Part shown: in pieces, positions 1 to 64,000 of the stretch | Layout of the letters: each line of letters opens with the position of its first letter | Position numbering within the stretch: position 1 is the stretch's first letter | Source of the DNA: Halomarina pelagica | GTDB lineage: Archaea > Halobacteriota > Halobacteria > Halobacteriales > Haloarculaceae | Reading direction: 5' to 3' | Assembly (NCBI RefSeq): GCF_024228315.1 | Contig: NZ_CP100454.1 | Span: 1,612,001-1,676,000 of the forward strand | DNA: 64,000 bases | Notes under the pieces: generated by a model | What the model was told of the DNA's origin: nothing | Database searches by the model: none | What the model saw: only the letters and a program-made list of their open reading frames with translations | Made by a program: the position numbers and the translations under genes

Positions 1-730
1 CGACCCCGCCGGCCGTGAAGCCGGGACCGCTCTCCTCGACGGTCCGCCGCTCCGGCGTCCGCAGTTCGACGTCGGACCCGTCGGACCCGTCCGTCTCCCC
101 TCCCGCGGGCGATGCGGTCGTCTCGCCCGACGACCCGCCCTCCGTCCGCGCCGTCGCGTCGGTGCTCCCCGACGCCGTCCGCTCGGACGACTCGGTTGGC
201 GTCGGGTCGGGAGTCGCTTCGGGCGTCGGCGTGGCGGTCCGGGTCGGTGCGGTAGTCCCGTTCGGTGTAGTGGTCCCGTTCGGTGCGGCGGTCCGGTTCG
301 GCGTCGGCTCGGGCGTCGGAGTCGGGTCCGGGGTGGGCGTCGGGTCCGGCGTCTCCGTCGTCCGTCCCCCTCGGAGCGCGAAGTTCACGACCGTCCGGCC
401 GCCCGCCCGCCACTCGACGGTCCGCGAGCGATCGCCGACGGAGATGGTGACGTCGCTCCCGTTGCCGTCGACCGCCCGCGGCGGGACGTCGAGGGCGTAC
501 CGCCCGCGGGCGTCCGTGACGGCGGTGGCGACGACCGAGTCGTCGTGCGTCGCCGTCACGATCATGCCTGGTGCGCCTTCGCCGCCGGAGTAGGTAACGG
601 TGCCCGAGTAGCGGTGCGGTGCTGCGGCCGACGCGACGGCGGACGCGGACGCGACGGCGACGAACAGCGCCAGCGCCAGCGCGACCACCCCGCGGAACCG
701 CGTCGGACGTCGCGTGCGTTCTTCGGTCAT
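1..730 (-). CDS. Secreted PGF-CTERM surface protein (C-terminal end cut by window edge)
   Basis: Read from ATG at 730, the frame stays open for 243 codons to the left edge, so only the last residues are missing. Residues 1-37 form a signal peptide: an Arg-rich start, then an Ala/Val/Leu-rich core. Next comes a domain of about 90 residues (YSGTVTYSGG, TDARGRYALDVPP) resembling a carboxypeptidase-regulatory or Ig-like fold. A long Thr/Pro/Glu linker follows, with TPTPEPT blocks and N-x-T sequons. The last visible residues, GPGFTAGGV, match the PGF-CTERM motif, which archaeosortase A processes and lipid-anchors in haloarchaea. The protein is therefore expected on the outer cell surface. Its binding or catalytic role is unknown. 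The low-complexity linker makes the opposite strand look open too, but only this strand carries the signal peptide and the sorting motif. Confidence 0.85.
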   Translation of the reverse strand, partial: MTEERTRRPTRFRGVVALALALFVAVASASAVASAAAPHRYSGTVTYSGGEGAPGMIVTATHDDSVVATAVTDARGRYALDVPPRAVDGNGSDVTISVGDRSRTVEWRAGGRTVVNFALRGGRTTETPDPTPTPDPTPTPEPTPNRTAAPNGTTTPNGTTAPTRTATPTPEATPDPTPTESSERTASGSTDATARTEGGSSGETTASPAGGETDGSDGSDVELRTPERRTVEESGPGFTAGGV

Positions 731-938
731 GGTAACGATGGCGGGTGGCGAACGACGGCCCCGCGGACCGGCCGCCGTCGGTGACCGTCCCGGGGTCGTG
801 ATCTACCTTCACGCTGGGAAACCGTCGACATGAACGAACCGGTTCCGGGATAGCCACAACGGTTATGAACTCGCTCACGCCGCCGGCGGACGATCGCTCC
901 GACGGTGCACTTTACCCGTCCGGGCGGGAAGGAGGCGT

Positions 939-2060
939 ATGACGCCGTTCGAACGTCGAGCGCGGGCCTGCCAGGAGCGACTCGACGCGCGCGACGCGGC
1001 TGCAGTCGTGCTGTTTCCGAGTCGCAACCTCTACTACCTCACCGGCTTCAGCGAGACGCCCGGCGAGCGCCACCTCCTGTTCGTCCTCCCGCGGTCGGGC
1101 GACCCCGTCTTCCTCGTCCCGGAACTCTACGGCGAGCAGGTCCGAGAGGGGACGTGGGTCGCGGACGTCCGGACGTGGGCGGACGACGACGACCCGCTCG
1201 TACACCTGGAGCGGGTCGTTGCGGACTGCGACCTCCCCGGCGGCCGCGTCCTCCTCGACGACACGATGTGGGCGCGGTTCACCCAGGACCTCCGGCGCGT
1301 CCTCCCCGACGCGTCGTTCGGGCTGGCGAGCGAGGCGCTCGCACCCCTCCGAATACGAAAGGACGAGGCGGAGGTGGACGCCCTCCGCCGCGCGGGGGCG
1401 ACCGCCGACCGGGTGGTCGAGGAGGTGCGCGCGCTCGGCCCGGACGCCGTCGGGCTGACGGAGGCGGAACTCGCGCGGGAGATCGAGCGCCGCCTCGCGG
1501 ACGCGGGGGGCGAGGGCGTCTCGTTCGAACCGCTCGTCGGCAGCGGTCCGAACGGGGCGAAGCCCCACCACGCCCACTCCGATCGTACCATCGAGGCGGG
1601 CGACCCCGTCGTGCTCGACTTCGGGACGCTGGTGGCGGAGTACCCGAGCGACCAGACCCGCACCGTCGTCTTCGACGGCGAGCCGCCGGAGCGGTTCGTC
1701 GAGGTACACGACGTCGTCCGCGAGGCGCAGGAGGCCGCAGTGCGAACCGTCGCGCCGGGCGTGACGGCGGGGGCGGTGGACGCGGCCGCCCGCGGGGTCA
1801 TCGAGGACGCCGGCTACGGGGAGCGCTTCGTCCACCGGACGGGCCACGGCGTCGGCCTCGACGTGCACGAGGAGCCGTACCTCGTCGCCGGGAACGAGCG
1901 CGAACTGGAGCCGGGGATGGTCGTGAGCGTCGAGCCCGGGATCTACCTCCCCGGCGAGTTCGGCGTCCGAATCGAGGACCTGGTGCTCGTCACCGACGAC
2001 GGCGCGGAGCGGCTGAACGACGCGGACCGCGGGTGGCGCTGTCCCGCCCCGAGCGCCTGA
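939..2060 (+). CDS. M24 family Xaa-Pro aminopeptidase
   Basis: A 373-residue cytoplasmic metallopeptidase that removes the N-terminal residue preceding proline (Xaa-Pro dipeptidase or aminopeptidase group). The N-terminal third is a creatinase-like domain (SRNLYYLTGF). The C-terminal 'pita-bread' domain has all five expected metal ligands: Asp227 (LDFG), Asp238 (SDQT), His303 (TGHGVG), Glu332 (VEPG) and Glu346 (RIED). Length is normal for the family. The ATG follows a GGAGGCGT stretch. The gene stands alone, with small unrelated genes downstream. Exact substrate preference, dipeptide against longer peptide, cannot be read from sequence. Confidence 0.93.
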   Translation: MTPFERRARACQERLDARDAAAVVLFPSRNLYYLTGFSETPGERHLLFVLPRSGDPVFLVPELYGEQVREGTWVADVRTWADDDDPLVHLERVVADCDLPGGRVLLDDTMWARFTQDLRRVLPDASFGLASEALAPLRIRKDEAEVDALRRAGATADRVVEEVRALGPDAVGLTEAELAREIERRLADAGGEGVSFEPLVGSGPNGAKPHHAHSDRTIEAGDPVVLDFGTLVAEYPSDQTRTVVFDGEPPERFVEVHDVVREAQEAAVRTVAPGVTAGAVDAAARGVIEDAGYGERFVHRTGHGVGLDVHEEPYLVAGNERELEPGMVVSVEPGIYLPGEFGVRIEDLVLVTDDGAERLNDADRGWRCPAPSA

Positions 2061-2112
2061 TCGCCGGTCGACGGTCGAGAGTCGTCAGTCGCCTGCACGC
2101 TCCGTGACGCGC

Positions 2113-2253
2113 TCAGGCGTACTGTTCGGGGCTCTCCTCGAAGTCGTCCTGACAGTTCGGACAGCAGACGTAGTACGTCCCCCCGTCGCGTTCGATCTTC
2201 TCCTCCATGAGCTGTTCCTCGAGCGTCTTGCCGCAGACGGCGCATTCGGGCAT
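2113..2253 (-). CDS. Small YHS/TRASH-like zinc protein
   Basis: A 46-residue ORF starting MPECAVCGKTL and ending CPNCQDDFEESPEQYA. It has two cysteine pairs (CAVC at 4-7, CCPNC at about 29-33) separated by a short beta-rich segment with GTYYVC. This spacing, and the 'F..SPEQY' tail, resemble YHS or TRASH metal-binding domains, which bind Zn or other soft metals. Small zinc finger proteins of this size are common in haloarchaea. The role is unknown; metal sensing or protein interaction is plausible. The gene lies between the peptidase and a convergent membrane peptide. Confidence 0.75.
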   Translation of the reverse strand: MPECAVCGKTLEEQLMEEKIERDGGTYYVCCPNCQDDFEESPEQYA

Positions 2254-2380
2254 ACGGGCGAACCGTCTCGGGCCGCGGCCCTCAGTGCGGTGCCTTCAGA
2301 TGCAGGCGCGAACGCGAGTCGACGACTGCGAACGCGTGAGCAGGCCGGGGGGTTTTCACGACGGCCGGTGAGTACGGACT

Positions 2381-2518
2381 ATGTCGAACACCATCGGCTG
2401 GTCGCTGTTCAGCTCCGGCGTCGTGACGCTGCTGTTGCTCTGGCTGCCCGGCGACTCGCTCTACTGGGGGATCGGCCTGCTGATCGTCGGCCTGCTGCTG
2501 CTCGCGCGGCGGCTGTGA
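2381..2518 (+). CDS. Small two-helix membrane protein
   Basis: A 45-residue ORF (MSNTIGWSLF..., ending LLLARRL) made almost entirely of two hydrophobic helices, about residues 8-22 and 26-42, joined by PGDSLYW and closed by positive residues. That fits a tiny inner-membrane protein. No functional motif is visible. It is convergent with the aEF1A gene, with 33 bases between the two stops. Codon use and the clean start support a real gene, but a protein this short cannot be assigned. Confidence 0.6.
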   Translation: MSNTIGWSLFSSGVVTLLLLWLPGDSLYWGIGLLIVGLLLLARRL

Positions 2519-2551
2519 AAACGGAAAACGGAAAACGAAAGCGGGCTCGTC

Positions 2552-3817
2552 CTACCGTTCGTTGACTTCCAGCACCTTGCCGGCGGCGATGGTCTGGCCC
2601 ATGTCGCGCACCGCGAAGCTCCCGAGTTCCGGGATCTCCGAGGATGGCTCGATGCTCAGCGGCTTCTGCGGGCGCAGCGTGACGATGGCCGCGTCGCCGC
2701 TCTTGAGGAAGTCGGGGTTCTCCTCTGCGACCTCGCCGCTCGCCGGGTCGAGCTTCTGATCGAGCGATTCGAACGTGCAGGCGACCTGCGCGGTGTGGGC
2801 GTGCACGACCGGCGTGTAGCCCGCCGTGATGACCGAGGGGTGCTGCATCACGACCAGTTGCGCCTTGAAGGTCTCTGCGACCTTCGGCGGATCCTCCGCC
2901 GGACCGCACACGTCCCCGCGGCGGATGTCGTTCTTCCCGATGCCGCGGACGTTGAACCCGACGTTGTCGCCCGGTTCCGCGCGCGGCACCTCCTCGTGGT
3001 GCATCTCGATGGTCTTGACCTCGCCGCTCACGTCCGAGGGCTGGAACGAGACGCTCGCGCCCGTCTCGAGGACGCCCGTCTCGACCCGTCCCACCGGGAC
3101 GGTCCCGATGCCGGAGATGGTGTAGACGTCCTGGATCGGCAGCCGTAGCGGCGCGTCCGTCGGCGGCTGCGGTTCGGGCAGGTTGTTCAACGCCTCCAGG
3201 ATGATCGGTCCGTCGTACCACGACATGCTGCCCGTGCGCTCGGCGACGTTGTCGCCCTCGAACGCCGAGCAGGGGATGAAGCTCGCGTCGTCGGTCTCGA
3301 AGCGGACCTGCCCGAGGAGCTTCTTCACGTCCTCGACCACGGCCCGGTAGCGATCCTCGTCGTAGTCGACGAGGTCCATCTTGTTGACCGCGACGATGAG
3401 GCGGTCGATGCCGAGCGTGCGCGCCAGGAAGACGTGCTCCTGGGTCTGTGGCTGGACGCCGTCGTCGGCCGCCACCACGAGCACCGCGTGATCCGCCTGG
3501 CTCGCGCCCGTGATCATGTTCTTCACGAAGTCGCGGTGGCCGGGCGTGTCCACGATCGTGAAGTAGTACTCGTCCGTGTCGAAGCGCTGGTGGGCGATGT
3601 CGATGGTGACGCCGCGCTCGCGCTCCTCCGCGAGGTTGTCCATCACGTAGGCGAACTCGAAACCGCCTTTCCCCTTCTCCTGGGCCTCCTCGCGGTACTG
3701 CTCGATGACGTGCTCGGGTACGTTCCCCGTCTCGAAGAGCAGCCGACCGACGAGCGTGCTCTTCCCGTGGTCGACGTGCCCGATGATGGCGAGGTTCTGG
3801 TGTGGCTTGTCGCTCAT
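2552..3817 (-). CDS. tuf: Translation elongation factor aEF-1alpha
   Basis: A 421-residue GTPase that delivers aminoacyl-tRNA to the ribosome. All G motifs are visible: P-loop GHVDHGKST (13-21), the switch region [16 protein letters not shown], and NKMD. EF-Tu domains 2 and 3 follow, ending [16 protein letters not shown]. An ATG 15 codons upstream exists, but family members begin MSDKPHQN, so 3817 is chosen. In haloarchaea this gene normally sits next to rpsJ and the str operon. Here the next gene is a small membrane peptide, so this may be a relocated or second copy. Compared with the usual haloarchaeal protein, DTPGH replaces DCPGH, as recalled from family knowledge rather than from an alignment. 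Confidence 0.95.
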
Positions 3818-4029
3818 GGGTACCTCCCGTCGCGGGTCGCCCCGCTGGGTCGTATCGTCCATTGCGTAGCCGCGGGCAAAACGGTTGTGCAGATTACAGG
3901 ATCAATCACGCGGCGGTGACTGTCGCGGGAGGTGACGATCTCCGTCGGTCCGTCGACCCTGCCGATCCGTCGCCTCTAGGTCGGCGGGCGGAAGGCGGCC
4001 GTCCGCCGGTTCGTCCGCGAAGTAGTCCC

Positions 4030-4716
4030 CTACGCGACGCCCGACTCGTCGAAGAACAGGACCTCGCGGACGAGGACCTCGTGTCCCCGTCGTAGCCGCT
4101 CGGAGAGCGCCTGGTGGGAGACGTCGAGTTCGTCCGCGAGGTCGGAGAGGCTGATCCGCCGGGGGACGTCGAAGTAGCCGAGTTCGCAGGCCGCGCGGAG
4201 CGCCTCGCGCTGCTCCTCGGTCAGGTCGTCGACGCGGTAGGGCGACGGCGTGAGGTCGCGCCCGCCCTTGCCCTCGTCGTTCAGCGTGCGGACGTGCTCG
4301 ATCTCCATCGAGGGACCGTACCGCGAGCAGCGTTCGAACGCCTTCGAGAACGCCTCCCGTCGCGGGAACACGAGTCGGAGGTGCCACTCCCCGCCCGTCG
4401 CCGTGGCGCTCGTGAGGGAGCCGCCGCCGCGGGTGAGCGATCTGAACGCGGCGTCGACGTGCGGTGCCCAGTCGAAATCGTAGAGCCACCCGCCCTCGAA
4501 GGACGTGAGGAACGACCAGCGATCGACGCTCAGGTCGCCCTCGAGCGCGGTCTCGAGTTCCCCGCGGTCGCCCGCGATGGCGTGGAACAGTGACAGTTCG
4601 GCGTAGTCGCACAGAACGAGCGGCTTGCACTCCAGCGTGAGACCCGGGATCGTCGCGAGACAATCGTGCAATGCCAGCTCCTCCGTCGGGACGCGGACAC
4701 TGGCGATGGTCGCCAT
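4030..4716 (-). CDS. Bat-type HTH-10 transcriptional regulator
   Basis: A 228-residue protein. The N-terminal part (to about 165) looks like the bacterio-opsin-activator associated region. Residues about 175-225 form the HTH-10 domain (LTEEQREALRAACELGYFDVPRRISLSDLA, then LDVSHQALSERLRRG), which in this family binds promoters. There are no PAS or GAF input domains, so the ligand or signal is unknown. It is transcribed alone, with 159 bases to the phosphoesterase gene upstream. A second member of the family lies 1.4 kb away at 6107-6808. Confidence 0.9.
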   Translation of the reverse strand: MATIASVRVPTEELALHDCLATIPGLTLECKPLVLCDYAELSLFHAIAGDRGELETALEGDLSVDRWSFLTSFEGGWLYDFDWAPHVDAAFRSLTRGGGSLTSATATGGEWHLRLVFPRREAFSKAFERCSRYGPSMEIEHVRTLNDEGKGGRDLTPSPYRVDDLTEEQREALRAACELGYFDVPRRISLSDLADELDVSHQALSERLRRGHEVLVREVLFFDESGVA

Positions 4717-4875
4717 GGGTGTCCACTGGGAGGGGGAGGGGTGTAAAGCGTGTGGGCTGCGATGTGCGATAGAGCATTAATCACACGAGCGCGGCCGGGC
4801 GAACGTCCGGCGATCGGGACGGTACTCGGGGCGAGTGGCGATCCGGGCGCGCGAGGGGGGATCGCCGTCCGTCGG

Positions 4876-5877
4876 TCAGCGACCGAGGGAGCGTCCGGTC
4901 CGGGGCTCGGTGGCGGTCGGAGAGGGAGGGACGCTCACCTCGTCGACGAGGGGGAACGCGTCGAAGTAGCCGCGGTCGGCGTTCTCGACGAGCGTCCCGT
5001 CGCGCGCGCCGTCGCGCGCGGCGTGCTCGGCCGCCTCCCGGGTCCCGTCCTCGTCGGCGAGCGGCACCATCGTGACGGCGGTGCCCTCGGGCGAGACGTC
5101 GAGCAGGAGGTAGGCCTGCGGGAACGAACAGCCCGCGGGGGTGGTGAGGTGCGAGACGCCGTCGACCCGCGCCGCGGCGGGCCAGTGGACGTGCCCCGAG
5201 ACGACCAGGTCGACCTCGTTGCGGGCGAGCGCCGCGTTGACCGCGTCGGCGTCGGCCAGTTGCAGGTGTTCGGAGTCGGAGAACGTCGGGACGTGTTCGC
5301 GGACTCGAAAGACCGGGTGGTGGAAGACGACGACGGTGGGACGGTCGGGGTCGACCGTCGCGTCGAGCCACTCGATCCCCTCGTCGCCGACGCGCCCGCC
5401 GTGGGTGTCCTCCAGGGATCCGTCGGGGGCGGCGGCGCTGTCGAGACCGATCACGTCCACGTCGCCGAAGCGCGTCCGGAAGGGGAGCGACCCCGGCGTG
5501 TACGACGCGACGAACTCCTCGAGCGGGGGCGTCTCGTGGGGATCGAACGACTTCGGGACGTCGTGATTGCCGGGGACGGCGACGTACGGAACGGCCAGTT
5601 CGTCGAGCAGGGCGTCGACGGCGGCGAACTCCGCCGGCGACCCGTCCTTGGTGAGGTCGCCGGCGAAGACGACGCCGTCGAGGCCGAGGCGGTTCGCGTC
5701 CGCGATCGCCGTGGCGAGTCGCGCCTCCGTCCGGTGGAACACCTTCCAGGTGCCCGTCTCCTCCGAGGAGACGTGGACGTCGGACACGACTGCGAGCGTT
5801 ACCCCGTCTGCGGTCGGTCGCGCGAACCGACCGAGGAGCCGGTCGCGCTGCGAGGCGTACGTCGATTGCGATTCCAC
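4876..5877 (-). CDS. Calcineurin-like metallophosphoesterase
   Basis: A 333-residue cytoplasmic hydrolase with the five metallophosphoesterase motifs: DVH (Asp33, His35), GDLT (Asp74), GNHD (Asn104-His105), FHHP and GHVH. The two-metal centre is therefore complete. The order and spacing match the calcineurin-like (ICC/CpdA) superfamily, which cleaves phosphomono- or diesters; substrate not predictable. It starts at GTG 5877. A TATA-like TTTATAG read on the minus strand lies about 29 bases upstream, as expected for a leaderless transcript. The C-terminal 60 residues are Asp/Arg/Ala-rich and look family-specific. Confidence 0.9.
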   Translation of the reverse strand: MESQSTYASQRDRLLGRFARPTADGVTLAVVSDVHVSSEETGTWKVFHRTEARLATAIADANRLGLDGVVFAGDLTKDGSPAEFAAVDALLDELAVPYVAVPGNHDVPKSFDPHETPPLEEFVASYTPGSLPFRTRFGDVDVIGLDSAAAPDGSLEDTHGGRVGDEGIEWLDATVDPDRPTVVVFHHPVFRVREHVPTFSDSEHLQLADADAVNAALARNEVDLVVSGHVHWPAAARVDGVSHLTTPAGCSFPQAYLLLDVSPEGTAVTMVPLADEDGTREAAEHAARDGARDGTLVENADRGYFDAFPLVDEVSVPPSPTATEPRTGRSLGR

Positions 5878-5901
5878 GTGAGACGATAGACGTCCGACGC
5901 A

Positions 5902-5928
5902 CTATAAATACAACGTATTTTCTATATA
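5902..5928 (-). promoter_or_regulatory. Leaderless promoter of the phosphoesterase with an inverted repeat
   Basis: On the minus strand, TTTATAG sits 25-30 bases before the GTG start at 5877, the normal distance for a haloarchaeal leaderless promoter. Over the TATA box lies an inverted repeat, AAATAC-AAC-GTATTT (5906-5920), followed by the self-complementary CTATATAG (5921-5928). A repressor bound to this repeat would block TBP. No regulator is assigned. Confidence 0.5.
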
Positions 5929-6106
5929 GTGAGGTACGTAGACACGGGAAGGGACGCTACGGAGGTCCGGACGGTCGCGTCAGCGAACACGGTCGGAGAG
6001 CGGTCGTCCGCGATCTCACCGTCGCGGACGACCGACGAAACGACCGGACGTGACGGCGAAAGCGTTTTTTGTCACGGACGATATCGACAGACGAGACAGG
6101 GGTCCC

Positions 6107-6808
6107 ATGATCGACATCACCCTCGACATGGAGCAGTACGACTGCCCGTTCATCGACGCGAGCGACGAGTGTGCGGCGTCCTTCTCCGCGTCGCAGTGGG
6201 AGTTCGACCGCCGGACGGACTGCCTCGAGACGCGGATGATCGCCGAGGGAGCGGACAGGGACGCGCTCGACAACGCCCTCGGGGTCCTGCGGACGCACCC
6301 GCACCTCCACGAGTACGAGTTGCTCTCGCGGCGCGGCGCGGCCGCGCACATCCGCACGACCATCGACGAGACGGCGGCGATGCACACCATCCGCGAGTCG
6401 GGGGGCTACGTTACGGGGCCGTTCCACATCGAGAACGGGAGCGAACTCTGGCACGTCGGGTTCGACCGCGAGGACGGCGCGAACGGGACGCTCTCCCGGT
6501 TGGAGCGGGACAACGAGTTCGACGTCGTCTCGCGACGGAGCGTCGAACTGGCCGACCTTCGGGGGTTCGTTCGGAACGCGCCCGCGGCGATGACGCTGAT
6601 CCAGGGCTGTCGCGACCTCTCACCGACCGAGCGCCGGACGCTCGAGGTCGCCGTGAACGAGGGCTACTTCGAGAGCCCCCGCGGCGCGACCCTCGGAACG
6701 CTCGCCGAGCGCTTCGATGTCTCGAAGCCCGCCGTCTCGAAGACGCTGCGCCGCGGGCAGTCGAAGACCATCTCGCGCATCACGGAGGCGCTCGAGGCCC
6801 TCGAGTGA
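6107..6808 (+). CDS. Bat-type HTH-10 transcriptional regulator
   Basis: A 233-residue regulator. Residues about 180-230 carry HTH-10 (LSPTERRTLEVAVNEGYFESPRG, then FDVSKPAVSKTLRRG). The N-terminal region shows the 'I.I.....Y.C' start and the mixed alpha/beta domain common in haloarchaeal HTH-10 proteins. An in-frame start 19 codons upstream exists, but MIDITLDMEQYDCPF fits the family better. It is a distant paralog of the gene at 4030-4716. The signal sensed is unknown. Confidence 0.9.
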   Translation: MIDITLDMEQYDCPFIDASDECAASFSASQWEFDRRTDCLETRMIAEGADRDALDNALGVLRTHPHLHEYELLSRRGAAAHIRTTIDETAAMHTIRESGGYVTGPFHIENGSELWHVGFDREDGANGTLSRLERDNEFDVVSRRSVELADLRGFVRNAPAAMTLIQGCRDLSPTERRTLEVAVNEGYFESPRGATLGTLAERFDVSKPAVSKTLRRGQSKTISRITEALEALE

Positions 6809-6888
6809 CGACCCTCACGCCGGCCGTCAGTTTCACTTTCACTCCGCGCATGGCTGACGTTCAAGTCCGTTCCCGCGAACCGACAGGT

Positions 6889-7113
6889 ATGGACATCGAC
6901 GTCGTCAGGACGCGTGCCACGGGCGAGAACGGCCTCGCGGGGTCGACCGACCAGTGTCTCGATCGCATCGGGGAGACGGGCGACCGTCGCGCGATCGACG
7001 TCACCGACGTGACCGCCGCGCGCGTCGAAGAGTACGCCCGAACCGCCATCGATCACGACCGCGTCCACCTGGAGCAGAGGGGCGGTCGAACCTTCCTCGT
7101 CGCCGACGGCTGA
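6889..7113 (+). CDS. Small conserved-looking hypothetical protein
   Basis: A 74-residue acidic protein starting MDIDVVRTRATG and ending GGRTFLVADG. It looks soluble and compact, alternating beta and helix, with no cysteines or membrane segment. ATG 6889 is preferred over an in-frame ATG at 6850 because the shorter form starts cleanly at the folded part. It follows the HTH-10 gene by 80 bases. I do not recognise the family. Confidence 0.6.
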   Translation: MDIDVVRTRATGENGLAGSTDQCLDRIGETGDRRAIDVTDVTAARVEEYARTAIDHDRVHLEQRGGRTFLVADG

Positions 7114-7209
7114 GCGCCGAGGAGCGCCACCCCGCGGTGCGCGACCTGCCGATCGAGAGCGTGGCGATGAGACTCATCAGAGACGGTGAAGGAGGATCGA
7201 ACGCGGACG

Positions 7210-7389
7210 CTACATGATGGACCGTTCGTCGGACCCGATGCGATCCTCGTCGAGCACCGCGATGAGGTTCGCGTAGGGAACGAACGCGATGAACTCCTCC
7301 GCCTCGGTGTAGAGTTCGACCCCGTGATCGCGCTCCTGATACTGGCTGCACTCGATGTCCCCGTCGGGGAGGATGGCACGGTACACCAT
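7210..7389 (-). CDS. Small hypothetical protein (59 aa)
   Basis: An ORF of 59 residues, MVYRAILPDGDIECSQY to DERSIM. It has an N-terminal beta hairpin, a central acidic helix (ELYTEAEEFIAFVPYANLIAV) and an acidic tail. Amino acid composition is typically haloarchaeal. It is close in size and style to small proteins that act as regulators in this group, but no function can be given. It starts at ATG 7389 and ends just past the convergent 74-residue gene. Confidence 0.65.
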   Translation of the reverse strand: MVYRAILPDGDIECSQYQERDHGVELYTEAEEFIAFVPYANLIAVLDEDRIGSDERSIM

Positions 7390-7467
7390 ACCCTGTCGTC
7401 GGACCTCGACGCACTTGAACGTACCACAACGTTCACCTACGAGGTACTATCTGACTTAGAGATGTTT

Positions 7468-8052
7468 TTACGGCGATGAGTCTCCGGGGGCGCTCCCCGA
7501 GTCGAGGTGTTCCGCGAGCCCCCACTCGGCGGCGCGCCGCTCGGCCTCGACGCGCGCCTCCTCGCGGATGGCGGCGATGCGCGCCTCGTCCGCGAGAAAC
7601 GCCTCGAGCGCGTCGAGGCCGTCTCCGTCGTCCCCCAGCCGGTCCGCCGGCGCGCGCGCTCGCGTCCGGTCTGCGAGCGCCGGGTCGCCGGCGAGCTGTT
7701 CGGCCGGCATGCCCGGCGGGACGCGCACCTCCGGGGTGTCGTGCGCCTCGCTGAGGTGTCGCGGCGCGAGTTCGTACAGGTCGAGGCGGCAGGGACCGGA
7801 GGGCGCGAGGTCCGCGAGCGCCCGCGGGCCGCCCGCGTCGGTGCCGACGTGGTAGGCGAGCACCGGCACCCCGTCCTCGAACGTCAGGACGGCGCGACCG
7901 TCGTCGCCGAGCAGGAGCGTCTCCTGGGGGGCGAGCACAGCGTAGCCGGTCAGCGCCCGCGAGAGCGCGTCCTCGAGGAGCACCCCGACGCCCTCGATCA
8001 CCCGCGAGCGGACGAGACGGCCGCGCGGGATGGACAGCGCGTCGACGCTCAT
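7468..8052 (-). CDS. MinD/ParA-coupled hypothetical protein
   Basis: A 194-residue protein whose ATG overlaps the stop of the MinD-like gene (ATGA), so translation is almost certainly coupled. Residues 1-110 form a beta-rich domain (VLAPQETLLLGDDGRAVLTFEDGVPVLAYHV). The rest is a long Ala/Glu/Arg-rich helix ending DSSP. There is no enzymatic motif. The pairing resembles haloarchaeal MinD2 loci, in which a small partner protein follows the ATPase and the pair affects motility and shape. That parallel is inference. Confidence 0.75.
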   Translation of the reverse strand: MSVDALSIPRGRLVRSRVIEGVGVLLEDALSRALTGYAVLAPQETLLLGDDGRAVLTFEDGVPVLAYHVGTDAGGPRALADLAPSGPCRLDLYELAPRHLSEAHDTPEVRVPPGMPAEQLAGDPALADRTRARAPADRLGDDGDGLDALEAFLADEARIAAIREEARVEAERRAAEWGLAEHLDSGSAPGDSSP

Positions 8053-8816
8053 GGCGTGTCGGGGATCACCGCGCTGCGGAAGCGGGCGGCCACGTCGTCG
8101 GCGTCGCCGACCCGCACGTCGAGCGCCCCGGCCGCCTCGCGGAACGCGCGGGACGCCGGGGCGTCCGGGGCGTGCGCGAGGAGGGGCTCCCCCGCACGCC
8201 TGGCCGCCCCCGCCGCGTCGCTCTCGGGGACGGTCCCCAGCGTCGGCCCGTCGAAGTAGCGCTCGACCTCGGCCGCGATCCGGTCGATCGCGCCGTCGTC
8301 GCGCACGCGGTTGAACAGCACGCCCGCCGTCCCCGTGCCGTAGGAGCGGGCGTACTCCTGGACCTTCAGCGCGTCCGACAGCGAGGGGATGGTCGGCTGG
8401 AGGACGACGACGATCCGATCGGCGAGCACCACGGGCAGCACCGCGCTCTTGCTCCCCAGCGCGGCGGGCGAGTCGAGCAGGAGGACGTCCGCGTCGTCCG
8501 CCAGCTCCGCGACGACCTCGCGCAGGCGGGTCGGGTCGGCCTCCCGGAAGGCCGCGAGGCTCGTCCCGCAGGGGACGACGCGCATCCCGAAGCGGTCGTA
8601 CGTCGCGCGCTCGACCGGCGCGGCCCCGAGCAGCACGTCGTGGAGCGTCGCGTCCGCGTCGTCGAGACCGGTGTGAAAGAGCAGGTTCGCCATCCCCGTG
8701 TCGGCGTCGACGACCGTCACGTCATACTCCTCGGCGAGCGCCATGCCGAGCGCGAGCGTGCTCGTCGTCTTCCCCGTGCCGCCCTTGCCGCTGGCGACCG
8801 CGAACGCCTCGACCAT
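8049..8816 (-). CDS. MinD/ParA-like P-loop ATPase
   Basis: A 255-residue deviant Walker ATPase. Walker A is GKGGTGKTT near residue 10, with the two lysines typical of MinD/ParA; VDADTGMANL and LLLDSPAALGS follow. Such proteins dimerise on ATP and position polar or membrane assemblies. A GTG nine bases upstream is possible, but MVEAFAVASGKGG is a natural start. It is the fifth gene of a minus-strand chain that begins with archaellin (12487), with 40 bases to the gene above and an ATGA overlap with the gene below. A role in placing the archaellum or related envelope complexes is a reasonable inference. Confidence 0.9.
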   Translation of the reverse strand: MVEAFAVASGKGGTGKTTSTLALGMALAEEYDVTVVDADTGMANLLFHTGLDDADATLHDVLLGAAPVERATYDRFGMRVVPCGTSLAAFREADPTRLREVVAELADDADVLLLDSPAALGSKSAVLPVVLADRIVVVLQPTIPSLSDALKVQEYARSYGTGTAGVLFNRVRDDGAIDRIAAEVERYFDGPTLGTVPESDAAGAARRAGEPLLAHAPDAPASRAFREAAGALDVRVGDADDVAARFRSAVIPDTP

Positions 8817-8856
8817 GACCCTCACTGGGTGCCCGATACTACCTAAATCTTGATAT

Positions 8857-9378
8857 TCACTCCCTGATGTCTGTCGTCTCGAGCAAGAGGTCGAGCACCT
8901 CGGCCGGGTCGTCCTCGGGGGCGAGTCGCTCGACGTACCAGCGCAGGAGGTCCGCGAAGATCGCCCGCACGTCGTTCGCGCGGAACCGCTCGTCGGCGAC
9001 GCCGCGATCCGTCTTGACCGCGACGTCCACGGCGTACCGCTCGGGAACGTCGGCGAGCGAGAGGCGAGAGGTTGTAGGAACGGAATCGGGGACGGGAGCG
9101 GGAGCAGCCGGTTCGCCGTCGCGCTCCGGCCTGATGAGGAAGCGTCCGTCCCCGAGGGCTCTCGCGCGCGGATCGTCGAGCGCGAGGTCGTCCGACGCGA
9201 GGACCCCGTCGTCCCCCGGCGGACCGTCCGAAGTGCGAGCGTCGATCGGTCGCGGTCCGGGCGGGCGGGCGTCGGTCCGCCGAGCGTCGGTGGCGGTGCG
9301 GGCGTCGCCGTCCGTGCGGGTCTCGCGGTCCGGGCGGGCGTCGGCGTCGGTGTCGGTGTCGGTGTGAGTTCGCGTCAT
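8857..9378 (-). CDS. DUF7500-like hypothetical protein
   Basis: A 173-residue protein. Residues 1-75 are a disordered Thr/Asp/Arg repeat (THTDTDTDAD, then RTATDARRTDAR). Residues about 76-115 hold a short 'VLASDDLALDD..LGDGRFLI' element of the kind I associate with DUF7500. Residues 120-173 form a helical domain ending LLLETTDIRE. Its ATG overlaps the stop of the membrane protein gene (ATGA). The much longer open frame upstream on this strand is a shadow of that gene. Function unknown; coexpression with archaellin is implied by layout. Confidence 0.8.
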   Translation of the reverse strand: MTRTHTDTDTDADARPDRETRTDGDARTATDARRTDARPPGPRPIDARTSDGPPGDDGVLASDDLALDDPRARALGDGRFLIRPERDGEPAAPAPVPDSVPTTSRLSLADVPERYAVDVAVKTDRGVADERFRANDVRAIFADLLRWYVERLAPEDDPAEVLDLLLETTDIRE

Positions 9379-11366
9379 CGTCTGAGGGTGAGCGTCGTCT
9401 CGAGCAAGTCGGCGAGCGGCAGGGCGAAGGCCCGGCCCGCGCCGAGGTATTCGATCCCGGAGAACAGCGCGAAGAGCGCCATCGCCGCCAGGGAGGTCCC
9501 GAGCGCGACGGCGAGGGCGGCGTCCGCCGCGCCCGACCGATCGCCGATCCCCGCGGCGGCGGCGCAGACGGCGAGCGTCGCCGCGACGGTCAGGTTCGCC
9601 ACGGCGTGCGCCTGCATCAACGCCCCCGCGGACAGTCCGGCACCGGCGAGCCCCACACCGAGGACGAGCGCCCCCGCACCGGCCGCGACGAGCGCCGCGA
9701 CCCACAGCGCTCGCCAGCGGTCGGTCACCGCGCGGGACACGGGCGAGGAGAGGCACGCGACGAACAGGAGCGCCGGGACCGTCGGCGCGAGGTACCGGAC
9801 CGTGACGGTCGAGTGCAGCGGCAGCCGCGGGAGGTACAGGAGGGTACAGAGGACGGCGAACGCCCCGACGAACGCCCCCGTCCCGATCGCGGGCGAGTCG
9901 AGGGGCGAACCGCCCGACGATCGTCGACGGCCGATCGCGACGGGAACCGCGGCCAGGCACGCGAGGACGGGCGCGACCTCGAGCAGCGCCAGGTCGATCG
10001 TCTCGCCGCCGGTCTGGGAGTAGTCGACGCCGGGGATACGGCCGCTGCGCACGAAGACGTGGTAGAGCCGCGAGCCGTCGGTGACGACCGCGTAGCCGCG
10101 CCCCAGCAGGCCGGAGAGCGTCGTCAGGGCGTCTCCGCCCGCGGCGACGACCGATCCGACGGCGGCCACCGTCGCGGTCACGGCGGCCGAGAGACGCTCG
10201 ACGAGCGAACGGACGGGCGCGCCGTTCGACGTGCCCCCGCCGCCCCCGCCCGCGGTTCCGGGCGACCCCCCCGGGGACGCCCCGTCCGCGCCGGCCGTCG
10301 GGCTCGAACCGCCTGCGCCGATCGACGGCGCGGGCGACCCGGGCGACGCCGCGAGGTCCTGTCCGACGTAACTCGGTAGCATCCGCGGCGGGACGAGCGG
10401 GTTCCCGGCGACGAGCAGGTTCGTGAGGAGGAAGGGCGCGAGCGCGAGCGCGAAGACGCCCGCGACGACCGCCAGCCGCCGTCGGTCGTTCGAGCGTGCC
10501 GTGAGCAGGTCGAGGGGGACGAGCGCCGCGAGGAGCACGACCGCGTCGGGCGCGCTCACCCAGGCGGCCAGCGCGACGGCGGCGTACGCGAGCGCACGGT
10601 GGCCGAGCGCGTCGACGGCCCGGCTCCGGTAGAAGCCGTACACCGCGACGAGCGCGAGCAGCGCGAGCAGGACGTGGCGCTTCGGCACGACCGCCCAGAA
10701 CCCGACGGGACCGAGCAACCCCGTCGCGCTCGCGGCGAACGCCGCCGTCCGACGGCCGCGAGCCGCGAGCGCGAGCCGATAGGCGACGACCACGACGAAC
10801 CCGGCGGCGAGGAGCGTGCTCGCCTGGAGCGCGACGAGCGGGAGCGCCCGATCGGGCAGGGCCGTCGCGGTCGCGAGGTTCGCGACGAAGAGCGCCGAGG
10901 CGAGTCCGACGCCGACGGTCGCGGCCCTCCGCGGTCGCCCCAGTTCGCGACCGGCGAGGGCGACCGCGCCGTAGACGGCGAGCGACCACGCGCCCGCGAC
11001 GGCGAGGCGCACGTCCGCGACGAGCGCGACGGCGCGCAGGAGGAACAGGACGGGCAGGGCGAGCGCCACCTGTCCGTAGTTGCGCCCGTAGCGCCGGCCG
11101 TGCGCGTAGTACGTCCCCGGCGTCGCGCCGCCGTCGGGTCCGTAGACGACCGTCTCGATCGCCAGATGGCCCCGTTCGAGGTTGGCGAGCGCGTTCGCCA
11201 GCGCGAACGTGTCGACGATGAAGACGTCGACGCGCCAGTAGAGCGCGTAGAACGCCACCGCGCCGAGGAAGAGCGCGACGCCCGCCCGGTCCCCGAAGAC
11301 CGCGCGGACGAGGCGGGCACGGGTCGGTGACGCCCGGGGCGTCGGTAGCGGGAGGCGAGGAGTCAC
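9375..11366 (-). CDS. GT-C-like multispanning membrane protein
   Basis: A 663-residue protein with about 13 hydrophobic segments and a Gly/Ser/Pro-rich extracytoplasmic loop near residues 330-390. The first segment, followed by YWRVDVFIVDTFALANALANLERGH, and an extracellular-type loop (YYAHGRRYGRNYGQVALALP) resemble lipid-linked glycosyltransferases of the GT-C fold or their relatives. No catalytic motif is certain. The start is GTG 11366, overlapping the previous stop (GTGA). Its position two genes after archaellin, which has N-glycosylation sequons, suggests a role in surface glycan or filament modification, but a transport role is equally open. Confidence 0.8.
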   Translation of the reverse strand: MTPRLPLPTPRASPTRARLVRAVFGDRAGVALFLGAVAFYALYWRVDVFIVDTFALANALANLERGHLAIETVVYGPDGGATPGTYYAHGRRYGRNYGQVALALPVLFLLRAVALVADVRLAVAGAWSLAVYGAVALAGRELGRPRRAATVGVGLASALFVANLATATALPDRALPLVALQASTLLAAGFVVVVAYRLALAARGRRTAAFAASATGLLGPVGFWAVVPKRHVLLALLALVAVYGFYRSRAVDALGHRALAYAAVALAAWVSAPDAVVLLAALVPLDLLTARSNDRRRLAVVAGVFALALAPFLLTNLLVAGNPLVPPRMLPSYVGQDLAASPGSPAPSIGAGGSSPTAGADGASPGGSPGTAGGGGGGTSNGAPVRSLVERLSAAVTATVAAVGSVVAAGGDALTTLSGLLGRGYAVVTDGSRLYHVFVRSGRIPGVDYSQTGGETIDLALLEVAPVLACLAAVPVAIGRRRSSGGSPLDSPAIGTGAFVGAFAVLCTLLYLPRLPLHSTVTVRYLAPTVPALLFVACLSSPVSRAVTDRWRALWVAALVAAGAGALVLGVGLAGAGLSAGALMQAHAVANLTVAATLAVCAAAAGIGDRSGAADAALAVALGTSLAAMALFALFSGIEYLGAGRAFALPLADLLETTLTLRR

Positions 11367-11878
11367 CCGCGCACCTCCACCCGGACGGTGCGGTTCAGCA
11401 GCGTCAGTTCGCGGTCGCCGTAGGCGACGGCGACGACCAGGTCGGCGTCGTAGCGATCAGCGCTCACGGCCGACGACGCCACCGGACCGCCTCCGGGGGT
11501 GAGCGCGAGCGTCCGCGAGTCGAGCGCCGCGACGCCCTCGTCCGTCTCCCAGGAGCGGTTCAGCGCGGGGATCGTCAGTCGGGCAGTCACGCGGACGGGC
11601 GTCTCGCTCGTCCGCACGGCGAGTTCGACCGTCGCGTCCCGGAGTTCGTAGCCGTCGGTTCGCCGCTCGAGCGCGACGCGCTCGGGCACGGCGATCGGCG
11701 CGGCGGAGAGGCGGTGGACGACGCCCATCGTCTCGTCGCCGCCGAAGCCCCGGTACAGGTCGTCAGGATACGTGTCCGTGGGAGTATAGTCGACGAACGG
11801 CACGAACGGACCGGACGCGACGGCGACGACGCCGAACGCGAGCGTCAAAAGAATCGCCGGAGAGCGGTCTGAGGTCAT
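11363..11878 (-). CDS. Exported hypothetical protein linked to archaellin
   Basis: A 171-residue protein with a hydrophobic N-terminal segment (about residues 8-28) that could be a signal peptide or anchor. A beta-rich extracytoplasmic domain follows (VELAVRTSETPVRVTARL, LLNRTVRVEVRG). No cysteines or known motif. It starts 21 bases after the archaellin stop and overlaps the GT-C-like gene by four bases, so it belongs to the same transcript. Function unknown. Confidence 0.75.
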   Translation of the reverse strand: MTSDRSPAILLTLAFGVVAVASGPFVPFVDYTPTDTYPDDLYRGFGGDETMGVVHRLSAAPIAVPERVALERRTDGYELRDATVELAVRTSETPVRVTARLTIPALNRSWETDEGVAALDSRTLALTPGGGPVASSAVSADRYDADLVVAVAYGDRELTLLNRTVRVEVRG

Positions 11879-11899
11879 TACGTCTGTTCGTCAGGTGGT

Positions 11900-12487
11900 T
11901 CAGACGCTGACGTAGTCCTTGCCGGTGAGCACGTCGGGGACGTTCACGCCGTAGATGGACGACGCGCCGGACTGGTCGACGAGCTGGAGTTCGACTTCCT
12001 CGCCGGCGGCGATCCCGGTACCCTCGATGTCGTCGGCGCTGACGGTGATGACGAGCTTCTCGCCGGTGTCGAGGACGGTGTCGGACGCGGCGCTACCGTC
12101 GGTGTCGTTGACGCTGAACGCGGTTCCGTTCGCGGTCGCGGCCTGCGTCAGCGTCGCGCTCGCGGTGTCGCTGGTGTACTGGACCGTCGCCTCGGAGAGG
12201 TCGATCGGATCGGCACCGGCGGCCTTCTTCACGACGAGTTCGACGTCGTTGACGTCGCCGTTCGCGGAGTCAACGACGCCGGTCGCGCTGATGACGTCGA
12301 TGTGGTTGCTGACCTGTGCCCGTGCGTCGGCACCGGTGTCCTCCGCCTGCGACTGCAGCACGCCGGACGTGTTGATGAGCACGCCCGCGGCTACGGCGGC
12401 GACGAGCACCAGCGCGATGAAGATGATGAGCGTGCCGATACCGACCTGGCCGCGCTCATCCGCGGTTTCGTTGTTGAACAGTTTCAT
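11900..12487 (-). CDS. Archaellin (archaeal flagellin)
   Basis: A 195-residue filament subunit. The class III signal ends ADERGQ, with the cleavage site for the prearchaellin peptidase before [21 protein letters not shown], the conserved N-terminal helix that forms the filament core. The outer domain is beta-rich and acidic and ends TGKDYVSV. The mature part has three N-glycosylation sequons (NTS, NGT, NDT). The start [14 protein letters not shown] is family-typical, so the longer open frame upstream is rejected. It is the only archaellin in the window, divergent from the arl motor genes. Confidence 0.96.
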
Positions 12488-12796
12488 TGGTGTACCTGTG
12501 CCGCTCCTCGACCCCGGGCGCGTTCGCCCGCGCGGGCGCGGTCCGCCCGCCGCCGCCGAAGCGGGAGCGGCGGGCCGACGGTGCCGGAGCGGAGCGGTCT
12601 TTCGGGTAGGGTTGCCCCCGGAGAGGGCGACCCCCCGCGACGTATTCAATCGGGGGACGGACTCGCGATCCGAATCGAACCCGGTATCGAGTCTCGAAAC
12701 GCGACACGAGTCGGAGTCGGCAGTTATACCGCCCGGTCAGGTAGCGGGCAAGTGAGAGTCCCGCTCGTCCGCCGACGGCGAGGGGACGGGTGACAC
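12488..12796. promoter_or_regulatory. Divergent spacer between archaellin and the arl operon
   Basis: This 309-base gap must hold the promoters for archaellin (leftward) and arlCE (rightward). Rightward, AGTTATACCG at about 12720 is the best TATA-like element, about 70 bases before the arlCE ATG. Leftward, GATTGAATACG at about 12640 is a weak candidate. The 100 bases next to archaellin are very GC-rich with C/G runs, consistent with a leader RNA. No gene is visible. Confidence 0.45.
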
Positions 12797-13930
12797 ATGT
12801 TCAAGGCACTCACACAGCTCTTCGGCGGCGCGCGAGACGGCGAGGACGCCGACGGCGACGACGACGCCGACGACTCCGGGACGTCGCCGGCGGAGGCCAA
12901 CGACTCCGACGGGCCCCCGGAACCGGGCCGCGACGCACCGGACGGGGAGTCCCGAGTCGGGGGAGGGGACGGCGGCGGGGGTAACGGCGGGACGATCGAC
13001 GCCGAGACCGGCGACGGGACGCCGGAGGGCCCGACGACCGTGGACGACCTCGAGTACCGACTCGGCGAACTCGAATCGGAGCTTGAGGCGGCGATGCGGT
13101 CGGTCGAGCGCACCGAGCGCGCACAGGAGGACGTGGAGGAGACCGTCGAGGAGGTCGAGGACACGGTCCGCCGCCTCCTCGGCGTCTACGACCGACTGAC
13201 CCGCGAGGCGAACCCCTTCGCGGACGGGGTCGCCAGGGAGGGAGGGCGGTTCGGGGTCGTCGGGCCGGTCGACGGCGATGGCGACCTCGACTCGGCCGAC
13301 GGCGCTGACGAGACCGACGGCACCGACCAGACCGACGGTACTGACGAGACCGGCTCAGTCGGGCGCACCGACCCGGACGACGCGCCCGGGGCGGGGACGG
13401 AGGCGGGCGCGGAGAGAGCGGAGGGCGTGGAGAGAGCGGAGGCGGACGGAGCGCCGGGGACGGGGAGCGGCGACGGCCCACCCGGTGCGGACGCCGACGC
13501 GAGCGGGGACGAGGGTCGGCACGACGACCCCCCGTCGTCCGACGGCGTCGTCACGGTCGACGACCTCAAGCGCGCGGCGGCCGACGGCCCGCCCGATGCG
13601 AGCGACGGTCCGGTCCTGCTCGCGACGGTCGCGGAGACGTACCCCGCGGACGCGCTCGCCTTCGAGTGGCTCTCGACGCTGGTCGAGACGGCCGGACCGG
13701 CCGGCGCGGTGAAGGCGCTCGGGTACTACGAGACCGTCGGCTGGATCTCCGACGACGTGCGTTCGTACCTCGAACAGGCGGTCTCGGGACCCGGCATCGA
13801 CATCGACGTCGATCCGAACGACCCGCGGGACGTCACCGCCGCGGATCACGCGACGAGCTACGACTACGTGATGAAACTCCGGGTCGTGGGCGACCTCGAG
13901 ACCGCCGGCGCGGCCGCCGTCGAGGGGTGA
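12797..13930 (+). CDS. arlCE: Archaellum protein ArlCE (FlaC/FlaE fusion)
   Basis: A 377-residue cytoplasmic archaellum component that links the motor to chemotaxis input through CheF in euryarchaea. The N-terminal 75 residues are an Asp/Gly linker. Residues 80-140 form the ArlC-type coiled coil (LEYRLGELESELEAAMRSV, EDVEETVEEVEDTV). Another acidic, Thr/Asp-rich linker follows. Residues about 250-345 are the Arch_fla_DE domain (YPADALAFEWLSTLVE, GAVKALGYYETVGWISDDVR). It is first in the arlCE-F-G-H-I-J operon, with one base before arlF. The long linkers are low-complexity and haloarchaeal in style. Confidence 0.92.
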   Translation: MFKALTQLFGGARDGEDADGDDDADDSGTSPAEANDSDGPPEPGRDAPDGESRVGGGDGGGGNGGTIDAETGDGTPEGPTTVDDLEYRLGELESELEAAMRSVERTERAQEDVEETVEEVEDTVRRLLGVYDRLTREANPFADGVAREGGRFGVVGPVDGDGDLDSADGADETDGTDQTDGTDETGSVGRTDPDDAPGAGTEAGAERAEGVERAEADGAPGTGSGDGPPGADADASGDEGRHDDPPSSDGVVTVDDLKRAAADGPPDASDGPVLLATVAETYPADALAFEWLSTLVETAGPAGAVKALGYYETVGWISDDVRSYLEQAVSGPGIDIDVDPNDPRDVTAADHATSYDYVMKLRVVGDLETAGAAAVEG

Positions 13931-13931
13931 G

Positions 13932-14375
13932 ATGGGCTTCAGTGCGAGCGGTGCGACGGCCGTCGTCTTCGTCGGACTCCTCGTGAGCGTCGGCACCCTC
14001 GCGCCGGTACTCGACGCGAGCTACGAACGGCGTTCGGAGGCGCAGGACCGACGGGCGGAACGCCTGCTCGACCGCCGGGAGACGGCCGTCGAGACGGTGA
14101 ACGCGACCTACGACAACTCGACCGGGGAGGTGACGCTCGTCGTCGCGAACGCCGGGACGACCGGGCTGTCGGTCGACGACACTGACCTGCTCGTCGACGG
14201 GCGGTACGTCGCGAACTGGACGGCGAGCGTCGAGGGTGATCCCGGGCGGACGACGTGGCTGAGCGGCGAGAACCTGACCGCGACGGCGACGGCCCCGACG
14301 AAGCCCGAGCGCGTCGTCCTCGTCACCGAGACGGGGATCCGGGCGGTCGCGACGGACGTCGTGGAGGTGCCCTGA
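13932..14375 (+). CDS. arlF: Archaellum stator protein ArlF
   Basis: A 147-residue membrane-anchored protein with one N-terminal helix (about 7-27) and a beta-sandwich outer domain (TGEVTLVVANAGTTGLSVDDTDLLVDGRYV). In other archaea ArlF binds the S-layer and, with ArlG, holds the motor still. Length and position between arlCE and arlG match the family. Its stop overlaps the arlG ATG (TGATG). Confidence 0.92.
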   Translation: MGFSASGATAVVFVGLLVSVGTLAPVLDASYERRSEAQDRRAERLLDRRETAVETVNATYDNSTGEVTLVVANAGTTGLSVDDTDLLVDGRYVANWTASVEGDPGRTTWLSGENLTATATAPTKPERVVLVTETGIRAVATDVVEVP

Positions 14376-14833
14376 TGGCGAGCGTCTCCGTCTCGAACCT
14401 CGTGCTGTTCATCGCGGCGCTGACCGTCGCGGTCGGCGTCTCGGGGACGATGGCGTCGAGCGTGGCGGACATCAGCGAGGCGCTCGACGACAAGAGCCTC
14501 GACGTGAGCCGGGACATCGACACCGAGATCGAGGTGATCAGCGACGCCGGGAGCGACGCGGTGTACGACGACTCGACGGGGACGGTCACCCTCCTCGTGA
14601 AGAACACCGGCCGCGCGACGCTCCCGAGCGCCCCCGACCGGATCGACGTGCTCGTCGACGGGCGGTACGTCGAGGCGAGCGCGAAGTCGACCCGCGTGCT
14701 CGACGACTCCGCGTGGACGAGCGGGAGCGTCCTCGAACTGACCGTCGATCGGTCGCTCGCGGCGGGCGAACACCGCGCGGCCGTCGTCGTCGACGGTGAC
14801 GAGGAGGTATTCGAGTTCCACACCGGACCATGA
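14375..14833 (+). CDS. arlG: Archaellum stator protein ArlG
   Basis: A 152-residue partner of ArlF with the same layout: an N-terminal hydrophobic helix (LVLFIAALTVAVGVSGTMA) and a beta-sandwich domain (TGTVTLLVKNTGRATLPSA, LVDGRYVEA). The ArlF-ArlG complex sits outside the cell membrane and contacts the S-layer. The start chosen, MASVSVSN, overlaps the arlF stop by one base. It overlaps arlH by four (ATGA). Confidence 0.92.
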   Translation: MASVSVSNLVLFIAALTVAVGVSGTMASSVADISEALDDKSLDVSRDIDTEIEVISDAGSDAVYDDSTGTVTLLVKNTGRATLPSAPDRIDVLVDGRYVEASAKSTRVLDDSAWTSGSVLELTVDRSLAAGEHRAAVVVDGDEEVFEFHTGP

Positions 14834-15543
14834 CCGACCACTACTCCATCGGACTGGAAGCGCGCGATCGCGTGAACCACGCTATCGGCGGCGGACTCCC
14901 CGCCGGGCACGTCGTCCTGATCGAGGGACCGGACGGCGGCGGCAAGAGCGTGCTCGGCCAGCGGTTCGCCTACGGACTGGCCTGCGAGGGGACGCCGACC
15001 GCGTACGTCTCGACGGAGCTGTCGAGTTCGGGGTTCGTCGATCAGATGCACTCGCTGTCGTACGACGTGGTGGATCACCTGCTCGCAGAGCGCCTGCTGT
15101 TCGTCCGCGCCGACGTGACCGGCGAGCGCCGCCTGCTCGCGCGGCTGATGGACGACAGCCCCCTCTGGCGGGCGGACGTGCTCGTCGTCGACGGGCTCGA
15201 CGCCATCCTCAGGAACGACCCCGAGGTGGTCGCGGCGCGCTCGCGCGGCGAGGACGGCCGCGTGCTCCAGTCGTTCGTCGCGCGGCTGGGGCAGGCGACG
15301 GCCGCCGAGAAGACGGTCGTGCTGACCGTGAACCCGGAGCCGGTCAGCGAGCGCGCGATGCGCCCGCTGCGCGACGCGGCCGGCGTCTACCTGGAGATCG
15401 AGACGACCCCCGTCGGCCAGGACATCAGGCGTAGCGCCCTCGTCCACCGGTTCGCCGAGATGGCGAACCCCGTGAACGACACCATCGGGTTCTCGGTCCA
15501 GCAGGGGCGCGGGATCACCATCGAGAGCCGGACCGTCGCATAA
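14830..15543 (+). CDS. arlH: Archaellum ATP-binding regulator ArlH
   Basis: A 237-residue KaiC/RecA-like protein that binds ATP, forms rings under ArlI and controls motor assembly. The Walker A is GPDGGGKSVLGQ (near residue 34) and the Walker B LVVDGLDAI. It starts at ATG 14830 and abuts arlI with a one-base overlap. Length is normal for the family. Confidence 0.94.
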   Translation: MTDHYSIGLEARDRVNHAIGGGLPAGHVVLIEGPDGGGKSVLGQRFAYGLACEGTPTAYVSTELSSSGFVDQMHSLSYDVVDHLLAERLLFVRADVTGERRLLARLMDDSPLWRADVLVVDGLDAILRNDPEVVAARSRGEDGRVLQSFVARLGQATAAEKTVVLTVNPEPVSERAMRPLRDAAGVYLEIETTPVGQDIRRSALVHRFAEMANPVNDTIGFSVQQGRGITIESRTVA

Positions 15544-17225
15544 TGGCGGAGTTCGGGACGCGACACCTCGGAGGGGAGCTTGCGGCGGCGGCGCGACGCC
15601 ACCGTCACCTCGCGGAGCACCTGGAGGCGTTCTACGACCGGGTCGGGGAGTACCCCCTCCTGATCGACGGCCCGACGAAGGAGTACGCCTCGCGCCGCCC
15701 GAACGTCATCTACCACGCCGACGGCCCCATCTACAGCCACGTCCACGGCGACCGGGGGACGGCCACCCGCTACTACTGCGTCGAGCCGACGCTGACGGCC
15801 GAGGGGCGGGCGCTCTACGCCGAGGTGCGCGAGCGCGTCCTCGATCTGAGCGCGACTCGACCGCCGCCGAACGCCGAGGAGGCGTTCACCGACTTCGTCG
15901 ACGACATCCTCGACGACGTCCTCCGGATCGACGACGGCGGGGCCGCCGGCCCCCTCGCGACCCTCCGGGACCGCCTCGGCGTCGGTCGCATCCGGGTCGA
16001 CGAGGAGACCGCCTCGCGGCTCCGCTACTACCTCCGGCGGGACATCGTCGGCCTCGGCCCGCTCGAACCCGTGATGGCCGACGACGCGAACGAGGACGTC
16101 CACGTCATCGGGCCGGACGGCTGCTACGTCGACCACGCCGTCTACGGGATGCTGGAGACGACCGCGACCTTCGAGAGCGACGAGGCGTTCCAGAACTGGA
16201 TCCGCAACATGGGCGAGCGGATGGACAACCCGGTGAGCGACTCCCAGCCGATCGTCGACGCCACCCTCCCGAACGGCTCGCGCATCAACGTCATCTACTC
16301 CGACGACGTCTCGATCAAGGGGCCGTCGCTCACCATCCGCCAGGGCGAGGACGTCCCGCTCTCGATCCTCCAGATCACGAAGTGGGGGACGCTCTCGCCC
16401 GAACTCGCGGCGTACCTCTGGCTCTGCCTGGAGAACGAGCGGACGGTCTTCGTCGTCGGCGAGACCGCGAGCGGGAAGACGACGACCCTCAACGCCACGT
16501 TCTCGTTCATCCCCCGCGACCACAAGATCTACACCGCGGAGGACACCGCCGAGGTGATGCCACCCCACGACACCTGGCAGCAACTGCTGACCCGCGAGGG
16601 ACAGGGCGGCGGGGACGCCGACGTGGACATGTTCGACCTCGTGGCCGCCGCGCTGCGCTCGCGACCCGACTACATCGTCATGGGCGAGGTGCGGGGCGCG
16701 GAGGGACAGATGGCGTTCCAGGCGGCCCAGACCGGCCACCCGGTACTGCTCACCTTCCACGCGAGCGACATCGTCTCGATGATCCAGCGGTTCACCTCCA
16801 ACCCGATCAACGTCCCCGAGACGTTCATGGGCAACTGCGACGTGGCGCTGTTCCAGAACCGCGTCAAGCGCGGCGACGACGTGCTCCGCCGGGTGACGAG
16901 CGTCCAGGAGATCGAGGGCTACTCGAAGCACGAGGGGGGCGTCATCACCCGCCAGGCGTTCGGCTGGGACCCCCGCGACGACGAGATCGTCTTCCAGGGG
17001 CGGAACAACTCCTACGTCCTCGAGGAGGGGATCGCGCCGCTGCTCGGCTACCACGACGTCCGCGAGATCTACGACGAACTCGACGAGCGCGCGGGGATCG
17101 TCCGCGCGCTCATCGACGCGGACGTGCTCGGGTACCACGAGGTGAACGCCGCCATCGAGGGCTACCAGCGCGACGGCCTGGAGGGCCTGCCGATCGACGT
17201 CGGCCGGGCGGGGGTGCGCTCGTGA
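15543..17225 (+). CDS. arlI: Archaellum motor ATPase ArlI
   Basis: A 560-residue hexameric secretion-type ATPase that powers assembly and rotation. After a variable N-terminal domain it shows Walker A (GETASGKTT, near residue 305), an Asp-box region, Walker B (DYIVMGEVRG) and the His box (GHPVLLTFHAS). The C-terminal tail is longer than in crenarchaeal homologs, as usual in haloarchaea. It overlaps arlJ by four bases, which implies coupled translation of ATPase and membrane platform. Confidence 0.96.
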   Translation: MAEFGTRHLGGELAAAARRHRHLAEHLEAFYDRVGEYPLLIDGPTKEYASRRPNVIYHADGPIYSHVHGDRGTATRYYCVEPTLTAEGRALYAEVRERVLDLSATRPPPNAEEAFTDFVDDILDDVLRIDDGGAAGPLATLRDRLGVGRIRVDEETASRLRYYLRRDIVGLGPLEPVMADDANEDVHVIGPDGCYVDHAVYGMLETTATFESDEAFQNWIRNMGERMDNPVSDSQPIVDATLPNGSRINVIYSDDVSIKGPSLTIRQGEDVPLSILQITKWGTLSPELAAYLWLCLENERTVFVVGETASGKTTTLNATFSFIPRDHKIYTAEDTAEVMPPHDTWQQLLTREGQGGGDADVDMFDLVAAALRSRPDYIVMGEVRGAEGQMAFQAAQTGHPVLLTFHASDIVSMIQRFTSNPINVPETFMGNCDVALFQNRVKRGDDVLRRVTSVQEIEGYSKHEGGVITRQAFGWDPRDDEIVFQGRNNSYVLEEGIAPLLGYHDVREIYDELDERAGIVRALIDADVLGYHEVNAAIEGYQRDGLEGLPIDVGRAGVRS

Positions 17226-18934
17226 ACTCGGAGCGCGCGTTCGAGGTGAACCTGCGCCGGGCGGTCGCCGCCGTGATCGACTCGTACCGTCACCTCGGGA
17301 CGTCCCTCCGTCGGTACGTCCTGCTCGCGCTCCTGCCGTCGGCGCTGTTCGCGCTCGGGGGCGTCGGCGCGACGGTCGCGCTGTCGCTCCCGCTCTCGAT
17401 CGGCGGCCCCCTGTCCCTCCTCGGGACCTTCACCTTCGTCGTCGCCGTCGCCTACCCGAAGGTGGTGGAAGACCGGAAGCGAAAGCAGGTCCGCGAGCGG
17501 TTCCACCTCTTTCTGACCCACGTCACCGTGCTGTCGATGACGAACATCGACCGCGTGGAGGTGTTCCGGACGCTTGCGGCGGAGGAGGAGTACCGCGCCA
17601 TCGCCGAGGAGATGGCGCGGATCGTCGCCCTCGTCGACACCTGGAACCAGAGCCTCGACGACGCCTGCCGGATGCGCGCCCGGCGCGTCCCGAGCGACCT
17701 GCTCGCGGACTTCCTCGAACGGCTGGCCTACACCGTCGGTGCGGGCCAGGAACTCGGCGACTTCCTCGTCGCCGAGCAGGACAGCATGCTCCAGCAGTTC
17801 GCCATCCGCTACGAGGGTGACCTCGCCAAGCTGGACGTGCTGCGCGAACTCTACCTCTCGCTGATGCTCTCGGTGACGTTCATCCTCGTGTTCGCCACCG
17901 TCCTGCCGATCATCGTCGGCGTCGAGCCGACGCTGCTCGTGGGCGGGGTCGTCGGCCTGCTCGCGGTCGTCCAGTGTGGCTTCCTGTTCGTCGTCCACAC
18001 CGTCGCGCCGTACGATCCCGTCTGGTACGCCTCGGGGATCGACCGCACGCCCGCCCGGCGGGTTCGGCGGACGCTCGTCGCGGGCGTGGCCGGCACCGCG
18101 CTCGCCGTCGCGGGGGCCGCCGCGGTCCGCCTGGGGGTCACCCCCGTCGATCCCGCCGGGGTCCCCCTCGCGGCGTACGTGGCCGTACCGGTGACGCCGC
18201 TGCTCCTGCCGGGACTGGCGATGCGTCGCGAGGAGAACCGCGTGAAGGAGCGTGACGAGGGGTTCCCGCCGTTCGTCCGGGCGCTGGGGAGCGTCGAGAG
18301 CGTCAAGCAGACCTCGACCGCGAACGTCCTGCGGACGCTCCGGCGGAAGGACTTCGGCCCGCTCACGGAGAACGTCGATCACCTCTACCGGCGGCTGAAC
18401 ACGCGCATCGACACGACGCGCGCCTGGCGGCTGTTCGCCGTCGAGACGGGGTCGTACCTCATCCAGAAGTTCGGAGACATGTACGTGATCGGGCGGCGGA
18501 TGGGCGGCGACCCGAAGCGCCTCGGACAGGTCATCAGCCGGAACATGACGGAGGTGCTCAAGCTGCGCGAGCGGCGCGCCCAGGAGACCGCGACGTTCGT
18601 CGGCGTCGTCTACGGCATCACCGCCGCGAGCGTCTTCTCCGCGTTCGTCGGCCTCGAGATCGCCGTCCTCCTGACGGACATCGCGAAGGGGTTCGACGCC
18701 GACAACCCGATGATGCACACGCTGTTCAACCCCGAACGCTACGACGTGGCGACGATGGAGTTGCTCCTGCTCTTCGTCGTCCTCCTGAACGCGCTCGTCT
18801 CGGCGGTGATGATCCGCATCATGGACCGCGGACACACGGTCAACGCCTACCACCACTTCGTGCTGCTCACGTGGCTCGGTGCGGGCGTCGCCGTCGTCAC
18901 CGGAGAACTCATCGGGAGCCTGATCACCGTGTGA
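17222..18934 (+). CDS. arlJ: Archaellum membrane platform ArlJ
   Basis: A 570-residue polytopic protein with two T2SSF-type halves: about residues 30-260, with helices around YVLLALLPSALFALGG and LMLSVTFILVFATVLPIIVG, and about 285-560, with FVGVVYGITAASVFSAFVG and the final ATGE helix. It anchors ArlI and the filament. The start is GTG 17222 in the sequence CTCGTGAAC. This is the only start that gives a full-length N-terminus and it overlaps the arlI stop. The open frame further upstream is a shadow of arlI. Confidence 0.93.
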   Translation: MNSERAFEVNLRRAVAAVIDSYRHLGTSLRRYVLLALLPSALFALGGVGATVALSLPLSIGGPLSLLGTFTFVVAVAYPKVVEDRKRKQVRERFHLFLTHVTVLSMTNIDRVEVFRTLAAEEEYRAIAEEMARIVALVDTWNQSLDDACRMRARRVPSDLLADFLERLAYTVGAGQELGDFLVAEQDSMLQQFAIRYEGDLAKLDVLRELYLSLMLSVTFILVFATVLPIIVGVEPTLLVGGVVGLLAVVQCGFLFVVHTVAPYDPVWYASGIDRTPARRVRRTLVAGVAGTALAVAGAAAVRLGVTPVDPAGVPLAAYVAVPVTPLLLPGLAMRREENRVKERDEGFPPFVRALGSVESVKQTSTANVLRTLRRKDFGPLTENVDHLYRRLNTRIDTTRAWRLFAVETGSYLIQKFGDMYVIGRRMGGDPKRLGQVISRNMTEVLKLRERRAQETATFVGVVYGITAASVFSAFVGLEIAVLLTDIAKGFDADNPMMHTLFNPERYDVATMELLLLFVVLLNALVSAVMIRIMDRGHTVNAYHHFVLLTWLGAGVAVVTGELIGSLITV

Positions 18935-19070
18935 GCCGTCGGGAAGAAGCCGTGACGCGGTCGACTGCGACAGCTGCGTCGGCGAGGACCGTCCCGACCG
19001 CCGACTCGAACCTCGATATCGGGCGGACGTTCATACCCCGCCTGCGAGAGGCGTAGGCAGGGACACCGCC

Positions 19071-19532
19071 ATGGGAACGACGAAGCCGTACCTCACGAAC
19101 CTTCACAACTCGCCCGAGCAGACGCCGTACGTCCTCGAGTGGACCGAGTTCCTCGGCGGGACGTTCGGCGCGAGCGGCGCGCTGAACGCGCTTCAGTACT
19201 ACGAGCTGCTCGGCTGGATCACCCCCCGCGTTCGCCGCCAGATGGCTGAGTACCTCCAGGGGCTGTCGACGGGCGAACTCCACACCAAGAAGTACGACGA
19301 ACCGGCGGCGGTCGAACTCCCGCTGGAGTCGCTCTCCGGGACGCCGTTCGGCGTCCACGCCCGCTCGCTCGCCTACGTCGCCGCCATCGCCGGGGACAAC
19401 CTCGGCTCGGAACTCGCCGCGGTCCAGGTCGCGGAGAGCCGGATCGAGGAACGGGGTCGCGCAGAGCGACGGGAGGAGTCGGCTTCGAAACGCGACGGGG
19501 TCGCGCGCTCCGTCCCCATCGAGGAAGACTAG
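19071..19532 (+). CDS. arlD: Archaellum protein ArlD (Arch_fla_DE domain)
   Basis: A 153-residue soluble protein. Residues 5-75 are the Arch_fla_DE domain (YVLEWTEFLGGTFGASGALNALQYYELLGWITPRVRR), the same fold as the end of ArlCE. The rest is helical and ends in an acidic and basic tail. The family helps dock chemotaxis input on the archaellum. It is 136 bases beyond arlJ and probably still in the operon. It is convergent with cbiP (12 bases between stops). Confidence 0.9.
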   Translation: MGTTKPYLTNLHNSPEQTPYVLEWTEFLGGTFGASGALNALQYYELLGWITPRVRRQMAEYLQGLSTGELHTKKYDEPAAVELPLESLSGTPFGVHARSLAYVAAIAGDNLGSELAAVQVAESRIEERGRAERREESASKRDGVARSVPIEED

Positions 19533-19544
19533 GGACGAAGGGAG

Positions 19545-21059
19545 CTACGGGAGCGAGAGCGCCGCCAGGTCGACGTGCTCCCGGACGAGGCGCGCGGCGC
19601 GGTCGTACGGCGACGGCGACGTCACCGCACGGGGGCGTTCTACCCCCCGATGCGCGTAGACCGCGTCGAGGAACGCCTCGCGCGCGATCCGGTTCTCGAA
19701 CAGTCCGTGGAGGTACGTGCCGAACACGCGGTCGGTCGCCGCGCCCTCAGCTCCGCGCTCCCCCTCCGCGGGGAACGGCCGTTCGATCGGCGCTCGCGGC
19801 CGCGTCCGACCCATGTGGATCTCGTACCCCGACACCCGACCCGACGCGCCGGCGAGCGGACCGCACCCCGTAAGGGTGCGCGTCACCGGTTCGACCCGCT
19901 TCGCCCCCTCGAATCGGGTCTCGACCGGGAGGAGGCCGAAGCCGTCGAGTTCGTCCGCGTCGCCCGTCCCCTCGACGCTCGCGTTCGCGAGCCGTTCGCC
20001 GAGCAGTTGATAGCCGCCGCAGAGCCCGACCACGGGCCCGTCGAAGGCGGCGAGGCGGTCGCCGAAGCCCGCCGCGCGGAGCGCGAGCAGGTCGTCGACG
20101 GTGTTCTTCGTCCCCGGGAGCACGAGCGCGTCCGCGCCGTCGAGCGGCGCGTCGAGCGGGAGGTAGGTGACCCGGACGCCCGGTTCCCGCGCGAGCGGGT
20201 CGAGGTCGGTGAAGTTCGAGATGCGCGGGAGCCGGGGGACGGCGACCGTGACCGCGCGGTCGTCGGGGACGCCGTCGTCCGCACCTCGAACCGCCGCCCC
20301 GCCTCCCGCCGGGAGCGAGACGCTGTCCTCCTCGGGGAGGCCCGGGTCGTCGTAGGGGAGGACGCCGAGGACCGGTACGCCGAAGCGGTCCTCGAAGGCC
20401 TCGACGCCGGGATCGAGCAGCGAGCGGTCGCCGCGGAACTTCGTGATCACGCAGCCGACGACCCGCTCGCGGAGGTCGTCGGGCATCAGTTCGAGGGTGC
20501 CCGCGAGGCTGGCGAAGACGCCGCCGCGCTCGATGTCGGCGACGAGGACGATCCGCACGCTCCCCGACCCGCGGTCCGCGAACCGGGCCGTCTCGACGTT
20601 GGCGAGGTCGCGGTGGTGGAGGTTGATCTCCGCGACGCTGCCCGCGCCCTCGGCGACGATCACGTCGTGGTCGGCGGCCAGCCGTCGCCAGGACGCCTCG
20701 GCCGCGGCGCGGGCGCGCTCCCAGTGCTCGTCGTAGTAGTCGCCCGCCGCGAAGTGGCCGACCGCGCGCCCGTCGATCACCAGTTGCGACTCGCCCCCGC
20801 CGCGCGGTTTGAGGAGGACGGGGTTGTGGTCGGTCGTGGCGGGGATCCGGGCGGCCCGCGCCTGCACGTACTGGGAGACGCCGATCTCCCCGAACCCGCC
20901 GTCGGGCGTCGCGACCGCGCGGGCGTTGTTCGACATGTTCTGGGCCTTGAACGGCGCGACGCGCACGCCGGCGTCGGCGAGGACGCGACACAGGCCGGCC
21001 GCGACGGTCGACTTGCCGACGTGCGAGGCCGTGCCCGCGATCAGGTACGTTCTGACCAT
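19545..21059 (-). CDS. cbiP: Cobyric acid synthase CbiP
   Basis: A 504-residue glutamine-dependent amidotransferase that amidates adenosylcobyrinic diamide at b, d, e and g to give adenosylcobyric acid. The N-terminal P-loop-like [10 protein letters not shown] (9-18) and KAQNMSNNA mark the synthetase domain. The C-terminal GATase has the nucleophile in GLCGGYQ and the histidine in TYLHGLFEN. Full length. It belongs functionally with cbiA and the cob operon downstream but is transcribed alone, upstream of a divergent DoxX gene. Confidence 0.95.
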
Positions 21060-21234
21060 CGATCACCGGGAGCGCGTTCAAGCGACGGGGACGTTCGTGC
21101 TCGCGACACGTCTCCGACGTGGGCGTCGGTCGGCCTGAACCTGTCGGCGCGAGCCGCACGATTCTACGGGAGTGAGAACCAGGAACCGGGTATATCCGAC
21201 TTCCCGGACTACACTTATCCGTAAGGTGAGAACG

Positions 21235-21795
21235 ATGACGAAAACGACTGCGAACCGGTTCGAGACCCGCCTCGGCGGCGTGACTGTCACCGGCCGCGCG
21301 CACGGCCTCAGCGCGTGGTTCGTCCTGGCGCTCCGGCTCATGATGGGCTACGCGTTCCTCCACGCCGGGTGGACGAAGCTGTTCGCCGCCGAACCGTTCG
21401 GCGCGCGCGGCTACCTGCTGAAGGTCGCGGCGACCAACGGCAACCCGCTCGAGGGGGTGTTCTACTGGATGGGCACCACCGACTGGTTCGTCGCGGTCGC
21501 GAACCTCGCCGTCCCGTGGGGCGAACTGCTCATCGGCCTCGGGCTCCTCGTGGGTGCGCTGACCCGCCTCGCGGCGTTCTTCGGCGCGCTGATGATGCTC
21601 ACGTTCTACTTCGGGAACTGGGACGTCGCCCACGGCCTGGTCAACGGCGACCTGGCCTACATGCTCGTGTTCCTGACCGTGGCCGCCCTCGGCGCGGGCC
21701 GCATCCTCGGTCTCGACGCGCTCATCGAGCGCTACGAGATCGACGGCGAGGCGCTCATCGAGCGCTACCCCGCGCTCGAGTACGTCCTCGGCTGA
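21235..21795 (+). CDS. DoxX family membrane protein
   Basis: A 186-residue protein with four helices: LALRLMMGYAFLHAGWTKL, a re-entrant region, GELLIGLGLLVGALTRLAAFFGALMML, and AYMLVFLTVAALGAG. The motif 'R..G..F...G..K' at the start and the GE...G motif are DoxX features. Members function as quinone-linked or redox-associated membrane subunits, or are uncharacterised. ATG 21235 is preferred to the upstream frame. Substrate unknown. Confidence 0.85.
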   Translation: MTKTTANRFETRLGGVTVTGRAHGLSAWFVLALRLMMGYAFLHAGWTKLFAAEPFGARGYLLKVAATNGNPLEGVFYWMGTTDWFVAVANLAVPWGELLIGLGLLVGALTRLAAFFGALMMLTFYFGNWDVAHGLVNGDLAYMLVFLTVAALGAGRILGLDALIERYEIDGEALIERYPALEYVLG

Positions 21796-21871
21796 CCGTC
21801 GGCAGACCCTCGGCCGACGCCGGGACGACGCCGAACCGGTCGCCCCTCTTTTCCGCGGCCGAACGCGACCG

Positions 21872-22570
21872 TCAGTACTCCGTCCCCTTCCGGGCGCGCT
21901 GGCCGGCGTCGATGGGGTGTCGCTCCTTCGCGACGCGCGTCACGAGGTCGGCGCGCTCCGCGAGGTAGTCCGGTCGCGCGTGGCTCCCGGTGAGGACGAG
22001 TTCGAGCGCGTCGGGCTTCGACTCGACCAGTTCGACGACCGCCTCGGGCGGGACCAGGTCGCGGTCGGCGGCGTAGAGCAGTTCGTCGAGGATCAGCATG
22101 TTGACCCCCGCCTCGGGCGGCCCGTCGGGGTCGAGCGGCCGCGAGAGGTCCGCGTCCCGGGCCGCCTCGACGAGGTCGGTCGCGCGCTCGAAACCCGCCC
22201 GCGCCTCGCGCAGGTGGTCCTCGTCCGCGCTCCCGTCGTTCATCGCGTGCCAGCCGTAGTGGCCCGCGTTCTCGTAGGAGAACCCGGGGAGGGCGGCGAT
22301 GGCGTTGTACTCGCCGCGGACGGCCTCGACGCTCGACGCGCCGCCCTTCATGAACTGGAGCAGGTGCACTCGATACCCGTGGCCGACCGCGCGCATCCCC
22401 ATCCCGAGGGCGGCGGTCGTCTTCCCCTTCCCGTCGCCCCACCAGACCTGCACCAGGCCGAACTCCTCGGGGGCGGCGGGGTCGATAGTTCGTGCTTCGG
22501 GCGTGACACCACGCCCGGGCGTGGCGTCGAGCCGCGCGTCGCGGGCGTCGGCGTCTGGATCGTCGGTCAC
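21872..22570 (-). CDS. cobA: Cob(I)yrinic acid a,c-diamide adenosyltransferase
   Basis: A 232-residue CobA/BtuR-type enzyme that transfers the 5'-deoxyadenosyl group of ATP to cobalt of corrinoids. The P-loop GDGKGKTTAALGMGMRAVGHG (about residues 43-63) is diagnostic. NMLILDELLYA and TGSHARPDYLAERADLVT follow. The N-terminal 35 residues are an Asp/Arg extension. Start is GTG 22570. It works between CbiA and CbiP in the pathway, matching the neighbours. Confidence 0.94.
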   Translation of the reverse strand: MTDDPDADARDARLDATPGRGVTPEARTIDPAAPEEFGLVQVWWGDGKGKTTAALGMGMRAVGHGYRVHLLQFMKGGASSVEAVRGEYNAIAALPGFSYENAGHYGWHAMNDGSADEDHLREARAGFERATDLVEAARDADLSRPLDPDGPPEAGVNMLILDELLYAADRDLVPPEAVVELVESKPDALELVLTGSHARPDYLAERADLVTRVAKERHPIDAGQRARKGTEY

Positions 22571-22671
22571 GGTGGGTCGGTACGGCGAGGGTCGAGATGA
22601 GGGTACCGACTGCCCAGGGCGAGTAACGAGACGGCTAACCCCGACGGCGATCGGTTACGCGTCGGATAACT

Positions 22672-22842
22672 ATGGCCGACCGCGCTCTCCGACGTGTCGT
22701 GTCTCTGAATATTTCCATCGAATGTCCGAACTGTCGTGCGGTCGTGGAGGCCGAACCGGAGGACGCCGGATCGACGCGCCGGCTCCGCGGGCGGGAGGTC
22801 GGCTGCGACTGCGGTCACCGGATCGACCTCTACTACTACTGA
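22672..22842 (+). CDS. Small zinc-ribbon protein
   Basis: A 56-residue ORF with two cysteine pairs, CPNC (18-21) and CDC (44-46), and an ending GHRIDLYYY. The pattern is a zinc ribbon of the short, abundant haloarchaeal type. It is divergent from cobA by 101 bases and upstream of the HTH regulator. I cannot assign a role; protein-RNA or protein-protein binding is usual for such ribbons. Confidence 0.65.
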   Translation: MADRALRRVVSLNISIECPNCRAVVEAEPEDAGSTRRLRGREVGCDCGHRIDLYYY

Positions 22843-22915
22843 CGGGAGCTTCCGTGCGCGGTCGTGCACACACCGCACAACCCTTTTCAGGACCCGATGC
22901 CTACCACGGATCGAG

Positions 22916-23317
22916 ATGGCAGATTCGATGAGCGAGTACCTCAAGCGGGACATGGAGTGCGAGGGCTTGCTCGAGTGCATTCACGGGCTGAAGGACCTGG
23001 ACAGGGAGGTCTTTCGTATCCTCGTCGAGAGCGGCGAGTCGCTGACCGTCGACGAGGTGGCCGAGCGGGTCGGGCGGGAGCGTTCGACCGCCTACCGGGC
23101 GATCCAGCGGCTCCTGCAGGCGGGGTTCGTCCAGAAGGACCAGGTGAACTACGAGCAGGGCGGCTACTACCACGTCTACCGGCCGACCGACCCCGACGCG
23201 ATCGCCGACGACATGCAGCGCATGCTCAACGACTGGTACGCCAAGATGGGCCAGCTCATCGGCGAGTTCCGCCGGAAGTACGACGACGCGGCCGCCTCCC
23301 CGCCGATCGAACAGTAG
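22916..23317 (+). CDS. TrmB/MarR-like winged-helix regulator
   Basis: A 133-residue protein with a winged helix at residues about 20-90 (LDREVFRILVESGESLTVDEVAERVGRERSTAYRAIQRLLQAGFVQK) and a helical dimerisation tail. This is a TrmB-type DNA-binding domain without the sugar-binding C-terminus. ATG 22916 (MADSMSEYL) is chosen; 22928 is also possible. It precedes the DUF2270 gene by 36 bases and may share its transcript. Confidence 0.85.
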   Translation: MADSMSEYLKRDMECEGLLECIHGLKDLDREVFRILVESGESLTVDEVAERVGRERSTAYRAIQRLLQAGFVQKDQVNYEQGGYYHVYRPTDPDAIADDMQRMLNDWYAKMGQLIGEFRRKYDDAAASPPIEQ

Positions 23318-23353
23318 CGGGCGACGGGGCGACGAGCCACCGACCGAGAGACG

Positions 23354-24076
23354 ATGGCCCGACACGACGACACCGACTCGGAGTTCGACCCGACCGGGGA
23401 GCGAGAGCGGAGCGTGGGCGAGGGGTTGTTCGACGAGACGATGAGTCCCGGATCGGCGTTCGCGCACCTCTACCGCGGCGAGATCCACCGCATGAAGTTC
23501 TGGCGCGAGCGCCTCGACCGCACGACCAACTGGGCGGTCACGATCATGGCCGCCGTCCTCACGTGGGCGTTCAGCAGTTCCGACCGACCCCACTACATCA
23601 TCCTCGTCGGCGTGGCCGCGGTGACGATGTTCCTCGTCATCGAGGCGCGCCGGTACCGCGGGTACGACATCTGGCGATCGCGCGTGCGCCTGCTCCAGGA
23701 GAACGTCTTCGCCAACGCGCTCGACCCGAGTTCGGGCGTCGTCGACCCCCGGTGGCGACGGGAGTTGAGCCAGGACTACCGCCGCCCCGTCGCGAAGATC
23801 ACCTGGGAGGAGGCGATCGCCCACCGCCTCCGGCGGATCTACCTCCCGCTGCTCTCGCTGCTCCTCCTCGCGTGGCTCCTCCGCGTCGTCGTCCTCACGC
23901 CCGACGCCGAGTGGCCGGCGAGCGCCGCGATCGGGGCGATCCCGGGGGCGCTCGTGACCGCCGCTGTCGTCCTGTTCTACGCGGCCCTCGCGGTCGTCGC
24001 GTTCCGTCCCCGGCGGTGGCGAGCGATGGGCGAACTCCGCCGACAGAACGTCGGCGCGTGGGAGGACGAGGACTAG
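23354..24076 (+). CDS. DUF2270 membrane protein
   Basis: A 240-residue protein. HLYRGEIHRMKFWRERLDRTTNWAV before the first helix is the DUF2270 signature. Four hydrophobic segments are visible (two near 65-100, two near 165-220). Family function is unknown. Its stop codon overlaps the stop of the convergent cbiA gene by two bases. Confidence 0.88.
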   Translation: MARHDDTDSEFDPTGERERSVGEGLFDETMSPGSAFAHLYRGEIHRMKFWRERLDRTTNWAVTIMAAVLTWAFSSSDRPHYIILVGVAAVTMFLVIEARRYRGYDIWRSRVRLLQENVFANALDPSSGVVDPRWRRELSQDYRRPVAKITWEEAIAHRLRRIYLPLLSLLLLAWLLRVVVLTPDAEWPASAAIGAIPGALVTAAVVLFYAALAVVAFRPRRWRAMGELRRQNVGAWEDED

Positions 24077-25419
24077 AGCGAGTCGATGGACTCGACGAAG
24101 CGGTCGAACGCGCCGCTCTCGGCGTGGACGTGCGCGTAGGTCCCGAGCGTCCGGTACTCGAGGAGGCCGTCGCGCTCGCCGTCGATCCCCCGTCCGCGCG
24201 CCACGTCGAAGGCGAAGCGGGCGTCCGACCCCACGTCAGCCGCCGAGTAGTGGAACTCGTGACCGCGTAGCGTCTCGCCCGCCCGCGCGGTGGGCGCGTC
24301 CCGCCGCGCGGTCAGTTCGACGTGATCCAGCGCCTGGAATCGGTCGCACATCCGCACCTCGGCGGGGAGGACGCCCGCCATGCCGTGGGTCTCCCCGTCC
24401 ACCTCGAGCGACTCCGCGAGCGCCATCAACCCCCCGCACTCCCCGAAGACCGGGAGGCCCTCCGGCGCGCGCTCCCCGATCGTCTCGAGCGCGGGGCTCG
24501 CGGCGAGCGCGGCGGCGTGGCGCTCGGGGTAGCCCCCCGAGAGGTACACCCCGTCGCAGTCGGGGAGGTCGTCGCCTGCCGTCGGCGCGAACGTCTCGAC
24601 GACCGCCCGCTCGCGCAGGCGCTCGACCGTCGCCGGGTAGAGAAAGCGGAAAGCGTCGTCGCGGGCGACGGCGACGCGCGCGCCGGTCTGCGATCCCGGC
24701 TCCGGTGGCTCGGGCCGGGGCGGGGCGCGCGCCAGGTCGCGCACGCGCTCCGCGTCGAGGTGCGCCGCGGCGGCCGACAGCGCCTCCCGGCCGAGCGGCG
24801 CTTCGTCGCCCATGTGGAGGCCGAGGTGGCGATCGGGGATCTCGAGGTCCTCGCGCGGCGGGATCCGCCCGAGGTACTCGATCCCCTCGGGGAGCGCGTC
24901 GCGGATGCCCCGCTCGTGGCGGCCACCGTGGGCACGCTGGGCGACGATCCCGACCACGTCCACGTCGATCCCGGCGTGCGCCGCGTAGGCGCGGAACCCG
25001 AGCGCCGTCGCGGCGACGCTCTCCATGCCCGCCTTCGCGTCGACGACGAGCACGACCGGCAGGTCGAGGATCGCCGCGACCCGAGCCGTGCTCACGTCCC
25101 CGTCGTAGAGCCCCATCATCCCCTCGACGACGCAGACGGGGGGCGACCCCGCGCTCCCGGCGGCCGAGCGCGCCCCGCCGGCGTCGTCCGCGCCGCGGTA
25201 GTAGTTGCGACGCATCCCCTCCTCGCCCTCCAGCCACGGGTCGAGCGTCCGCGAGGGGCGACCGGTGACCGCGGCGTGGTGGCTCGGGTCGATGAAGTCC
25301 GGGCCGGCCTTCGCGGGCCTGACGTCGTATCCGGCGTCCGAGAGCGCACGGCAGAGCGCCAGCGTGGCGACCGTCTTCCCCGCGCCGGAGTGTGTCCCGG
25401 CGACGACGATACCGTCCAT
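24073..25419 (-). CDS. cbiA: Cobyrinic acid a,c-diamide synthase CbiA
   Basis: A 448-residue ATP- and glutamine-dependent amidase that amidates positions a and c of cobyrinic acid. The N-terminal GTHSGAGKT loop and KAGPDFIDP are diagnostic. The C-terminal GATase shows the nucleophile GECGGLMAL and the histidine region YAHVHAES. Full length. The gene is transcribed alone; its upstream neighbour is a divergent HTH regulator, 123 bases away, which could control it. Confidence 0.95.
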   Translation of the reverse strand: MDGIVVAGTHSGAGKTVATLALCRALSDAGYDVRPAKAGPDFIDPSHHAAVTGRPSRTLDPWLEGEEGMRRNYYRGADDAGGARSAAGSAGSPPVCVVEGMMGLYDGDVSTARVAAILDLPVVLVVDAKAGMESVAATALGFRAYAAHAGIDVDVVGIVAQRAHGGRHERGIRDALPEGIEYLGRIPPREDLEIPDRHLGLHMGDEAPLGREALSAAAAHLDAERVRDLARAPPRPEPPEPGSQTGARVAVARDDAFRFLYPATVERLRERAVVETFAPTAGDDLPDCDGVYLSGGYPERHAAALAASPALETIGERAPEGLPVFGECGGLMALAESLEVDGETHGMAGVLPAEVRMCDRFQALDHVELTARRDAPTARAGETLRGHEFHYSAADVGSDARFAFDVARGRGIDGERDGLLEYRTLGTYAHVHAESGAFDRFVESIDSL

Positions 25420-25542
25420 GGCCGGGGGTTCGCGTCGGGGGACAAGGAGGCTACGGGTCGAGGCGAAAGGTGACTTGGACTCCGGCGAAAGTGCGCTGGG
25501 ATATCTGGTAAACTACTTGCGCCGGGGGACGCAAAGGGGGGT

Positions 25543-26346
25543 ATGACAGACGGCGACCGCGACGTCTCGGTCCTGCGGAACAAGCGGGACGCCTCGCGCT
25601 ACCAGATCCTCGTCGCCATCGCCGCCCGCCAGCCGGCGGTGAGCCAGCAGGAGATCGCCGACGCCGTCGGCGTCACGGCGCAGGCGGTGAGCGAGTACGT
25701 CCGCGACCTCGTCGACGCGGAGTACGTCGAGAAGCACGGCCGCGGGCGCTACGAGGTGACGAAGGAGGGCGTCGACTGGCTCATCTCCCGGACCGAGGAC
25801 CTCCGCGATTACACCGAGTTCGTCACCGAGGAGGTGATCGGCCAGGTCGAATCCGAGACGGCGATCGCCGAGGCCGCCGTCGCGGCCGGCGACCGCGTCG
25901 CCCTCTCGATGCGCGACGGGACGCTCCACGCCGCCCCCGAGGGGACGGACGGCGCGCGGGCCGTCGCCATCACCGACGCCGAGGCGGGCGAGGACGTCGG
26001 CGTCGCGGAGTTCGAGGGGTTGCTCGACTACCGACCCGGCCGGGTGACCGTCGTCGTCCTCCCCGGCGTCCGCGAGGGGGGCAGTCGCGCGGTCGGCGCG
26101 GACCGCCTCGCCGCCCTCGCCGCCGACCACGACCTCGTCGCCGTCGCGGGGACGGAGGCGCTCGCGGCCGTCCGGCGGGCGGAGCGCGAACCCGACGTGC
26201 GCTTCGGAACCGCCCTCGCGGTCCAGGAGGCCGCCGTGCGGGGGCTGTCAGTCCTGCTGGTGCTCACGGCGCGCGAGCGCTCCGCGCACACCGACCGCCT
26301 GCGCGAGCACAACGTGAGCTACGAACTGGTGGACGCGAGGGAGTGA
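25543..26346 (+). CDS. MarR-like winged-helix regulator with C-terminal sensor domain
   Basis: A 267-residue protein. Residues 15-75 are a winged helix (RYQILVAIAARQPAVSQQEIADAVGVTAQAVSEYVRDLV). The remainder is an alpha/beta domain (VALSMRDGTLHAAPEG, VTVVVLPGVREGG, LRGLSVLLVLTARERS-like segments) that may bind a ligand. It is divergent from cbiA and convergent with the toxin-like pair. A cobalamin-related ligand is possible from context but not shown. Confidence 0.85.
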   Translation: MTDGDRDVSVLRNKRDASRYQILVAIAARQPAVSQQEIADAVGVTAQAVSEYVRDLVDAEYVEKHGRGRYEVTKEGVDWLISRTEDLRDYTEFVTEEVIGQVESETAIAEAAVAAGDRVALSMRDGTLHAAPEGTDGARAVAITDAEAGEDVGVAEFEGLLDYRPGRVTVVVLPGVREGGSRAVGADRLAALAADHDLVAVAGTEALAAVRRAEREPDVRFGTALAVQEAAVRGLSVLLVLTARERSAHTDRLREHNVSYELVDARE

Positions 26347-26381
26347 ACGGCGGACGACTGACCGCGCCCCGTCGTCCGGCG

Positions 26382-26825
26382 CTACTCCTCGCCGGCGTCC
26401 CACCGCTGCGCAACCCGCCGTTCCACCGCCGCGAGTACCGTAGACAGGACGTCGAGCGGGTGGACCGACTCCAACGAGAGGCCCTCGACGCTCGTTCCGT
26501 CGGGCGGTCGATGAAAGTGAAGCCGAGGGTCGTGCGAGTTGGGGTGGCGATCCCACCGACAGGTCCAGCGCACGCCGTTCGCCGCCGTCTCGACGTACTG
26601 AACGGAGAAGTCGCCGCTCGTGAACCACCGGACGTCGAGCCGAGCGGCCTCGACCGTCGACGGATACCGCGCGGCGTCGAGTCGCGCCCGCAGGAGTTGC
26701 GGTTCGTACGCGTCAGGATCGAACGCCGTCGTCTCGACCAGCGGCTCGTCTGCCAGTCGTCGTTCGAGCAGGCGGAGCGTCTGTCGGTCGGGCGGACCCG
26801 TCGTCGGAGGCTCGTCGCCCGACAC
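26382..26825 (-). CDS. TumE-like (DUF6516-type) putative toxin
   Basis: A 147-residue protein starting at GTG 26825, directly after the stop of the HTH gene above (two bases between). Features are a long helix (RQTLRLLERRLADEPLVETTAFDP), then a beta segment with WTCRWDRHPNSHDPRLHFHRPPDG, and VHPLDVLSTVLAAVERRV at the end. The 'RWD.HPN.H....HFH' stretch resembles the histidine-rich core of DUF6516/TumE toxins, as recalled rather than searched. Paired with an HTH protein, it fits a two-gene toxin-antitoxin module. Confidence 0.7.
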   Translation of the reverse strand: MSGDEPPTTGPPDRQTLRLLERRLADEPLVETTAFDPDAYEPQLLRARLDAARYPSTVEAARLDVRWFTSGDFSVQYVETAANGVRWTCRWDRHPNSHDPRLHFHRPPDGTSVEGLSLESVHPLDVLSTVLAAVERRVAQRWDAGEE

Positions 26826-26827
26826 GA

Positions 26828-27364
26828 CTATGCGGGGAGGAGGTGGCCGTCGTTCTGGGCGAGCCGACGCGCGAGTTCGTACAGGCGAACGTCGCGGTCG
26901 ATGGCCCGCCACTCGCCGATCGCCGCCATCCGCTCGTGGATCGCCTCGTGGTCGTCCGAGTCGAACACCGAGACGGTCGTCGGATCGGTAGCCCCAAATC
27001 GCTCCTCGAACCGACGGCGGCGCTCCTCGAACCGCTCGACGCGCTCTACGATCTCGTCGATCGAGAGATCGGCGGCGATGCGACTGGCCTCCTGCCACTC
27101 TAAGTAGGCGTCGTTGCGCTCGTAGCGCGCCGGGCGACTCCCACGGTCGGCCCGGACGATCCCCATGTCCGCGAGGCGGTCGAGGTGTTTCTTCGCCGCG
27201 TTCGGCGAGCACTCGGCACGCTCGGCGATGCGGGGATACGGCGTCGGTTCCGAGATTCCGAGGACGGCGTCGTACACCCGGCCGAACGTGTCGGTCCGAT
27301 CGCGCCAGCGACGACGAACCTCGTCGACGGCGTCCCGCGAGGGCACGGGATCGAAGTCGCTCAT
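26828..27364 (-). CDS. DUF7342-type HTH protein (putative antitoxin)
   Basis: A 178-residue winged-helix protein, MSDFDPVPSRDAVDEVRRRW and on, with RIAERAECSPNAAKKHLDRLADMGIVRADRG as the DNA-reading helix. The C-terminal half is coiled coil (ERVERFEERRRRFEERFG). The pattern is the haloarchaeal DUF7342 family. ATG 27364 is preferred to an upstream frame. A TATA box CTATATTG lies about 26 bases upstream, so the mRNA should be leaderless, as for an autoregulated pair with the gene at 26382-26825. Confidence 0.8.
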   Translation of the reverse strand: MSDFDPVPSRDAVDEVRRRWRDRTDTFGRVYDAVLGISEPTPYPRIAERAECSPNAAKKHLDRLADMGIVRADRGSRPARYERNDAYLEWQEASRIAADLSIDEIVERVERFEERRRRFEERFGATDPTTVSVFDSDDHEAIHERMAAIGEWRAIDRDVRLYELARRLAQNDGHLLPA

Positions 27365-27386
27365 ACGGGACGTACGCGCTACGTCG

Positions 27387-27394
27387 CAATATAG
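27387..27394 (-). promoter_or_regulatory. TATA box of the HTH/TumE-like pair
   Basis: CTATATTG on the minus strand, 23-30 bases before the ATG at 27364, in a short AT-rich island within GC-rich DNA. Spacing fits a leaderless haloarchaeal promoter. Confidence 0.5.
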
Positions 27395-27493
27395 ATTTAG
27401 AACGCGCAAATATCTGAGAAGAGGGCGAGGTGATCGGGGCGGAATCAGGGTCACCAGCGCCGCGGTCGACGACAGTGAGTCGACCGCGAGCGA

Positions 27494-27549
27494 GGCGTCC
27501 CGGCAGGAGTCGAACCTGCGGACGGATTCCCGACCGGCGGGCGGAACGC
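27494..27549 (-). ncRNA. tRNA-like element A (acceptor-like stem plus T-arm)
   Basis: On the minus strand, GCGTTCCG (27549-27542) pairs over eight bases (one G-U) with CGGGACGC (27502-27495). Just inside the 3' strand is a perfect T-arm: GCAGG, loop TTCGACT, CCTGC (27519-27503). Between the two lie only 22 bases, which can form CCCG-CCGGT-CGGG. There is no D-arm or normal anticodon arm, so it is not an ordinary tRNA. A hairpin, GACCCCGA / TCGGGTC (27574-27552), lies just upstream and overlaps the stop of the small gene 27573-27848. It could be a tRNA-like element processed by RNase P/Z, a tRNA remnant, or an attachment-site scar. Confidence 0.5.
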
Positions 27550-27572
27550 GCGACCCGAGTTCTCGATCGGGG

Positions 27573-27848
27573 TCACGCCTCCGCCTCCACCGTCGCCTCG
27601 ATGACGCCGAAGCCCGCTTCGAGGTCGGCGGCCTCCGCGTCGGCGACGAGCGCGACCTCCGCGAGGAGGTCGACGCGGATGTCCGTCGCCGTGGGGCGAA
27701 AGCCGCGGACGTCGAGCGAGTCGACGCGTTCGATCGCCGCTACGCCTTCGAGGACGCTCCGCGCGCCGCCGGCGAGGTCGCCTGCGGCACCGCGGGGCAC
27801 CCAGAGCCTGACGGCCACCGACGTGGCCGCGAGTTCATGCAGGGGCAT
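27573..27848 (-). CDS. Small hypothetical protein bracketed by tRNA-like elements
   Basis: A 91-residue acidic protein, MPLHELAATSVAVRLWVPRG to IEATVEAEA, with alternating beta strands and helices (SLDVRGFRPTATDIRVDLLAEVAL). It looks like a genuine haloarchaeal product. A longer frame starting at 27980 runs through the tRNA-like structure and is rejected. The ATG is two bases after the 3' end of element B, and its stop is within the hairpin before element A. I do not recognise the family. Confidence 0.6.
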   Translation of the reverse strand: MPLHELAATSVAVRLWVPRGAAGDLAGGARSVLEGVAAIERVDSLDVRGFRPTATDIRVDLLAEVALVADAEAADLEAGFGVIEATVEAEA

Positions 27849-27850
27849 GA

Positions 27851-27929
27851 GGCGTCCGCCGGGGGTCGAACCCGGAGCGTGGCCGTTCCACGCGGACGCG
27901 GCCCACTGCGCGAGTCGCGGTGACTCGCG
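27851..27929 (-). ncRNA. tRNA-like element B (acceptor-like stem plus T-arm)
   Basis: On the minus strand, GCGTCCG (27899-27893) pairs perfectly with CGGACGC (27858-27852). Inside is a hairpin, CGTGG-AACGG-CCACG (27892-27878), and a perfect T-arm: CCGGG, loop TTCGACC, CCCGG (27875-27859). The element is 49 bases with a discriminator-like C at 27851. Upstream lies a perfect 8-bp hairpin, CGCGAGTC-ACCGC-GACTCGCG (27929-27909). Cleavage after 27851 by tRNase Z would leave just two bases before the ATG at 27848. The architecture matches element A, but the sequences are not copies of each other. Confidence 0.5.
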
Positions 27930-28254
27930 TCTGCTCGCGAAGACTGATGTCGGGGAGAACGCTAGCGCACTCGGTCCCACCCGACACCGTCCGGACGGGG
28001 CGTCGCCGTCCGGTTACGCGAGACGGGTGGACCGAGTGCAGCGGTGCTTCGCCGCGTCGACCACGTACCCCCCGCTGACCGGGACAGCGAGCGTCGGGAT
28101 GTGGTTGAACGCGGTCATGGACGAGCACCGGCGCCCTGAGTCGGGCGCGTGGCACGTCCTCTCGTATCGGCGGCACCCTCTTAGTCGTTGTGTAGGATTG
28201 ACACGAAGTGACACACCCCGGCGCTTTTCGTCGTCGGGCGCGGTGTCACGGCAC
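27930..28254. other. Gap without a supported gene
   Basis: These 325 bases separate element B from the alpha/beta hydrolase gene. Open frames here have no protein-like features. An 8-base C/G-rich inverted repeat (around CCGTCCGGACGG, about 27987) and a short AT-poor promoter region before 28255 are all that I see. Confidence 0.4.
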
Positions 28255-29172
28255 ATGGAACCGGTCGCACACACCGTCGAGGCCCGCGACGGCCTCGCGC
28301 TGAACCTCTGGGAGCGGACCGCCGCGGACGCCGAGGAGGCCGTCCTCTACGTCCACGGGAGCATCACCTGCTCGCGGGCGCTGTTCGACCCGCCCGTGCC
28401 CGGCGACGACTCCCGCTCGTGGCTGGCCGCGACGGCCGATTCGGGTCGGACGGCGTTCGCCCTCGACGTGCGGGGGTACGGCGACTCCGAGCGCCCGCCC
28501 GAACTGGACGAGCCGCCGGAGGAGAACGACCCGCCCGTGCGCGCCGACCTCGCGGCGAAGGACGTCGCCGACGCCTACGCGTTCGTCCGCGAGGAGTACG
28601 ACGCGGTCCACCTCGTCGGCGTCTCCTGGGGAACGAACACCTGCGGGCGGTTCGTCGAGCGCGACGCGCCCGACGTGCGCTCGCTGACGCAGGTCGCGCC
28701 GGTCTACGAGGTACCCTACGACGTGGAGGAGGGCCTCGCCGCGCTCGGCGTCGACCCCGACTTCGGCGCGTACTACTACCAGGAGTACGAGACGGTGAAG
28801 GAGCGCCAGGGGGAGGCCGACGACCTGTTCGAGGCGATCTGGCGGACGCAGGTGGAGTCGAACCAGGGCGTCGACGAGGACCGCTACCTCGCCCAGACCG
28901 GCGCGCTCGCGGACTACTACGACTGCGGGCGGGGCGAGCCGCCGTACGACGCGGCGAACGTCGAGGTGCCGACGCTCGTGATCCGGGGGAGCGCGGACGC
29001 CATCTCGGTGCGCGAGGACGCGACGACGCTCTACGACGAACTGGGGTGTCCGGACGACGCGGCCGAGTACCACGAACTCGCGGGCGCGGACCACTACGTC
29101 ATGCACGGCCATCGTCGACGGGCGCTGTACGACGTCGTGGGGGAGTTTCAGGATCGGGTCGGACGGATCTGA
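28255..29172 (+). CDS. Alpha/beta hydrolase
   Basis: A 305-residue hydrolase. The nucleophile elbow is GVSWGT (about residue 124). The oxyanion region is YVHGSITCS. Acid and histidine lie near IRGSADAIS and ELAGADHYVMHG. The cap region is acidic (RPPELDEPPEENDPPVRADL). It starts at ATG 28255. Esterase, lipase or haloalkane dehalogenase-like activity is possible; substrate not predictable. It is convergent with cbiZ. Confidence 0.9.
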   Translation: MEPVAHTVEARDGLALNLWERTAADAEEAVLYVHGSITCSRALFDPPVPGDDSRSWLAATADSGRTAFALDVRGYGDSERPPELDEPPEENDPPVRADLAAKDVADAYAFVREEYDAVHLVGVSWGTNTCGRFVERDAPDVRSLTQVAPVYEVPYDVEEGLAALGVDPDFGAYYYQEYETVKERQGEADDLFEAIWRTQVESNQGVDEDRYLAQTGALADYYDCGRGEPPYDAANVEVPTLVIRGSADAISVREDATTLYDELGCPDDAAEYHELAGADHYVMHGHRRRALYDVVGEFQDRVGRI

Positions 29173-29264
29173 TCGAGGCTGGATCGCTCTCGCGTCCGCA
29201 GCGGCGGCTTCGCCGGACGACCGACGTAAATCTCGGAGCGCTGGGCGGCGGCCAGCGCCGACGG

Positions 29265-30044
29265 TCAGCCGAGTTCGAAGACCGCGGCCCGCTCGTCGGT
29301 CACGACGCCGTACTCCGCCGCCGCGACCGTCTCCGGGAGTTCCCAGCCGTCCTCGGCGTAGCGCGAGGCGAGGCTCGCCCTGACGGCCTCCCTGACGCAC
29401 GCCCGCGCCGCGCCGCCGACCGCGGTGGCGCTGCCGGCGAACGAGTCGGGATCGTCGCCCGGCGGACAGCCGACGACCGCGGCGTCCGTCGTCGTCCCCG
29501 GAAAGCCCGTCTCGGCGAGCAGCGCGGCCGTCTTCGCCTCGACGACCACCCCCAGCAGCGACGCGAGCGCCCCCTCGGTCAGGGGCGTCTCTGCGCCGAG
29601 GAGGACGTTCACCGTCCCCGGCGGTTCGTCGTCCGACGAGGCGTCCGGCGGAGCGTTCGGTGGGGCGTTCGACGAAGCGGGAGGCGGGTCGGGCGAGTCC
29701 GCCCGGGCGGTCGCCTCCGCCGCCTCCCGCGGCTCCATCGGGAGCGACGCGGGGTTCGAGACGCCCGCCGTGGCGAGGCAGACGACCCCGTTGAGTCGCG
29801 CCCCGCGCGCGTGGCGGGTATCGACGCCGGTGAAGAGCGTCGGCCCGGGGGCGTCGAACCCCGCCCGCTCGCGGCGCGAGTCCGCGTACGCGTCGAGGTC
29901 CACCTCGGGCCAGCCCTCGGGGACGCCGACGTTGTACGCCGCGCACGCCTCGCGAAAGCCCCCGCACCACCCCGAGGAGAGCCACCGGACCCGTCGGTCC
30001 GCCCGCAGGCGACACACCCCCTCGGTCGCGTCAGTCGAGTACAC
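29265..30044 (-). CDS. cbiZ: Adenosylcobinamide amidohydrolase CbiZ
   Basis: A 259-residue CbiZ, which cuts the aminopropanol side chain off adenosylcobinamide to give adenosylcobyric acid, so the cell can salvage external corrinoids. Core features are GARLNGVVCLATAGVSNPAS, NVLLGAETPLTEGALAS and TTTDAAVVGCP. A Pro/Ala/Ser insert (about 105-140) is unusual but in frame. Start GTG 30044 overlaps cobD by 14 bases. It is the last gene of the seven-gene operon. Confidence 0.93.
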   Translation of the reverse strand: MYSTDATEGVCRLRADRRVRWLSSGWCGGFREACAAYNVGVPEGWPEVDLDAYADSRRERAGFDAPGPTLFTGVDTRHARGARLNGVVCLATAGVSNPASLPMEPREAAEATARADSPDPPPASSNAPPNAPPDASSDDEPPGTVNVLLGAETPLTEGALASLLGVVVEAKTAALLAETGFPGTTTDAAVVGCPPGDDPDSFAGSATAVGGAARACVREAVRASLASRYAEDGWELPETVAAAEYGVVTDERAAVFELG

Positions 30045-31050
30045 CGTCCACCTCCGCGAGCGCGTCGAGCAGGCGGTCGGTCGCCTCCGCCGTCCGCACC
30101 GCCACGCGGACGTGCGAGTCGAGCCCCCGGAACGTGGTCGCGTCCCGGAGGGCGATCCCGCGCTCGCGGAGGGCGGCGAGCAGCGGCGCGGGGTCGGCCC
30201 CCACGTCGCACAGCAGGAAGGGCGCGTCGGAGGGGTACACCTCGAAGTGCCGTGCGAGCCCCTCGCGGAGGCGCTCGCGCTCGCGGGCGACCCGGCGGCA
30301 CGTCTCGCGGACGAAGGCCTCCTCGCGCATGCAGCGCGCGCCGACGCGCGCGGCGGGCGTCCCGAGCGCCCACGCCGGGACGGCCGTCCGCAGGCGCTCC
30401 CCGAGGCGGCCGTCGGCGACGGCGAATCCCGCGCGGAGGCCGGGCAGGCCGAACACCTTCGTCAGCGACCGGGCGACGATCACCCCCGACGCGCCCGCGA
30501 GCGACGGGCGGTCGGTGAAGTCGAGGAACGCCTCGTCCGCGAGGAGCGGCGTCCCCGCCGCGCGACAGCGGTCGAGGAAGGCGTCGAGGCGGTCGGGATC
30601 GGGGAGGTCGCCGGTCGGGTTGTTCGGCGCGCAGAGGACGGCGAGCGCGCGCCCGTCGGGGTTGGTGTCGAGGAGGTCCGCGTGCGGGACGAACTCGGGG
30701 ACGCCGCCCTGCAGGCGCACCTCGCGGGCGTACTCGCCGAAGGAGGGGTACGGGACGAGCACGGAGTCGCCCGGCGCGACCGTCACGCCGACCGCGAGGC
30801 GGATCGCCGCGAGGCCGCCCGGCGTCGGCACGACGTGCTCCGGATCGCACCCCACGTGGTCGGCGGCCGCCCGCCGGAACGCGGGGTAGTCGTCGCGGGG
30901 GTAGGTCCGGGAGGCGTCGAACGCCCGGTCGTACGCCGCGCGCGCGCCCTCGGGGACGAACGGGTTGCAGTTGGCGCTCAGGTCGAGGTCGACCGAGTCG
31001 TCGCTCCCGTGAGGCACGCGCGAGACGGAATCGACGCTCTCAGGGTCCAT
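30031..31050 (-). CDS. cobD: Threonine-phosphate decarboxylase CobD (HisC-like)
   Basis: A 339-residue PLP enzyme that makes aminopropanol phosphate for the corrinoid side chain. The fold-type I signature is present: N-terminal [22 protein letters not shown], and the lysine in [16 protein letters not shown]. Start MDPESVD overlaps the cobT end by 11 bases; a longer frame begins 17 codons upstream. A histidinol-phosphate aminotransferase would look alike, but neighbours settle it. Confidence 0.9.
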
Positions 31051-32086
31051 CGTCGGTCCCCGCGTCCCTCCCGGCGGGAGCAGGTGATTCGGCGTCCCCA
31101 CCCGCGAGCAGGCGGTCGTAGACGATCCGGATCCGGTCGCGGACCGCGGGGAGCGCGCCGCGCTCGGCCGCGAGCGCCAGCGCCCCGCCCATCCCGACGC
31201 CCTCCTTGCCGACGCCCGCCAGGTAGTGGCGGGTCGCGACGTGCTCGTCGGTGAACCCGGGATCGGTGATCGTCGGGTCGAGGTCGAGCGCGGCGCAGGC
31301 CCCGCGGAGGTCGGGCGTCGAGTCCGCGACGAAGGAGGTGGTGGCGAGTTCGAGCGGCCCGTCGGTGAACCCTCTAGCGACGGCGGCCGCCGCGAGCATC
31401 TGCGTCCCGCCGCCGAGGACGACCTCGGTCCCCGAATCGAGCGCCCCCACGGCGAGGCCGGCCACGCCGGCGAGGACGGGATCGCCCACCGCGCGGACGG
31501 CGAGCAGCGGGTCGTCCGCCGCGTCCCCGGGTTCCAGTCCGGAGGCGTCGAGCCCCGAGGCGACCACCTCCCGCTTCAGTTCGAGGGGGTTCTCGGGGAG
31601 CGAGGAGGAGACGCCCGCGTCGCGGCCGAGCGCGGTGAGCGTCCCGAGAGCGGTGGTCGTCCCCCCGGGGATCGTCTCCGCGAGGACGAGCGGCCCCGGC
31701 AGGGAGCGGCCGAGGCGGCGCGCGCGGTCGAAGACCCCGTCGGCGTCGGGGACGGCCACCGGGGCGCGCACGTCGCGGCCCGGTTCCGCGCCGAGGGAGA
31801 CGACCGGCGCGCCCGTCGGCGCGGCGAGGCCCGCGTCCACGACGGTCGCGTCGAAGCCGAGCACCTCGCGGGCGGCGCGGGTCATCACCGCGGGCGTCGG
31901 ACAGCCCTCCGGGCTGACCGGCGTCGGGTGGGTCGTCCCGTCCGGGGCGGTGACGGGCGCGCCGTAGGTCAGGATCTCGGCGTCGGCGCTCGGCGTGTGG
32001 CGCATGAGCGCGGGGTGCGCCCCGGCGGCGCTGATCCCCTCGACGGCGGCAACCTCGGTCGCCCCGGCGACCAGGACTAGTCGCAT
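31040..32086 (-). CDS. cobT: Archaeal CobT (lower-base phosphoribosyltransferase) homolog
   Basis: A 348-residue member of the archaeal CobT family, which activates the lower base as an alpha-ribotide for nucleotide-loop assembly. Visible: [27 protein letters not shown] at the start, [23 protein letters not shown] and TTSFVAD. The true start, MRLVLV at 32086, overlaps cobY by ten bases. The longer open frame is a shadow of cobY. The C-terminal 20 residues are a loose Asp/Ala tail. Confidence 0.9.
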
Positions 32087-32646
32087 CGTTCCTCCGCGAT
32101 CCGGACGTCTCTCGGGCGGTTCACGTTGACGGCGAGTCGATCGTTTTCGGTGATCATGATGGAATCGGGGTCGTCGGCGACGACGTTGCAGCCGGTCGGG
32201 GCGAGTTCGCGCCCCTCGTGCTCGAACGCGGTATCGACGCTCGCGCCGAGGGCGCGCTTCAGCGAGGCGGGGACGCAGACGGCGAGCGACCCGCGCTCGG
32301 CGGCCGCGTCGAGCACGGCGTCGAGCGTCGGCCCGTCGAGCAGCGGGAGGTCCGCGACGACGGTGAGGACGGGCGGCTCGACCCGCGGGTCCGCGAGCGC
32401 GCGGTCGAGGTCGGCCACGTAGCCCTCGCCGGGCGTCCCGATCGACGGGAGGTCGAGGCGCTCGCGGGCGACGCGGACGGTCTGGGGGGCGTGCGGGGAG
32501 GTGACGGCGTAGGTCGCCTCGACGCGCGATGCGGCGCAGGCGGCGGCGACGCGCGCGACCATCGGTTCGCCGCAGACCTCGACGAGGGGTTTCTCGCCGC
32601 GGTCGAGGCGCGTGCCGCGCCCGCCGCACATCAGGAGAGCGTCCAC
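32077..32646 (-). CDS. cobY: Adenosylcobinamide-phosphate guanylyltransferase CobY
   Basis: A 189-residue archaeal nucleotidyltransferase that forms adenosylcobinamide-GDP, replacing the bacterial Cob[27 protein letters not shown] is the MobA-like GTP-binding start; [14 protein letters not shown] and [14 protein letters not shown] follow. It overlaps cobS by 16 bases and cobT by 10. Confidence 0.93.
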
Positions 32647-33389
32647 AGGACCACCCCCGCGTGGAGCGCGCAGACGCGCCCGACCTCGTTCGCCGCGCCG
32701 AAGACGTCACCGTTCGCGCCGCCGAGCGCCCCCCGCGCCCACCAGAGGACGGCGAGCCCGCCCGCGAGGCCGGCGAGGACGGCCCCCACCGCGGCGAGGG
32801 AGAGGCCGGTCAGCGCGAGCGCGGGGACGGCGGCGACGGCAGGCCCGACGAACTGGGCGGCGTCGGCGCGGCGGGTGAACCCCGCCCCGAGACCGTCGTG
32901 GGTCGCCTCGCCGAGGCAGGCGACGGCCGCCATCGAGAGCTTCGCGCCCACCTCCGCGGCGATCACGACGCCCGCGAGCGCGAGTGGCGGGAGCGCGGCG
33001 AGCGCGATGCCCGCCAGCGCGAGGCCGACGAGGACCGTCCCGAGCGCGAGGACCGCCCCGACGCCGACGGTCGTGTCCTTCAGGACCGCGCGACGCTCCG
33101 CCGGGTAGCCGTGGACCGCCGCCGCGTCCCCGAGGTCGGCGACGCCGTCGGCGTGGTTCACCCCCGTCACGAGCGCGAGCGCGGCGAGCAGGACGAACGC
33201 GACCGTCGGCCCGGGGAGCGAGAGCGCGGCGGCGAGCGCAACGGGAAGCGCCGCGAGCGCGCCGATGGGGTACGCCGCGAGGACGAAGGCGACGGGCGCG
33301 CGCCGGAAGGCCTCCCACGCCGCCTCGGTGCGGCCGACGGGGAGCCGCGAGAGGAAGCCGAGCGCGCCCGAGAGGGCGGTCAGGACCAC
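32631..33389 (-). CDS. cobS: Cobalamin synthase CobS
   Basis: A 252-residue polytopic membrane enzyme that joins adenosylcobinamide-GDP with alpha-ribazole. Motif [14 protein letters not shown] carries the acidic cluster, and about seven hydrophobic segments are visible. Start GTG 33389 overlaps cbiB by ten bases; no ATG is available near. It acts directly after CobY in the pathway and in the operon it is just upstream of cobY. Confidence 0.92.
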
Positions 33390-34315
33390 CCGATCACCCC
33401 CGGGAGGGCGGGGAGGGCGAGCGCGAGCGCCGACAGCGCGAACGCGAGCACCCCCGCCCGGTCCGCGACGCGGATCCCCCGCTCGGCGGCGGCCCGCGAG
33501 GGGAGCGGGGCGTCGGGGTTGAGGGCGTAGACGTCCGGCTTCTCGAGGCGCGCGCCGGTCGCCGCCGCGAGCGTCCCCATCGGCCACCCGGAGTTGGGCG
33601 AGGGGACGCCCGGGAGCCACGGCCGCGCGGCCGCAAGCGCCGCGGGCGAGCGCGCCGACAGCGCGAGCAGGAGCGCGCTCGCGCGGGCGGGGAGCCACAT
33701 GACCGCGTCATCCAGGCGGGCGCTCGCGGTGCCGACCGGCTTCGAGCGGTAGCCGAGCATCGAGTCGAGGGTGTTCACCGCCTTCACCCACGCGGCGGCC
33801 CCCGCGCCGAGGGCCGGACCGCCGACGAGCGACCCCGCGACGAACGCGAGCAGCGGCGCGACGAGCCCGTCGGCGAGGTTCTCGGCGGCGCTCTCGACGG
33901 CGGCGCTCCGGACCTGCCCGGCGGAGAGGGTGGTCGAATCGCGGCCCGCGAGCGCGCGCAGTTCGCGGCGCGCGCGCGGCAGGTCGGCGGCGGACGCGGC
34001 GACCACTTCGCGGGCGACGTCGACGAGCATCCGCCTGCTCGTGGTCGAGAAGAGGACGAGGGCCGCGAGGAGCGCCCCCGCGAGCGGGTCGAGCGTGGAC
34101 GCGGCACGCACCGCGGCCCACGCCGCGCCCGCGGCGAGCAGCGGGAGCGCGACGGCGACGCACGTGCCGACGAACCGCGGACGGGCCCACTCGCGGTCGA
34201 AGGGGGCGACGAGGCGGCCGAACCGGGCGACGGGGTGGAGGCGCGCCGGCGGCTCCGCGAGGAGCGCGTCGAGCGCCCCGGCGAGCAGGACCGCGCCGGC
34301 GGCCGCGAGCGACAT
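33380..34315 (-). CDS. cbiB: Adenosylcobinamide-phosphate synthase CbiB
   Basis: A 311-residue membrane protein that attaches aminopropanol phosphate to adenosylcobyric acid. It starts MSLAAAGAVLLAGALDALLAEPPARLHPV, then ESAAENLADGLVAPL, VKAVNTLDSMLGYRS and SPNSGWPMGTLAAATG, all CbiB motifs. Its ATG follows the HAD stop with no spacer (TAG|ATG). Confidence 0.94.
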   Translation of the reverse strand: MSLAAAGAVLLAGALDALLAEPPARLHPVARFGRLVAPFDREWARPRFVGTCVAVALPLLAAGAAWAAVRAASTLDPLAGALLAALVLFSTTSRRMLVDVAREVVAASAADLPRARRELRALAGRDSTTLSAGQVRSAAVESAAENLADGLVAPLLAFVAGSLVGGPALGAGAAAWVKAVNTLDSMLGYRSKPVGTASARLDDAVMWLPARASALLLALSARSPAALAAARPWLPGVPSPNSGWPMGTLAAATGARLEKPDVYALNPDAPLPSRAAAERGIRVADRAGVLAFALSALALALPALPGVIGWS

Positions 34316-34936
34316 CTATCGCCCCTCCAGCCAGTCGGGGAACCCGGTCAGCGGGACATCCGCCACGTCGAGAAAGCGCCCGCCGACGGCCTCGACGCCG
34401 GCGTCGGTCCGGGGGTCGTCGCCGACGTGGAGCAGCGAGTCGGGGGGGACGTCGAGCGTCCGGGCGGTCGCCTCGAACGCCCGGGCGTCGGGCTTGCGCC
34501 AGCCGCAGGCGACGCTCGTCACGACGGCGTCGAACAGCGACCGGTCTACGTCCGCGCGGATGAGCGCGCGGGCGACGAGTTCAGGGACGCTACAGTTCGA
34601 GCAGACGGCGACCGGGCCGCTGGCGGCCGCGGCGGCGACCGCCGCGGACGCGCCCGGGACCGTCTCAACGTCGGGGTCGAAGGCGGCGACGACCGCGCGG
34701 CGGGCGACGTTCGCGGGCGCGTCTACCCCCCGACTGCGGAGGGCCGCCGCGACGTGCGCGGGGAGGGGGACCTCCGCGCCCTCGGGAGCGTCGACGTGCC
34801 GCTCGCGGTAGGCGTCGCCCCAGTCGTCGGGAACGGCGACGCCGCGGGCGGTCAGCTCGTCGGCCACGGCGCGGGCGGGATCGTCGGGCGTCGTCGCCCG
34901 GACGAGCGTTCCGAAGAGGTCGAACGTAATCGCCAC
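34316..34936 (-). CDS. HAD family hydrolase, first gene of the cob operon
   Basis: A 206-residue HAD phosphatase. Motif I is DLFGTLV; motif II CSNCS; motif III RKPDARAF; motif IV VGDDPRTDAGVE. The cap is helical (C1 type). The start is GTG 34936 (VAITFDLFG), as no ATG is near. It abuts cbiB. A phosphatase is needed to remove phosphate from alpha-ribazole phosphate or cobalamin phosphate, and no CobC or CobZ is seen here, so this is a candidate. It could instead be an unrelated housekeeping phosphatase. Confidence 0.85.
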   Translation of the reverse strand: MAITFDLFGTLVRATTPDDPARAVADELTARGVAVPDDWGDAYRERHVDAPEGAEVPLPAHVAAALRSRGVDAPANVARRAVVAAFDPDVETVPGASAAVAAAAASGPVAVCSNCSVPELVARALIRADVDRSLFDAVVTSVACGWRKPDARAFEATARTLDVPPDSLLHVGDDPRTDAGVEAVGGRFLDVADVPLTGFPDWLEGR

Positions 34937-35082
34937 TGCCGTGTGATTAGCCCAATTCGACTTGAACGCGACGGTCGCGCGCCAGGGCGGACGGTATCGC
35001 CGACGCGCCTGCGTGCGACCATCGCCGTCACGCTTGCTACCGTGTGGCAAAGTGCTATAGTGGGAGGGGTCGAATCGGCGGT

Positions 35083-35346
35083 ATGCATCGACCAGCGCTT
35101 CGGGCGGCGAGGCGCGAACTCGTGACCGCCGCCGGACGGACCGAGGGCCGCGTCGAGCGATGTCTGCACGGACAGGTGATCGAGCTGACGAAGCTAGTCG
35201 TGGAGGGGATCTCCGACCCGGAACGCCTCGATGCCCACGTCGAGGCGCTCGAGGAACTCGTGCCGGACGCGGGCGACGGGGCCGACCACGTGGAGCGGGC
35301 CATCGCCCGCGTCCGCGAGGTGCGCCGCGCGGCCGAGTCGACCTGA
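35083..35346 (+). CDS. DUF7553-like small protein, copy 1
   Basis: An 87-residue helical, acidic protein, MHRPALRAARRELVTAAG, with LDAHVEALEELVPDAGDGADHVERAIARVREVRR near the end. The same pattern appears in the next gene, so the two are diverged paralogs. A TATA-like GCTATAG is about 25 bases upstream of the ATG. Family function unknown. Confidence 0.75.
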   Translation: MHRPALRAARRELVTAAGRTEGRVERCLHGQVIELTKLVVEGISDPERLDAHVEALEELVPDAGDGADHVERAIARVREVRRAAEST

Positions 35347-35396
35347 GAGTCGAGTCGACGTGAACGGTTTTGTCGGACGGTCGCGTAGCGGTCGCT

Positions 35397-35663
35397 ATGG
35401 TTCGAGAGGAACTCCAGGCCGCGAGCGACGAACTGAACGAGGCGGCGTCGATGGCCGACGGCGAGACGAGAGAGCGCATCGAGGGGCAGGCCGACGAACT
35501 CGCCACCCTCGCGAGCGCCGAGCGGGGTCCCGATCAGGGGCGACTGGACCGACACATGAACATCCTGCGCGAGCTATCGGGCGACGCGGGCGACGGCGCG
35601 GAGCACGTCGAGCGCGCCCTCGAACACGTCGAGGAGTACCGGAAGGGCGTCAGCGGTATCTAG
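35397..35663 (+). CDS. DUF7553-like small protein, copy 2
   Basis: An 88-residue helical protein, MVREELQAASDELNEAASMAD, with GRLDRHMNILRELSGDAGDGAEHVERALEHVEEYRKGV. It is the more typical member of the haloarchaeal DUF7553 family as I recall it. ATG 35397 is chosen over one nine codons earlier. It converges with and overlaps the following gene by 14 bases. Confidence 0.8.
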   Translation: MVREELQAASDELNEAASMADGETRERIEGQADELATLASAERGPDQGRLDRHMNILRELSGDAGDGAEHVERALEHVEEYRKGVSGI

Positions 35664-36084
35664 CCTCCGACGCGCCCTCCTCGAGCATCTTTCCCGCCGA
35701 GACGGCGATCTCCTCGAAGGCGTCGATGTCCATCTCGTCGGTCGTCATGAGCACGCCGTGGTCGCCCACGAGCACGCGGCTAATGAAACCGTCCGAGAAG
35801 ACGCGGATGGTGAACTCGTACTCGCCGATCTCCGGTTCGGTGTCGGGTTCGAGCGAGAGTTCGGTGTAGCTGTGCTGGGCGTCGAATCCCTCCCGTTCGA
35901 TCTCGACGAACCGCTCTTTCACCTCTCGAGCGCGCTCCTCGTTCGGGTAGAGGTCGCTTCGGAGGTAGAGCAGATCGAACGCGTCCGGCGTGAAGTAGAT
36001 CACGCTACGGAGCGTGTCACCGACACCGGTTCGGCACGTGCTGACGAGTCCCTCCGCGAAGTCGACCGAGATGTCGGTTGACAT
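35650..36084 (-). CDS. DUF7522-like hypothetical protein
   Basis: A 144-residue alpha/beta protein (SVIYFTPDAFDLLYLRSDLYPNEERAREVKERFVEIER, then EYEFTIRVFSDGFISRVLVGDHGVLMTTDEMD). It fits a conserved haloarchaeal family I would call DUF7522. Soluble, no catalytic motif. Start ATG 36084. Confidence 0.75.
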   Translation of the reverse strand: MSTDISVDFAEGLVSTCRTGVGDTLRSVIYFTPDAFDLLYLRSDLYPNEERAREVKERFVEIEREGFDAQHSYTELSLEPDTEPEIGEYEFTIRVFSDGFISRVLVGDHGVLMTTDEMDIDAFEEIAVSAGKMLEEGASEARYR

Positions 36085-36193
36085 ACCGCCGATAGATCAC
36101 GGGCGAGTATGAGCACATCGTACGTCGCCACCGCGGCCCGCGCGGTGAAGCGAGCGACGAGACGGCGACTGATACTGTCGGACGGACGCCGGG

Positions 36194-36781
36194 TCAGCCG
36201 TCCGTCACGTCGTTCGAGTCGTCCCCGCCCCGCTCGGACGCCCGCTCCCGTCCCTCGTCCGTCTCGCTCTCCGCCCTTCCGTCACCCGCCTCGCTCCCCC
36301 CACCCACCTCTCTCTCGCTGGCGGGCGCGTCCGCCGGAACGTCGAGGACGCCGTGCGGCGAGACCGCGAGCACCGGGATCGACGACGCGAGGAGGACCCG
36401 CTCGGTGGTGCTCCCGAGGAAGTGTTCGAACCCCTCCCGACCGCGGGTCCCCATCACGATGAGGTCGACGTCGTGGTCTTCGGCGTACTCGACGATGGCG
36501 GCGTGGACGTACAGGCCGTGTTCGAGCACCGGCACCGCGTCGACGCCCATCTCCTCGGCCTCCGCGACCAGGGCGTCGAGCGCGGCCTCGCCCGTCTCGC
36601 GAAACTCCTCGAGCGTCGTGCGCATGCTGTGTGCGCTGAAGAGCATCTTCTCGACGCTCTCGTCGACCACGTACAGGAGGTGCACCGTCGCGCCGACCGA
36701 CCGGGCCAACTCGAAGGCGTGCTCGGCCGCGGCCGTCGCGATGTCGCTGCCGTCGGTCGGAACGAGGATGACGTCGTACAT
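36194..36781 (-). CDS. UspA family stress protein
   Basis: A 195-residue universal stress protein. MYDVILVPTDGSDIA begins the fold, and the nucleotide loop GTRGREGFEHFLGSTTERVLLASSIPVLAV is intact, so ATP binding is likely. A 45-residue acidic, Glu/Gly/Ser-rich tail is extra. A TATA box on the minus strand (TATAAG, about 36806-36812) is 25-31 bases upstream, leaderless. Confidence 0.92.
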   Translation of the reverse strand: MYDVILVPTDGSDIATAAAEHAFELARSVGATVHLLYVVDESVEKMLFSAHSMRTTLEEFRETGEAALDALVAEAEEMGVDAVPVLEHGLYVHAAIVEYAEDHDVDLIVMGTRGREGFEHFLGSTTERVLLASSIPVLAVSPHGVLDVPADAPASEREVGGGSEAGDGRAESETDEGRERASERGGDDSNDVTDG

Positions 36782-37054
36782 GGGCGACGGTGCGCGAGGA
36801 CGGCACTTATACTGTCGGCCGTATCCGCCCCATCGTTCGGACGCGATCGAAACGGACGTAGTCGAAACGGACGCAGTCGATCGAACCGAGTGGGGTCGAC
36901 GGTGCGACCGCCACGACCGACGACGTAGCCGCCTCCGAGCGGCGGGGGTATGCGTATAGCGCCAACGCCTATGCCAGTGCGTCGCACTGCTCCCCGTGGG
37001 CGTCGCTCCGCCGGGGAGCACTCCCAGTATCGGCACACGATTCGTGGTGGAGAC

Positions 37055-37255
37055 GTGTCACACGTCATACGTTCCGGGGGGAGACCCTCCCCCACCCCAC
37101 CGTGGACCGACGACGTTCCGTCGGAGAGACCGTTCTGGATCGCCGTCCGACACCTCGAATCGAGCGACCGCCGGCCCGAACACGTCGACTGGATCGTCGC
37201 GGGAGGGCGGTGGCCGCACCCGGACTACGCGGACTCGTCGGGGACCCGCCGGTAG
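37055..37255 (+). CDS. Possible small protein (low support)
   Basis: A 66-residue frame from GTG 37055. The part DVPSERPFWIAVRHLESSDRRPEHVDWIVAGGRW looks protein-like, but no family or promoter is seen, and the C-terminus overlaps the convergent gene at 37225 by 31 bases. The frame continues upstream to 36950 with low-quality sequence. It may be a decayed gene. Confidence 0.3.
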   Translation: MSHVIRSGGRPSPTPPWTDDVPSERPFWIAVRHLESSDRRPEHVDWIVAGGRWPHPDYADSSGTRR

Positions 37256-37386
37256 TGCGTCCCCCTGACGACGACGCCGTCCTCCACGACTCGTACCTCG
37301 CGCAGGGGAAGCTCGCCGGCGAGGTGGGCGTCGCAGATCTCGCTGCCGGTGACGCGCGTCCCATCTGCCGCCTCGTAGAGGGGCAT
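37225..37386 (-). CDS. Small hypothetical protein (53 aa)
   Basis: A 53-residue protein, MPLYEAADGTRVTGSEI, then LAGELPLREVRVVEDGVVVRGTHYRRVP. It looks like a small beta domain, typical of short conserved haloarchaeal proteins, with one cysteine. Function unknown. Start ATG 37386. Confidence 0.6.
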   Translation of the reverse strand: MPLYEAADGTRVTGSEICDAHLAGELPLREVRVVEDGVVVRGTHYRRVPDESA

Positions 37387-37824
37387 GTACGACGGGAGGG
37401 CCCGGACGCACTTACGCTGTCGGCCGGTCCCCGTACCGACCGGTCGGCACCCCGGACATCGACGCTCGCGAACCGGAGCCGGCCGACGGGCGTGGTCCCG
37501 GCGACGACTCGACGCCGGTGAACGGCGTCGGCTCCGTTTACACGCTGTGGCCGACCGTCTCGTCCCGCGTCGAGGAGACGTTCCGCCCCTTGCGTCGGTT
37601 ACGGGGAGGGTCTGCGTCCCTCGATCGGGACGCTGTAAGACGCACCCGATTCGCCGTGGGACTCACTGGTTCGAATCGGCTCAGGGGGGCGTTTCACTGC
37701 TCACTGCATCCCCGGGAGAAGTCCGCCCTCCCCGATTTGAACGCCGGAAGACGGTTCCGCTCGCTACGCTCGCGGACTGCGACTTCCGAGCACGAAATCG
37801 GCTCGGCCGGATGTACACGACAAA
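37387..37824. other. Gene-free stretch with an attachment-site scar
   Basis: No convincing gene is present in these 438 bases. The plus-strand frame 37518-37892 reads into the tRNA gene and is spurious. The region holds an 8-bp inverted repeat, CCGATTCG / CGAATCGG (about 37647-37680), and a 22-bp copy of the tRNA-Tyr 3' end at 37722-37743. It looks like the remains of an integrated element. Confidence 0.5.
37722..37743 (-). repeat. Duplicated 3' end of tRNA-Tyr (att-like direct repeat)
   Basis: These 22 bases are identical to 37825-37846, the last 22 positions of the tRNA-Tyr gene (discriminator, acceptor strand, T-stem). Flanking bases differ. Starts are 103 bases apart. Integrases that use tRNA genes leave exactly this kind of duplication, so this is read as attL/attR of an element now lost. 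Confidence 0.75.
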
Positions 37825-37898
37825 TCCGCCCTCCCCGATTTGAACGGGGGGCAAGTCGATCTACAGTCGACTGCTCTGCCAGACTGAGCTAAGGGCGG
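37825..37898 (-). tRNA. tRNA-Tyr (GTA anticodon)
   Basis: A 74-base cloverleaf. Acceptor CCGCCCT pairs with AGGGCGG; discriminator A. D-stem is GCTC/GAGC, anticodon stem GTCGA/TCGAC with loop CTGTAGA, giving anticodon GTA with T before it. T-arm is CCCCG-TTCAAAT-CGGGG. No intron, no encoded CCA. A TTAAAT element about 26 bases upstream is the likely promoter. Its 3' end is duplicated at 37722-37743. Confidence 0.97.
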
Positions 37899-38014
37899 TC
37901 CATCGGATAGGAGCGGCGCGCGGAATTTAACCCTTATCCTTCGGTCGCGTCGGTCACGTGTCCGACGGAGGAGGAAGATTCATATATCCTAACCAATATA
38001 CGATACACGACCGG

Positions 38015-38755
38015 ATGAGCAAGATCACGTTCCGCGCCGACGACGATCTCATCTCGCGATTGGAGGAGTACGACGCCTCCAAGAGCGAGGTCATGCGCGA
38101 GGCGCTCCGCGCGTACCTCGACGACGCGAGCGGCGCGTCGCGGACGTCGGGCGCGTCGGGCGCGTCGGACGCCGCACACGACCGCGAGCGTGATCCCGAC
38201 CTCGATTCCCGCCTCGACGAGCGCGTCCGCGAGCGGGTGGACGCCGCCATCGACGAGCGCGTAGACGACATCGTCGCCGCCGTCCTCCCCGAAGTCCTCG
38301 CGCACGTGCGAGGGGACTACGCCCGACAGCCCCCGACCCGCGGGGCGCAGGACGTCAACCTCACCATCGCGGTGGAGGGGGCAGGTGCGGTCAGGGGGGC
38401 GCCCGACCGGGTCGACGCGGCTGGCACGCACGACGCAACCGGGACGACCGACGCCACCGACGCGACCGACGCCGCCGACGCGACCGCACGTAAGACACCG
38501 AACGACGCCGATCCGCGTCCGTCCGACGCCGCGCACGATCGTGACCGCGAGCGTGAACGCAAGCCTGAACCCGAACGCGCCTGCGGCCAGTGCGGCGAGG
38601 GGCTGTCGTCGTCGCACGTCTTCTGTCCGAACTGCGGCGAGAAGGCGAGCCACCGCGTCTTCTGCGAGTGCGGCGACGAGGTCCGCTCGGACTGGAGCTT
38701 CTGCCCGGGGTGCGGTCGTCGCACGCCAGCGGCGGACGTCCTCGACCGCCAGTAA
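38015..38755 (+). CDS. cdrL: CdrL-like RHH regulator with double zinc ribbon
   Basis: A 246-residue DNA-binding protein. Residues 1-40 are a ribbon-helix-helix (MSKITFRADDDLISRLEEYDAS, then VMREALRAYLDD). A long Asp/Ala/Thr linker with helices follows. The C-terminus is a double zinc ribbon: CGQCGEGL...CPNCGEKA, and CECGDEV...CPGCGRR. In haloarchaea this gene precedes cdrS-ftsZ2 and CdrL acts on their promoter. A TATA box (CATATAT, 37981-37987) 28-33 bases upstream of ATG 38015 gives a leaderless transcript. Confidence 0.88.
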   Translation: MSKITFRADDDLISRLEEYDASKSEVMREALRAYLDDASGASRTSGASGASDAAHDRERDPDLDSRLDERVRERVDAAIDERVDDIVAAVLPEVLAHVRGDYARQPPTRGAQDVNLTIAVEGAGAVRGAPDRVDAAGTHDATGTTDATDATDAADATARKTPNDADPRPSDAAHDRDRERERKPEPERACGQCGEGLSSSHVFCPNCGEKASHRVFCECGDEVRSDWSFCPGCGRRTPAADVLDRQ

Positions 38756-38786
38756 CGCCCGACGTTTACGACCTGTCCCGGACCGT

Positions 38787-38948
38787 GTCTTACATCAGGG
38801 CAAAGATTTATTATACGCCGGTATATGTAAACACCTGCGTAAGACGATCGTCTTACACGGGGCGGTCGCGGGGGGACGACCCGCGCCGTCTTGCGGTTTC
38901 GACGTGTAAGACGGATGGGCCGGTGTGACACGTGGCCCGCCGTCTTAC
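38787..38948 (+). promoter_or_regulatory. cdrS-ftsZ2 promoter with repeated GTAAGAC/GTCTTAC sites
   Basis: Within the 215-base gap, the heptamer GTCTTAC or its complement GTAAGAC occurs at 38787, 38839, 38850, 38906 and 38942, with a near match GTCTTGC at 38888. Two of them form a perfect 18-bp palindrome at 38839-38856 (arms GTAAGACGA/TCGTCTTAC). A TATA-like TTTATTATAC lies at 38807-38816, with a second, GGTATATG, at 38820. The sites flank and follow the TATA elements, so a dimeric RHH protein bound here could block initiation. CdrL and CdrS are the obvious candidates. Confidence 0.7.
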
Positions 38949-38970
38949 CGGACACAAGGGGAAAACAACA

Positions 38971-39147
38971 ATGGAGCGTGTGACACTACGGATTCCGAAG
39001 CAGCAGATCGAAGAGGTCGAACGCATGGTCGAGACGGGCGAATACCCGAACCGGAGCGAAGCGATCCGGGCCGCCGTGCGCGACATGATCAACGAAGAGA
39101 ACGCGGAACGCCAGCGGCAGAACAAGCGTCCGTGGGCGAGAGCGTAG
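38971..39147 (+). CDS. cdrS: CdrS cell-division RHH regulator
   Basis: A 58-residue ribbon-helix-helix protein, [19 protein letters not shown] to RPWARA, closely matching haloarchaeal CdrS, which controls ftsZ2 expression and cell division. It is directly followed by ftsZ2 (stop TAG, then ATG with no gap), so the pair is one operon. Repeated sites upstream suggest autoregulation or control by CdrL. Confidence 0.95.
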
Positions 39148-40299
39148 ATGCAGGACATCGTCAACTCGGCGCTCGAGAACGCCGAGAAAGAGCAGCGCAA
39201 GATGTCCGGCGGGTCGGACGACGAGGAGTTCGGTGAACCCCGGATCGTCATCGTCGGCTGCGGCGGCGCGGGCAACAACACGGTCAACCGCCTGTACAAC
39301 ATCGGCGTCGACGGTGCCGAGACCGTCGCCATCAACACGGACAAGCAGCACCTCAAGATGATCGAGGCCGACACCAAGATCCTCGTCGGCAAGTCCCTCA
39401 CCGCCGGGCTCGGGGCGGGCGGCGACCCCGAGATGGGCGAGCGCGCCACCGAGATGGCACAGGGGACGATCAAGGAGGTGCTCGGCGAGGCGGACCTCGT
39501 GTTCGTCACCGCCGGGATGGGCGGCGGCACCGGCACCGGTGCCGCGCCCGTCTGCGCGAAGATCGCGAAGGAGCAGGGCGCGATCGTCGTCGGGATGGTC
39601 TCGACGCCGTTCAACGTCGAGCGCGCCCGCACCGTGAAGGCCGAGGAGGGGCTCGAGGAACTCCGCAACGAGGCCGACTCGATAATCGTCCTCGACAACA
39701 ACCGCCTGCTCGACTACGTGCCGAACCTGCCCATCGGCAAGGCGTTCTCCGTGATGGACCAGATCATCGCGGAGACCGTCAAGGGCATCTCCGAGACGAT
39801 CACCCAGCCCTCCCTGATCAACCTGGACTACGCGGACATGTCCACGATCATGAACCAGGGCGGGGTCGCGGTGATGCTCGTCGGCGAGACCCAGGACAAG
39901 AACAAGACCGAGGAGGTGGTCAAGGACGCGATGAACCACCCGTTGCTCGACGTGGACTACCGCGGCGCGTCCGGCGGCCTCGTCCACATCACGGGCGGCC
40001 CCGACCTCACGCTGAAGGAGGCCGAGGGCATCGCCCAGAACATCACCGACCGCCTGGAGGCCAGCGCCAACGTCATCTGGGGGGCGCGCATCCAGGAGGA
40101 GTACAAGGGGAAGGTCCGCGTCATGGCCATCATGACCGGCGTCCAGTCGGCCCAGATCCTCGGGCCCACGACCCAGAAGCAGGCCGACGCCTCCCGGCAG
40201 GCGCTCGACAGCGACACCGCCGAGAACTACACCTACGGCGAGACCGACGGCGGCACGCCGGAACTCGAACAGAACAACGGTCTCGACGTCATCCGCTGA
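39148..40299 (+). CDS. ftsZ2: Cell division protein FtsZ2
   Basis: A 383-residue tubulin-like GTPase that builds the division ring together with FtsZ1. The G-box [13 protein letters not shown] and the N-terminal [13 protein letters not shown] are intact, as is the synergy loop region [13 protein letters not shown]-terminal 30 residues are a short helix-rich extension. The C-terminal tail ([16 protein letters not shown]) ends in the conserved 'LD.I' tip. FtsZ2 rather than FtsZ1 is set by its cdrS partner. Confidence 0.97.
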
Positions 40300-40450
40300 T
40301 CGGCGTCGCGGCCGCGGATACCACCGATACCACCTGCGGATACCTTATTCCACCTCACGCGCCGAGCGCCGACAGCGTCCGTGCCGACGGTGCGACGCCG
40401 AGGCGTACCCGACGCGTCGACGCTGCCGCCGGCGAAAACGGACGTTTACG

Positions 40451-41416
40451 CTACGCGTCCTCGACCGCCTCGACCAGCTGGCACTTCCGGCACAGTCGGC
40501 GCGTCGTCGTCCCGCCGCAGCGCTCGCACTCGCGCATCTCCGGGCCCTCTCCCTCGCGGTAGCGCTCGGCGGCGATGCCAGCCAGTTCCTCGTAGCCGGC
40601 CATGATGGAGTGGCGCGTTCCGGGGTGGTTCTCCTCCAGCTCGAGGAGGAGGCGCTGGATCTCCCCGCGGTAGGCCTCGCTCGCGTGCGGGCACTCGGTG
40701 ATGTGCGCAGGGAGGTCCCGCAGGTGGGCGTAGAGGGCGACCTCCTTCTCGGGGACGTCGCGCAGGGGTTTCGCGCGGGGGACGAACGCCTCGACCTCGG
40801 CGCGCTCGTCGAACCCCCCGAGGCTGGCGTCGAAGTGCTTCGCCACCTGGCTCACGTCCCCCTCGAGGACGTTCATCAGCGCGGTCTGGGCCTCGTCGTC
40901 GAGGTTGTGCCCGGTGAGGAGTTTGTCCGCGCCGAACTCCTCTGCGTACCGCGAGAGGAGGTCGCGGCGGAACACCCCGCAGTAGGCGCAGGGGGCCATC
41001 CCCATCGGGTCGGACTCGGCCACGTCGTCCATGCGGAGGCCGAACTCGTCCTCGTAGGTCACCACCTCGTGGCGGAGATCGAGGTCCGCCGCGAGGTCGA
41101 GGCAGGCGTCGAGCGACGCGTCGCGGTAGCCCTCGATCCCCTCGTGGATCGTGAGCGCGATCAGCTCCACGCGGGGGTCCTTCGCGAACGTCCCGTGGAG
41201 GAGGTGGGTGAGCACGACGCTGTCCTTCCCGCCGGAGAGGCCGACGACCCACGTCTCGGGGTCGTCGGGCGTCGCGTCCGGGGAGAGGAGGGCGTCCTCG
41301 CGGACGCGGCGGCGGACGCGCTTCTCGACCGACCGGCAGAAGTGCTTCTCGCAGAGGTGCAGCCCCGAGTACGCGGCGTGCATCACCGCCGGATTGCCGC
41401 ACTTGTCGCAGTCCAT
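40451..41416 (-). CDS. ncsA: tRNA 2-thiolation enzyme NcsA
   Basis: A 321-residue enzyme that adds the 2-thio group to U34 of tRNAs for Lys, Gln and Glu. N-terminal zinc cysteines (MDCDKC, then HLCEKHFC), the ATP loop GLSGGKDS, CAYCGVFRR for the sulfur relay or cluster, and a C-terminal zinc ribbon CERCGG...CRKC are all present. It uses SAMP2 as sulfur carrier in Haloferax. Full length. Divergent neighbours suggest its own promoter. Confidence 0.94.
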   Translation of the reverse strand: MDCDKCGNPAVMHAAYSGLHLCEKHFCRSVEKRVRRRVREDALLSPDATPDDPETWVVGLSGGKDSVVLTHLLHGTFAKDPRVELIALTIHEGIEGYRDASLDACLDLAADLDLRHEVVTYEDEFGLRMDDVAESDPMGMAPCAYCGVFRRDLLSRYAEEFGADKLLTGHNLDDEAQTALMNVLEGDVSQVAKHFDASLGGFDERAEVEAFVPRAKPLRDVPEKEVALYAHLRDLPAHITECPHASEAYRGEIQRLLLELEENHPGTRHSIMAGYEELAGIAAERYREGEGPEMRECERCGGTTTRRLCRKCQLVEAVEDA

Positions 41417-41573
41417 TACCCCCGGCTATCCGATCGAGGGCAATCACCGTTACGCATACGGAGAAGCGAGAGGGGGGGTAGAGAGACAGAGCGTAGAGAG
41501 CCACGACGGAGAGAAGCACGGCATAGAGAGCGAGGGGGACGACGAGGGCAGACGGACGGTCGCGACCCCCGCC

Positions 41574-42032
41574 TCAGTCCAGGAGCCGCTCCTCTCGGGG
41601 GCCGTCCTCACCCGTCCCTTCCTCGTCGAAGGCGGCGAGGAGGACCGCCGCGAGCGCCCCCATCACCAGACAGAGCGCCGCGAGCACGACCGCCGCGAGG
41701 AGGTGGAGCTGCGCGAGTTCGACGACCACCATCAGCGCCCCGGCGAGCAGGAACGCCCCCGTCGGCGAGGGGAGCGACGGACCGACGCCCGGGAGGTCCG
41801 TCCGCCGCCCGATCGCCGCGAAGACGAGCGTGAGGAGCGTGACGACGACGAGGTCGAAGCTGAGCAACATGAACATCGCCGTGGCCCCTGCCGGCGAGGC
41901 GTCAGGGATCCCCACCTGCGCCAGCGACAGGGGCACCTCTACAGACAGCGGGATCATGACCGATGACACCCTCCGCTCGCGGAAATAGTTCGCGGCCAGT
42001 TGTTGTTCGAGACTGATTTCGTATCGCGACAT
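41574..42032 (-). CDS. Small four-helix membrane protein
   Basis: A 152-residue protein with hydrophobic segments near 47-70, 85-105 and 105-135, and a soluble basic start (MSRYEISLEQQLAANYFRERR). No motif is recognised. Start ATG 42032; the gene is divergent from the DUF7095-like gene by 77 bases. Role unknown. Confidence 0.7.
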   Translation of the reverse strand: MSRYEISLEQQLAANYFRERRVSSVMIPLSVEVPLSLAQVGIPDASPAGATAMFMLLSFDLVVVTLLTLVFAAIGRRTDLPGVGPSLPSPTGAFLLAGALMVVVELAQLHLLAAVVLAALCLVMGALAAVLLAAFDEEGTGEDGPREERLLD

Positions 42033-42109
42033 ATAATTTACCGAGTCGAACTGGTGCGAAAGAGAGCGGCGAAGAAACGGTTTTTCGTCCGCGGTGGTTA
42101 CTGACGGCG

Positions 42110-42760
42110 ATGACCCTCTCCCGCCAGGCGGCCGCAGAGCGCGTCGAGCGCCTCGTCGAGACGGTCGAGCGCGAGACGATGCCCGTCCCCGTCCGCGAGG
42201 TGTGGGTGTACGGCGACCTCGCGCTCGGCCTCGACCCGGTCGAGCGGATCGACGTCTACCTCACCAAGGACCTGCTCTTTCACGGCGACGCGGAGCGCGA
42301 GGAGGAATTCGTCGAGCGCCACGGCGTGCGCGGCGTCGGCAAGACCGTCTCCGCCGAGTGGGCCGACGAGCACCCCGAAGCCATCCGCGCTAACCGCAAC
42401 GGGCACGTCGCCCCCGAGCGGTGCCTCGCCGCGCACCTCCTCGCGTCCGACGAGCCGATCCACCTCGAGGTGTGTAATACGGGGTTCGAGAACAACGTCA
42501 CCCAGCGGCTGAAGGGTGCGGTCGCCCGCGAGGCGTACGAACAGATCCTCGACCCGCGCGGCGTCTGCCTGTGGGTCGACGGCACGCGCTCGGAGACGGC
42601 GTTCGAGAAACTGCGCGAGGGCGACCTGATCTTCCCCACGCTCGACGACGCGCTCGCGATGCTCGGCATGGACGAGGACGAGGCGCGCGAGGCCGCCGAT
42701 GCGGTGAAAGCGTACCGCCGTGAGCAGGAGGGAATGACCGTCCGCGGCGACGTGGTCTGA
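42110..42760 (+). CDS. DUF7095-like hypothetical protein
   Basis: A 216-residue acidic protein with VREVWVYGDLALGLDPVERIDVYLTKDLLF near the start. The 'VYGD..LG.DPVER.DVYLTKD' stretch suggests a nucleotidyltransferase-like fold, but no catalytic triad is clear. It matches a conserved haloarchaeal family that I think is DUF7095. Soluble. Confidence 0.75.
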   Translation: MTLSRQAAAERVERLVETVERETMPVPVREVWVYGDLALGLDPVERIDVYLTKDLLFHGDAEREEEFVERHGVRGVGKTVSAEWADEHPEAIRANRNGHVAPERCLAAHLLASDEPIHLEVCNTGFENNVTQRLKGAVAREAYEQILDPRGVCLWVDGTRSETAFEKLREGDLIFPTLDDALAMLGMDEDEAREAADAVKAYRREQEGMTVRGDVV

Positions 42761-42892
42761 GGGCGAACCAACGTCGTCCCTCGATCCGCTCGCTCGGCGC
42801 ACTCGGTCGCGGACGGCTTCGTCGTCCGTTCGCGCTGTCCGCGGCCGCCACGCCGGCGTCGGCGGTGGCACTCGAATCGGTCGTTCGGCCCG

Positions 42893-43084
42893 TATATTTA
42901 TGACAGAAAGCGGGACCAGAGCCCCCATGACGTGAGAGTCGTCGTGAGGTGCTCCGCGGTTGTGCGACGCCACACCTCACGGAATCGGTCGCGGCGTCGC
43001 CTGTCCGCCAGGACGTTTTGCTTCATGAGCGGCTGCGCCGCCCGCTAGCAAAGCGCCCACTGAAACCGCGGCACTCTCCGCGGT
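42893..43084 (+). ncRNA. Candidate small RNA with its own TATA box
   Basis: A strong TATA box, TATATTTA (42893-42900), is followed by about 160 bases with no start codon of interest but much pairing: GTGAGGTG/CACCTCAC (42943-42981), TTTTGCT/AGCAAAG (about 43016-43053) around a GC helix, and a perfect ACCGCGG-CACTCT-CCGCGGT hairpin (43065-43084) that could end or protect the RNA. The likely start is near 42922. No known RNA family is recognised. The rest of the 394-base gap shows nothing. Confidence 0.35.
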
Positions 43085-43154
43085 CGTTCGGCTCGTCTCC
43101 TCCGCTCACCCCGAGACGGACCGAACGGATCAGCCCGTCCGCCGACCGGGTCGG

Positions 43155-43952
43155 TCAGGGGACTCGCCCCACCGTCACGTGGAAGGGGACGACCTCCCGC
43201 CGCCGGTACTCGCCCCTCCCCATCTGCTCGACGACGCGCCGCCCCATCGCGCGCCAGTCCGCCCGGAGCGCGTCGTACTCGTCGTCGGTCAGACCGCCGG
43301 CGAGCAGCGTCTCGCGCTGGCTCCCCAGGCGCGACGCCGTCGCCTTGCGCCTCGCTCCCTCCAGCGCCCGCTCGTCGTACGGCGGTTCGACGATCCGCGC
43401 GTGGTCGTAGCGGCGCGTCTCGACGTCGACGAGCCCCGCCTCGCGGAAGAGTCCCGGCACCGCGCCGAGGGTCACGTCCGTCGGGACGCCGGCGACGTAG
43501 CGCTCGCGGGCGCGGGCGGCGAGGCGCTCCTCCGCCGGGACGGTCGAGTCGACCGTCACCGCCCCGTTATCCGGTTCGACCGCCGCCACGAGGTCCGACG
43601 ACGCGCGGCGGAACTCGCGCACCGCGGCGACCGGGTCGGGGAGGTTGATCAGGAGGGCCTGACAGACCACCAGGTCCGCCGCCCCGTCGCGGACGGGCAT
43701 CGAGAGCGCGTCGGCGCGAACGGGAGAGACCGGTTCGGAAACCGCTTCGAGGAGGTCGGCGTCGCGGTCGAGTCCGACTACGCGGGCGGCGTCGGGGGCG
43801 TCCGCCGCCAGCACGGCCGAGAGTTCGCCCGTCCCGCAGCCCACGTCGAGGATCGTCGCCCGGTCGGGCAGCGAGAGCGGTGCGAGCGCGTCGCGTGCCT
43901 CCCACATCCCCTCTCGGGTCGCGGCCAGGTAGTCGGCGGAGAACCGGCGCAT
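43155..43952 (-). CDS. Class I SAM-dependent methyltransferase
   Basis: A 265-residue enzyme. Motif I is ILDVGCGTGELSAVLA; motif II about VVGLDRDADLLE; then ADALSMPVRDGAADLVVCQALL. The C-terminus contains VVPFHVTVGRVP. Methylation target unknown. Start ATG 43952. Length and motifs fit UbiE-type enzymes, but nothing in the context narrows this. Confidence 0.9.
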   Translation of the reverse strand: MRRFSADYLAATREGMWEARDALAPLSLPDRATILDVGCGTGELSAVLAADAPDAARVVGLDRDADLLEAVSEPVSPVRADALSMPVRDGAADLVVCQALLINLPDPVAAVREFRRASSDLVAAVEPDNGAVTVDSTVPAEERLAARARERYVAGVPTDVTLGAVPGLFREAGLVDVETRRYDHARIVEPPYDERALEGARRKATASRLGSQRETLLAGGLTDDEYDALRADWRAMGRRVVEQMGRGEYRRREVVPFHVTVGRVP

Positions 43953-43990
43953 TACCGTGTGGTGGAAGCGACGGCGTGAAAACGGTGCGG

Positions 43991-44368
43991 TTACGCGCCG
44001 AACCGGCGACGGGCGATCACGGAGGCGAGCACCGACCCGACGAGAGCGATCAGGACCGATTCGGGGTCGAACCCGTTCGCGACGACGGCGACGGCCGTGA
44101 CTTCGAGGAATGCGACCAACGCGACGACCGACGTGACACCGACGGCGGCGAACCGGCGAGAGTCGAACTGGCGGGGGTCGAACCGGCGGCGCGCGAGGGT
44201 GCCGACGGCGAGTCCGACGACGAGCGGAACGGCGACGAGGATCGCCGCGGCCTCGACGACGGAGCGTCCGGTCAGGGCGGCGACGTCCGCGACCGACAGC
44301 GCGAGGAGGACGGCGAGGACGCCGTTCGCGAGGAGGAGTGCGAAGGGGAACTCGGAGTCGGAGAGCAT
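43991..44368 (-). CDS. Small membrane protein
   Basis: A 125-residue protein with about four hydrophobic helices (FALLLANGVLAVLLALSVADV, AAAILVAVPLVVGLAVGTL, VGVTSVVALVAFLEVTAVAVVA, SVLIALVGSVLASVIA). GTG 44392 is an alternative start. No family recognised. It lies between the methyltransferase and nfo genes on the same strand. Confidence 0.65.
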   Translation of the reverse strand: MLSDSEFPFALLLANGVLAVLLALSVADVAALTGRSVVEAAAILVAVPLVVGLAVGTLARRRFDPRQFDSRRFAAVGVTSVVALVAFLEVTAVAVVANGFDPESVLIALVGSVLASVIARRRFGA

Positions 44369-44450
44369 GCGTTCCGGTGCGCGTACTGTCACCGCATAGT
44401 CGTTTCTACCCCGAGAGGCGAAACGGGGAGGGCGAGGTGCCGGTGTCGCC

Positions 44451-45284
44451 TCAGTCCTTCCGGAGTTCCCGGACGCGCTCGATGTTCCACTCGAAGCCCC
44501 TGCCGTCCTCGGTGGGCGTCTCGAGCACGAGCGGCACGTCCTCGATGCGCGGGTCGTTGACGAGCGCCTTCATGCCCTCGACGCCGATCTCGCCCTCGCC
44601 GACGTGGGCGTGTTCGTCCTTGTGCGTCCCGCAGGCGTGCTTCGAGTCGTTGAGGTGGACGCACTGCAGGTGCTCCAGACCGACCACGTCGTCGAACTCG
44701 GTGAGCGTGTCCTTCGCGCCCTTCGCGGTCGAGAGGTCGTACCCCGCGGCGAAGGCGTGGGCCGTGTCGAGACAGACGTCGAGGTCCTGGTCGCTGTCGT
44801 CGAGGACGGTTGCGAGGTGCTCGAACTCGCCGCCCAGCTTGGTGCCGCTGCCCGCGTCGGACTCGACGAGGACGGTGACGTCGTGTGGAACATCGAGTTC
44901 GGAGAGCGCGCTCGCGGCGTTGGCGAGGCCGGTCTCGACGCCCGCGCCGGTGTGCGCGCCGAGGTGGACGTTCACGTAGGGGATGTCCAGCTTCTCGGCG
45001 GCGTCGACCTCCCGCTGCATCGAGGCGATGGACTTCGCGCGCAGGTCGTCCTTCGGGGTGCAGAGGTTGACGAGGTACGAGGAGTGGATGACCCACGGCC
45101 CGTCGAGGTGGGCCGCGGTCCCCTCCCGGAACTCGGCGGCCTCCTCGTCGTCGATGTTCGGATCCTGCCACACCTGCGGCGAGTGGGTGAAGATCTGCCC
45201 GCAGTTGCCGCCGACCGCCACCTCGTTCTCGACGGCGTTGTGGACGCCGCCCGCGACCGAGACGTGTGCTCCGACTCGTAGCAT
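44451..45284 (-). CDS. nfo: Endonuclease IV (AP endonuclease)
   Basis: A 277-residue three-zinc TIM-barrel enzyme that cuts DNA at abasic sites. [21 protein letters not shown] is the typical start. Metal ligand motifs are visible: [64 protein letters not shown]. Full length, probably constitutive DNA repair. Confidence 0.95.
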
Positions 45285-45919
45285 TTCTAGCTATAACTAC
45301 TCGTTGTCGGGCATAGGGACTTCGGAAATCGGCTAGCAGTTGCTGGAGGGGGCCAAAGAGACAGGAGCGAAAACGGCTGCAAAGCCCTCGCGCTCTCGAC
45401 TCCCGCGGCTCGTTGCGCTCCTCGGGCGCTTCGCGCCCTGCGGTGCTTACGTCGCCGAGGTTCGCCGAGAGCGCTCGCCCTTTGCGATTCCGCCAGGAGC
45501 CGCGTCGGGATTCCTACTCGACTCCGTCGGGCGCGCACAGAAGCGCGCCCAGCCGCACGGCGACGTGGCCGGGAGGGCGGCTCGTCGCCCGACCCGGGGG
45601 AGGGCAGGCGTGCGGTGCGGTACGGTACGGTGCAATCCCTGGCGTCTCCGTGAGCGAGCCGTCAGGCGAGCGAACGGGGCTCAAGAGACGAGTACGACGA
45701 GTCTCCTGGTGGACTGAAAGGGCGAGGGCTCTCGGGGAAGTCCGACACCGCAAGCACCGGAACCGAGCGAGTGGCACGAGCGAGGTGAGGAGCGCAGCGT
45801 GTGGCGCACGACCCGAGAGCCCGAGGGCTTTCGAGATGGTATCGACACCGTCACAGCGTATCGAGGGCTTTCGAGGCAGTAGCCCCGTCACAGCCACCAA
45901 TGAAAGATCACCGAAACGA
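45285..45919. repeat. Repeat-rich, gene-free spacer
   Basis: These 635 bases code for nothing convincing. They hold degenerate copies of a CCGAGAGC-CTCGCCCTTT unit in both orientations (about 45460 and 45725), GAGGGCTTTCGAG twice (about 45825 and 45865), and 'ACACCGCAAGCACCGG' against 'GCGGTGCTTACG'. Arms of these units pair with one another, so the DNA or RNA could fold. Such mosaic palindromic spacers occur in haloarchaeal genomes, as I recall, and often cause false ORF calls. It separates nfo from lplA, which are both on the minus strand. Confidence 0.5.
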
Positions 45920-46759
45920 CTATGCCAACGGATCGACCCGCTCCCGGTTCCACGCGTCGCTGTCGAACTTCTCCGCGGCGATCTCCTCCGCTCGCTCCAG
46001 TTCCGCGTCGGTCCAGGTGCCCTCCTCGGCGTCGGCCCACTCCCGGAGCGACGCCTCCAGCGTCGCGACCGCCTCCCCCCGGGAGATGTCACTGTGCTCG
46101 TCGATGCCCGTGACGCGCTCGCGGTACGCCGCCGGCGTCACGTCCGCGCCGGCGAAACAGCCGAGGGTGCGCTCGGCGCGCACCGAGTAGGTGAGCGAGC
46201 CGTGCTGGATGACGCTGTCGCGGCGACGGTACTGCGCGTTGCCCGAGAGCTTGCGCCCCGCGTAGACCACGTCGTGGGCGGGGTGCAGCTCCCGGAGGTA
46301 GCACGCGGGGTGGTGGAGTTCGGGGCGCTCCTCCTCGGCGAAACCGGCGGGAACGCCCATCGCCGCGCAGGCGTCGAGGAGCGGGCGACACAGCAGCTCG
46401 TAGGTCTCCATCAGGTCGCCCGGGAGTTCCGCGGCGGGGGCGACGATCGAGTAGGAGACGTCGCCCTCGCGATCGTGGTAGATCGCGCCGCCGCCCGTCG
46501 GACGCCGGGTGACGGTGATCCCCTCGCGCTCGCAGAACGACCAGTCGATGTCGGCGGGATCCTGGTGGTAGCCGAGCGACAGGGTGCTCGGGTCCCACTG
46601 GTAGACCCGGACGGTCCGCGGCCCGCCGGCGGCGGCGGTCTCGGCCGCGACCGCGTCGAGCGCCATGCACATCGGCCCCGGCAGCGACTCCTCGCGGATC
46701 AACCGCCACTCGCGGTCGGCGAGGGAGTCCGCGTCGGTTGCGTCGGCCTCGGTTTCCAT
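45920..46759 (-). CDS. lplA: Lipoate-protein ligase A family protein
   Basis: A 279-residue BPL/LplA fold enzyme that attaches lipoate or octanoate to 2-oxoacid dehydrogenase E2 or GcvH. The motif VTRRPTGGGAIYHD (about residues 83-96) and the lysine in AGRKLSGNAQYRRRD are intact. C-terminal domain is short. Start ATG 46759. Lipoyl ligase or octanoyl transferase cannot be separated from sequence. Confidence 0.9.
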   Translation of the reverse strand: METEADATDADSLADREWRLIREESLPGPMCMALDAVAAETAAAGGPRTVRVYQWDPSTLSLGYHQDPADIDWSFCEREGITVTRRPTGGGAIYHDREGDVSYSIVAPAAELPGDLMETYELLCRPLLDACAAMGVPAGFAEEERPELHHPACYLRELHPAHDVVYAGRKLSGNAQYRRRDSVIQHGSLTYSVRAERTLGCFAGADVTPAAYRERVTGIDEHSDISRGEAVATLEASLREWADAEEGTWTDAELERAEEIAAEKFDSDAWNRERVDPLA

Positions 46760-46914
46760 GCCCCTGCTACCGGGGCGGCCCGGGAAAGCGGTTGCGCCGC
46801 GCGGACGACGGACGGGAAGCGAGGGATGCGAGAGGGGGCGACGACAAGAGGGTGCGAGGGAGGACGACGAGGGGATGTGAGGGAGGACGAGAGACGAGAG
46901 GCGTCGAGGGGGCA

Positions 46915-46932
46915 GCTAAAGGGTTCTTTAGC
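46915..46932 (+). promoter_or_regulatory. Inverted repeat upstream of the proteasome pair
   Basis: GCTAAAG-GGTT-CTTTAGC is a perfect 7-bp inverted repeat with a 4-base spacer. Its right end is 34 bases before the psmB ATG, so it sits where TATA/BRE would be. A purine-rich track (GAGGGAGGACGA units, about 46855-46905) precedes it. An operator is possible. Confidence 0.4.
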
Positions 46933-46966
46933 GAGGGCTTATCCGCCGGGCGTACGCAGGACGAGT

Positions 46967-47644
46967 ATGGAAAACGACGACGCGGTGCTGAAGACCGGCA
47001 CCACCACGGTCGGCCTCCGGACCGCCGAGGGTGTCGTGCTGGCCGCCGACCGCCGGGCCAGCCTCGGCGGTCGGTTCGTCTCGAACAAGCGGGCGATGAA
47101 GATCGAACAGGTGCACCCGCGGGCCGCCGTAACGATGGCCGGGACCGTGGGCGGCGCGCAGGCGTTCATCCGCCAGCTCCGAGCGGAGGCGAGCCTCTAC
47201 GAGGCCCGGCGCGGCCGACCGATGGACCTGGACGCGCTGGCACAGACCGCCGGACAGCTCCTGCGCGGAACGCCCGCCAGCCCGGTCCTGGGCGGCGTCG
47301 ACGTGTCGACCGCGTCGGCCGGTCGGACCGGGTCCGACGGGAGAGCCGGGGGCGACGCGGACGCGAACGGCGAGCCGCGCGTGTTCAGCATCGACGGCGC
47401 GGGCGGCGTGCTGGAGGACGCCTACACCGCGAGCGGGAGCGGCACGACGCTCGCCACCGGCGCGTTAGAGCGCGGCTACCGCGAGGACCTCACGCTGGAG
47501 GAGGGCGTCCGGGTGGCCGTCGAGGCGGTCGCGAGCGCCCTGGAGCGCGACACGGCGAGCGGGAACGGCGTGACCGTCGCGCGGATCACCGCCGACGGCG
47601 TGACGATCGACACCCACGACGACGTGACGGAGGTGCTCGAATGA
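46967..47644 (+). CDS. psmB: Proteasome beta subunit (paralog)
   Basis: A 225-residue 20S core subunit with a very short propeptide: MENDDAVLKTG then the catalytic Thr (TTTVGLR). Asp17 and the lysine region (SNKRAMK) are present, as are GSGTTLATGALE and ASGNGVTVA. The lysine is one residue further than usual, owing to a GG insert. A Gly/Asp/Ser insert of about 20 residues (near 105-125) is extra. The usual haloarchaeal beta has a propeptide of about 49 residues. Coupled to psmA by an ATGA overlap, so an alternative core particle is suggested. Confidence 0.9.
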   Translation: MENDDAVLKTGTTTVGLRTAEGVVLAADRRASLGGRFVSNKRAMKIEQVHPRAAVTMAGTVGGAQAFIRQLRAEASLYEARRGRPMDLDALAQTAGQLLRGTPASPVLGGVDVSTASAGRTGSDGRAGGDADANGEPRVFSIDGAGGVLEDAYTASGSGTTLATGALERGYREDLTLEEGVRVAVEAVASALERDTASGNGVTVARITADGVTIDTHDDVTEVLE

Positions 47645-48363
47645 TGCGCGGCGACGACCGGCAGGCGTACGACCGGGGCAGTAACATCTTCTCGCCCGAC
47701 GGGCGGCTCTACCAGGTGGAGTACGCCCGCGAGGCGGTCAAGCGGGGGAGCGCGAGCGTCGGAATCCGGGTTGACGAGGGCGTCGTCCTCGCGGCGGCGC
47801 GTCGGGTCCGCTCGCCCCTGCTCGAACCACGCAGCGTCGAGAAGCTCCACGCGATCGACGAGCACCACGGCGTCACCAGCGCGGGCCACGTCGCCGACGC
47901 CCGACAGCTCGTGGACGTGGCCCGACGCGCGGCGCAGGTCGAGCGACTGCGCTACGGGCAGCCCATCACCACGCGGGAACTCACCGCCGAGGTGAGCCGC
48001 CACATCCAGGAGTACACCCAGTCCGGCGGCGCGCGCCCCTTCGGCGCGGCGCTGCTCGTCGGCGGGTTCGTCGAGGGCGAGGCGCGACTGTTCGAGACAG
48101 ACCCCTCGGGGACGCCCTACGAGTGGCGCGCGACCGCCATCGGCGGCGGCAGCGAGGACATCCGCCGGCGGCTGGAAGAGCGGTACGATCCCGAGATGGG
48201 CCTCGACGCCGCCGTCGCGCTGGCGCGCGAGGTGCTGCGCGACGAGATGGGAGAGGAGGAGGACGGGGAGTTCGTCGCCGTCGCCGTGATCGACGAGGAC
48301 GGCTACCGCGCCGTCGACGGCGCGGCGGAGTCGGTGGCGGGTTCCGACGTCGGCGACGAGTGA
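47641..48363 (+). CDS. psmA: Proteasome alpha subunit (paralog)
   Basis: A 240-residue alpha subunit. AYDRGSNIFSPDGRLYQVEYAREAVKRGSASVGIR is the family signature with the gating N-terminus. The acidic tail (EEEDGEFVAVAVIDEDGYRAVD, then SVAGSDVGDE) lacks an evident HbYX-like end, as expected for an alpha ring. A second ATG (47644) follows. It overlaps the beta gene by four bases and the convergent HTH gene by 61. Confidence 0.92.
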   Translation: MMRGDDRQAYDRGSNIFSPDGRLYQVEYAREAVKRGSASVGIRVDEGVVLAAARRVRSPLLEPRSVEKLHAIDEHHGVTSAGHVADARQLVDVARRAAQVERLRYGQPITTRELTAEVSRHIQEYTQSGGARPFGAALLVGGFVEGEARLFETDPSGTPYEWRATAIGGGSEDIRRRLEERYDPEMGLDAAVALAREVLRDEMGEEEDGEFVAVAVIDEDGYRAVDGAAESVAGSDVGDE

Positions 48364-49241
48364 CGCGCCGTCTCGACCACGGTCCCGTCGCGACCCACGA
48401 GCAGTTCTAGCGTCTCCCCCTCCAGTTCCGTCGAGACGCGCACGCACCAGGGGTCGTCCGAGAGCACCGCCTCCCGCCACTCCCGGCCCACGTTCCAGAT
48501 CGGCCGCTCCCGGAGGTCGACCCCGTGGTCGTGGTAGAAGGCGACGACCGCCGGGTGGTCGAACACCGCCAGCGTGACCGGACAACGGAGTGTGTACCCG
48601 CACGCCCCGCAGGCGAGGTGGAGCCGCGGGGGATGCGGGTCGAGCGCGCCGTCCCCCCGCTCCGCGTACTCCACGCGACTCGTCGCCCGCCCCCCGCACT
48701 CGGGGCAGGTACCCCCGGCCAGCAGCGCGACGCGGTGGCGGTAGAGTCGGTCGAACGCCGCCGGGAGCGACTCGTCGTCGTGCGTCCGGTGTCCGCCGGG
48801 GGGGAAGGGAAGCGCGAGCACGTCCCGCCCGCAGTCGTGACAGGAGACGGAGACGGTGTTGTCCGCCACAGCGGCGCGTAGGCCCACCTCGCCGCAGAAC
48901 GGGCACGGGTCCGGGATCGTCACGGGTTCCCGATCGACGCTCTCCGTGTACGCGCCGCTCACGATGGCGCGGGCGATCTGCAGGCCGGCGTAGGTGAACG
49001 TGTACCCCCCGTCGGTCTCCCTGAGGTAGTGGTCGGTCAGCTGTCGCAGGTGGTAGGCGAACCCGGCGGTCGTCTCCGCGCCGCTGGCCTCGAACAGCTC
49101 CGAGAACGTCTTCGTCGTGGGGGCGACGCCCCTCCCCTCGCCCTCCCCGACGGGTTCGAGGAGGGCGGTGAGGACGCGCGTGCGCACCTCGTTTCCGAGC
49201 GGGCGGAACGCCTCTCCGGGGTCGACGGAGTCGTCGGTCAT
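48303..49241 (-). CDS. ArsR-like HTH protein with zinc ribbons
   Basis: A 312-residue protein. Residues 10-95 are a winged helix (FRPLGNEVRTRVLTALLEP, ETTAGFAYHLRQLTDHYL). Two zinc sites follow: CPFCGEVG...CHDCGRD, and CPECGGRA...CGACGYTL. The C-terminus is a beta domain with WREAVLSDDPWCVRVS. This layout is a known haloarchaeal regulator type (DUF7351-like, hedged). Its end overlaps psmA on the other strand. Target unknown. Confidence 0.85.
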   Translation of the reverse strand: MTDDSVDPGEAFRPLGNEVRTRVLTALLEPVGEGEGRGVAPTTKTFSELFEASGAETTAGFAYHLRQLTDHYLRETDGGYTFTYAGLQIARAIVSGAYTESVDREPVTIPDPCPFCGEVGLRAAVADNTVSVSCHDCGRDVLALPFPPGGHRTHDDESLPAAFDRLYRHRVALLAGGTCPECGGRATSRVEYAERGDGALDPHPPRLHLACGACGYTLRCPVTLAVFDHPAVVAFYHDHGVDLRERPIWNVGREWREAVLSDDPWCVRVSTELEGETLELLVGRDGTVVETARHSSPTSEPATDSAAPSTAR

Positions 49242-49277
49242 ACGGCACCTACCACGCCCGCGCCGATAAGGTGCCCG

Positions 49278-49856
49278 TCAGCGCCGCTCGTACTCCAGTT
49301 CGGTCGCGACCCGATCGGCGATCCCGGCGTCCGCGAGGCGCTCGACGAGGTGGAGCGCGAGATCCAGCCCGGAGGTGACGCCGCCGGCGGTGACGACGTC
49401 GCCGTCGTCCACCACGCGCTCCGCTCTGACCTCCGCGGCCGTCTCCCGCAGGTCGGCGAGCGCCCCGGCGTGCGTGACGGCCGGGCGGCCGTCGAGGACG
49501 CCCGCGCTCGCGAGGATCATCCCCCCGGTGCAGACGGAGGCGAGCGTCGTCCCGTCGGCGTGGAGACGTGCGATCGCCTCCGGGAGGTCGCCCCGCTCGA
49601 CCTGCGTCCAGGCTCCCTCCGCGCTCCGGTCGTTCCACCCGCCGCCCGGCACGACGAGGAGGTCCGGATCGGCGAGGACGCCGTCCGGTTCGACTCGCAG
49701 ACCGTGGCTCGCCTCGACCCGCCCACGCTCGTCGAGCGTCACCAGCGACACGTCGATCTCGGCCCCGAGGGCGGCCGCCGAGGCGAACACCTCGTACGGG
49801 CCGACCGCGTCGAGTTCGTCGAATCCGTCGTAGAGAACGATCTGCACGTCGGTCAT
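49278..49856 (-). CDS. DJ-1/PfpI family protein
   Basis: A 192-residue class I glutamine-amidotransferase-like protein. The nucleophile elbow is VCTGGMILA, with Cys at about 99; VPGGGWND is a second motif. MTDVQIVLYDGFDELDAVGPYEVF is the DJ-1 start, so ATG 49856 is chosen over the longer frame. Members are isonitrile hydratases, chaperones or regulators; no target can be named. Confidence 0.9.
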   Translation of the reverse strand: MTDVQIVLYDGFDELDAVGPYEVFASAAALGAEIDVSLVTLDERGRVEASHGLRVEPDGVLADPDLLVVPGGGWNDRSAEGAWTQVERGDLPEAIARLHADGTTLASVCTGGMILASAGVLDGRPAVTHAGALADLRETAAEVRAERVVDDGDVVTAGGVTSGLDLALHLVERLADAGIADRVATELEYERR

Positions 49857-49959
49857 ACCTCCGCCTTCGGCCCGGGAGGCATAACCGCTCCCCTGCCGGC
49901 GGCCGATAAATTGCATATCGCGATATGAAATCGAAGGTGCGTCGCCCAACGCGGCGAGT

Positions 49960-51225
49960 CTACCGACCGAGACCGAACGCCCCCGCGACGTCGATGAGGC
50001 CGTTGCCCTGCTCCTCCGCGTCGAGATCGAGGGATCGCGCCGTCTCGCGGAGGCGCTTCCGTGCCTCGACGTTCGAGAGGCCGTCCGACATCAGCAGCGC
50101 GCCCGCGCCGCTTACGTGCGGGGCCGCCATCGACGTGCCCGACTGCCGTTCGTACGTGCCACCCGGCATGGTGGAGTAGATCTCCTCGCCCGGCGCGGCG
50201 AGTTCGACCTCCGGACCCGTCAGCGAGAACTCGGCGAGTTCCCCGTCGCCGGTCGTCGCGCTCACCGCGATCACCTCCTCGAACGCCGCCGGGTAGCGCA
50301 CGATGCTGTTGTCCTCTCCCTCGTCGATGTTGCCGGCGGAGGCGACGAGCAGCACGCCCTTCTCGTAGGCGTACCTGCACGCGTCCCGGATCACGCCCGA
50401 CGGCGTCTCCTCGCCGAGGCTGATGTTCGCGACGTCCCATCCCTTGTCGCCGACGAACTCGATGCCGGCCGCGACGTCCGACGCCTCGACGCCCTCCTCG
50501 GTGCCGATCTTGACGGCGTGGAGCGCCGCCTCGGGCGCGACGCCGACCACGCCCTGGCCGTTGTCGACGGCTCCCGCGATCCCGGCCACGTGCGTGCCGT
50601 GCCCGAGGGTGTCCTGCCAGGCCGGGAGGTTCGAGTTCTCCTCGGCGTCGTCGTCGACGATGATCGTCGTCCCGTCCTCGTCCTCGTCTACGATCACCCG
50701 CTCGCCGCTGCTCTCGACGAACGACTTGCCCGTGTTGAGGTTCGGCCGCAGGTCCGGGTGCGTGCTCCCGATGCCGGTGTCGACGACCGCGACGGACGCC
50801 CCCTTCCCGGTGATCCCGCTCTCGTGGGCGACCCCGCAATTGATCCGCTCGACGCCGGCGGGGATCGACTCCGGCCCGGAGGGCGGTCGCTCCTCGCTCG
50901 TCTCGTCGTGGTCGTGGAGGCGCAACCGACTGTTCGTCTCGACGTACCGGACGTCGTCCCGACCGGCCAGCCACTCGACCACCTCCGTCGGAAGGCGGAG
51001 CGTCAACGCGTCGAACCCGAACTGGCGGACGACCTCGGACGCCTCGGACAGCGCGGCGTCCAGGCCGCTGTTCTCGGCGTAACCCACGTTGACCTCGACG
51101 AACTCGCCCCGGCCGCCGACGAGCGCCCGACCGCCGAGGCCGAGCGTGGCAACGCCGCCGATCGTACCGGCCGCCTTCAGGAACCGCCGCCGGTCCACTT
51201 GCATAGAGGTGTCTATCTGATTCAT
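49960..51225 (-). CDS. Tat-exported subtilisin-like protease (halolysin type)
   Basis: A 421-residue S8 protease. Residues 8-40 are a twin-arginine signal (DRRRFLKAAG with a hydrophobic tail). A propeptide (about 42-100) with I9-like fold follows. The triad is intact: Asp149 (VDTGIGSTHPDL), His209 (GHGTHVAG), Ser366 (SGTSMAAPHVSG); the oxyanion Asn300 is in SAGN. An acidic insert of about 20 residues (180-200, DEDEDGTTIIVDDDAEE) lies before the His. No C-terminal PPC or PKD domain. MQVDRRRF at 51204 is an alternative start. Confidence 0.95.
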   Translation of the reverse strand: MNQIDTSMQVDRRRFLKAAGTIGGVATLGLGGRALVGGRGEFVEVNVGYAENSGLDAALSEASEVVRQFGFDALTLRLPTEVVEWLAGRDDVRYVETNSRLRLHDHDETSEERPPSGPESIPAGVERINCGVAHESGITGKGASVAVVDTGIGSTHPDLRPNLNTGKSFVESSGERVIVDEDEDGTTIIVDDDAEENSNLPAWQDTLGHGTHVAGIAGAVDNGQGVVGVAPEAALHAVKIGTEEGVEASDVAAGIEFVGDKGWDVANISLGEETPSGVIRDACRYAYEKGVLLVASAGNIDEGEDNSIVRYPAAFEEVIAVSATTGDGELAEFSLTGPEVELAAPGEEIYSTMPGGTYERQSGTSMAAPHVSGAGALLMSDGLSNVEARKRLRETARSLDLDAEEQGNGLIDVAGAFGLGR

Positions 51226-51782
51226 GTTGTGTGCGTGCTTTGACCTTCGATCCGTGGGCAGCCCGGTTACCGCCCCGTAACCACCTAACCCTGGCCATAC
51301 TAATTAAATATTCCGATACTGGTACCATTCTTTGCAATAGTACGTCAAGTAAATTCACATTCTCACAGTATTTCTCCAATTTTCCAAAACTATCCGAACT
51401 CCGGTGAGGTCGCGCCAGGGATCGGTACGATCTTCGGGAGGACCCGCACTGAATCGGTGTTTTCGCCGTTTCGCGTCCGAATTTCCGCGATCGTTCCACC
51501 GATGTCGGGGTGCGGAGACCCGACGAGCGATCGGTGCGCGTCGACGGCAGCCACGACCATTCCTCGAACGGCTCTCGATCAACAGTACTACGTACAGAGA
51601 GAACGGGTACTCCCGCTCTCGTGACTGCCCGCCCGTGCGTAGCTCCTCGAACCGGACGCTCGTCGACGGACGAGGGCGGCGCGCGAGCGACGCCCGCCCC
51701 ATCAACGATCGGAGACCAGTTCATATAGGTAGAGTGTCAATTACTCTCAGGGTCGCCCGACGACCTACTCGAGAGGGGAACG
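51226..51782. other. AT-rich spacer between protease and acidic repeat protein
   Basis: No gene is supported. The part 51296-51400 is the most AT-rich patch in the window (TAATTAAATATTCC, TTCTTTGCAATAG). It holds a minus-strand TATA-like TATTTAAT (about 51301-51311) that could start the protease mRNA with a leader of about 50 bases. For the rightward gene, TTCATATAGG (51719) is a candidate TATA with a leader of about 35. Confidence 0.45.
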
Positions 51783-52493
51783 ATGAACGGGAAGTACAAT
51801 CGGATACTGATCGCGCTGGTCGCAGTCGCCGTCTCGGTCACCACCGGCGGATCGGCGGTGCCGATCGACGACGCGCCGACCGCCGCCGCGGTCACGGACG
51901 GATCGCCCGGCTACCACCACGTCGATGGAGTCGTCGAAGGCACGCCGAGCGAGACCGGCGAGCGCGGCGCGGGGAGTGACGGTGCAGGGAGCGGCGACGG
52001 CGACACGGGGAGCGCAACGAAGTCCGATCGCGCCGCCCGTCCCACGTGCGATCCGAACGGCGAGGCGGACGGCGTCGAGGTCGAGCGGGTCGGCGAGCGC
52101 GTCAGCGTCGAGGGCGACGGCTTCGACTACGAGAACGACGGCGAACGCGTCGAGTTCGAAACCGACGACGGACTCGACCTCGAAGTCGAGGAGGACGGCG
52201 ACACCGAGATCGAAGGACCGGGCTACGACGTCGAACAGCGCGGGGCCGACCTCGACGTGGAGAGCGACGGCGGGTCCGGGGTGGAGGTCGAGCGGGTCGG
52301 CGAGCGCGTCAGCGTCGAGGGCGACGGCTTCGACTACGAGAACGACGGCGAACGCGTCGAGTTCGAAACCGACGACGGCCTCGACGTCGAGATCGAGGAG
52401 GACGGCGACGTCGAGATCGAGGGGCCCGGCTACGACGTCGAACAGCGCGGGGCCGACCTCGACGTGGAGCGTGTCGCGTGGTGTGTGAGCTAA
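51783..52493 (+). CDS. Exported hyper-acidic repeat protein 1
   Basis: A 236-residue protein with a signal peptide (MNGKYNRILIALVAVAVSVTTGGSA). A Gly/Asp linker follows, then two copies of a 69-residue unit (about 99-167 and 168-229) containing VEVERVGERVSVEGDGFDYE, VEFETDDGLD and EIEGPGYDVEQRGADLDV. It reads as short beta strands of alternating Val and Asp/Glu. After unit 2 the frame ends abruptly with RVAWCVS, unlike unit 1, suggesting a truncated array. Function unknown; a surface or matrix role is likely from export and composition. Confidence 0.8.
   Translation: MNGKYNRILIALVAVAVSVTTGGSAVPIDDAPTAAAVTDGSPGYHHVDGVVEGTPSETGERGAGSDGAGSGDGDTGSATKSDRAARPTCDPNGEADGVEVERVGERVSVEGDGFDYENDGERVEFETDDGLDLEVEEDGDTEIEGPGYDVEQRGADLDVESDGGSGVEVERVGERVSVEGDGFDYENDGERVEFETDDGLDVEIEEDGDVEIEGPGYDVEQRGADLDVERVAWCVS
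52077..52469 (+). repeat. 207-bp tandem duplication inside the acidic repeat gene
   Basis: Bases from 52284 repeat those from 52077 at a period of 207 bases (69 codons). Over the 186 bases of the shortened second unit I count nine differences, all after the first 97 identical bases. Such near identity means a recent duplication and likely copy-number change between strains. Confidence 0.85.
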
Positions 52494-52708
52494 TCGCATA
52501 GGTCGTCGGGGCTCTAACTGATTAGGCGGACGGTACTCGCGTTTCGATCGCCAAGGTACGGTCGAGCATCGCCGTCGAGAGAACTGACGGAACGGCCGGG
52601 CGGTCTCGGACGAGCACGGGGCGACACGCGACCGTCGCGTGTCCGCGCGGACCGCGAAGTCCACGGTTCGCCCCGTCACGATGCCGAAGATCCAGAGGAG
52701 AGACCCAC

Positions 52709-52879
52709 ATGAGACACCACGTGAACGACGCCGGAACCGGGACGTCTCCGCGAGCGAGCGAGAGGGACAGATACGCCGTCCTGAAACTCGAGGAGGACGA
52801 GGCCCTGCTGTACGACTGCGAGAACCCCAGAGCCTGGATCTGGACGACGGTACTGTTCCACGCCGATGACTGCCGGTAG
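52709..52879 (+). CDS. DUF7331-like small protein
   Basis: A 56-residue protein, MRHHVNDAGTGTSPRASERDRYAVLKLEEDEALLYDCENPRAWIWT. The 'YAVL.LE..E.L.YD.ENPRAW' pattern is the haloarchaeal small family I know as DUF7331 (from memory). It contains two cysteines and lies between the two acidic repeat genes. Function unknown. Confidence 0.7.
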   Translation: MRHHVNDAGTGTSPRASERDRYAVLKLEEDEALLYDCENPRAWIWTTVLFHADDCR

Positions 52880-53058
52880 TCGTCCGCTCGTCCACCTTCT
52901 TCGGTAAGATCGGCGGTCGCGTCGTCACGATCACCGCGCCGGTGTATTCATCGACGGCGAATTCGTGGACACCCACCGCTCGCGGGGTATCACTCACTGT
53001 ACGGCCAGGTGTCGAAAAATCGAGTGGGGTCGTGTTCCGGTCAGCGGGGTGAGGCGAT

Positions 53059-53757
53059 TTAGTTGCCGTGTTCGATGTCGGCCTGCTCGCCGTCGCTCTC
53101 GACGTCGAAGCCGTCACCGTCCTCGACCTCTAGGCGGTCTTCGTCCTGCTCGACGTCGTTGTTGTCGTCTTCGTACTCGACGTCACCGTCGCCGCTGTTC
53201 TCGTAGTCGACGTCGTCGTCGGCGTTCTCGTACTCGAGATCGCCGTCGCGCTGTTCGATCTCGTCGTCGGCGGATTCGATGTCGACGTCGCCGCTGTCGC
53301 TATCGAACTCGAGGTCCACGGGACCGTCCATGCTCTCGAAGTCCAGGTCACCGTCGGCGGTCGTCTCGTAGTCGACGTTGTCGTTCTCGACTTCGGCGTC
53401 GTCATCGGACTCCTCGATCTCGAGGTCGTCACTCTCGACGTCGACGTCGTCACCGTCGTTGGCGGTCTCGTAGTCGAAGTCGTCCTCCGTGTTCTCGACT
53501 TCGACGTCACCGTCTTCGCTATGTTCGATCTCTTCGTCGTCGCTCTCGATGTCGAGGCCGTCGTCGGTCTCTTCGACGTCGACGGTGTCGTCACCACCGC
53601 CGTTCCCGTCACCTGGGGACACGTCGCCGTCGGTCTCGTTGCCGTTGCCGTTGCCGTTAGCCTGTGAGTCGTTCTGCGCCGCCAGCGCGCCCATGGAGCC
53701 GAGTACCACGGTCACGAGGACGACGATGACCAGCGCAGATCTGAGGTTCTGTTTCAT
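53059..53757 (-). CDS. Exported hyper-acidic repeat protein 2
   Basis: A 232-residue protein with a signal peptide (MKQNLRSALVIVVLVTVVLGSMGALAA). The rest is an Asn/Gly linker and then about 175 residues of degenerate repeats of 8-12 residues, such as GDVEVENTEDDFDYE, DVDVESDDLEIEES and GDLDFESMDG. Nearly every second residue is Asp or Glu. The start MKQN is used; a longer frame exists. It converges on protein 1 and shares its composition and pattern, so both belong to one family of acidic beta-repeat exoproteins. Calcium or salt binding is possible. Confidence 0.8.
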   Translation of the reverse strand: MKQNLRSALVIVVLVTVVLGSMGALAAQNDSQANGNGNGNETDGDVSPGDGNGGGDDTVDVEETDDGLDIESDDEEIEHSEDGDVEVENTEDDFDYETANDGDDVDVESDDLEIEESDDDAEVENDNVDYETTADGDLDFESMDGPVDLEFDSDSGDVDIESADDEIEQRDGDLEYENADDDVDYENSGDGDVEYEDDNNDVEQDEDRLEVEDGDGFDVESDGEQADIEHGN

Positions 53758-53981
53758 GTCTCTTCCTGTTATATCGGTCGATTCGCGTTCACATCCCACG
53801 TGGGATACTCCAGGCTTGACCCGCCAGCGACGAGTAGTGTCGACCTATCGACGTAGGCGGACCGCGACCTACTGGGTTAGGTTACCCCGAGGTCGGGGGG
53901 TAGTCGGAGCCGAATGGGAGGTGACAGCCGGGACCGGGGAGACAGTCGGGACGGGAGACGTCGGTCATCCGCTCGATGCCG

Positions 53982-56828
53982 CTACGCGTGGTGGTCCTGC
54001 GTCTCGCTGAGGAACGCCTCCAGGAGTTTCTGCTCGGCCTTCCGGAGGTGCTGGTGGAGCGTCGGCGACGACACCCCCAGGGAGTCCGCGAGTTCGGCGG
54101 CGGTGTTCTTGCGCGGCCAGTCGTAGTACCCCGATGCGTAGGCGGACTCGATGGCGGTCATCTGCTTGTCGGTGAGGCGGTCCGCGAGGTCGTCGCGGAA
54201 CTCCGCCGCCGTCTTGACCGAGCGGTTGACGTCCCGCTTCGCGACCAGAGACGAGTCGGGGTAGAGCGCCCGGAACGCCCCGACGATTCCCCGTATATCG
54301 GCAGTGAGGGGCGCTTCGGCGACGAGCGTCCCCACACCGTCGTCAGCCGCCATGGACCGGACGCTCGCGCCGACCTCCATCAGCACGCGGGAGACGGAAC
54401 CGGATTTGACCAGCTCCACGAGGATCTCGTCGTCGTGCTCGCTCACGACGCGGTGACTCTCGACGGCCGCGACGTCGTCGGCCACCGCGAGCACGTCGTC
54501 GACTGACGCGCCGTCGATCCGGAGGTAACAGAGGAACTTCCCGTCCTCGAGCGCGGTCTCGTGTTCGAGCTGCGACCGACACGAGAGGCGCTCGGAGAAC
54601 GCCACGGCGATGCTCCGCGAGTCGGTCACCTCGAACTCCAGTTCGACGATCGAGTCGGAGAGGAGGAGTTCCCGGTTCAGCGCGGCGTTGATCGCGAAGC
54701 CGATGACGTCGCCGAGCACCCCGAATCCGGTCCGTCCCACGTCGGTGAACACGTCCTCCCGGGACGCGTTGACCACTAGCACGCCGTAGATCCGATCCCC
54801 GTACGTGAGCGGGACGGCGGCGACAGCCTCCACCTCGCCGAGGGCGGCCCCGTCGTCGACGCCGTTCCCGAATTCGCGTTCCGCGACCTGATACTGGCGG
54901 ATCACCTGAACCTCGCCGGTCCGGATGGCGTGTGCCACGACCCCGTTTCCGATCTGCGAGACGGGCATCGCGTCGAGCGCCGCCAGGTAGCCGTCGTCCA
55001 CGCCGGCACCCACCTTCGGCGTGACGTCTTCGTCGGTCACGTCCACGCTTCCGATCCACGCGCTCTCGTAGAAGTCAGACGCCGCCAGCCGATCGCAGAC
55101 GATCTGGTTGATCTCGTCGCGCGTGGTCGCGTTTATCAGGCGCCGGATGAGTTCCTGGACGAGGTTCGTGATCTGGTTGAGCGTGTCGAGCTGGTCGTGC
55201 TGCTGGCGGAGTTCGCGTTCGTTCCCGCGGAGTATCTGTTCGCGTTCGTCGCGCTCCAGCGCCGCCCTGACGTCCGCCGCCAGCAACTCGGCGCAGTGGC
55301 TGTCGAGTTCCTCGACGGCGTTCGACCGCGTGAAGACGGTCAGCGTGCCGTAGTCGCCGAGGGGCAGGTGCAGGCTCACCTGGCCCGGCCCGTCCGCGCA
55401 GGGCTCCGCCTCGTCCGCCCCCGTGATCACCATCTCGCGCTGTCTGTAGGCGCGACCGGCGAGCGTCGCGTCGAGGTCGAACGCGACGCACGACTCGACG
55501 AGTTCCGCCGCCCGGTCGGTCATGGCGACGGGTTCGAGCGCGTTGGTCCGGGGATCGAACAGCCGAACGCAGCTGACGTTGGAGCCGAGCACGCGCTCTA
55601 CGGTGTCGAGCGCGCGGCGGGCGATCACGTCGGTCGTCTCGGCGACCATCAGTTCGCGGCTCGCCTCGTTGAGCGCCTCGAGCTTTCGCTCGTGGGCCTT
55701 GCGCTCCGAGACGTCGCGGACGAGCGCCAGCACGTGCGGCCGGTCGTCGATCTCGATTCGGGACGCGGAGATCTCGGTCGGGAGGACCTCGCCGTCGGCC
55801 GTGTGACAGCAGAGTTCGTCGGTCCACCCGGACCCGTCGCTCAGGACCGCGTCGATGAACGCCCCGAACTGCGGCAACTCGTCGCAGTGCACGTCGGAGG
55901 GAGCGAGATCGAGCAGTTCGTCCCGGGAGTAGCCGAGCAGATCGCACGCCTGCGGGTTGCACTGCTCGTACTCGTTTCGACCGGGATCGAAGATCAGGAT
56001 CGCGTCGTTCACGTGCTCGAAGATCGTCTCGAAGCGCTTCTTGGCCTCGCGGATCTCCCGCTCTCGCTCCTTGCGTTCGGTGATGTCCGAGTAGATCGCG
56101 TACGCTCCGGGATTGCCGTCCGCCTCGAAGAGGATCACGTGGGCCAGAAACTCGCGGGGGCCGTCGACCGTCTGACGGCGGACCTCGGCCTTGACCTCCT
56201 CGCCTCGGAGCAACCGCCCGACGAACTCCCGATGCTCGTCGTACTCCTCGTCGGGGACGAGCACGTCGTCGATGGTGCGGCCGACCACGGCCTCGTCGTC
56301 GTACCCGAACACGCGCTCGAAGGCGTCGTTCACCCCCCGGATGACCGGCACGCCGTCTTTGAAGTCACAGTCGACGATCGGGTCGCTCGAGTTCTCGAAC
56401 AGCGTCGCGCGGCGGTGGCGTTCGGCTTCCAGTCGGTGATTCGGCTCCGGTTCCTCCGAGGTCTCGCGTACCGTCGCGGTGTAGAACCGCTCGCCGTCGG
56501 ACTCGGAGGTCTGTGCCGAGAGCCTGACCGGAACGTCGTGACCGTCACGATCGACGAGAACGACGCCGCGTTCGCCGCCGTCGGTCCGCTCGCGGCCCCG
56601 ACCGGCGCGCGCCCGGATGAGTTCCAGCGGTGGAATCAGGCTCTCCGCGAAGAGTCGGGCGACGGGTCGGCCCTCCAGACCGCCGCGGTCGTACCCGAGG
56701 AGCCGTTCGACGTACCGGTTGGCGAGGACGACGGTTCCGTCGGCGTCGAGGACGATAATTCCCCCTGCGGTGGCCGCGAGGGCCGCCCTGAAGAGCGCAC
56801 TATCCAAGCTCGAGTGCGACTGAGACAT
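53982..56828 (-). CDS. Multi-PAS/GAF sensor with Bat-type HTH-10
   Basis: A 948-residue cytoplasmic regulator. Three PAS domains are visible (about 10-120, 130-245 and 255-370), the second and third each followed by a helical PAC tail (DITERKERERE, DVSERKAHERK). GAF domains lie at about 385-530 and 560-710. A bacterio-opsin activator domain (about 715-890) and HTH-10 (YASGYYDWPRKNTAAELADSLGVSSPTLHQHLRKAEQKLL) end the protein. Ligands, such as flavin, haem or redox cues, are unknown. ATG 56828 is chosen over GTG 56837. A paralog follows on the same strand. Confidence 0.92.
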   Translation of the reverse strand: MSQSHSSLDSALFRAALAATAGGIIVLDADGTVVLANRYVERLLGYDRGGLEGRPVARLFAESLIPPLELIRARAGRGRERTDGGERGVVLVDRDGHDVPVRLSAQTSESDGERFYTATVRETSEEPEPNHRLEAERHRRATLFENSSDPIVDCDFKDGVPVIRGVNDAFERVFGYDDEAVVGRTIDDVLVPDEEYDEHREFVGRLLRGEEVKAEVRRQTVDGPREFLAHVILFEADGNPGAYAIYSDITERKEREREIREAKKRFETIFEHVNDAILIFDPGRNEYEQCNPQACDLLGYSRDELLDLAPSDVHCDELPQFGAFIDAVLSDGSGWTDELCCHTADGEVLPTEISASRIEIDDRPHVLALVRDVSERKAHERKLEALNEASRELMVAETTDVIARRALDTVERVLGSNVSCVRLFDPRTNALEPVAMTDRAAELVESCVAFDLDATLAGRAYRQREMVITGADEAEPCADGPGQVSLHLPLGDYGTLTVFTRSNAVEELDSHCAELLAADVRAALERDEREQILRGNERELRQQHDQLDTLNQITNLVQELIRRLINATTRDEINQIVCDRLAASDFYESAWIGSVDVTDEDVTPKVGAGVDDGYLAALDAMPVSQIGNGVVAHAIRTGEVQVIRQYQVAEREFGNGVDDGAALGEVEAVAAVPLTYGDRIYGVLVVNASREDVFTDVGRTGFGVLGDVIGFAINAALNRELLLSDSIVELEFEVTDSRSIAVAFSERLSCRSQLEHETALEDGKFLCYLRIDGASVDDVLAVADDVAAVESHRVVSEHDDEILVELVKSGSVSRVLMEVGASVRSMAADDGVGTLVAEAPLTADIRGIVGAFRALYPDSSLVAKRDVNRSVKTAAEFRDDLADRLTDKQMTAIESAYASGYYDWPRKNTAAELADSLGVSSPTLHQHLRKAEQKLLEAFLSETQDHHA

Positions 56829-56957
56829 ACTTGACACGACGATAGGTACCCGTATCGAAAGTGCGTGGTACCTCGATTTCGAGGTACTGTGTACGGCGAT
56901 CGGACCGGTATCACCGATGGCCGATAATTCAACGACGTTGCCACGGAAGCGAGGTCG

Positions 56958-58613
56958 CTATCGGGGCAGAGACGGTTCCAGCAGGAGATCCAGACAGTTC
57001 TCGATGAGCTTCCGTTCGGCCGCTTGCAGGTGCTGGAAGAGCGTCGATCCCGAGATGTTCAGGTCCGCCGCGATCTCCTCGGCGGTGCTCTTCCTCGGGA
57101 AGTCGTAGTAGCCCGCGAAGTAGGCGGTTCGGAGCGCCGTCAGTTGTTTCTCCGTGAGTTGCTCCTCGAGCTGTCGGCTCATCTGCCCGGTCGTCTTGAC
57201 CGGGCGGTCGACCGTTCGCTTCCTGGCCAACGTCCAGTCCGATGACTCCGCCCGAACCACCTCGACGAGTTCGTCGAGGTCGTCGTCGGGGGCGGCTTCG
57301 ATGACCACGCGGTTCTCGTCCGGATCGGCGACGGCCGTCTGGATCACCGCGCCGGCGTCGACGACGTGGTTGAGGAAATCGGACGGCTTCACCCGAACTT
57401 CGAACCGATACTGCCCGTCGTACCGGGCGATCGTCCGGTACGCCTCGACGACCTCGGCCGCCTCGATCACCTCACGAACCCGCTCCGGGGACGCCCCCTC
57501 GACCGTCAGGAAGTGAAGCAGCGACTCGCCGGGGCCAGGAACGACGTCGTCGACGCGACAGCGACAGCGACACTCGGCGGCGAGCGCGGCGAAGAACGCC
57601 GCCGGTTCGGTGGCTCGGAGTTCGAGTTGGACCACCGTGTTCGCGAGCAGCAGACGCTCCTGTTTGAGGGCGTAGATGGCGAAACCCATCGCCCTCGCGA
57701 GGGTTTCGAGCGACGCCCGCTCGTGCGCGTCGAAGGCGTCCGGGCGAGCGGAGTGGACCACGAGCGCGCCGTAGATCGTCTCCCCGTGCGCGAGCGGGAG
57801 CGCGATGCCCGACCGCTCCCCTCGCTCGCGCGCGAACCGCCGCACCGGTTCCGGAACGAGCGGGTCCTCGTCGATCCGCCGGGAGACGAAGGCATCACCG
57901 CGGAGGAGCGTCTCGCCCATCTCACAGCCCTCCATAGCGTCGGGGTCCACCTCGGCGAGCATCCGCTCGACGGCCTCGCCGTTCGCGCCCGCGCGCGGGA
58001 CGAGCCGTCCCTCCCGCACGCTCCGCTCGCCGATCCACGCGCTCGCGTAGAACGGCGTCGCGGTCAGGTGTTCGCACACCAACGCTTCGAGTTCCTCGCG
58101 CGTCGTCGGCTTCACGAGCGCCTGGATGATCTCCTCGATGAGGTGGTGGATCCCGTGGAGCGTCTCCAGTTCGTCCCGCTGGCGCTGTAACCGCCGTCCG
58201 CGTTCCTTCCGCTCGGTGACGTCCTGAACGATCGTCACGAACCCGCGAAGCGCGCCCCGCTCGTCCCGGATCGCCGTCAGCACGACGTGCGTCCAGCACG
58301 TCGATCCGTCCTTCCGGAGACAGCGGGCTTCGCCCTCGAACCGACCGGTTTCGGCGGCACGCTCGAGCATCCGCCAGGGATCCCCGCGATCGAGCGCCTC
58401 CCGAGTCGTGACGATCGAGAACGGCTCGCCGACGGCCTCGTTCTCGGGGTATCCGTAGATCCGGACGCACCCCTCGTTCCAGCTCGTGACGACCCCGTCG
58501 GAATCGAGCGTCGCGATCGCGTACCCGTCGACCGCTCGCACCGCCGACCGGAGCGGCTGATCGCGCACGTCCGTTCCGGCGTTCGGCCCGCCGGTTCGGA
58601 TCGTGTCGCTCAC
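56958..58613 (-). CDS. PAS/GAF sensor with Bat-type HTH-10
   Basis: A 551-residue relative of the previous gene with one PAS (about 25-145, TLDSDGVVTSWNEG...GYPENEAVGEP), a GAF domain (about 150-310), the bacterio-opsin activator domain and HTH-10 (YFAGYYDFPRKSTAEEIAADLNISGSTLFQHLQAAERKL). Start is GTG 58613, overlapping the stop of a 30-codon frame (GTGA) that begins near 58703. The two genes are 129 bases apart, so separate promoters are likely. Confidence 0.9.
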   Translation of the reverse strand: MSDTIRTGGPNAGTDVRDQPLRSAVRAVDGYAIATLDSDGVVTSWNEGCVRIYGYPENEAVGEPFSIVTTREALDRGDPWRMLERAAETGRFEGEARCLRKDGSTCWTHVVLTAIRDERGALRGFVTIVQDVTERKERGRRLQRQRDELETLHGIHHLIEEIIQALVKPTTREELEALVCEHLTATPFYASAWIGERSVREGRLVPRAGANGEAVERMLAEVDPDAMEGCEMGETLLRGDAFVSRRIDEDPLVPEPVRRFARERGERSGIALPLAHGETIYGALVVHSARPDAFDAHERASLETLARAMGFAIYALKQERLLLANTVVQLELRATEPAAFFAALAAECRCRCRVDDVVPGPGESLLHFLTVEGASPERVREVIEAAEVVEAYRTIARYDGQYRFEVRVKPSDFLNHVVDAGAVIQTAVADPDENRVVIEAAPDDDLDELVEVVRAESSDWTLARKRTVDRPVKTTGQMSRQLEEQLTEKQLTALRTAYFAGYYDFPRKSTAEEIAADLNISGSTLFQHLQAAERKLIENCLDLLLEPSLPR

Positions 58614-59201
58614 GGCGGCCGCCTCCGCCGTCGCACGTCCACCCCCATCACGGATCCGCGCGGTTCGCCGCCGCGCGGATCAGAGTCGGCTCGTTTACTC
58701 ATCCCCGATAGGTCCTCTCGATCACGTTACAGTACGACCGTTTAGCGAATCGGTTATCGAGTCTCACGCGATAGCTCTAGTTCGACCCGCGACTAATTCA
58801 AAGGAGTTCATATTTGACGGGAACGATCCGCCCTAATTCGAAGTGGACACCAGCGGACCATCAATCGCTACTCGGTAAAACTGTTGGACCGGTTCGCGTC
58901 GAACGGCGGTCGAGGCAGTGACGTGACGCATCGCCCAGGCGTCGATCCCCCGCGTCCGATGGTTCGTCCTCGAAGCGTCGTCCGGGGAACGCCGGACGCC
59001 GAGGGCGAGAACCGCCCTACGAATACGATGAAGCAGGTTTCGCTATATGGAATCCAGATTCGGCGCACAGCACAGATTCGGCGGAGGTCGGTCGACGGTC
59101 CCCCGTGCGACCGCTCGATGGCGCCGATCAGTCGCCGTTTCGAACGCTTCGACGTCCGTCGGGCACGCGTCACGGATCGATAGACCGTGGTGTGTCGGAC
59201 G
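58614..59201. other. Gene-free stretch upstream of the PAS/GAF regulator
   Basis: In 588 bases I see no convincing gene. Frames of 99-101 codons (58868-59183, both strands) have neither protein-like composition nor a motif. A 30-codon frame (MSKRADSDPRGGE...) leads into the regulator start. A mildly AT-rich segment at 58790-58880 is the likely promoter. Confidence 0.4.
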
Positions 59202-60407
59202 TCACGGCTCGACGGCCGCGTCCGACCCCTCGACCTCGGTCAGCCGCGCCCGCAGGTCGTACCCCACCTGTGCGACGCAGAGGATCGCGACTGTCCCGAC
59301 GAGCGCGACGGCGGGGAGCCACCGTCCGAGCGGTGCGAGGAGGAGGACGAGGACGCCCCCTCCGGCGCGAACCGCGGCGAGCGACCGACCGCGTTCGTGG
59401 GCGGCCGTCGTCGTGGTCCACTGCACGACGCCGATGGCCGCGAGGCAGGTGGCGACCGCCCCGCAGAGCAACCAGCAATCCGCCGCCGCGAGCGGTGCGG
59501 TCAGATCGGCCGTGAGCGCGTGTTCGACGCCGACGCCCGCGGCGGTCAACCCGACCACGAGCGGGAGGTGGGCGTAGAGCCACCCCTCGTAGACGAGCAC
59601 GCGACCCTCGCGGGCGCTCGCGTCGATGGTGACGCCGCTGTGACGGTCGAAGTAGACCCACCAGACGCTCACCGCGACGAGCAGGGCGAACGCCGCCGCG
59701 AGTACCGAGAACGGCGTCCACGCCACCTCGGCGACGCCGCTCACCACGGCGAGCACCGACTCGCCGAGGACGATGATGGTGAACAGCCCGAAGCGCTCGG
59801 GGAGGTGTTCGGCGTGCGGCGGGATACGGGCGTGCAACTGGCCGGCGGAGATCGGCGTCCCGAAGTCGACGAGCAGACCGACGCCCCAGAGCGCGTAGCG
59901 AGCGGGCGGCGGAACGAACGCCGACAGCGCCCAGAGACCCGCGGCGACGGCGAACCCGGCGGCGTACCGCCGCGTGAGCGGGCGGGCGACCGGGACGAAG
60001 TGGCTCGCGCCGAGGTACTTCAGGACGAGGACGCCGCGGACGCCCGCGTAGGCGAGCGCGAACGACGCCGACGCCGCGAGTCCGTCGTGGATGCTCACCG
60101 CCAGTGCGGCGACGGCGAACATCTCCGCGACGGTGAACAGCCGGTGGACGACGTCGTCGGTGTCGAAGCGCGTCGCGTAGAACGTCGAGCCGACCCACGC
60201 CCACCACGTGGGGACGAACAGCGCGAGGAAGGCGACGACTCCCGGGATCGACACGTCGGCGCTCAGGACGTGCGCCAACTCCGCGATCGCGACGACGAAC
60301 ACGAGGTCGAAGAACAGCTCCAGCCACGTCGCGCTGCGCAGGTCGTCCTCGGCGTCCGGGGAACTCCGCAACCGCGGCGGCGACAGGCGCAACAGCTCCG
60401 CGAGCAC
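59202..60407 (-). CDS. LtrA family membrane protein
   Basis: A 401-residue protein of the low-temperature-requirement A family. The start (TWLELFFDLVFVVAIAELAHVLS) and about ten hydrophobic helices fit, as does ERFGLFTIIVLGESVLAV, the conserved LtrA motif. The function is unknown in archaea; the bacterial name comes from cold growth in Listeria. GTG 60407 is the best start; the longer frame upstream lacks coding character. Confidence 0.88.
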   Translation of the reverse strand: MLAELLRLSPPRLRSSPDAEDDLRSATWLELFFDLVFVVAIAELAHVLSADVSIPGVVAFLALFVPTWWAWVGSTFYATRFDTDDVVHRLFTVAEMFAVAALAVSIHDGLAASASFALAYAGVRGVLVLKYLGASHFVPVARPLTRRYAAGFAVAAGLWALSAFVPPPARYALWGVGLLVDFGTPISAGQLHARIPPHAEHLPERFGLFTIIVLGESVLAVVSGVAEVAWTPFSVLAAAFALLVAVSVWWVYFDRHSGVTIDASAREGRVLVYEGWLYAHLPLVVGLTAAGVGVEHALTADLTAPLAAADCWLLCGAVATCLAAIGVVQWTTTTAAHERGRSLAAVRAGGGVLVLLLAPLGRWLPAVALVGTVAILCVAQVGYDLRARLTEVEGSDAAVEP

Positions 60408-60567
60408 GTGACGAGTACGCCGGCGGACGATAGAACGCTGTCGCCGGCGTCGACCACAGTCGTACTGTCCGCGGTACCTGTTTCGAGAGGCCCGGTACTC
60501 GGGACCCCGAATATCCTCTGTCGAGGTACAGCGGACAGTATATGTTCGCCGGGGCGCAGTGACGGGC

Positions 60568-61158
60568 ATGGCAACCGACGAGGAGATCGTCGAGGTGACG
60601 CTCTCGGCCGACGAGTACGACCGCCTGCGCGACGTGACGGACGACCCCGCCGCGATGGTACGCGAGGCGACGCTCGGACGGGTCAAACTCGAGGAGGCGA
60701 TCGCGTTCACGCGCGACGGCGGGTTCCGCGAGTCGATGGGGCGCGAGCGGATGACCGGCGAGCCGATCCCCCGACCGCCAGTGGGCGAACTCGTCGGGTT
60801 CGACGTCGAGGCGGTCGCTGACGGGGAGTCGCGCCTGACGTTCGAGGCCGGTCCCGAGCACGCGAACCCGATGGGGACGCTCCACGGGGGGATCGTCTGC
60901 GACGTGGGCGACGCGGCGATGGGGACCGCCTACGCGAGCACCCTCGAGGAGGACGAGTCGTTCACGACGCTCGAACTCTCGGTCAACTACCTCCGGCCGG
61001 TCTGGTCCGGTCGGCTGGAGGCGGTCGGTCGGGTCGTCGAGCGCGGTAGCACGATCGGCTTCGTCGAGTGCGACGTGACCACCGAGGAGGGAAAGCGCGT
61101 CGCGCGGCTGTCGAGCACCTGCATGACGCTGCGGGAGGACCGGGCGGCGGGGCGGTAG
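60568..61158 (+). CDS. PaaI-type thioesterase
   Basis: A 196-residue hotdog-fold thioesterase that hydrolyses acyl-CoA. The active-site motif GTLHGGIVCDVGDAAMGTA is intact, and TTLELSVNYLRPVWSG and TLREDRAAG follow. A 60-residue N-terminal helical domain (about MVREATLGRVKLEEA) is extra. ATG 60568 is used; GTG 60559 is possible. A TATATG box at 60539-60544 is about 27 bases upstream, so leaderless. Confidence 0.92.
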   Translation: MATDEEIVEVTLSADEYDRLRDVTDDPAAMVREATLGRVKLEEAIAFTRDGGFRESMGRERMTGEPIPRPPVGELVGFDVEAVADGESRLTFEAGPEHANPMGTLHGGIVCDVGDAAMGTAYASTLEEDESFTTLELSVNYLRPVWSGRLEAVGRVVERGSTIGFVECDVTTEEGKRVARLSSTCMTLREDRAAGR

Positions 61159-61215
61159 GTCGCCCGCCGAGGGCGCGCGGGCCAATCTTATACCCGCGCG
61201 TCGCCTAGCGCTCGC

Positions 61216-61515
61216 GTGGCAGACAAAGACCTCAGCGACATCGCCGGTCTCCCGAGCGACCTCGGCATCGGCGAGGACCTCGCGCGCGCCGAGCAGGTGC
61301 TCTCGGTGCGCGTCGAACGCCGCCGCTACGGCAAGCCGATGACCATCGTCGAGGGGTTCGACGAGCACGCCATCGACTTAGACGAGCTGGCCTCGACCCT
61401 CAAGCGCCGCCTCGCCACCGGCGGAACCGTCGACGACGGCCGCATCGAACTCCAGGGCGACCACTCGAACCGCCTCCCCGACGTCCTCCGCGACGAGGGG
61501 TTCGCCGTCGAGTAA
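61216..61515 (+). CDS. SUI1/aIF1 translation initiation factor
   Basis: A 99-residue SUI1-domain protein, the archaeal counterpart of eIF1 that checks start-codon fit in the ribosomal P site. RVERRRYGKPMTIVEGFDEHAIDLDELASTLKRRLATGGTV is the core motif. Start is GTG 61216. Length is normal. Upstream sequence TTATACCCGCG is a TATA-like element about 27 bases back. Confidence 0.93.
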   Translation: MADKDLSDIAGLPSDLGIGEDLARAEQVLSVRVERRRYGKPMTIVEGFDEHAIDLDELASTLKRRLATGGTVDDGRIELQGDHSNRLPDVLRDEGFAVE

Positions 61516-61736
61516 CCCCCGCGACGACCGTACCCGTTTTCGAAGCAGGGATCCGACACCGAGAGCGATAGCGGTGGACGGTGCGGGGATCGACCGATCG
61601 GCTCAGTTCTCCGTCTCGAACGTTCCGGCGGGGGCGGCCCGTCGTAGCGTCCGAGAGACGAGTTTCGTATCCCGACATACGGTTTATCCCTCGACCGACG
61701 CGGGGCGCTTTTACCGCCCCGCCCGGTAGGAGGTCC

Positions 61737-62642
61737 ATGGTGCGGAACGTCGCCAGCGAGTTTCTCGAACTCGAACCCGAGGACTTCTATCTCCTCTCGG
61801 GGATCGAGCACGGGATGCGGTTCAGCCGGTGGGTCGATCGGGAGAAGGTCGCGGAGTTCTCGCGGCTCGACCCGAAGGAGGTCGACTACCGGCTGGATCG
61901 CTGTGAGGACCGGGGGCTGGTCGAGCGCAAGACGGTCCACTACCAGGGGTTTCGCCTCACGTTCGAGGGGTACGACGCGCTCGCCCTGCGGGCGTTCACC
62001 GAACGCGACACGATCCGGGGGTTCGGCGCGCCGCTCGGCGTCGGCAAGGAGAGCGACGTGTACGAGGTGCAGTCGTACAAGCCGCTGGCGCTGAAGTTCC
62101 ACCGCGAGGGGTACACGAACTTCCGCGAGGTGCGCCGCGAGCGCGAGTACACCTCCGAGCACCGCCACGTCTCCTGGTTCTACACGGCGAGGAAGGCCGC
62201 CGAACGCGAGTACGAGGCGCTCGAAACCGTCTACCCCGAGGTGCGCGTCCCGCGCCCGATCGACCAGAACCGCCACGCCATCGTGATGGAGAAGCTCCCG
62301 GGCGTCGAGCTATCGCGGGCGGAACTCGCCCCGGATCAGGTCGTCGGCGTGCTCGATCTCGTCCTCCGGGAGGTGACCGCCGCCTACCGCGCCGGCTACG
62401 TCCACGCCGACATGAGCGAGTACAACGTCTTCGTCGATAGCGAGGGCGTCACGATCTTCGACTGGCCACAGGCCGTCCCGACCGACCACGAGAACGCCGA
62501 CGAGTTCCTCCGGCGCGACGTGGCGAACCTGCTTCGCTACTTCCGGCGGAAGTACCCTAAGCGAGTGGGCGAGGAGGACGCGGACGCCGTCGCGGACGCG
62601 GTTCGCGCCGACGAGTTCGAGTCGGTGCGCGCGTTCCGGTGA
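61737..62642 (+). CDS. rio2: RIO2 serine/threonine kinase
   Basis: A 301-residue atypical kinase/ATPase that acts in small-subunit maturation. N-terminal winged helix (MVRNVASEFLELEPEDFYLL) precedes the kinase: P-loop GVGKESDVYEV, the catalytic HADMSEYN, and the metal-binding DWPQ (usually DFPQ). Start is supported by a strong Shine-Dalgarno, AGGAGGTCC, a rare leadered start in this window. Full length. Confidence 0.95.
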   Translation: MVRNVASEFLELEPEDFYLLSGIEHGMRFSRWVDREKVAEFSRLDPKEVDYRLDRCEDRGLVERKTVHYQGFRLTFEGYDALALRAFTERDTIRGFGAPLGVGKESDVYEVQSYKPLALKFHREGYTNFREVRREREYTSEHRHVSWFYTARKAAEREYEALETVYPEVRVPRPIDQNRHAIVMEKLPGVELSRAELAPDQVVGVLDLVLREVTAAYRAGYVHADMSEYNVFVDSEGVTIFDWPQAVPTDHENADEFLRRDVANLLRYFRRKYPKRVGEEDADAVADAVRADEFESVRAFR

Positions 62643-62774
62643 ATTAGATGTCGCGATACAGAATCGTCGGCCGGTGGGAGCGGGGGCGAGACGGGCGTCG
62701 AGGGGCTCGCGGTCGGGCCGAACGCGGAACGGAAAGCGGGACCCTTATTCGCCGCACTTTCGTCGGTTCACGGG

Positions 62775-63671
62775 ATGGCGAGGAACCGACCGGGGACGCG
62801 CCCGCTCGACAGTCCGCCCGAGAGCGCCGGTGACCACCTGAAGGGAGCGGCGGCGATCGTGGTGCTGTTTCTCGTCCCGCTCAGCGTGATCCTGGCGTTC
62901 GTCATCGGCGTCGGACCGGGGTTGTACGACTTCACCGCCACCGCGAACGCGACCGACGGATCGGGTGCGGGGAACGCGACGAACGCCACGAACGCCACGA
63001 ACGCGACCGGCGGACCCGCCGACGCTGCCGGGGCGGGGACGACGGAGCAGGGGGCGACGCCGACGACCACCGAGGCCCCCCGAGACGCTCCGACGGACGA
63101 ACCACCGACGGAGACGCCCGAGGCGACGCCGACGGAGGCGTCCGCGTCGACGCCCGAGGAGACCCCCGGAGCGACGTCCACCGAGACGCCGGCGGGGACG
63201 CCGACGCCCGCGCGGACAGCTACACCAACGCCGACCGCGACGGACACGCCGACACCCACGCCGACGCCTACCCCCACGCCCGCGCCGGAGAGCCACACGC
63301 TGGTGGTCGAACGGGCTGACGAGAACGCGTCGGCGAACTACACCGTGACCGTCAGCGGGGAGATCCGGCGGGACGCCTCCGTGGAGTCGGACGACGCGAT
63401 CGGCGGGGACGGTCGGAACGTGACCGGGACGATCGCCGACGCGCGCGACGCGTACACGTTCACCGGCGAGGTCGAGCGCGCGGAGGTGGTCGGGAACGCG
63501 ACGATCAGCGTCGACGGCGAGGTCGTCGCTCGGAGTTCGGCGAGCGAGTCGAACGGGGCGGACGGGAGCGGCGCGAACGAGACCAGCGCGAACGAGACGA
63601 ACGCGACCGACGCCGACCGGACGAGCGCGAGTAACGCAAACGAGATCGACACGACCAACGAGAGCGGCTGA
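62775..63671 (+). CDS. Membrane-anchored Thr/Pro-rich surface protein
   Basis: A 298-residue protein. Residues about 23-50 form one anchor helix (GAAAIVVLFLVPLSVILAFVIGVG). Next are NAT repeats with many N-glycosylation sequons, a Thr/Pro/Glu stalk (PTPTPTPTPAP), a beta-rich domain of about 85 residues (SHTLVVERADENASANYTVTVSGEI) and a NET/Ser tail. No PGF-CTERM. Positive-inside topology puts the C-terminus outside. It resembles the domain order of the protein at 1-730. Confidence 0.8.
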   Translation: MARNRPGTRPLDSPPESAGDHLKGAAAIVVLFLVPLSVILAFVIGVGPGLYDFTATANATDGSGAGNATNATNATNATGGPADAAGAGTTEQGATPTTTEAPRDAPTDEPPTETPEATPTEASASTPEETPGATSTETPAGTPTPARTATPTPTATDTPTPTPTPTPTPAPESHTLVVERADENASANYTVTVSGEIRRDASVESDDAIGGDGRNVTGTIADARDAYTFTGEVERAEVVGNATISVDGEVVARSSASESNGADGSGANETSANETNATDADRTSASNANEIDTTNESG

Positions 63672-63697
63672 CGCGGTCGCCGACGAGGGCGATTCCC

Positions 63698-64000
63698 TCA
63701 GGCGGAGCTGAGGACGGCGACCGGGCAGGGGGCGTTCTTGATGATGTACTCGACGCGGTGGCCGAAGAACGCCCGTTCGGAGACGGGACGGATGCTCGAC
63801 CCCATCAGGACCAGGTCGTGGCCCCCCTCCTCGATCAGCCGGAGCATCTCCTCTTCGGGCTCCTCGCGGGCGACGAAGACGCGCGTGCTCACCTCGACGC
63901 CCGTCCGCCGGCCGCGGTCGGCCGCCTCGTCGACGATCTCCTCGCCGAACTCGATCAGCGAGCGGACGTTCTGGTTCCGGCGGGCGACGAACCGGTCGTT
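63698..64000 (-). CDS. UspA domain protein (N-terminal part cut by window edge)
   Basis: The C-terminal 100 residues of a universal-stress domain, open to the right edge. RRNQNVRSLIEFGEEIVDEAADRG, GVEVSTRVFVAREEP, LVLMGSSIRPVSERAFFGHRVEYIIKNAPCPVAVLSS include the ATP loop. The GSS..PVSERAFFGHRVEYI form is common in Usp domains fused to or paired with transporters, so the full protein could be a permease-Usp fusion. Confidence 0.85.
   Translation of the reverse strand, partial: NDRFVARRNQNVRSLIEFGEEIVDEAADRGRRTGVEVSTRVFVAREEPEEEMLRLIEEGGHDLVLMGSSIRPVSERAFFGHRVEYIIKNAPCPVAVLSSA

Follow-up and report, generated by a model that had tools for sequence, protein, structure and literature searches.

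The genome of Halomarina pelagica carries six closely spaced genes running from an archaellin to a MinD-family ATPase and its partner, beside the divergent arl motor cluster, and the question arises whether such a block serves one process or several. The original prediction read the layout as a single transcript linking the filament subunit, a possible glycosylation or envelope step and a positioning ATPase. In the window, i.e., the whole stretch of 64,000 nucleotides that was analyzed, all six genes are present on the minus strand in the predicted order and with the predicted spacings (Table 1). A gap of 21 bases separates the archaellin from the exported protein gene and one of 40 bases DUF7500 from MinD, and 4-base overlaps join the exported and GT-C-like genes (GTGA), the GT-C-like and DUF7500 genes (ATGA), and MinD and its partner (ATGA). 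The reading favored here, which is based on sequence comparison and on analogy with known systems and in our judgement has an even chance of being correct, is that of a filament-subunit modification cassette, with glycosylation as the probable modification, abutting a separately promoted MinD2 pair.

Table 1. Features of the six-gene block and its surroundings (positions within the window)
Feature	Position	Strand	Basis
Small 59-aa ORF after partner	7210..7389	-	Conserved in congeners
MinD partner, HVO_0596-type	7468..8052	-	Found in 61/97 relatives
MinD-family ATPase (MinD2 type)	8049..8816	-	TIGR01969 194.1 bits, just under the cut-off of 201.75
TTTAGG, probable box A promoter element of minD	8842..8847	-	-31 to -26 from minD ATG
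DUF7500 protein	8857..9378	-	PF24332 57.1 bits, cut-off 27
GT-C-like multi-pass membrane protein, archaellin-linked clade	9375..11366	-	Below-cut-off profile matches of relatives, tree, hydropathy, D52
Exported protein, partner of GT-C-like protein	11363..11878	-	Recovered at E 3.6e-14 by a leave-out profile of relatives (window protein and G009 excluded); alignment
Archaellin	11900..12487	-	PF01917 125 bits, cut-off 29.5
ArlCE, first gene of divergent arl cluster	12797..13930	+	PF04659 and PF05377
ArlF, ArlG, ArlH, ArlI, ArlJ	13932..18934	+	Each over NCBIfam cut-off
Second ArlD/E-domain gene	19071..19532	+	PF04659 66.9 bits; 3' end is the remnant after cobQ in congeners
CobQ, flanking gene	19545..21059	-	NCBIfam cobyric acid synthase 537.9 bits; adjoins minD in H. 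halobia and G005

Only two junctions of the block recur widely in relatives, namely exported/GT-C-like and MinD/partner. An archaellin immediately before the exported gene was found in the window and in one other genome (G009) only, and DUF7500 before MinD only in Halomarina, there mostly as remnants. The first unit would consist of the archaellin, the exported protein, the GT-C-like protein and DUF7500. The archaellin also exceeds the cut-off of the archaellin/pilin N-terminal domain (TIGR02537, 43.3 bits, cut-off 20), and a search of its own genome revealed it as the sole archaellin besides the PF01917-type stator genes ArlF and ArlG. Haloarchaeal arl/che clusters, e.g., locus L122, feature archaellin, DUF7500, CheY, CheC, CheD and ArlCE to ArlJ, and share with the window the presence of archaellin, DUF7500, exported and GT-C-like genes within the arl cluster. 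Unlike in those clusters, the archaellin branch of the window and of G009 diverges from the motor genes, with DUF7500 in last place and no che genes between; in other arl clusters, DUF7500 relatives stand between the archaellin and the exported gene.

The central members of this unit are two membrane-associated proteins which, like the MinD partner, matched no family in a Pfam search at E 0.1. The exported protein has a single membrane segment, located at its N-terminus, along with a domain of about 130 aa that is extracytoplasmic; across its family, Pfam yielded only weak matches from single members, and PDB profile searches with the exported and GT-C-like families gave chance matches only. 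Proteins of the GT-C superfamily span the membrane about 11–13 times and have an acidic residue in the outer loop that follows the first membrane segment. The averaged hydropathy of 29 aligned relatives of the GT-C-like protein shows roughly 13 peaks, and D52, just past the first hydrophobic peak (30–43), is invariant in 29/29 of them and by inference lies on the outer side. Charged and polar residues are also invariant, or nearly so, at R95-N96-Y97, R230-H231 and R524-Y525. Five of the 29 relatives matched PMT_2 (best 22.8 bits, cut-off 26.1) and 16 a glycosyltransferase model of the LA_3751 type (best 28.2 bits, cut-off 200); none reached the cut-off of a curated GT-C family profile, and the protein is therefore labeled GT-C-like instead of being assigned to GT-C. 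Its single-sequence fold model (pLDDT 41.8) was too poor for a structure search. It is probably a sugar-transfer enzyme.

The envelope step, which the original prediction had offered as a possible glycosylation tied to the filament subunit, gains weight from the recurrence of the exported/GT-C-like unit behind archaellin or pilin genes. The survey of GT-C-like genes matched 55 loci, of which 53 copies were retained after L137 and L146 had been dropped for want of a start codon; three fragments (G028:C142, G047:C3 and G037:C1:2384492) were left out. An exported gene lies directly upstream in 45/53 copies (46 were called, with L149 discounted because its upstream ORF is in the wrong frame), and 38 of the 46 called pairs overlap by 4 bases. 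Within 3.5 kb upstream and on the same strand, 14/53 copies have an archaellin motif and 21/53 a PilA-type pilin motif, i.e., 35/53 combined, and the same arrangement of a GT-C-like gene behind a filament-subunit gene holds at 9375–12487 of the window. No filament motif was found downstream of any of the 53 copies or in a background of other loci amounting to 963,484 strand-bases. In a hold-out set, 7/15 copies had such a motif upstream and none downstream, where it should be considered that the motifs were devised after the first cases were known and that some genera are represented in both sets. The linkage rate is lower in the hold-out than in the first set. All 35 filament-linked copies possess the exported gene vs. 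10/18 of the others (Fisher p 4.9e-5). In a tree of 52 rows, from which the partial copy L158 was omitted, the archaellin-linked copies group in a single supported clade; 14 of its 16 rows are linked, and this linkage is maintained across seven genera. Only 23/53 ArlH genomes are GT-C positive, and many ArlH-bearing relatives have no copy.

An alternative, which we consider unlikely, is that the exported/GT-C-like pair belongs to a general surface-glycan or S-layer set that often resides near filament genes without acting on filaments. Copies without filament neighbors adjoin Wzy_C, nucleotidyltransferase, sugar transferase, GT2 or STT3 genes, a setting that counts for the favored reading as well; 18 of the 53 copies and 8/15 in the hold-out have no filament motif upstream, and the exported partner persists in more than half of those 18. 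Against a general role speak motifs that occur upstream on the same strand and are absent downstream and from the background, an archaellin-linked clade whose linkage endures from genus to genus, and the association of the exported partner with filament-linked copies.

According to the favored reading of a modification cassette, the archaellin would be inserted into the membrane and then processed, with the GT-C-like enzyme anchored beside it and the exported protein acting as extracytoplasmic partner. The enzyme would transfer a sugar from a lipid carrier to the archaellin, or to the glycan of the archaellin, before or during filament assembly, and PilA-type pili in relatives would be served by the same cassette with another GT-C-like copy. 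A broader version of this reading is possible but tentative: several haloarchaeal families would employ a dedicated exported protein and GT-C-like transferase, duplicated for archaella and PilA-type pili and independent of AglB, which determines surface properties of the filament, e.g., bundling, adhesion or virus attachment. AglB, the usual N-glycosylation enzyme, is likewise encoded in the genome of Halomarina pelagica, unlinked to the block, and could alone account for all glycosylation of the archaellin.

The second unit consists of MinD, which bears a deviant Walker A motif (GKGGTGKTT), and its partner. MinD was found just upstream of the partner at 26/26 partner loci in contigs of relatives, including three Haloferax loci with identities of 77–78% for MinD and 48–50% for the partner. 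In Haloferax volcanii, MinD2 (HVO_0595) is followed by HVO_0596, both are conserved throughout haloarchaea, and a transcription start is located before minD2; MinD2 affects motility and cell shape, and the single deletion of HVO_0596 is described in the same account as being without phenotype (PMC11588486). By sequence, the window genes are the conserved haloarchaeal MinD2/HVO_0596-type pair, which shares with Haloferax the position of MinD directly before the partner gene; the match to HVO_0595/HVO_0596 is deduced from the Haloferax species and the gene order given in PMC11588486. An A/T-rich box at -31 to -26 before MinD occurs in 56/56 distinct upstream sequences, the window included, compared to 0–3 in shifted controls. 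Of the original prediction, the close coupling of the archaellin, exported, GT-C-like and DUF7500 genes is supported, and the extension of one transcript into MinD is not. The minD gene would be separately promoted, apart from the archaellin cassette, and the pair would work as a positioning ATPase module of its own; read-through from the archaellin into minD may nevertheless take place.

A single functional operon, in which a shared transcript covers the filament subunit, the envelope step and the positioning ATPase so that filament production is matched with polar placement, appears rather improbable. The common strand and the short gaps, of which only one reaches 40 bases, would fit this idea, as would the influence of MinD2 on Haloferax motility (PMC11588486) and the linkage of type IV pilus loci with FleN/MinD ATPases noted in the census PMC4858521. 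Moreover, in 3/3 sampled genomes of one other family, MinD and partner immediately precede arl genes, with all of them on one strand. Still, the arl genes sit there on the opposite side of the pair compared with the window, and the box before MinD speaks for its separate promotion. Besides, the linkage of the MinD pair to archaellin genes does not hold in most relatives. Judged by the distance to ArlH, the pair lies within 10 kb in 4/37 genomes having both, i.e., the window and the three genomes of the other family, and farther away or on different contigs in 33/37. It is retained in 24 genomes without ArlH and present in 6/7 congeners, in none of which ArlH was detected, and unlike in the window, it does not adjoin an archaellum cluster at the three Haloferax loci.

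In two congeners without ArlH, H. halobia and G005, cobQ adjoins minD. The idea that an arl island had recently been inserted between the two genes was considered and rejected, as both border genes have left their 3' ends there. For the ArlD/E-domain gene, the matching C-terminal end comprises 20/21 bases in H. halobia (compared by eye) and is weaker in G005; for DUF7500, 35 codons at 51% identity remain in G005 and few codons in H. halobia. Since these ends remain, the arl cluster was probably lost in both congeners, which is the simpler reading than gain; alternatively, they may represent resident copies of both border genes that predate an insertion. The remnants date the linkage of arl genes and MinD to before Halomarina pelagica, a point in favor of one operon. 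Yet cassette and MinD pair, as old neighbors in this clade, need not act together, and an old neighbor minD with a conserved promoter box resembles an operon tail, so that tight spacing alone can mislead.

TfpW of Pseudomonas aeruginosa is a GT-C enzyme. The pilin-accessory cassettes of this bacterium, pilA-tfpO and pilA-tfpW, differ between pilins, and TfpW is called a GT-type arabinofuranose transferase in a reference title cited in PMC11841053. The favored cassette resembles them in its gene layout, in that a glycosyltransferase or glycosyltransferase-like gene follows the gene of the filament subunit. In contrast to TfpO and TfpW, the archaeal unit always includes an exported protein when filament-linked, accompanies archaellins as well as pilins, and has no significant terminator hairpin after the window archaellin gene; a terminator or attenuator between archaellin and exported gene found no support at this junction (fold z -0.59, 49/200 shuffles equally stable). 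A non-enzymatic role of the pair, as an aid to the assembly of filament subunits comparable to Pseudomonas TfpY for pilin, is quite improbable: some accessory proteins encoded behind pilA do leave the pilin unmodified (PMC11841053), and the exported protein is the component most tied to filament genes, but D52 and the other conserved charged and polar residues, as well as sister GT-C-like copies in glycan loci, fit an enzyme.

Archaeal filament glycosylation has been described via AglB and Agl enzymes (PMC11239922). The AglB-dependent N-glycosylation of archaellins occurs on the outer side of the membrane (PMC11239922), as proposed for the cassette; unlike AglB, the GT-C-like protein belongs to a different family and has its own exported partner. 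If the modification reading is correct, AglB and the Agl enzymes would be joined by a second transferase, linked to filaments and equipped with a partner of its own. This could explain different sugars on archaella and pili of one cell and would offer an archaeal parallel to bacterial pilin-specific glycosyltransferases. The combination had been predicted to be undescribed, and no account of it was met. A literature search for haloarchaeal filament-linked glycosyltransferases listed nothing on the exported/GT-C-like pair, a search for DUF7500 returned no paper, and the word stem 'glycosyl' is absent from the text consulted of the census PMC4858521.

The MinD partner was additionally modeled with AlphaFold2 (pLDDT 82.9), which predicts an alpha/beta N-terminal domain followed by C-terminal helices. 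Compared with known structures, this model gave no Foldseek match at E 0.001 and no VIA-align match with Z of at least 5. A DUF4388-like domain, a guess with no Pfam match behind it, was dropped for this protein. The small ORF that follows the partner gene is 97, 71 and 66% identical at the loci L031, L099 and L109, respectively.

The arrangement of the six minus-strand genes agrees with the original prediction, which had described a six-gene operon from archaellin to MinD, the successive gaps being 21, -4, -4, 40 and -4 bases. The locus can be understood as an archaeal version of pilin-accessory cassettes, standing beside an ordinary MinD2 pair. Three of the products, archaellin, MinD and the DUF7500 protein, match known families; for the other three (exported, GT-C-like and partner), Pfam gave no match at E 0.1. 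The closest named relative is Halomarina halobia, with a partner protein 87% identical.

Features of the archaellin-MinD locus and its surroundings (positions within the window)
Feature	Position	Strand	Remark
Archaellin	12487-11900	-	
Exported protein	11878-11363	-	
GT-C-like membrane protein	11366-9375	-	
DUF7500 protein	9378-8857	-	
TTTAGG box of minD	8847-8842	-	-31 to -26, within the 40-base gap before minD
MinD	8816-8049	-	
MinD partner	8052-7468	-	
59-aa ORF	7210-7389	-	directly after the MinD partner
ArlCE, ArlF, G, H, I, J, then second ArlD/E-domain gene		+	divergent from the six genes
CobQ		-	beyond the second ArlD/E-domain gene

Relatives of the GT-C-like protein occur in 35 of 97 genomes, and the neighbourhoods of 53 copies were examined (55 loci, less two lacking a callable start). 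In 45 of the 53, the gene immediately upstream is the exported one (46 were called, one being discounted as a wrong-frame ORF), with a 4-base overlap in 38 of the 46 called. A profile of the exported family built without the proteins of the window and of G009, a genome of another genus, recovered both of them (E 3.6e-14 and 1.2e-4, respectively). G009 features the same block, with its archaellins and the exported/GT-C pair facing away from ArlCE to ArlJ and the ArlD/E gene. In other Haloarculaceae, the arl/che order is archaellin(s), DUF7500, exported, GT-C-like, CheY, CheC, CheD and motor genes (locus L122).

Using a simple N-terminal motif for archaellin or PilA-type pilin within 3.5 kb upstream on the same strand, a filament subunit was found for 35 of the 53 GT-C-like copies (14 archaellin, 21 pilin, an example of the latter matching PF07790); the motif occurred downstream in none, on the other strand in one, and not at all in 963,484 strand-bases of background (MinD loci L031-L056). 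The exported gene accompanies all 35 filament-linked copies vs. 10 of the 18 others (Fisher p 4.9e-5, the copies not being independent). In a hold-out made up of the nine genomes outside the first set that were obtained by searching 146 genomes of the order, some of them sharing genera with that set, the motif stood upstream in 7 of 15 copies, a lower rate than before, and downstream in none, while 13 of the 15 had the exported gene. When 52 copies were placed in a tree, those linked to archaellin grouped in a single supported clade of 16 rows. Two of these rows lack the archaellin motif upstream, and the window and G009 constitute the first branch of the clade. Several unlinked copies adjoin Wzy_C, nucleotidyltransferase, sugar transferase, GT2 or STT3 genes. 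Besides, G045 has a further copy, together with its exported partner, close to a CheF gene (L129) and about 13 kb away from its arl-linked copy, and the second copy of G009 (L114) lies without exported partner behind an STT3-domain protein. A phosphoribosyltransferase gene very often comes next after pilin-type or unlinked units (L100-L102, L105-L108 and others), and Mrp/NADH-dehydrogenase-like genes, named by our own labels and not by family search, flank some of these units.

PMT_2 was matched by 5 of 29 relatives (best 22.8 bits, cut-off 26.1) and the LA_3751 putative glycosyltransferase family by 16 of 29 (best 28.2 bits, cut-off 200), both over the same stretch. As these matches lie below the cut-offs, no PDB relative was found and a fold model made without alignment was unusable, the protein is termed GT-C-like rather than GT-C. 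The family shows roughly 13 hydropathy peaks, and conservation is complete or almost complete at D52, R95-N96-Y97, R230-H231 and R524-Y525.

In Pseudomonas, the glycosyltransferases TfpO and TfpW are encoded behind pilA (PMC11841053). The likeness lies in a transferase-like gene behind a filament-subunit gene, GT-C activity being putative here; by this analogy, the exported/GT-C pair probably modifies, and would decorate, the subunit encoded upstream, with the exported protein possibly tethering substrate or enzyme. Since the genome encodes AglB and the archaellin sequence carries N-x-S/T sites, the pair might either elongate the N-glycan or introduce a second modification. Such a step would have a plausible use, as shortened archaellin glycans lead to filament bundling and poor motility in Halobacterium (PMC11239922). 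Earlier work had pointed out MinD/FleN ATPases near pilus loci and the PF12840 regulator close to archaellin genes (PMC4858521); literature searches and the text of that article yielded no paper on the exported/GT-C pair.

The MinD partner is present in 61 of the 97 genomes, the window's own included, and MinD lies directly upstream of it in 26 of 26 named loci, three Haloferax species among them. MinD2 (HVO_0595) and HVO_0596 of Haloferax volcanii are such an adjoining pair, MinD2 having a role in shape and motility and HVO_0596 alone showing no phenotype (PMC11588486). Partner and ArlH co-occur in 37 genomes, in 24 on the same contig, and lie within 10 kb in only four: the window and G065, G080 and G092, which are every sampled member of one other family. 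The MinD pair is also found in 24 genomes without detected ArlH, including six of seven congeners, and is therefore no dedicated archaellum part. In G009, it lies on a different contig from the archaellin block. In G065, G080 and G092 (L117, L118, L119), MinD and partner are directly succeeded on their strand by an HTH regulator gene, archaellin/DUF7500 and arl genes, the arl genes being on the opposite side of the pair compared with the window; the pair came to adjoin arl genes more than once.

An A/T-rich box at -34 to -25 precedes MinD in 56 of 56 distinct upstream sequences (60 loci), vs. 0 to 3 matches when the test was shifted by 10 to 40 bases, the motif list having been drawn up after the sequences had been seen. 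This position fits a haloarchaeal promoter (archaeal box A) whose transcripts begin at the minD ATG or close to it, which argues for minD in the window also having its own transcription start, as predicted from sequence; read-through from the upstream genes may occur.

In H. halobia and G005, cobQ adjoins minD across a spacer of about 100-180 bases, with flanks about 76-93% identical to the window in DNA, and neither ArlH nor ArlCE was detected in any of the seven congeners. Behind cobQ, both spacers retain the 3' end of the ArlD/E-domain gene, and before minD that of DUF7500. An insertion of the arl cluster between cobQ and minD was abandoned because these 3' ends of the border genes persist in the relatives. 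The simplest reading of the sequences is that the cluster would have stood there in the common ancestor and was later deleted in these relatives. In G001, without detected arl genes, more of the C-terminal part of DUF7500 survives ahead of minD (L109 6155-6379), the N-terminal half missing. Downstream of the pair, the 59-aa ORF, which matches no Pfam family, has counterparts of 97, 71 and 66% identity in three congeners, and H. halobia carries three genes absent from the window between this ORF and the next shared gene (L031 10844-13324).

Follow-up and report, generated by a model that had tools for sequence, protein, structure and literature searches.

tRNA-like elements as probable processing signals

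The punctuation of transcripts by tRNAs or tRNA-like elements was reportedly described for animal mitochondria (Ojala et al. 1981), and it is also known, in haloarchaea, from the 5S rRNA. The enzymes concerned, RNase P and tRNase Z, mainly read the T-arm/acceptor half of a tRNA, and haloarchaea translate leaderless mRNAs well. Beyond the element at the 5S rRNA, 47 further t-elements have reportedly been predicted in Haloferax volcanii (Hoelzle et al. 2012), and those tested in vitro are said to have stayed uncut, which indicates that a tRNA-like fold alone is insufficient. In H. volcanii, tRNase Z cleaves the t-element that precedes the 5S rRNA (Hoelzle 2008, 2012, cited in PMC4326828). In the same species, RNase P and tRNase Z release, in vivo, a crRNA flanked by two t-elements (PMC4326828). 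In the literature covered, which was incomplete, we found no conserved case in which an archaeal mRNA is punctuated by tRNA-like elements.

Here, we analyzed a 64-kb stretch of the Halomarina pelagica genome (the window), in which a gene for a 91-aa protein lies between two tRNA-like elements, B upstream and A downstream. As in mitochondria, tRNA-like units stand right before an ORF, and mRNAs freed by their excision would be near-leaderless and have fixed ends; however, the organism is an archaeon, in most genera the units are not functional tRNAs, and one locus is concerned rather than a whole genome. The arrangement also resembles the engineered t-element–crRNA–t-element cassette of H. volcanii, in which RNase P and tRNase Z free a bracketed insert in vivo (PMC4326828, PMC4946936). 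In contrast to that man-made cassette, A and B are natural, and their stem sequences are unrelated to each other.

A minimal t-element, CCGATAGTGGTCCTTAGCGTGGTTCGATTCCACGAATCGGCG, is also present directly upstream of the 5S rRNA in the same genome (L242, about 1618-1662). It has a 5-bp stem, an insert of ~12 nt, the T-arm CGTGG/TTCGATT/CCACG and 2 nt to the 5' end of the 5S rRNA, and it was identified by eye, having been missed by the covariance model CM R1 (see below). This element shares with A and B the acceptor-like stem with a TTCRA T-arm, the near absence of D and anticodon arms, and, if the mRNA of the 91-aa gene begins close to its ATG, the position directly before the mature product. 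However, at the locus studied here the putative product is an mRNA that codes for a protein, the stems have 7-8 bp and are thus longer, several genera carry a further element downstream, and cleavage is presumed.

Structure of the two elements

The features of the locus are listed in Table 1. Read directly from the sequence, the acceptor of B pairs GCGTCCG (27899-27893) with CGGACGC (27858-27852), encloses an insert, CGTGGAACGGCCACGCT, with a single hairpin inside, and passes without a gap into a perfect T-arm, CCGGG/TTCGACC/CCCGG (5-bp stem, 7-nt loop). The 3' strand of the acceptor is followed by a discriminator-like C27851, by TC, and then by the ATG at 27848, which leaves a gap of 2 nt before the 91-aa gene, just as the sequence-only reading had stated. 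The minimum free energy structure of B predicted by RNAfold was exactly the one described, with a z-score of -0.5, which is ordinary for such a GC-rich sequence. A strong hairpin that had been noticed upstream of B was found in its place as well, with CGCGAGTC pairing to GACTCGCG; the genus alignment showed that its sequence varies within the genus and is not conserved.

Element A starts 23 nt past the stop codon of the gene. Its acceptor pairs GCGTTCCG (27549-27542) with CGGGACGC (27502-27495), one pair being G-U, and adjoins without a gap the T-arm GCAGG/TTCGACT/CCTGC, which has a perfect 5-bp stem. In the minimum free energy structure of A (z +0.9), the acceptor and the T-arm were retained, and the inner hairpin was ambiguous. 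Thus, of the original description of both elements as an acceptor, a T-arm and one inner hairpin, the acceptor and T-arm of both and the hairpin of B hold, but the inner part of A stays ambiguous. With such z-scores in GC-rich DNA, folding energy is no evidence for either element, and geometry and conservation are needed. As to geometry, the acceptor-like stem of both A and B leads directly into a 5-bp T-arm with a TTCRA loop, which is the mark of a t-element.

Table 1. Positions of the features of the locus in the window.
Feature	Positions	Strand	Remarks
Element B, mini tRNA-like element	27851..27899	minus	7-bp acceptor, single inner hairpin, 5-bp T-arm with TTCGACC loop
Element A, second tRNA-like element	27494..27549	minus	acceptor 8 bp, T-arm 5 bp with TTCGACT loop
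ORF1, 91-aa gene, family unnamed	27573..27848	minus	conserved in the order; no Pfam/NCBIfam match
Hairpin CGCGAGTC ACCGC GACTCGCG	27909..27929	minus	just upstream of B
Long leader hairpin CACTCGGTCCACCCG...CGGGTGGGACCGAGTG	27968..28038	minus	encloses the stop codon of the upstream ORF
Candidate upstream ORF, MTAFNHIPTLAVPVSGGYVVDAAKHRCTRSTRLA and stop	28014..28118	minus	small ORFs at the same place in most distinct loci

Specificity of the elements

A strict geometric scan of both strands, which required a 5-bp T stem, a TTC[AG]A loop and a 7-nt acceptor within 70 nt, found only B, A, the genuine tRNA-Tyr and one weak match in the window, and 0 matches in the reversed window. The strand positions not covered by called tRNAs, 678 kb in total, held 30 full elements, and 27 of these were A or B of the 91-aa gene in various genomes. 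Similarly, when CM R1, which was built on B, was run over the entire 4.6-Mb genome, its matches were B with 50.6 bits (E 2.9e-5), A with 24.4 bits and one weak candidate, and no others. Across 59 genomes of the order, its best matches lay again at the locus of the 91-aa gene, and the few extra matches in other genomes were mostly real tRNAs. This concentration at one locus indicates that the elements belong to the 91-aa gene and are not a general device; a genome-wide use of such elements was rejected on the same counts in the H. pelagica genome.

Known RNA classes did not account for A and B. Neither ARAGORN nor the Rfam model RF00005 called them tRNAs in the window, where the known tRNA-Tyr alone was called. 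A canonical tRNA gene was also rejected on structure, as the full cloverleaf with D and anticodon arms is absent from both elements in the window and present only in few relatives. The possibility of a tmRNA was discarded because ARAGORN and Rfam gave no tmRNA match in the window, and no other Rfam family was matched in the window.

Separately from the locus of the 91-aa gene, we observed a candidate tRNA-like element of ~43 nt (L215, G040:C2:115758-115805) that ends in CT-ATG before an unrelated gene (MSSEGAFLRHRLPGDVTPVDLERLLWG..). The product of this gene looks like a membrane protein.

Conservation and covariation across the order

The gene for the 91-aa protein was present in 106 of the 194 sampled genomes of the order and in 38 of 64 genera, the named organisms with this family including Halocatena, Actinarchaeum, Haloarcula, Halosimplex and Halomicrobium. 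The same position carried a TTC[AG]A T-loop in 84 of 104 distinct loci, and the 5-bp stem was perfect in 62 of these. All loci with the T-loop (84/84) had the G53-C61 pair typical of tRNAs, which was no condition of the search. Moreover, the distance from the end of B to the ATG was 2-5 nt in 81 of 82 distinct B elements (2 nt in 43, 3 in 25, 4 in 8 and 5 in 5), and in the lone exception an in-frame ATG follows after 2 nt. Inside the elements, neither length nor sequence is conserved.

In a set of 32 diverse B elements, 95.3% of the cells of the alignment were paired, as compared with 74.6% after shuffling and 41-51% with slid partners, and 11 of the 12 pairs had changed on both sides. For A (17 elements), the corresponding values were 95.9%, 84.1% and 37-58%, with changes on both sides in 7 of 12 pairs. 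The 5' strand of the acceptor was taken as the best pairing within 70 nt, a choice that flatters its pairing and that the T-arm does not share; when the 3' strands were permuted among loci, a score of at least 6 was reached in 44% (observed, 87%), and full pairing in 4% (observed, 35%). Clearly, A and B are real, conserved and covarying tRNA-like elements. Both conservation and compensatory change, on which the sequence-only reading had staked itself, were thus found in many genera. An origin of the elements as a tRNA-integration scar (att site) predicts that the 3' part alone stems from a tRNA and that the 5' strand pairs by chance, without covariation, and was rejected because both acceptor strands covary in B as well as in A.

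The two elements are not equally widespread, as B occurred in about 82 distinct loci and A in about 23. The view of the gene as bracketed by two elements is therefore valid for the H. pelagica locus and for part of the order only; elsewhere A was not detected, and B is far more widely conserved. In one clade (g37, L102-L132), the TTCGA T-arm of B itself is lost. An acceptor-like stem is kept in 9 of 16 loci of this clade, and there it is separated from the ATG by 10-69 nt of C/A-rich RNA. Such a lengthening would follow if the 5' end had been set by a cut that depends on the T-arm. At the same time, the gene is kept in g37 without the T-arm, which indicates that the element is not indispensable.

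Probable role in mRNA processing

We consider it probable that A and B are t-elements that punctuate a polycistronic transcript and yield a near-leaderless mRNA, the cleavage being suggested by their structure, covariation and position. The transcript would begin upstream of a ~300-nt leader holding a small ORF. In this transcript, B would fold into an acceptor stem and a T-arm, and tRNase Z would cut just 3' of the acceptor, after about C27851, to give an mRNA for the 91-aa protein with a 5' leader of ~2 nt, from which the protein would be translated. Because such a cut would leave 2 nt before the AUG, we refer to the mRNA as near-leaderless and not as leaderless. Where A exists, it would be cut on the 5' side by RNase P, at about 27550, and on the 3' side by tRNase Z; these cuts would define the 3' end of the mRNA and, in some genera, also the 5' end at which another small ORF begins. 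Probably, the elements derive from array tRNA genes that lost the D and anticodon arms and kept the acceptor/T-arm half for both enzymes.

The leader upstream of B had gone unmentioned in the earlier reading. Small ORFs occur in it in most distinct loci, and their C-terminus is conserved (xAA or PTA before the stop), as in STLAA, SVRAA, VRPTA and TRLA. The stop codon of the small ORF lies inside a long hairpin, and an analogous hairpin was found in another family. The leader leaves room for a regulatory reading. On average, the ~330 nt before the ATG hold no AT-rich promoter-like stretch, and the AT content is raised only at -340 to -400. Hence, B should be internal to the transcript.

Several observations count against punctuation, namely the predicted H. 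volcanii t-elements that reportedly stayed uncut, the presence of the A–B bracket in only part of the order, the persistence of the gene in the g37 clade without the T-arm, and the choice of the best-pairing acceptor strand. If A and B are nevertheless cut, the locus would represent a natural, order-wide conserved tRNA-like punctuation of archaeal mRNA, and, next to transcripts that start at the AUG, there would be a second way to a leaderless mRNA. Additionally, the series from complete array tRNAs to minimal elements can show which parts of a tRNA RNase P and tRNase Z need in vivo. An extension of this reading, which we regard as rather improbable, is that the expression of the 91-aa protein depends on the free capacity of RNase P and tRNase Z, with the domesticated mini-tRNAs serving as the substrates of a processing sensor. 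A flood of tRNA precursors, e.g., upon the expression of a mobile tRNA array, would then block the release of the mRNA, which would be a new kind of regulation.

Two further features of the surroundings of the elements were observed. A short motif, AGAG[AG]CATC, occurs upstream of B in several families (L014, L098, L101, L137, L028, L125-L131 and others). In Haloarcula and relatives (L022, L092, L094, L096, L099, L014 and L089), a tiny arginine-rich ORF of ~30 aa (e.g., MHRIYLAAVISRRRRDSKNKAQSRRTRRL) begins 9-28 nt after A.

The 91-aa protein and a possible operator function of the elements

Searches with Pfam, NCBIfam and PDB profiles gave nothing significant on the function of the 91-aa protein, and no relatives that would point to a viral origin of its gene were found in IMG/VR or in the phage collection. 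The single-sequence prediction of its fold was poor, and the prediction with AlphaFold2 on 22 relatives was good, giving a predicted ferredoxin-like fold (beta-alpha-beta-beta-alpha-beta, pLDDT 82.7). With this model, Foldseek gave no match under E 0.001, and VIA-align gave Z-scores below 8 to the common ferredoxin-like arrangement. The structural neighbours of the predicted fold form the common ferredoxin-like set (S6, EF-1beta, ACT domains), with no decisive match among them. The EF-1beta-type fold (Z 5.9) was one of many tied ferredoxin-like folds, and by sequence profile the 91-aa protein did not match aEF-1beta (PF00736), as it had no Pfam match. Judging from the context, one may guess at an RNA- or translation-related role, and the locus would offer a first point of entry to this unnamed family and its link with tRNA arrays and Ro60.

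In a different mechanism, the elements would be bound and not cut. ThrRS of E. coli binds a tRNA-mimicking leader of its own mRNA and in this way autoregulates its translation. Likewise, B (and A) might act as an operator by tRNA mimicry, through which the 91-aa protein or a tRNA-binding factor regulates its own translation. B abuts the start codon, so that binding would block initiation, and an upstream ORF that terminates within a hairpin is suggestive of control at the level of translation. Moreover, the 91-aa family is tied to tRNA arrays, and many RNA-binding proteins are found among ferredoxin-like folds such as the one predicted. However, an operator needs neither a distance of 2-5 nt nor the T-arm identities seen in G53-C61, A is positioned where it cannot block the initiation of ORF1, and no fold match was specific to an RNA-binding family. 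We consider an operator unlikely.

tRNA arrays and the origin of the elements

The processing reading, in which A and B descend from tRNAs, was compared with what stands at their positions in relatives. In a few of these, nearly complete tRNAs are found in place of A and B. At one locus (L025), A scored 61.4 bits with the Rfam tRNA model and was called tRNA-Tyr, and B was called tRNA-Arg. In another genome (G111), the order on one strand is tRNA-Gln, B, the gene, A, tRNA-Trp, tRNA-Glu and tRNA-Lys, followed by a TROVE gene, and ARAGORN calls B tRNA-Glu and A tRNA-Pro. A distant paralogue of the 91-aa protein, annotated as hypothetical in Halorussus limi and Natrinema versiforme, is encoded in about a dozen genomes ~70-160 nt past the last tRNA, tRNA-Gly (GCC), of arrays of 13-31 tRNAs, and it also adjoins a TROVE gene.

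That tRNA clusters of haloarchaea can contain TROVE genes has been described before (Morgado and Vicente 2019, PMC6333295), and such arrays are associated with mobile elements (PMC6333295). The distant paralogue after the last tRNA, with TROVE beside it, conforms to these clusters, as does the 91-aa type itself in the G111 cluster. In contrast, the window holds no array, the H. pelagica genome no TROVE gene, and the locus two reduced elements only. The 91-aa family is thus tied to tRNA arrays, and A and B look like array tRNAs of which the acceptor and the T-arm are left. It is likely, as read from an unrooted series of sequences, that tRNAs were the starting point and mini elements the outcome.

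The proximity to TROVE could also mean that A and B are small functional ncRNAs (Y-RNA-like RNAs or tRNA decoys), which would form an RNP with the 91-aa protein, the gene and its RNA partner being co-encoded. In support of that, the distant paralogues adjoin TROVE/Ro60 genes in tRNA arrays, and the bacterial Y RNA YrlA, which has a tRNA-like domain (PMC7790460), provides a parallel. However, 5 of the 10 genomes tested for the TROVE gene lack it, the H. pelagica genome has none (PF05731), and the inner part of the elements varies in both length and sequence. As Rfam gave no Y RNA match at the gathering score either, a bacterial-type Y RNA (YrlA) was rejected, and the ncRNA function in general appears improbable to us. 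It is very unlikely that A and B are decaying tRNA relics of arrays or integration events with no present function. Although nearly complete tRNAs stand at the same positions in some relatives and mobile elements are associated with arrays (PMC6333295), relics are not expected to keep a constant distance to the ATG or to show, from family to family, changes in both stems that compensate each other.

The distant paralogues were found at the loci L222-L234, L237, L240 and L241, several of which lie on plasmids.
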